The notes: generated by a model not told the origin, from the letters alone. Positions 1-11,548 are shown, numbered from the stretch's first letter. The stretch: 11,548 nucleotides of DNA from Candidatus Stramentimicrobium fermentans (GCA_012520575.1 JAAYOB010000036.1:1-11548), one strand, 5' to 3'. Program-made: numbers and translations.

Positions 1-115
1 CGGCTATTTCGCTGAAATCATTGGGATGCAGATCTCCAACCAGTTCTTCTAATTCTTCTGCCCTATTTTCAGCTAAGAGTTGTTTAATTTTTTCTATTAC
101 TATTTTTTCGGCCAT
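1..115 (-). CDS. mgtE: MgtE-like magnesium transporter, N-terminal fragment (cut by window edge)
   Basis: Only the first 38 codons are in the window. The gene begins at an ATG at 113-115 with a weak AGG ribosome binding site about 8 bases upstream, 57 bp after the rqcP stop and on the same strand. The fragment is acidic and helical and ends in ELVGDLHPNDFSEIA. This matches the helical repeat of the cytoplasmic MgtE N domain, whose hallmark is a LHPxDxAE-type motif. In MgtE channels this domain sits before the CBS pair and the membrane domain and senses internal Mg2+; none of those later parts is visible here. A soluble CBS protein with the same N domain is an alternative. The spacing suggests it is the last visible gene of the lysS-rqcP unit. 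Confidence 0.6.
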   Translation of the reverse strand, partial: MAEKIVIEKIKQLLAENRAEELEELVGDLHPNDFSEIA

Positions 116-172
116 ATGTTTACCTAAAATTAAAAGGTTAATTCGTTCTTATTACTGTAACAAAAGTATTTC

Positions 173-442
173 CTATTGGTCATACCTTATCTTTTCCTCT
201 TCAATAATCCGATACAGTTCACGTGAAGCCGGAATAGATACATTGCCCTCCGGTATTTTTAGGACTTCTATCTTTAATATTTTATATCTGGAGCGAATTT
301 CAATCTTATCATTAACCTTGACAGTATCTCCCGCTTTGGCAGTTCTACTATTTAATTTGATAGAATCACTGTCACAGGCATATTTTGCCTCTGTTCTTCT
401 TTTAATGACTCTGCTTATTTTCAGAAATTTATCGATTCTCAA
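173..442 (-). CDS. rqcP: S4-domain RNA-binding protein, RqcP/Hsp15 family
   Basis: An 89-residue basic protein made almost entirely of one S4 RNA-binding domain. The MRIDKFLKISRVIKRRTEAK start and the following KLNSRTAKAGDTVKVNDKIEI segment have the shape and length of Bacillus YabO/RqcP. That family binds 50S-peptidyl-tRNA complexes and supports Ala-tailing in ribosome quality control; E. coli Hsp15 is a longer relative. The start is TTG at 440-442: an in-frame TGA lies three codons upstream, and the RIDKFLK sequence is the conserved N-terminus, so no other start is available. The Shine-Dalgarno is weak. It follows lysS by 29 bp, so it is probably co-transcribed and perhaps translationally coupled: a 7-codon ORF at 439-462 ends in a TGA overlapping the TTG. 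Confidence 0.85.
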   Translation of the reverse strand: MRIDKFLKISRVIKRRTEAKYACDSDSIKLNSRTAKAGDTVKVNDKIEIRSRYKILKIEVLKIPEGNVSIPASRELYRIIEEEKIRYDQ

Positions 443-471
443 TAGGTCTCAGCTCGATTCATCAAAAATAC

Positions 472-1965
472 TTACTCTTTTTTCTTCAATTGAGGGAAGA
501 GTATAACTTCCCTGATAGACTCACGGTTAGTGAAGAGCATTACCAGCCGGTCAATGCCTATACCCATACCACCAGCGGGAGGCATGCCATATTCTAAAGC
601 CTCCACATAATCATAATCTACAAAATTTTGCATGTCTTCCCCCTCACCTTTACCTTTAGCCTGTTCCAAAAAACGCCTCTTCTGTTCCACGGGGTCATTT
701 AGTTCAGTGAAGGCATTGGCTAATTCCATACCATTAATAAAAAGTTCAAATCGTTCTACCAAGTGTGGGCATCCCGGCTTCTGTTTAGATAGGGGAGAAA
801 CTTCCACTGGATAATCGGTAATGAAGGTAGGCTGTATTAAGGTATGCTCCACCTTCTCCTCAAATAACTCGTTGATGACTTCCCCTTTCGAGGCATTAAG
901 GGGCAATTCCAGCCCATACTGTTTAATCAAATTTCCAACATCTTCATCTTTAATTTCTTCAGGATTAATTCCAATCAAAGCCCTGATTGACTCATACATT
1001 GATAACCTTTTCCAGGGAGGTGTAAAATCAAGCATTTTCTCTTGATAGGGAATAATCAATGTTCCCTTTAACTTGTTTAATACTGAGCTAATCATATCTT
1101 CGGCAATCTCCATCATTACCTCATAATTGGCATAGGCTTCATATAATTCCAGCATAGTAAATTCTGGATTATGCTTGGTAGAAATGCCTTCATTACGGAA
1201 ATTGCGATTAAGTTCATATACTTTCTCCAGCCCTCCCACTAATAGCCTTTTCAAATAAAGCTCGGGAGCTATTTTTAAATAGAGGTCCCTATGTAGGCTT
1301 AAGTGATGGGTAACAAAGGGAACGGCGGTAGCCCCACCGGGGATAGGCTGCAAGACAGGCGTTTCTACCTCTAAATATCCCTTGTTATCCAGAAAATCTC
1401 TGATATATTTTATTATTTTACTCCTCTCAATAAATAGCTCTCTAATCTCAGGATTGCTAATTAAATCGAGATAGCGTTTCCGATATCTAATTTCGGTATC
1501 GGTCAAGCCATGCCATTTCTCAGGCAGGGTGCGCAAAGATTTACAGAGTAAGGTAAATTTACCGGCTAACACTGTCAACTCATCCGTTCTAGTCTTAAAT
1601 ACTGAGCCGGATATTCCTATTAAATCTCCTACCGCAACACTTTTAAATATCTCAAAAGATTCCTCACTTATCAGATTTGATTTGACATATATTTGTATCT
1701 TCCCGGTCTGGTCTTCTAAGTCAGCAAAAACAGCCTTGCCATGCTTTCGGAGTCCCATAACTCTACCGGCAATTAACACTGTCTCTACGGTCGGTTCACC
1801 GGCAGCAATACGGCTAAATTTATTAATAACCTCCATTATGGGTTCCTTATCCGGGAAGTAACTGCCAAAGGGATCAATTCCCTGCTTTCTTAAGTTTTCA
1901 ATCTCCTCTATTCTCTCTTCTCTAATCGTCAATATATTCTTTCCTTCTTTACTCTGCTCAGACAA
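472..1965 (-). CDS. lysS: Lysyl-tRNA synthetase, class II
   Basis: Charges tRNA-Lys with lysine in the cytoplasm, using ATP. The protein is 497 residues, the usual length of bacterial class II LysRS. The N-terminal part (about 60-145) is the OB-fold anticodon-binding domain (VLIAGRVMGLRKHGKAVFAD region). The class II catalytic core follows: the motif 1 region near 196-211, the IAPELYLKRLLVGG block at 232-245, motif 2 RNFRNEG at 254-260 followed by HNPEFTMLE, the NGMELANAFTELNDP lysine-pocket region, and motif 3 GIGIDR at 468-473. All core motifs are intact. The start is TTG at 1963-1965, supported by a GAGGAG ribosome binding site 9 bases upstream; no ATG lies nearby. It heads a likely unit with rqcP and the mgtE-like gene. 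No T-box leader was recognised upstream. Confidence 0.97.
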   Translation of the reverse strand: MSEQSKEGKNILTIREERIEEIENLRKQGIDPFGSYFPDKEPIMEVINKFSRIAAGEPTVETVLIAGRVMGLRKHGKAVFADLEDQTGKIQIYVKSNLISEESFEIFKSVAVGDLIGISGSVFKTRTDELTVLAGKFTLLCKSLRTLPEKWHGLTDTEIRYRKRYLDLISNPEIRELFIERSKIIKYIRDFLDNKGYLEVETPVLQPIPGGATAVPFVTHHLSLHRDLYLKIAPELYLKRLLVGGLEKVYELNRNFRNEGISTKHNPEFTMLELYEAYANYEVMMEIAEDMISSVLNKLKGTLIIPYQEKMLDFTPPWKRLSMYESIRALIGINPEEIKDEDVGNLIKQYGLELPLNASKGEVINELFEEKVEHTLIQPTFITDYPVEVSPLSKQKPGCPHLVERFELFINGMELANAFTELNDPVEQKRRFLEQAKGKGEGEDMQNFVDYDYVEALEYGMPPAGGMGIGIDRLVMLFTNRESIREVILFPQLKKKE

Positions 1966-2021
1966 TGGTTTTCACTCCTCTTATATATACCTTAATATAT
2001 AGTACAAATATACAAATACGC

Positions 2022-2041
2022 TCTATAGCATGTCTATAACA
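2022..2041 (-). promoter_or_regulatory. Candidate lysS promoter (tandem extended -10 motifs)
   Basis: On the minus strand two TGnTATAGA motifs occur 11 bp apart: TGTTATAGA at 2033-2041 and TGCTATAGA at 2022-2030. They lie about 60-75 bp upstream of the lysS TTG start. Neither has a good -35 hexamer at 17 bp, so recognition would rest on the extended -10. The region is very AT-rich, which makes chance matches likely. Confidence 0.3.
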
Positions 2042-2122
2042 TATACCGAATACAAGTCTAAACACTAAAAACAAATAATTTCAAACAACACATACTATAC
2101 AAACATATCACCTAATATAGAT

Positions 2123-2148
2123 AAAAAGAAGGGAGCGGCTCTTCCCCC
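2123..2148 (-). terminator. Terminator-like hairpin upstream of lysS
   Basis: On the minus strand a G-rich arm (GGGGGA) can pair with TCCCTT across a 9-base loop, using four standard pairs and two G-T pairs. One C follows and then TTTTT at 2123-2127. An alternative register pairs GAAG with CTTC. Its position suggests it stops minus-strand transcription arriving from the greA side before the lysS promoter. Confidence 0.4.
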
Positions 2149-2426
2149 TATTAAACAAAAAACATCGAATAAATCAGAAAATGCGTATAATTTGTACAGT
2201 TTGGTTTTATGCACCTTGAAAGTACTCTTTATTGCTATATGAGAAATATATTAAGAACTCATTTTTACTGCTATATTTTATAATAGAAGTCCATTAAAAG
2301 TAAAGGGAAACAAGTAATCTTTCTAAGTTTCAATTAACCTTCACTATCATCAGCCAATATTTTTATCTATTCCCATCTTTTTAAATCATTTCTTTAAATC
2401 AAAAACTACGAGTCCATGTGTTTATT

Positions 2427-2453
2427 AAAAGAAAAACTCGAGAAAGAATCTCG
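2427..2453 (-). terminator. Probable greA terminator
   Basis: Minus strand: CGAGA, a 5-base loop, TCTCG, then AG and TTTTTCTTTT. The stem is short (5 bp) but the T-tract is strong. It lies about 130 bp after the greA stop and just beyond the short coding-like tail at 2472-2579. Confidence 0.5.
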
Positions 2454-2471
2454 GAAAATAAGGATAAGGGG

Positions 2472-2579
2472 TTACTTTATCTGAAGTCTGAACTGCAATA
2501 GATGAGGTCTCTCAAAGGGATTACTTCCCATCTGAACATTGGGGTCCATTATGAGTAATAATTCAGTGTATCGAAAATG
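2472..2579 (-). pseudogene. Short coding-like tail after greA, possible gene remnant
   Basis: Directly after the greA stop and in the same frame, 35 codons are open and end in TAA at 2472-2474. From an internal ATG (2547-2549) the translation is 25 residues and includes MDPNVQMGSNPFERPHLLQF. It reads like genuine protein: proline/asparagine-rich turns followed by a strand of alternating hydrophobic and polar residues. No Shine-Dalgarno precedes the ATG. I do not recognise the family. It could be the 3' end of a deleted gene, a very small real gene, or chance. The alternating C-terminal strand is reminiscent of an outer-membrane barrel's last strand but lacks the usual terminal aromatic residue. 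Confidence 0.25.
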
Positions 2580-3053
2580 TTATTTTATCTCTAATATCTT
2601 ATAATGTAAACTTCCGGCAGGAACTCTAATTTTTACTTTGTCCCCCACTTTTTTCCCCAGTATGGCTTTACCAATGGGAGAAGTCATGGAAATCTTGCCC
2701 GAACCGGGATCAGATTCGACATAATCAACCAGAGTATAGTTAATCTTTTCTTTTTTCTTAATATCCTCCACCACTATTTCTGATCCTGGAGAGACGTAGG
2801 TGCCGTCATTTTTAGTCCGATCTATTATTTCGCTATTTTCAATAATCTTCTCTAAGGTAAGGATTCGTCCTTCTACAAAAGCCTGCTCATTTTTTACTGC
2901 ACGATATTCGGCGTTTTCAGCAATTTCGCCAAAGGCAACGGCACTTTTGATCTTCTCGGCAATCTCTTTTCTTTTTACGGTCTTTAGTTCATTCAATTCA
3001 TGCTTTATTTTTTCTAGCCCTTCCTCGGTCAACATAAACTTCCGATCGTTCAT
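2580..3053 (-). CDS. greA: Transcription elongation factor GreA
   Basis: Binds the secondary channel of RNA polymerase and stimulates cleavage of backtracked RNA. At 157 residues it has standard GreA length. The N-terminal coiled coil spans about 8-75 (LTEEGLEKIKHELNELK onward). The C-terminal FKBP-like domain spans about 84-157, with the SPIGKAILGKKVGD signature. The coiled-coil tip reads GEIAENAEY at 42-50. The two acidic tip residues (Asp41 and Glu44 in E. coli) are therefore Glu43 and Glu46, a conservative change at the first position. The ATG at 3051-3053 has an AAGGTG ribosome binding site. It is transcribed alone from a consensus promoter at 3180-3208 through a structured leader; lysS follows after 614 bp. 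Confidence 0.95.
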   Translation of the reverse strand: MNDRKFMLTEEGLEKIKHELNELKTVKRKEIAEKIKSAVAFGEIAENAEYRAVKNEQAFVEGRILTLEKIIENSEIIDRTKNDGTYVSPGSEIVVEDIKKKEKINYTLVDYVESDPGSGKISMTSPIGKAILGKKVGDKVKIRVPAGSLHYKILEIK

Positions 3054-3060
3054 TTTTTTA

Positions 3061-3132
3061 CACCTTAGCTTTCTACATAAAATTAAAACTAAGATAAGTC
3101 CGACATATATCTGCTTTATTCTTACCTTAGTT
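3061..3132 (-). promoter_or_regulatory. greA leader: attenuator-like hairpin with alternative pairing to the ribosome binding site
   Basis: On the minus strand AACTAAGGTAAG (3121-3132) is complementary to CTTATCTTAGTT (3087-3098), 12 bp with one G-T pair around a 22-base loop. The T-rich TTAATTTT (3079-3086) follows, which is the layout of an intrinsic terminator. A second copy of the first arm, CTAAGGTG (3061-3068), forms the greA ribosome binding site and could pair with TATCTTAG of the second arm through 8 pairs, two of them G-T. The two pairings exclude each other. The complementarity is seen directly; regulation is inferred. E. coli greA also has a leader with premature termination, yielding the GraL small RNA. 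Confidence 0.5.
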
Positions 3133-3179
3133 AACTAGATTTGATATTCAATTATTTGTATAGCTAATAATTTAACTGA

Positions 3180-3208
3180 ATTATAGAGTATTTATTATTT
3201 CTTGTCAA
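3180..3208 (-). promoter_or_regulatory. greA promoter, perfect sigma-70 consensus
   Basis: Minus strand TTGACA at 3203-3208, a 17-bp spacer and TATAAT at 3180-3185. Both hexamers match the housekeeping sigma consensus at every position. Transcription would start near 3173, giving a leader of about 120 bases before the greA ATG. Confidence 0.88.
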
Positions 3209-3307
3209 ATTATAAAACAAGTACAATCTAAGAGATACTTACTAAGCTTTTACATTAATAGCAGTGACGATAAGAAATAAAAGAGGCTTATAAATTAGTT
3301 TTTATTC

Positions 3308-4498
3308 TTAAATGATTCCTACATTCTTACCGGCCTGTTCAAAAATATGCAGAGCTTCCTCTATCTCTTCAGAGGTATGAGAGGCTTGTACATGAGCTCT
3401 TAACCTATCAGTACCTTTAGGAACGGCCGGAAATAGAATGGGACAGATAAAGACACCTTTTCTGTTAACTTCTTTGCATAAATCAAGTGCTCTTTCCTCT
3501 TCTCCCACCATTATAGGCACAATAGCTGTCTCGCTATTGCCGGTATTATAGCCCATCCCCTGTAGCCCCTCTCTAAATTGTTTAATATTTTTTTGCAACT
3601 GCACTATCAATTCCGGTTCACTCTCGATAACTTCAAAACAGGCTTGGGCAGCAGCTGCGGCAACGGGTGGCAGACTGGCTGAAAAGATGAAGGGACGTGC
3701 AGTCAATTTTAAAAAATTAATGAGTTCTTGATTACCGGCTAAATAACCTCCTATAGAGGGTATGGTTTTACTTAAAGTGCCCATATGAATATCTACTGCA
3801 TTTTCCAGACCGAAATGTTCCTCAATGCCATGTCCGGTCTTACCAATCACTCCAATAGAGTGAGCTTCATCTACCATAAGCTTAGCATTATATCTCTTGG
3901 CCAGGCGAGATATTTCAGGTAAGGGAGCAATATCCCCATCCATACTATAGACAGCATCTATAACAATAAGTTTATTCTGATATTTTTCCGATCGGACTAA
4001 AATATTTTCTAAACTTTCTACATTATTGTGTAAAAAACTACGGTGATTAGCACCGGATAACAAACAACCGTCAATAATACTGGCATGGTCTAGTTTATCC
4101 ATGATTACCAAATCCCCTCTCCGGCAAAGGGTAGTAACGGCAGCCAAGTTGGTGGTATATCCACTGCTAAAGGTGATAGCTGCATCGGCATTTTTAAACC
4201 GGGCAATCTTCTCTTCTAACTTGGCATGGGCATCGGTAGTGCCTGCTAAAAAACGTACCCCGGCAGCACCGGTCCCATATTTATCGAGTGCTTCTTTAGC
4301 TGCTCCTACCACCTTGGGGTGTTTTATCAAGCCCAAATAATTATAGGAGGCAAACATTATCATTTCTCTACCGTCCACTTTCGCTCTGGCACCGTCTAAG
4401 TCTTCTACACTCTTTAAATAAAAGAAGGAGTCATTTTCCTTCATCTTTCTGGCACGTTCATTCGTTTCTCTGATTCTTTGTTCTAAAGTTACAGACAT
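3308..4498 (-). CDS. Alpha-oxoamine synthase (glycine C-acetyltransferase / 8-amino-7-oxononanoate synthase family)
   Basis: A PLP enzyme of fold type I that joins an amino acid to an acyl-CoA with loss of CoA and usually CO2. At 396 residues it has the length of Kbl and BioF. Visible motifs are SYNYLGL (51-57), GTGAAGVRFLAGTTDAH (75-91), the FSSGYTTNL cofactor loop (110-118), H138, DEAHSIGVIG (210-219) with D210 for the PLP ring nitrogen and H213, and the Schiff-base lysine K244 in GTLSKTIPSIGGY. The catalytic set looks complete. The substrate is unclear: the GVRFLAGT block is neither typical BioF nor strictly Kbl and also resembles serine palmitoyltransferase-like members. No threonine dehydrogenase or biotin gene is nearby. 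The ATG has a GAGGAG ribosome binding site 6 bases upstream. It lies 82 bp after the 302-aa gene and has no clear promoter of its own, so it is probably the third gene of that operon. Confidence 0.88.
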   Translation of the reverse strand: MSVTLEQRIRETNERARKMKENDSFFYLKSVEDLDGARAKVDGREMIMFASYNYLGLIKHPKVVGAAKEALDKYGTGAAGVRFLAGTTDAHAKLEEKIARFKNADAAITFSSGYTTNLAAVTTLCRRGDLVIMDKLDHASIIDGCLLSGANHRSFLHNNVESLENILVRSEKYQNKLIVIDAVYSMDGDIAPLPEISRLAKRYNAKLMVDEAHSIGVIGKTGHGIEEHFGLENAVDIHMGTLSKTIPSIGGYLAGNQELINFLKLTARPFIFSASLPPVAAAAAQACFEVIESEPELIVQLQKNIKQFREGLQGMGYNTGNSETAIVPIMVGEEERALDLCKEVNRKGVFICPILFPAVPKGTDRLRAHVQASHTSEEIEEALHIFEQAGKNVGII

Positions 4499-4580
4499 TA
4501 TCTACTCCTCACTTAATATTAAAATAGCACTATATGGAAGCGCCTCAAAGGCTCATTATGGTATTGACCCCGATTAAAGA

Positions 4581-5489
4581 TTAGTTTAATCGCTCAATCC
4601 TGGGTTTAAAGCCGGATTTTTTAGCTAATTCTAAATAATCTTGTGGTTTAAGTTCCTCTGGTTTTTTTCCTGAAATTGCAAGCAATGTTGCCTCATATAC
4701 ATTGGTACCAAAAGACCTGCCTTGAAATTGAGGTGTAGTAGTGATAAGATACCTTGCTCCCCTTTGCTTTAAATCCTCAACATTCTGTAAAGTGACGGTA
4801 TTGGTAATCACAATTTTCCCTTTCATGTTAGGCGGCATATAGCGATTGATGGCTAAATAATCACCGGCAATGATATCGGCATCGACAAAAAAGCGGCTAT
4901 ACTTTTGATTGCTGCTCTCTTGGTCTTTCCCGGTAGGATATAAATATTTGATGGGCAGATTGGCTAAGATAGGGATGAGCAGTTTTGCCCATATGCTCAA
5001 TGCCCTCAAACTATGTATGGGAATGGGCACATTCAGACAGAAAATTAGGTCTCCGAAAGTCATCTGACAGCCTGCCTCCAGAAGACCTTCTGCCAGACCA
5101 AATCGGTCTACGGTAATTAATACCAGCGCCTTTTTCCCGGCAAAACTAATATCAGTATTTTTCTGAACATAATCTATAACACCTTTTTCCAGTATGTATT
5201 TGATTCCGGTTCCGTCTACGACGGGGGTTTTCTTGATTACACTAATAATCCTGGCAGATTCTTTTATGGTGTATCTTTTACCGGAAGGACCGGAATAAAG
5301 GTACAGATCTGTCCCGCCTAAGGCGAATGCATCTACCTTACCATCAAATTCCTGATAGATCTCCATCATTTTGGAGACACTTCCATCTGTTCCTCTTCTT
5401 TCTATCTCTATCTCCTCACCCAATAGTTCAACCTTAACTTTGCTATCGCGGGTTGAGGAACCTAAGCTGACACCCAATACTTTTTTCAT
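4581..5489 (-). CDS. Uncharacterised conserved protein, often labelled quinate 5-dehydrogenase-like
   Basis: A 302-residue, probably cytoplasmic alpha/beta protein. The N-terminus KKVLGVSLGSSTRDSKV is followed by a glycine-rich AFALGGTDLYLYSGPSGKRY segment (about 55-74). The middle has GKKALVLITVDRFGLAEGL (about 117-135) and a hydrophobic helix at about 165-185. The C-terminal third carries KIVITNTVTLQNVEDLKQRG and TTTPQFQGRSFGTN. From memory, homologues in anaerobic Clostridia carry the automatic label quinate 5-dehydrogenase, next to a small helix-turn-helix gene as here. I see no clear GxGxxG nucleotide-binding signature and no shikimate-pathway gene nearby, so I would not rely on that label. 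The start ATG has an ideal AAGGAG site overlapping the stop of the upstream regulator gene (11-bp gap), so the two are tightly coupled. Confidence 0.65.
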   Translation of the reverse strand: MKKVLGVSLGSSTRDSKVKVELLGEEIEIERRGTDGSVSKMMEIYQEFDGKVDAFALGGTDLYLYSGPSGKRYTIKESARIISVIKKTPVVDGTGIKYILEKGVIDYVQKNTDISFAGKKALVLITVDRFGLAEGLLEAGCQMTFGDLIFCLNVPIPIHSLRALSIWAKLLIPILANLPIKYLYPTGKDQESSNQKYSRFFVDADIIAGDYLAINRYMPPNMKGKIVITNTVTLQNVEDLKQRGARYLITTTPQFQGRSFGTNVYEATLLAISGKKPEELKPQDYLELAKKSGFKPRIERLN

Positions 5490-5500
5490 CTTTCGTCTCC

Positions 5501-6037
5501 TTATTCGGACTTAATTACCTTAACTTCTTTTAAAACATTTCTAACCATTTTAATGTCTACCTGCTTATCCTCTATGATGGGTGATTTTCCGATTTCAATG
5601 CCGATTACCTGTATATTGAATAATTTTTCAGCAAAATCAACTCTTTTGTCAGAACCTAAAAAAATGATTACATCAAAATCGAGTAAATGAGTGATAATGC
5701 CAAGCACGTCATTGAAAAGCTCGGTCTTATCTCTATCTTCGATAAAACTGAGGCGCTCTTTTTGGGTTAAAAGCAAAGTATAATCTAAGCCAAATTGTTC
5801 GGCAAGGGAGAACACTTCGCCCTTATTCTTAATAGGAAAACCGACCAGGGCAATCCTTTCTCCTTTTCTTATTTCACCCAAACCCTCTAAACGTGAAACA
5901 AAGGTTCTTTCTATTCCTAACTTTCTAGCGACTTCTCCCTGAGTTAACCCTTCTGTACGACACTTCAGAATCCTGCTCATCTCTTTTTGTAATTTATCTT
6001 CAGAAATTACCTTTTCACCTATTCTAATCAATCTCAT
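5501..6037 (-). CDS. Helix-turn-helix transcriptional regulator, probably autoregulatory
   Basis: A 178-residue protein with two parts. Residues about 28-52 form an Xre-like helix-turn-helix (GLTQGEVARKLGIERTFVSR at 30-49). From about 60 on is an alpha/beta segment starting RIALVGFPIKNKGE, with a second hydrophobic strand DFDVIIFLGSDKRV and a third IQVIGIEIGKSPIIED. This tail could sense a ligand, but I cannot name the family. The ATG has an AGGA site 7 bases upstream. The gene is first after a consensus promoter at 6067-6095 whose start region carries TGTA/TACA palindromes, the expected arrangement for self-repression. The uncharacterised 302-aa gene follows after 11 bp and the alpha-oxoamine synthase after that. 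The regulated process is not evident from sequence. Confidence 0.75.
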   Translation of the reverse strand: MRLIRIGEKVISEDKLQKEMSRILKCRTEGLTQGEVARKLGIERTFVSRLEGLGEIRKGERIALVGFPIKNKGEVFSLAEQFGLDYTLLLTQKERLSFIEDRDKTELFNDVLGIITHLLDFDVIIFLGSDKRVDFAEKLFNIQVIGIEIGKSPIIEDKQVDIKMVRNVLKEVKVIKSE

Positions 6038-6047
6038 ATTTGTATCC

Positions 6048-6067
6048 TGTACACATTTTTGTATACA
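6048..6067 (-). promoter_or_regulatory. Probable operator: paired TGTRTACA palindromes at the transcription start
   Basis: TGTATACA at 6060-6067 is a perfect 8-bp palindrome touching the -10 hexamer. On the minus strand it is followed 12 bp later (start to start) by TGTGTACA at 6048-6055. A further TACA half-site lies at 6041-6044. A protein bound here would block the start site of the helix-turn-helix operon, so this is the likely binding site of that protein. Confidence 0.5.
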
Positions 6068-6095
6068 TTATAGATCCGAATAATGGGGGTGTCAA
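6067..6095 (-). promoter_or_regulatory. Promoter of the helix-turn-helix operon, perfect sigma-70 consensus
   Basis: Minus strand TTGACA at 6090-6095, a 17-bp spacer and TATAAT at 6067-6072. Both hexamers are exact consensus. The predicted start is near 6060, within the palindromic repeats, and the leader before the ATG at 6037 is only about 20 bases. A consensus-strength promoter with an overlapping palindrome is typical of a unit that is normally repressed. Confidence 0.85.
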
Positions 6096-6114
6096 TATTT
6101 TTTTAAATAATTAA

Positions 6115-6130
6115 TGTAAAAACATTTACA
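6115..6130. repeat. Inverted repeat TGTAAA-N4-TTTACA upstream of the promoter
   Basis: A perfect 6-bp inverted repeat with a 4-base centre, about 20 bp upstream of the -35 hexamer. It shares the TGTA/TACA ends of the boxes at 6048-6067, so it may be a second, distal operator. It is AT-rich, so chance occurrence is possible. Confidence 0.35.
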
Positions 6131-6224
6131 GAAAAAGAAGGAATAGAAGGCTAAGTATAAGTAATAGATTTACGGTAAAACATTATTTTAAAGATAAGGG
6201 CAGTATGTGTGACGGGATATATAC

Positions 6225-7313
6225 TTATTTAGCTCGCTCTATAATACCTCCGCCAAGTACTATATCCTGTTGATAAAAGACTGCAGATTGACCTGGAGTA
6301 ATGGCTCTTTGGGGTTCATAAAAAACAATTTTTATTTTTGCTCCATCTAGCGGATATACCATAGCCGGTGCGGGGAGGGAATTATATCTAATCTGCACTA
6401 ATAATGGGGTAGGTTGAGAAATGGGTTCTGAAGAAATAAAACTAACATCGGTTACATTAAATTCTCGCTGATATAAATCAGCTTCATCGCCAATGATTAT
6501 GGCATTGTCTTCCGGGATAATTTCCGCAACGTATTTCCTGGAATTTAAAGATAAGCCGGTCTTTCTCCTCTGTCCAATAGTATAGTTAGAGATGCCTTTG
6601 TGCCTCCCCAGAATATTTCCTGCCGAATCAAGAAAATATCCCGGCTCATCATTTGTACCAACCGTATCAGCAATCAGTTGACGATAATTATTATCCGGAA
6701 TAAAACAAATTTCCTGGCTTTCTTTACTGCTAAGAGCAGCCAGACCTATCTTCCGAGCAAATTTTCTGGTATCTTCTTTGTTAAAAATTCCCAGAGGAAA
6801 GAGGCATTTACTAATAACCTTTTCTTTTAATCGATAGAGAAAGTAAGACTGGTCTTTGCTTGCATCTAACCCCCTTTTTAGGAGATATCTGTTTTCTTTT
6901 TCATCTTTTTCTATTCTGACATAATGACCGGTAGAAATATACGAAAAACTTTCTGTAAGGCTAAAATCATGGAGTAATTTAAATTTTATTTTTTCATTGC
7001 AGAAAATACAGGGATTGGGGGTTAATCCTTTTTTGTATTTTTCAATGAAATCTAAAACAATAATTCTGCAGAATTCTTCCCGGTATTCAATCTCTAGCAA
7101 GGGAATATTCAGCTTCCGGGCTACCTCTTTGACCGCTTGTTTATTATCAGGGAGCAGGCACATATTATACGGGTGCTTTGCAGTCGCTCTTCCCCCAATC
7201 AAATGAAAATAGACTCCAACTACTTGGAATCCTTTTTTTTGCAATAAATAGGCAGCCACACTGCTGTCGACTCCGCCGCTGAGTGCTATCAAAACGCTAT
7301 TATGTTTAGTCAT
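6225..7313 (-). CDS. mnmA: tRNA-specific 2-thiouridylase MnmA
   Basis: Puts the 2-thio group on U34 of tRNA-Lys, -Glu and -Gln after ATP activation. With the ATG at 7311-7313 the protein is 362 residues, normal for the family. A GTG 15 bp upstream would give five extra residues, but GGGAG lies 8 bases before the ATG and directly behind that GTG, so ATG is preferred. Motifs: PP-loop SGGVDSS (12-18), TGHYVRI (128-134), KDQSYFLYRL (153-162), SQEICFIP with catalytic C203, and YTIGQRRKTGL. The first cysteine site reads NPCIFC (C102, C105). E. coli and B. subtilis have D-x-x-C there, so this enzyme has a CxxC...C set suited to an Fe-S cluster. The upstream neighbour is another PP-loop thiolase-like gene, 126 bp away. 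No clear terminator follows. Confidence 0.93.
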   Translation of the reverse strand: MTKHNSVLIALSGGVDSSVAAYLLQKKGFQVVGVYFHLIGGRATAKHPYNMCLLPDNKQAVKEVARKLNIPLLEIEYREEFCRIIVLDFIEKYKKGLTPNPCIFCNEKIKFKLLHDFSLTESFSYISTGHYVRIEKDEKENRYLLKRGLDASKDQSYFLYRLKEKVISKCLFPLGIFNKEDTRKFARKIGLAALSSKESQEICFIPDNNYRQLIADTVGTNDEPGYFLDSAGNILGRHKGISNYTIGQRRKTGLSLNSRKYVAEIIPEDNAIIIGDEADLYQREFNVTDVSFISSEPISQPTPLLVQIRYNSLPAPAMVYPLDGAKIKIVFYEPQRAITPGQSAVFYQQDIVLGGGIIERAK

Positions 7314-7439
7314 AAATATTTCTCCCACTTATGCTGCATTTTTAAGAAAAGGGGGCTTCCTTCAAGCATACATATTAATTCCAATTAGGTATTTAGTCAT
7401 CACCGTATATTTTGGAATCATTTTCCGAATAATCTATTA

Positions 7440-8456
7440 TCAGATAAGATAATGGCTGGTATCCTGTTCAGATAACGAGGTTACCTGTAGCAGTTTTTTA
7501 GTTTGGCTATCCTTTTCACGTATATAGATATCTATCAGGTCAGTGTCCCTTTCTTTATCGCAATACCTGCCAGTAATTCTCCCAGCCAAATCTAGTGACT
7601 CCATTAACTCATCCTCTTGCTTCTCAAAACTACTATAACAGCGCAATAAAGAAATAGGCCCTTTATGGGAACTTGAGCTAAGCAAAAAGTCATCCGGTTT
7701 GGCTAAAGAAAGTATGATCTTATTCTCTTTTTCGTTCCTGCCTACGACTAACTTAAGAGACTGGTGTATATTAAAATGTCGGCCAACTTTTAATAGTTCG
7801 ATATCATTAGAATCATAATAACCCTTGCTCAATAAATCTTTCATCCTATGGGCAAATCCCGGCTCGGTTAATTTGCATCCTCCGGCAGGTGAAGGATAGC
7901 TCACTATTCCCCACCGTTTTGCTAATTCCATCTGCCTCTTCCGGGAACGGCCTTGTATATCCATCAATCTAGACCTATTTACGATATTAGTTCTTTCCGG
8001 TTTCGTTTCCGGTAACAATATGGCAGATAAGGGTCTTAAGATAAAGTCGCCATACCCTGACTCTTTGCTGATTAAGAACAGGTTATTTTTGTTTTGAGTC
8101 ATAGGTCTCTGCCCCAACACCTCTCCACTGATGACAAAAGAAGCCTTCTCCCGAACCATTAATTCTCCTGCCTTTTTAAACATCAGAATACGGCAATCAA
8201 TACAGGGATTTTCATTTTTACCAAAACCATACTTAGGATGAAGCAGCAATTTCCGAAAATATGGAAATATATCCTTTACTATTAAAGGTATGTTCAAATA
8301 TTTTTCTCCATAAGGGTCCGGCTCTTCTTTTAAGAAGGGAGTCTTAAGGTAAAGCCCTATCACTTCAATGCCCTGCTGCTGAATCAATCTAATGGCCAGT
8401 ATACTATCAAGACCGCCGGAATAGAGGGCAACAGCCTTTCTTTTCTCAACTGTCAT
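7440..8456 (-). CDS. PP-loop ATPase, predicted Fe-S-dependent tRNA sulfurtransferase (ThiI/MnmA-related)
   Basis: A 338-residue adenine-nucleotide alpha-hydrolase of the kind often annotated as a tRNA 2-thiouridylase or ThiI-like protein. The N-terminal PP-loop is YSGGLDS (12-18). It is followed by NPCIDCRILMFKKAGE (C85, C88), SGEVLGQRPMTQ (110-121), ILRPLSAILLPET (139-151), GRSRKRQMELA (169-179) and PSPAGGCKLTEPGF with C194. The CxxC...C arrangement is the one that holds a [4Fe-4S] cluster in tRNA thiolases such as TtuA. The last 100 or so residues resemble the small C-terminal domain of this family and I cannot assign a function to them. The tRNA position it modifies is not known from sequence. 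The ATG has a GAGGA site 10 bases upstream. It lies between a ferredoxin gene and mnmA on the same strand and probably has its own promoter at 8546-8575. Confidence 0.8.
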   Translation of the reverse strand: MTVEKRKAVALYSGGLDSILAIRLIQQQGIEVIGLYLKTPFLKEEPDPYGEKYLNIPLIVKDIFPYFRKLLLHPKYGFGKNENPCIDCRILMFKKAGELMVREKASFVISGEVLGQRPMTQNKNNLFLISKESGYGDFILRPLSAILLPETKPERTNIVNRSRLMDIQGRSRKRQMELAKRWGIVSYPSPAGGCKLTEPGFAHRMKDLLSKGYYDSNDIELLKVGRHFNIHQSLKLVVGRNEKENKIILSLAKPDDFLLSSSSHKGPISLLRCYSSFEKQEDELMESLDLAGRITGRYCDKERDTDLIDIYIREKDSQTKKLLQVTSLSEQDTSHYLI

Positions 8457-8545
8457 AAATAACTTTCCTCTTGTTTATCGATTGAATATTAAAAATAAGG
8501 CTTTTATAGTATTGTAATAATTATATCTCAGCATACTATTGTTTT

Positions 8546-8575
8546 AATATAACCATTATTGTTATTATATTTCAA
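8546..8575 (-). promoter_or_regulatory. Candidate promoter of the PP-loop sulfurtransferase gene
   Basis: Minus strand TTGAAA at 8570-8575, an 18-bp spacer and TATATT at 8546-8551, about 90 bp upstream of the ATG. Both hexamers are near consensus, but the surroundings are AT-rich. Confidence 0.45.
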
Positions 8576-8585
8576 ATCTTTGGCT

Positions 8586-8616
8586 AAAAAAAGATATAGC
8601 TATCAGGAAAAGCTAC
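8586..8616 (-). terminator. Weak terminator-like hairpin
   Basis: Minus strand GTAGCT can pair with AGCTAT (five standard pairs and one G-T) across a 9-base loop; ATC and seven Ts follow. It lies between the strong ferredoxin terminator and the candidate promoter of the PP-loop gene, so it may be a back-up terminator. Confidence 0.3.
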
Positions 8617-8788
8617 TTTTTGACGACTCGTGTGTACTGATTTTAAAAATATTTGCGATATTCCAACTATTAATTAAAAATTATGGCCCTGAGACATATA
8701 CTTGTAGAGATTAAAGAAATTATTTTATGGCTAAAATTGTGCTAAAAGCAGGGAATCAATGCTGGTTGGGGGGTTTTCAAAACATTTA

Positions 8789-8815
8789 AAGGAAGAGGCC
8801 GCTGGCCTCTTCCTT
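8789..8815 (-). terminator. Strong ferredoxin terminator
   Basis: A perfect 12-bp inverted repeat, AAGGAAGAGGCC / GGCCTCTTCCTT, around a 3-base loop, 7 bp after the ferredoxin stop. On the minus strand a moderately T-rich stretch (TAAATGTTTT) follows. This is the most stable hairpin in the window and isolates the ferredoxin transcript from the PP-loop genes. Confidence 0.85.
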
Positions 8816-8822
8816 ATGAATA

Positions 8823-9008
8823 CTATTCACAACTAATTGCCTCTACCGGACAATCTTCTGCGGCTTCTTTACAGGCTTCTTCTGCATCTTTGGGAACCAC
8901 ATCAACAATAACAACCGCTACATCATCCGGTACTTCGAAAACTTCGGGGCAGGTGCTCTCACAGAGCCCACATCCAGTGCAAAGGTCTGCATCAACAGTG
9001 GCTTTCAA
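8823..9008 (-). CDS. Single-cluster [4Fe-4S] ferredoxin
   Basis: A small acidic soluble electron carrier. With a TTG start at 9006-9008 it has 61 residues beginning (M)KATVDADLCTGCG, which lines up with Thermotoga-type ferredoxins of about 60 residues. Cysteines in this numbering are C10, C13 and C16, and C53 in CPVEAI, the expected cluster ligands. C20 and C46 correspond to the pair that forms a disulfide in Thermotoga ferredoxin. The second CxxCxxC set of 2[4Fe-4S] ferredoxins is absent. A GTG three codons earlier is in frame but lies inside the AGGAGG site, so TTG is the better start. It is a single-gene unit closed by a strong terminator. Its redox partner cannot be told from the window; the next genes are Fe-S-type tRNA thiolases. 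Confidence 0.92.
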   Translation of the reverse strand: MKATVDADLCTGCGLCESTCPEVFEVPDDVAVVIVDVVPKDAEEACKEAAEDCPVEAISCE

Positions 9009-9014
9009 ACTATT

Positions 9015-9022
9015 CACCTCCT
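9015..9022 (-). promoter_or_regulatory. Ribosome binding site that decides the ferredoxin start
   Basis: Minus strand AGGAGGTG. The AGGAGG core is 8 bases from the TTG at 9006-9008, the ideal spacing. The in-frame GTG at 9015-9017 overlaps the core and so cannot be its start. Confidence 0.75.
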
Positions 9023-9211
9023 ATACTCCATAGTTTTTATTTTCTCCTGTAGACAAATTAACAAAAAGAAAACATATTCTTCTCCTAATTATTTGTTATA
9101 ACATGCCAGTTATCTTTTTATTTTTGTCCGTTCTGCTAATTTGCTTAAAATATTTAACCTCATATAAGATACCCTAAAATAAAACAAAATTCAAGACCCT
9201 TTTTAATGTGT

Positions 9212-10159
9212 TTATATTTTAACCTCACCGAAATCCTCTGCCAGTGCAACTATAAGGCCTTCTTTAATCATTTTCTCTTTTAAGCCATCATATTCCAGAC
9301 ATTGCTGAGTTACATTATCATACCTGGGGCTGATATGGGTTAAAACCAACTTTTTAACTTTGGCTAATTTAGCTACTTTGAGGGCGTCATCTACGGTTGA
9401 ATGGTATCCCTCTAACGCTTTTTCCTTCTTATCTGCGCAGAAAGTTGCTTCATGAATGAGTAAATCTGCCCCATCCGAGAGAGAAACAGTATTAAGAGAA
9501 AGAGTAGTGTCCCCGCAGTAACAAAATTTCTTGACATTGGCTGATTCCATGATAAATTCCTCACTGGTTAACACTCTCCCATCGGCTAATTTTACAATTC
9601 CATCCTCCTTAAATTTTTTATAAGCCGGACCGGGCGGGAGCCCTGCTTTTACTAATTTCTCAACTAAGATATTTCTTTTTATATTTGTTCGGATAACAGC
9701 AAATCCATAACTATCAATCTGATGGTTGAGAAGTGCACAATATACCGCAGTATCCCCTTTTTCCCAGACCAGATTTTCAGCTGCAAATTCTTCTTTTTTA
9801 ATGGGATGAAAGCAGTAAGAATAAGGTATATAGGTGTGAGAATAATCAAAGCTGCTTTTCAGGTAATTATCTAAGCCCACCGGTCCAAATATATTAATTC
9901 CACTCTTGATTCCCAACATCCCACGGGTAGCCAACAGTCCCGGTAAGCCAAAAATGTGGTCACCATGCAGGTGACTGATAAAAATGTTAGTCAACTTAGA
10001 TAGTTTTAGACTAGTTTTTTGGAGCTGTCGTTGAGTCCCTTCGCCGCAATCGAATAGCCAAAATTCATTCGTTCCCTCAAAAATTAGGGCTACAGCAGGG
10101 ACATTTCTATTTGGGGTGGGTATACCGGCACTCGTTCCTAAGAAAATGACTTTATCCAT
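9212..10159 (-). CDS. rnz: Ribonuclease Z (tRNA 3' endonuclease)
   Basis: A zinc metallo-beta-lactamase-fold nuclease that trims tRNA precursors at the 3' end. The protein is 315 residues, the size of bacterial short-form RNase Z. The two-zinc site is complete: SHLHGDH (H63, H65, D67, H68), H146 in NHQIDSYGF, D217 in CGDTTL and H275 in LTHISPRY. HEATF (236-240) is also present. The flexible arm that grips tRNA is represented by KAGLPPGPAYKKFKEDG (171-187). The start is ATG at 10157-10159. No good Shine-Dalgarno is visible; a 6-bp hairpin with a 3-base loop (10171-10185) lies 11 bp upstream of the ATG. It follows mutM by 77 bp and is probably co-transcribed with it. No convincing terminator follows. 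Confidence 0.95.
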   Translation of the reverse strand: MDKVIFLGTSAGIPTPNRNVPAVALIFEGTNEFWLFDCGEGTQRQLQKTSLKLSKLTNIFISHLHGDHIFGLPGLLATRGMLGIKSGINIFGPVGLDNYLKSSFDYSHTYIPYSYCFHPIKKEEFAAENLVWEKGDTAVYCALLNHQIDSYGFAVIRTNIKRNILVEKLVKAGLPPGPAYKKFKEDGIVKLADGRVLTSEEFIMESANVKKFCYCGDTTLSLNTVSLSDGADLLIHEATFCADKKEKALEGYHSTVDDALKVAKLAKVKKLVLTHISPRYDNVTQQCLEYDGLKEKMIKEGLIVALAEDFGEVKI

Positions 10160-10170
10160 AATCTTATTTT

Positions 10171-10185
10171 ATCTTTGCTAAAGAT
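10171..10185 (-). repeat. Small hairpin just upstream of rnz
   Basis: Minus strand ATCTTT-AGC-AAAGAT, a perfect 6-bp inverted repeat ending 11 bp before the rnz ATG, where a ribosome binding site would be expected. The stem is weak (AT-rich). It could be incidental or could tune translation. Confidence 0.35.
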
Positions 10186-10236
10186 GTTGTTTATTTTTTC
10201 AAGCTATAACTAGTAATATTCTTTCGAAAATTATCC

Positions 10237-11076
10237 TTATTTTTGACAGTCCGGACATAGAAAGGTGCTTCTATTTTCAATTCTTATTATCGATAAAGGA
10301 CATCCGCAATTAGGACAATAACCGTTCTTTTTGCCATATACTAAAATCTCAGGAGCGAAATTACCCGGGTTTCCCCATAGATTACGGTAAGATTCGTCAG
10401 CCATGGTGGTTCCTCCAAGTATAATTGCTTTATGGAGAGTATCTTTAATGGCAAAATATAGTTTCTTTAATTCCTGAGTACTCAAAGAGTCTCCCTTGCG
10501 TAAGGGGTGGATACCGGCGTAAAAAAGAGTTTCATTGGCATAAATGTTACCGATACCGGCAATATTTTTCTGGTTCATCAGCAATGATTTTATATTCCCC
10601 TTTTTGTTCTGAATTACTTCTTTAAATTTGGCGAATGTAAAATCCTCTCCCAATGGTTCCCATCCTAAAGATTCCAGCTCCGGTAATTTTTCATCTCCCC
10701 TTATTAACCAGATCTTACCAAATTGTCTGACATCATTATAAATCATTTTAGTGCCATCCTCAAAAGCAAAAAAGAGGTGGTTGTGTTTCTGTTTGATCTT
10801 TGGGATTACTGTTTCCTCTTTTTTCTGATAGAGCAATAGACCGCTCATTCCCAGGTGAAAAACTAGGGCATCACTGCTATCCAGTAAACATAGAATGTAT
10901 TTCCCTCTTCTTTGCACTGCTTTTATCATCTTTCCGGTCACAAGTTCTTGGAATTGATTTGCAGTAATATTTTTTAGAAGACGAGGAAGGTTAACCTGCA
11001 GAGCTGCGATTACTTTGTTGATAATTTCTTTTTCAAGACCTCTCTTGATAGTCTCTACTTCCGGTAATTCAGGCAT
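10237..11076 (-). CDS. mutM: Formamidopyrimidine-DNA glycosylase
   Basis: Base-excision repair enzyme (Fpg) that removes 8-oxoguanine and formamidopyrimidines and cuts the abasic site. It has 279 residues, standard length. The N-terminus MPELPEVETI supplies the catalytic Pro2 (after Met removal) and Glu3. K59 in RRGKY corresponds to E. coli Lys57. The intercalating triad appears as M77 (HLGMSG), R117 and F119 (NDVRQFGK). The helix-two-turn-helix has N177 in GIGNIYANE. The zinc finger is C254-x2-C257-x16-C274-x2-C277, with R269 in NRSTF at its hairpin tip. Nothing essential is missing. The ATG has a GAGGA site 5 bases upstream. It is first in a probable mutM-rnz unit with a candidate promoter at 11115-11143. 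An oxidative-damage enzyme is also usual in anaerobes. Confidence 0.96.
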   Translation of the reverse strand: MPELPEVETIKRGLEKEIINKVIAALQVNLPRLLKNITANQFQELVTGKMIKAVQRRGKYILCLLDSSDALVFHLGMSGLLLYQKKEETVIPKIKQKHNHLFFAFEDGTKMIYNDVRQFGKIWLIRGDEKLPELESLGWEPLGEDFTFAKFKEVIQNKKGNIKSLLMNQKNIAGIGNIYANETLFYAGIHPLRKGDSLSTQELKKLYFAIKDTLHKAIILGGTTMADESYRNLWGNPGNFAPEILVYGKKNGYCPNCGCPLSIIRIENRSTFLCPDCQK

Positions 11077-11114
11077 TAATATCCTCTGGTTTATATTATT
11101 ATCAGACTTTATTT

Positions 11115-11143
11115 AGTATATCTAGTTCAACACATCTGTTCAA
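11115..11143 (-). promoter_or_regulatory. Candidate mutM promoter
   Basis: Minus strand TTGAAC at 11138-11143, a 17-bp spacer and TATACT at 11115-11120, about 40 bp upstream of the mutM ATG. A second TTGAAC occurs 13 bp downstream, inside the spacer. The -10 matches 5 of 6 positions and the -35 matches 4 of 6. Confidence 0.45.
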
Positions 11144-11416
11144 TTATGAATGGCTGAATCGGGTATTTTTCTTGAAAATCTACCTGTAGCAATCTATTAA
11201 AAGGGCATTCAGCTATTACTCTAGTCACCAAACGATGATATTCTACATGGTCTCCAATAATGAAGAATTTCCGGTGTTTTACTTTAAAATATGACTTATT
11301 TATGAAAATATTTTTTATTATTAAGTTAGTTGTACCAGATAGGGTGGAATAAGTTCCTTGAAAGCAGTTATTTTATTATCTTCATTTATGTGTCCAGAAA
11401 CTTGCGAGGTATAACG
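11127..11416 (-). pseudogene. Probable degraded protein gene (two overlapping frames)
   Basis: Two minus-strand stretches read like protein but neither has a start codon with a ribosome binding site. The first (11321-11416) is 31 codons open, includes NEDNKITAFKELIPPYLVQL and ends in TAA. The second (11127-11372), in another frame, is 81 codons open without ATG until its last two codons, and includes HRKFFIIGDHVEYHRLV and FNRLLQVDFQEKYPIQPF before TGA. The second lies further along the transcript, so a single gene broken by a frameshift in the AT-rich stretch near 11280-11325 would explain both. The product is not recognised. Being next to an rRNA operon, it may be what is left after a rearrangement. 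Chance reading frames cannot be excluded. Confidence 0.35.
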
Positions 11417-11453
11417 CTATCTATCTCTCCATCTTCCCCCCATAATAAAAAAT

Positions 11454-11548
11454 TCCCGGCAGTGTCCTACTCTCCCGCAGGTAATCCTGCAGTACCATCG
11501 GCGCTGGAGGGCTTAGCTGCTGTGTTCGGGATGGGAACAGGCGGTTCC
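11454..11548 (-). rRNA. rrf: 5S ribosomal RNA, 3' portion (5' end beyond the window)
   Basis: The minus strand reads the conserved 5S core, including TTCCCATCCCGAACAC (loop C region), CTAAGCCCTCCAGCGCCGAT, GATGGTACTGC and GGGAGAGTAGGACACTGCCGGG-type sequence at the 3' end. About 95 of roughly 117 bases are present. The 3' end is set near 11454 where the terminal-stem sequence stops; ATTTTTTATT follows. This places the window directly downstream of an rRNA operon transcribed in the same direction as all the genes here. Confidence 0.95.

Follow-up and report, generated by a model that had tools for sequence, protein, structure and literature searches.

The window analysed here, an 11,548-nucleotide stretch of DNA that is the entire contig G000:C19 of an Atribacterota genome (1.58 Mb, 98% complete), contains three genes that we predict to be cotranscribed as one conserved operon from a single promoter. 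These genes encode a helix-turn-helix regulator (HTH), a protein of 302 aa (P302) and an alpha-oxoamine synthase (AOS). We give about even chances to the reading that this unit is a repressed branch of fatty-acid metabolism that would consume acyl-thioesters and whose product is a prediction. The features of the unit are as follows:

6067..6095, minus strand: sigma-70-type promoter TTGACA-17-TATAAT (12/12 consensus), preceding the HTH gene
6048..6067, minus strand: candidate operator TGTATACAAAAATGTGTACA, the only site without mismatch in the 1.58-Mb genome
5501..6037, minus strand: HTH regulator, 178 aa (ORF call), with an N-terminal HTH_3-like and a C-terminal Rossmann-like domain
4581..5489, minus strand: P302 ORF, 302 aa, with an acyl-ACP-reductase-like predicted fold, without a Pfam or NCBIfam model and without an invariant Cys
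4499..4580, minus strand: P302-AOS spacer, 82 bp, with no promoter-like site on the coding strand
3308..4498, minus strand: ORF of the AOS, a PLP enzyme of 396 aa whose nearest solved relative is bacterial serine palmitoyltransferase (SPT)

The HTH and P302 genes are 11 bp apart, and the TAA that ends HTH shares bases with the P302 ribosome-binding site (AAGGAG). A minus-strand scan of 4499-4580 revealed nothing promoter-like between P302 and AOS, while a second 12/12 promoter at 3208..3180 sets greA apart from the three-gene unit. The three genes form a conserved operon in 21 of the 24 sampled genomes of the window's order, and some 20 genomes share the arrangement HTH-P302-AOS, with gaps of mostly -4 to 31 bp between HTH and P302 and of 15-129 bp between P302 and AOS. 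Since the spacers are short, the perfect promoter lies upstream, none is internal and the gaps stay small across the order, the predicted cotranscription is well supported. A preliminary description of this DNA had proposed a regulated three-gene unit, with the stop codon overlap and a synthase devoid of its own clear promoter. Both details were found again, and the ORFs, the 11- and 82-bp spacers, the promoter, the operator and the conservation across the order bear out the unit as a whole; that observation is correct and reaches further than first stated.

The operator consensus is palindromic (TGTRYACA-N4-TGTRYACA) and abuts the perfect sigma-70-type promoter. The -10 box and TGTATACAAAAATGTGTACA overlap by one base, the last of the former and the first of the latter, so that the operator covers the expected transcription start. 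A genome-wide scan found exactly one perfect copy in the window's genome, and scanning 25 genomes revealed one copy with 0 to 1 mismatch per genome in 21 of the 24 genomes of the order; its placement before HTH was confirmed in those genomes whose upstream DNA was inspected. Sites with two mismatches in other genomes of the order were mostly intragenic and were set aside as chance, and these genome scans found the operator only at the HTH promoter within the order. Furthermore, 71 HTH promoters were compared across Atribacterota, Bacillota and Actinomycetota, and 58 of them have an operator with at most 2 mismatches (32 without any mismatch), compared to 2 of 2042 random stretches drawn from the same loci. 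Together with the single site per genome, these counts identify by sequence an operator that is conserved across phyla at the HTH protein's own promoter. Because the operator overlies the expected transcription start, the HTH protein would repress its own operon by binding there. Its Rossmann-like domain would sense a metabolite of acyl supply. The C-terminal domain gave weak Rossmann-like structural matches (best Z 7.3; Rex and PhyR at Foldseek E values of 2e-3 or worse), and a family assignment from these matches was dropped.

P302 has no Pfam or NCBIfam match, and 15 family members have no Pfam match either; weak Pfam matches of family members were judged to be chance, as were gp350 and STAS in sequence searches of the PDB, which yielded no solved homologous sequence. 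The viral contigs searched contained no relative of P302, and a literature search found no paper on the 302-aa family. The protein is present in 46 of 61 relatives sampled, has at least 589 confirmed matches in public genomes and is widespread in Bacillota, Actinomycetota and Atribacterota. Its AF2 model is confident (pLDDT 89.9, pTM 0.89), and the best structural match is the cyanobacterial acyl-ACP reductase (AAR) 6jzq (Z 14.2, 247 residues, rmsd 4.3), followed by the carmabin TAD thioester domain (Z 13.4) and glutamate dehydrogenases (Z at most 11.7). The model thus places the predicted fold of P302 in the acyl-ACP reductase class. In contrast to AAR (PDB 6jzq, 6jzu, 6jzy, 6jzz), P302 shows no detectable sequence homology and lacks an invariant Cys: across 101 aligned sequences, the column richest in Cys has it in 68, and the catalytic C294 of AAR is not matched. 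Where AAR has the dinucleotide motif GATGxxG, P302 has (S/T)xxDRxG, so that NAD(P) binding by P302 is not assured, and no aldehyde-deformylating oxygenase was seen near P302.

Of 102 P302 loci examined, 67 have the HTH gene immediately before P302, and in 63 the next gene after P302 encodes a protein of about 360 aa (TR), with greA and lysS usually coming next; a few of the 63 are transaminases that clustered with TR through a fused gene at locus L058. TR is homologous to PigE (2e-35) and to cyanobacterial AAR (6e-23), matches the NCBIfam models PigE and AcACP_reductase and contains the catalytic-Cys motif ACMAET, in which the Cys is invariant. By sequence, the usual neighbour of P302 is therefore an acyl-thioester reductase of the TamH/PigE type. 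TR, which is absent from the window's genome, is thus a true sequence homologue of AAR, whereas P302 matches AAR best in predicted fold. A profile comparison of P302 and TR (15 and about 100 sequences) detected no sequence homology (hhalign probability below 1%), which limits their relation to a shared predicted fold. In a sample of 151 genomes from a single phylum, which we assign to Armatimonadota on the strength of one genome that matches a record of this name exactly at the P302 locus, P302 occurs in 149 and TR in 146, adjacent or not, and P302 neighbourhoods there have no conserved third gene. The preliminary description had named HTH and P302 as neighbours in Clostridia too, which the 67 loci corroborate, and had suggested that a link to an acyl-CoA-condensing enzyme may point to the pathway, as the link to an acyl-thioester enzyme now does. 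Its proposed neighbourhood survey did return a recurrent acyl-thioester third gene, but this gene is TR elsewhere and AOS only in the window's order.

TamH converts acyl-ACP to a fatty amine (PMC9594044). Sister Atribacterota families carry P302 followed by a class-III transaminase, a START-type protein and TR, and at L058, also in Atribacterota, transaminase and TR are fused in one gene beside P302, like the TamH/PigE transaminase-thioester reductase fusions (PMC9594044, PMC8341465). The window's order differs from these systems, as it carries AOS at the locus and neither TR nor a class-III transaminase. The L058 fusion gene (L058:3-3984) encodes 879 aa in a TamH-like domain order and is followed by an aldehyde-dehydrogenase-like gene. 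At four loci the gene in the TR position looks like a strongly diverged or shortened TR (L082:3654-4391, L096:8958-9746, L114:8979-9962, L129:4389-5519), suggesting that P302 may persist in a number of lineages where TR degenerates. A possible case of TR without P302 (G028) was discarded because its TR and transaminase genes are close to the end of a contig and P302 could lie beyond it.

FapR-type proteins are local regulators of fatty-acid synthesis. In one Bacillota contig (L120), a second operator lies over the promoter, just behind the boxes TTGACA-17-AATAAT, of fabH-fabK-fabD-fabG-acpP-fabF (names from reading of the sequences rather than a family scan), with HTH-P302-TR directly downstream, and the promoter-operator geometry in this one contig resembles that of the window. 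The other loci examined have no fab gene with an operator beside P302. The HTH protein is like FapR-type regulators in having a repressor-type site at its own gene start and, in this contig, at a fab operon, but differs in its operator and in its architecture (an HTH_3-like plus a Rossmann-like domain). The predicted fold, the partner enzymes and the operator tie the P302 family to acyl-thioester chemistry.

We observed that TR is absent from the window's genome and from 25/25 genomes of Atribacterota families f1-f3 and is found in 23/25 genomes of families f4-f7. Conversely, AOS is present in 22/25 genomes of f1-f3 and in 0/25 of f4-f7. In the window's order, the position that TR holds elsewhere, after P302 and before greA, is taken by AOS. 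Within this order (families f1-f2), P302 and AOS occur together in 21 genomes and are both missing from the other three, two of which are only 63-65% complete. The P302 proteins associated with AOS form one clade (support 100), suggesting that the swap was a single event; neighbourhood counts within this clade are consequently not independent of each other. In the outlier family f3 (genome G024), HTH-P302 has neither TR nor AOS beside it, and the AOS, 49% identical, is unlinked. Its start carries a 12-base core half-site of the operator, TTGTGCACAAAA, which occurs at three places in G024: at the HTH promoter, at the AOS start and near an N-acetylglucosamine-6-phosphate deacetylase-like gene. 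For any one gene, such a core half-site would arise by chance in the 60 bp upstream with a probability of about 1e-5 to 3e-5. Although just one half of the operator is well preserved at the AOS of G024, the half-site is sequence evidence for a shared HTH regulon that is independent of neighbourhood. The third copy lies before the deacetylase-like gene, near L213:1501-1516 (G024:C385:2538). The G024 AOS itself lies beside NeuB-like and DegT-like sugar-acid genes (L208:864-4572), possibly a surface-glycan cluster.

The window's synthase gene encodes, by sequence family, an alpha-oxoamine synthase of PLP fold I. It matches Aminotran_1_2 (2e-59) and gly_Cac_T_rel (426 bits), contains the motifs DHASIIDG and GTLSKT, and keeps the PLP lysine and the substrate-anchoring His. 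Its nearest solved relatives are SPT of Sphingobacterium (8guh, 3a2b) and the AOS 7poa (318.8 and 311.1 bits), with which it shares both of these residues, and its score falls below every NCBIfam subfamily cut-off. Glycine C-acetyltransferase (Kbl) was rejected, with 339.9 bits against a TIGR01822 cut-off of 493 and a separate tdh-kbl pair in the genome, and so was BioF, with 416.2 bits against 426.45 and no bioB above cut-off in this 98% complete genome. The AOS also scores below the curated SPT cut-off (409 vs 640 bits) and differs in active-site residues, as Asn52 is replaced by Tyr and Ser81 by Val. All 17 aligned AOS copies read ASYNY, with Tyr at the position of SPT Asn52, and the window's AOS has Val at that of Ser81. 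These two SPT residues lie around the bound amino acid (PMC10196870), and with both replaced the amino-acid partner of AOS is not readable from SPT. A second AOS in the genome lies beside an SDR-type L-threonine dehydrogenase (2e-132 to 7cgv), and its best solved relatives are Kbl enzymes. The two genes make up a complete threonine route at L171:4246-6485.

In the reading that we prefer, the unit would divert acyl-thioesters (acyl-ACP or acyl-CoA) from fatty-acid metabolism, and AOS would condense the thioester with an amino acid to an alpha-aminoketone. In other lineages TR would reduce the thioester to an aldehyde, which in the sister Atribacterota would probably go on to an amine with the transaminase. 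P302, the constant partner in all these lineages, would use either the acyl donor of the enzyme encoded next to it or the carbonyl compound which that enzyme forms; our first guess is a carbonyl reductase that turns the aldehyde or ketone into an alcohol. The product in the window's order would then be a long-chain amino-ketone or amino-alcohol that resembles a sphingoid base. A bolder version, which we regard as doubtful, sees a new lipid pathway built on the P302 family, in which Atribacterota swapped TR for AOS and sphingoid-like amino-ketones took the place of long-chain aldehydes or amines, under a repressor and operator conserved across phyla. If the swap is functional, it provides a clear-cut example of an acyl-thioester enzyme being exchanged for a different one within a conserved regulated unit, and a hint at sphingoid-like lipids in an uncultured phylum. 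The function of P302 is open to direct testing in hosts that grow in culture, for example Thermoanaerobacter or Moorella.

In the main rival reading, P302 would instead be a non-catalytic, AAR-like partner that carries bound acyl-ACP to the adjacent TR or AOS. The predicted fold shared with acyl-ACP reductase, the missing invariant Cys, the altered dinucleotide loop and the position next to one acyl-thioester enzyme in some lineages and next to another elsewhere would all fit such a role. However, identity reaches at least 99% at about 48 positions of the 101 P302 sequences, which come from several phyla, and many of these positions are polar, which resembles an active site; moreover, P302 and TR are often unlinked in Armatimonadota. 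We view a purely delivering P302 as a possibility of limited weight.

That AOS is an unrelated, redundant Kbl-like passenger, which settled once downstream of a two-gene HTH-P302 unit, appears unlikely. The arrangement is confined to a single clade, and HTH-P302 stands without adjacent AOS or TR in Halothermothrix (L087) and in G024, both of which favour a passenger. Nevertheless, neither AOS nor P302 occurs without the other in the 24 genomes, the absence of TR in the phylum coincides exactly with the presence of AOS, an operator half-site stands at the start of the unlinked G024 AOS, and the true tdh-kbl pair lies elsewhere in the window's genome.

The reputedly customary label of P302, quinate/shikimate 5-dehydrogenase, is highly improbable: its predicted fold is Rossmann-like, two-domain and of the dehydrogenase type, and the neighbouring TR matches Pfam Shikimate_DH, from which the label may have spread, but P302 matches neither PF01488 nor AroE models nor any Pfam or NCBIfam family, AroE ranks 34th in Foldseek and is absent from the 50 best structural matches in the Z ranking, and shikimate genes were not recognised in the P302 neighbourhoods inspected. 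The preliminary description had held this label to be unsupported and had suggested structure prediction; the best matches are indeed acyl-ACP reductases and not AroE, and no sequence family matches. The fold does nonetheless fall in the wide dehydrogenase-like class, so that the old label is wrong in detail and not absurd.

Other features of the window lie outside the three-gene unit. Positions 7440-8456 encode a 338-aa protein in which a ThiI-like PP-loop domain is fused to an NFACT-R_2 RNA-binding domain; the gene adjoins mnmA, and this pairing is conserved in the order. A small single-cluster ferredoxin gene is located at 8823-9017, with a 12-pair terminator at 8815-8789, and a 5S rRNA on the minus strand (11454-11548) is cut by the contig end.
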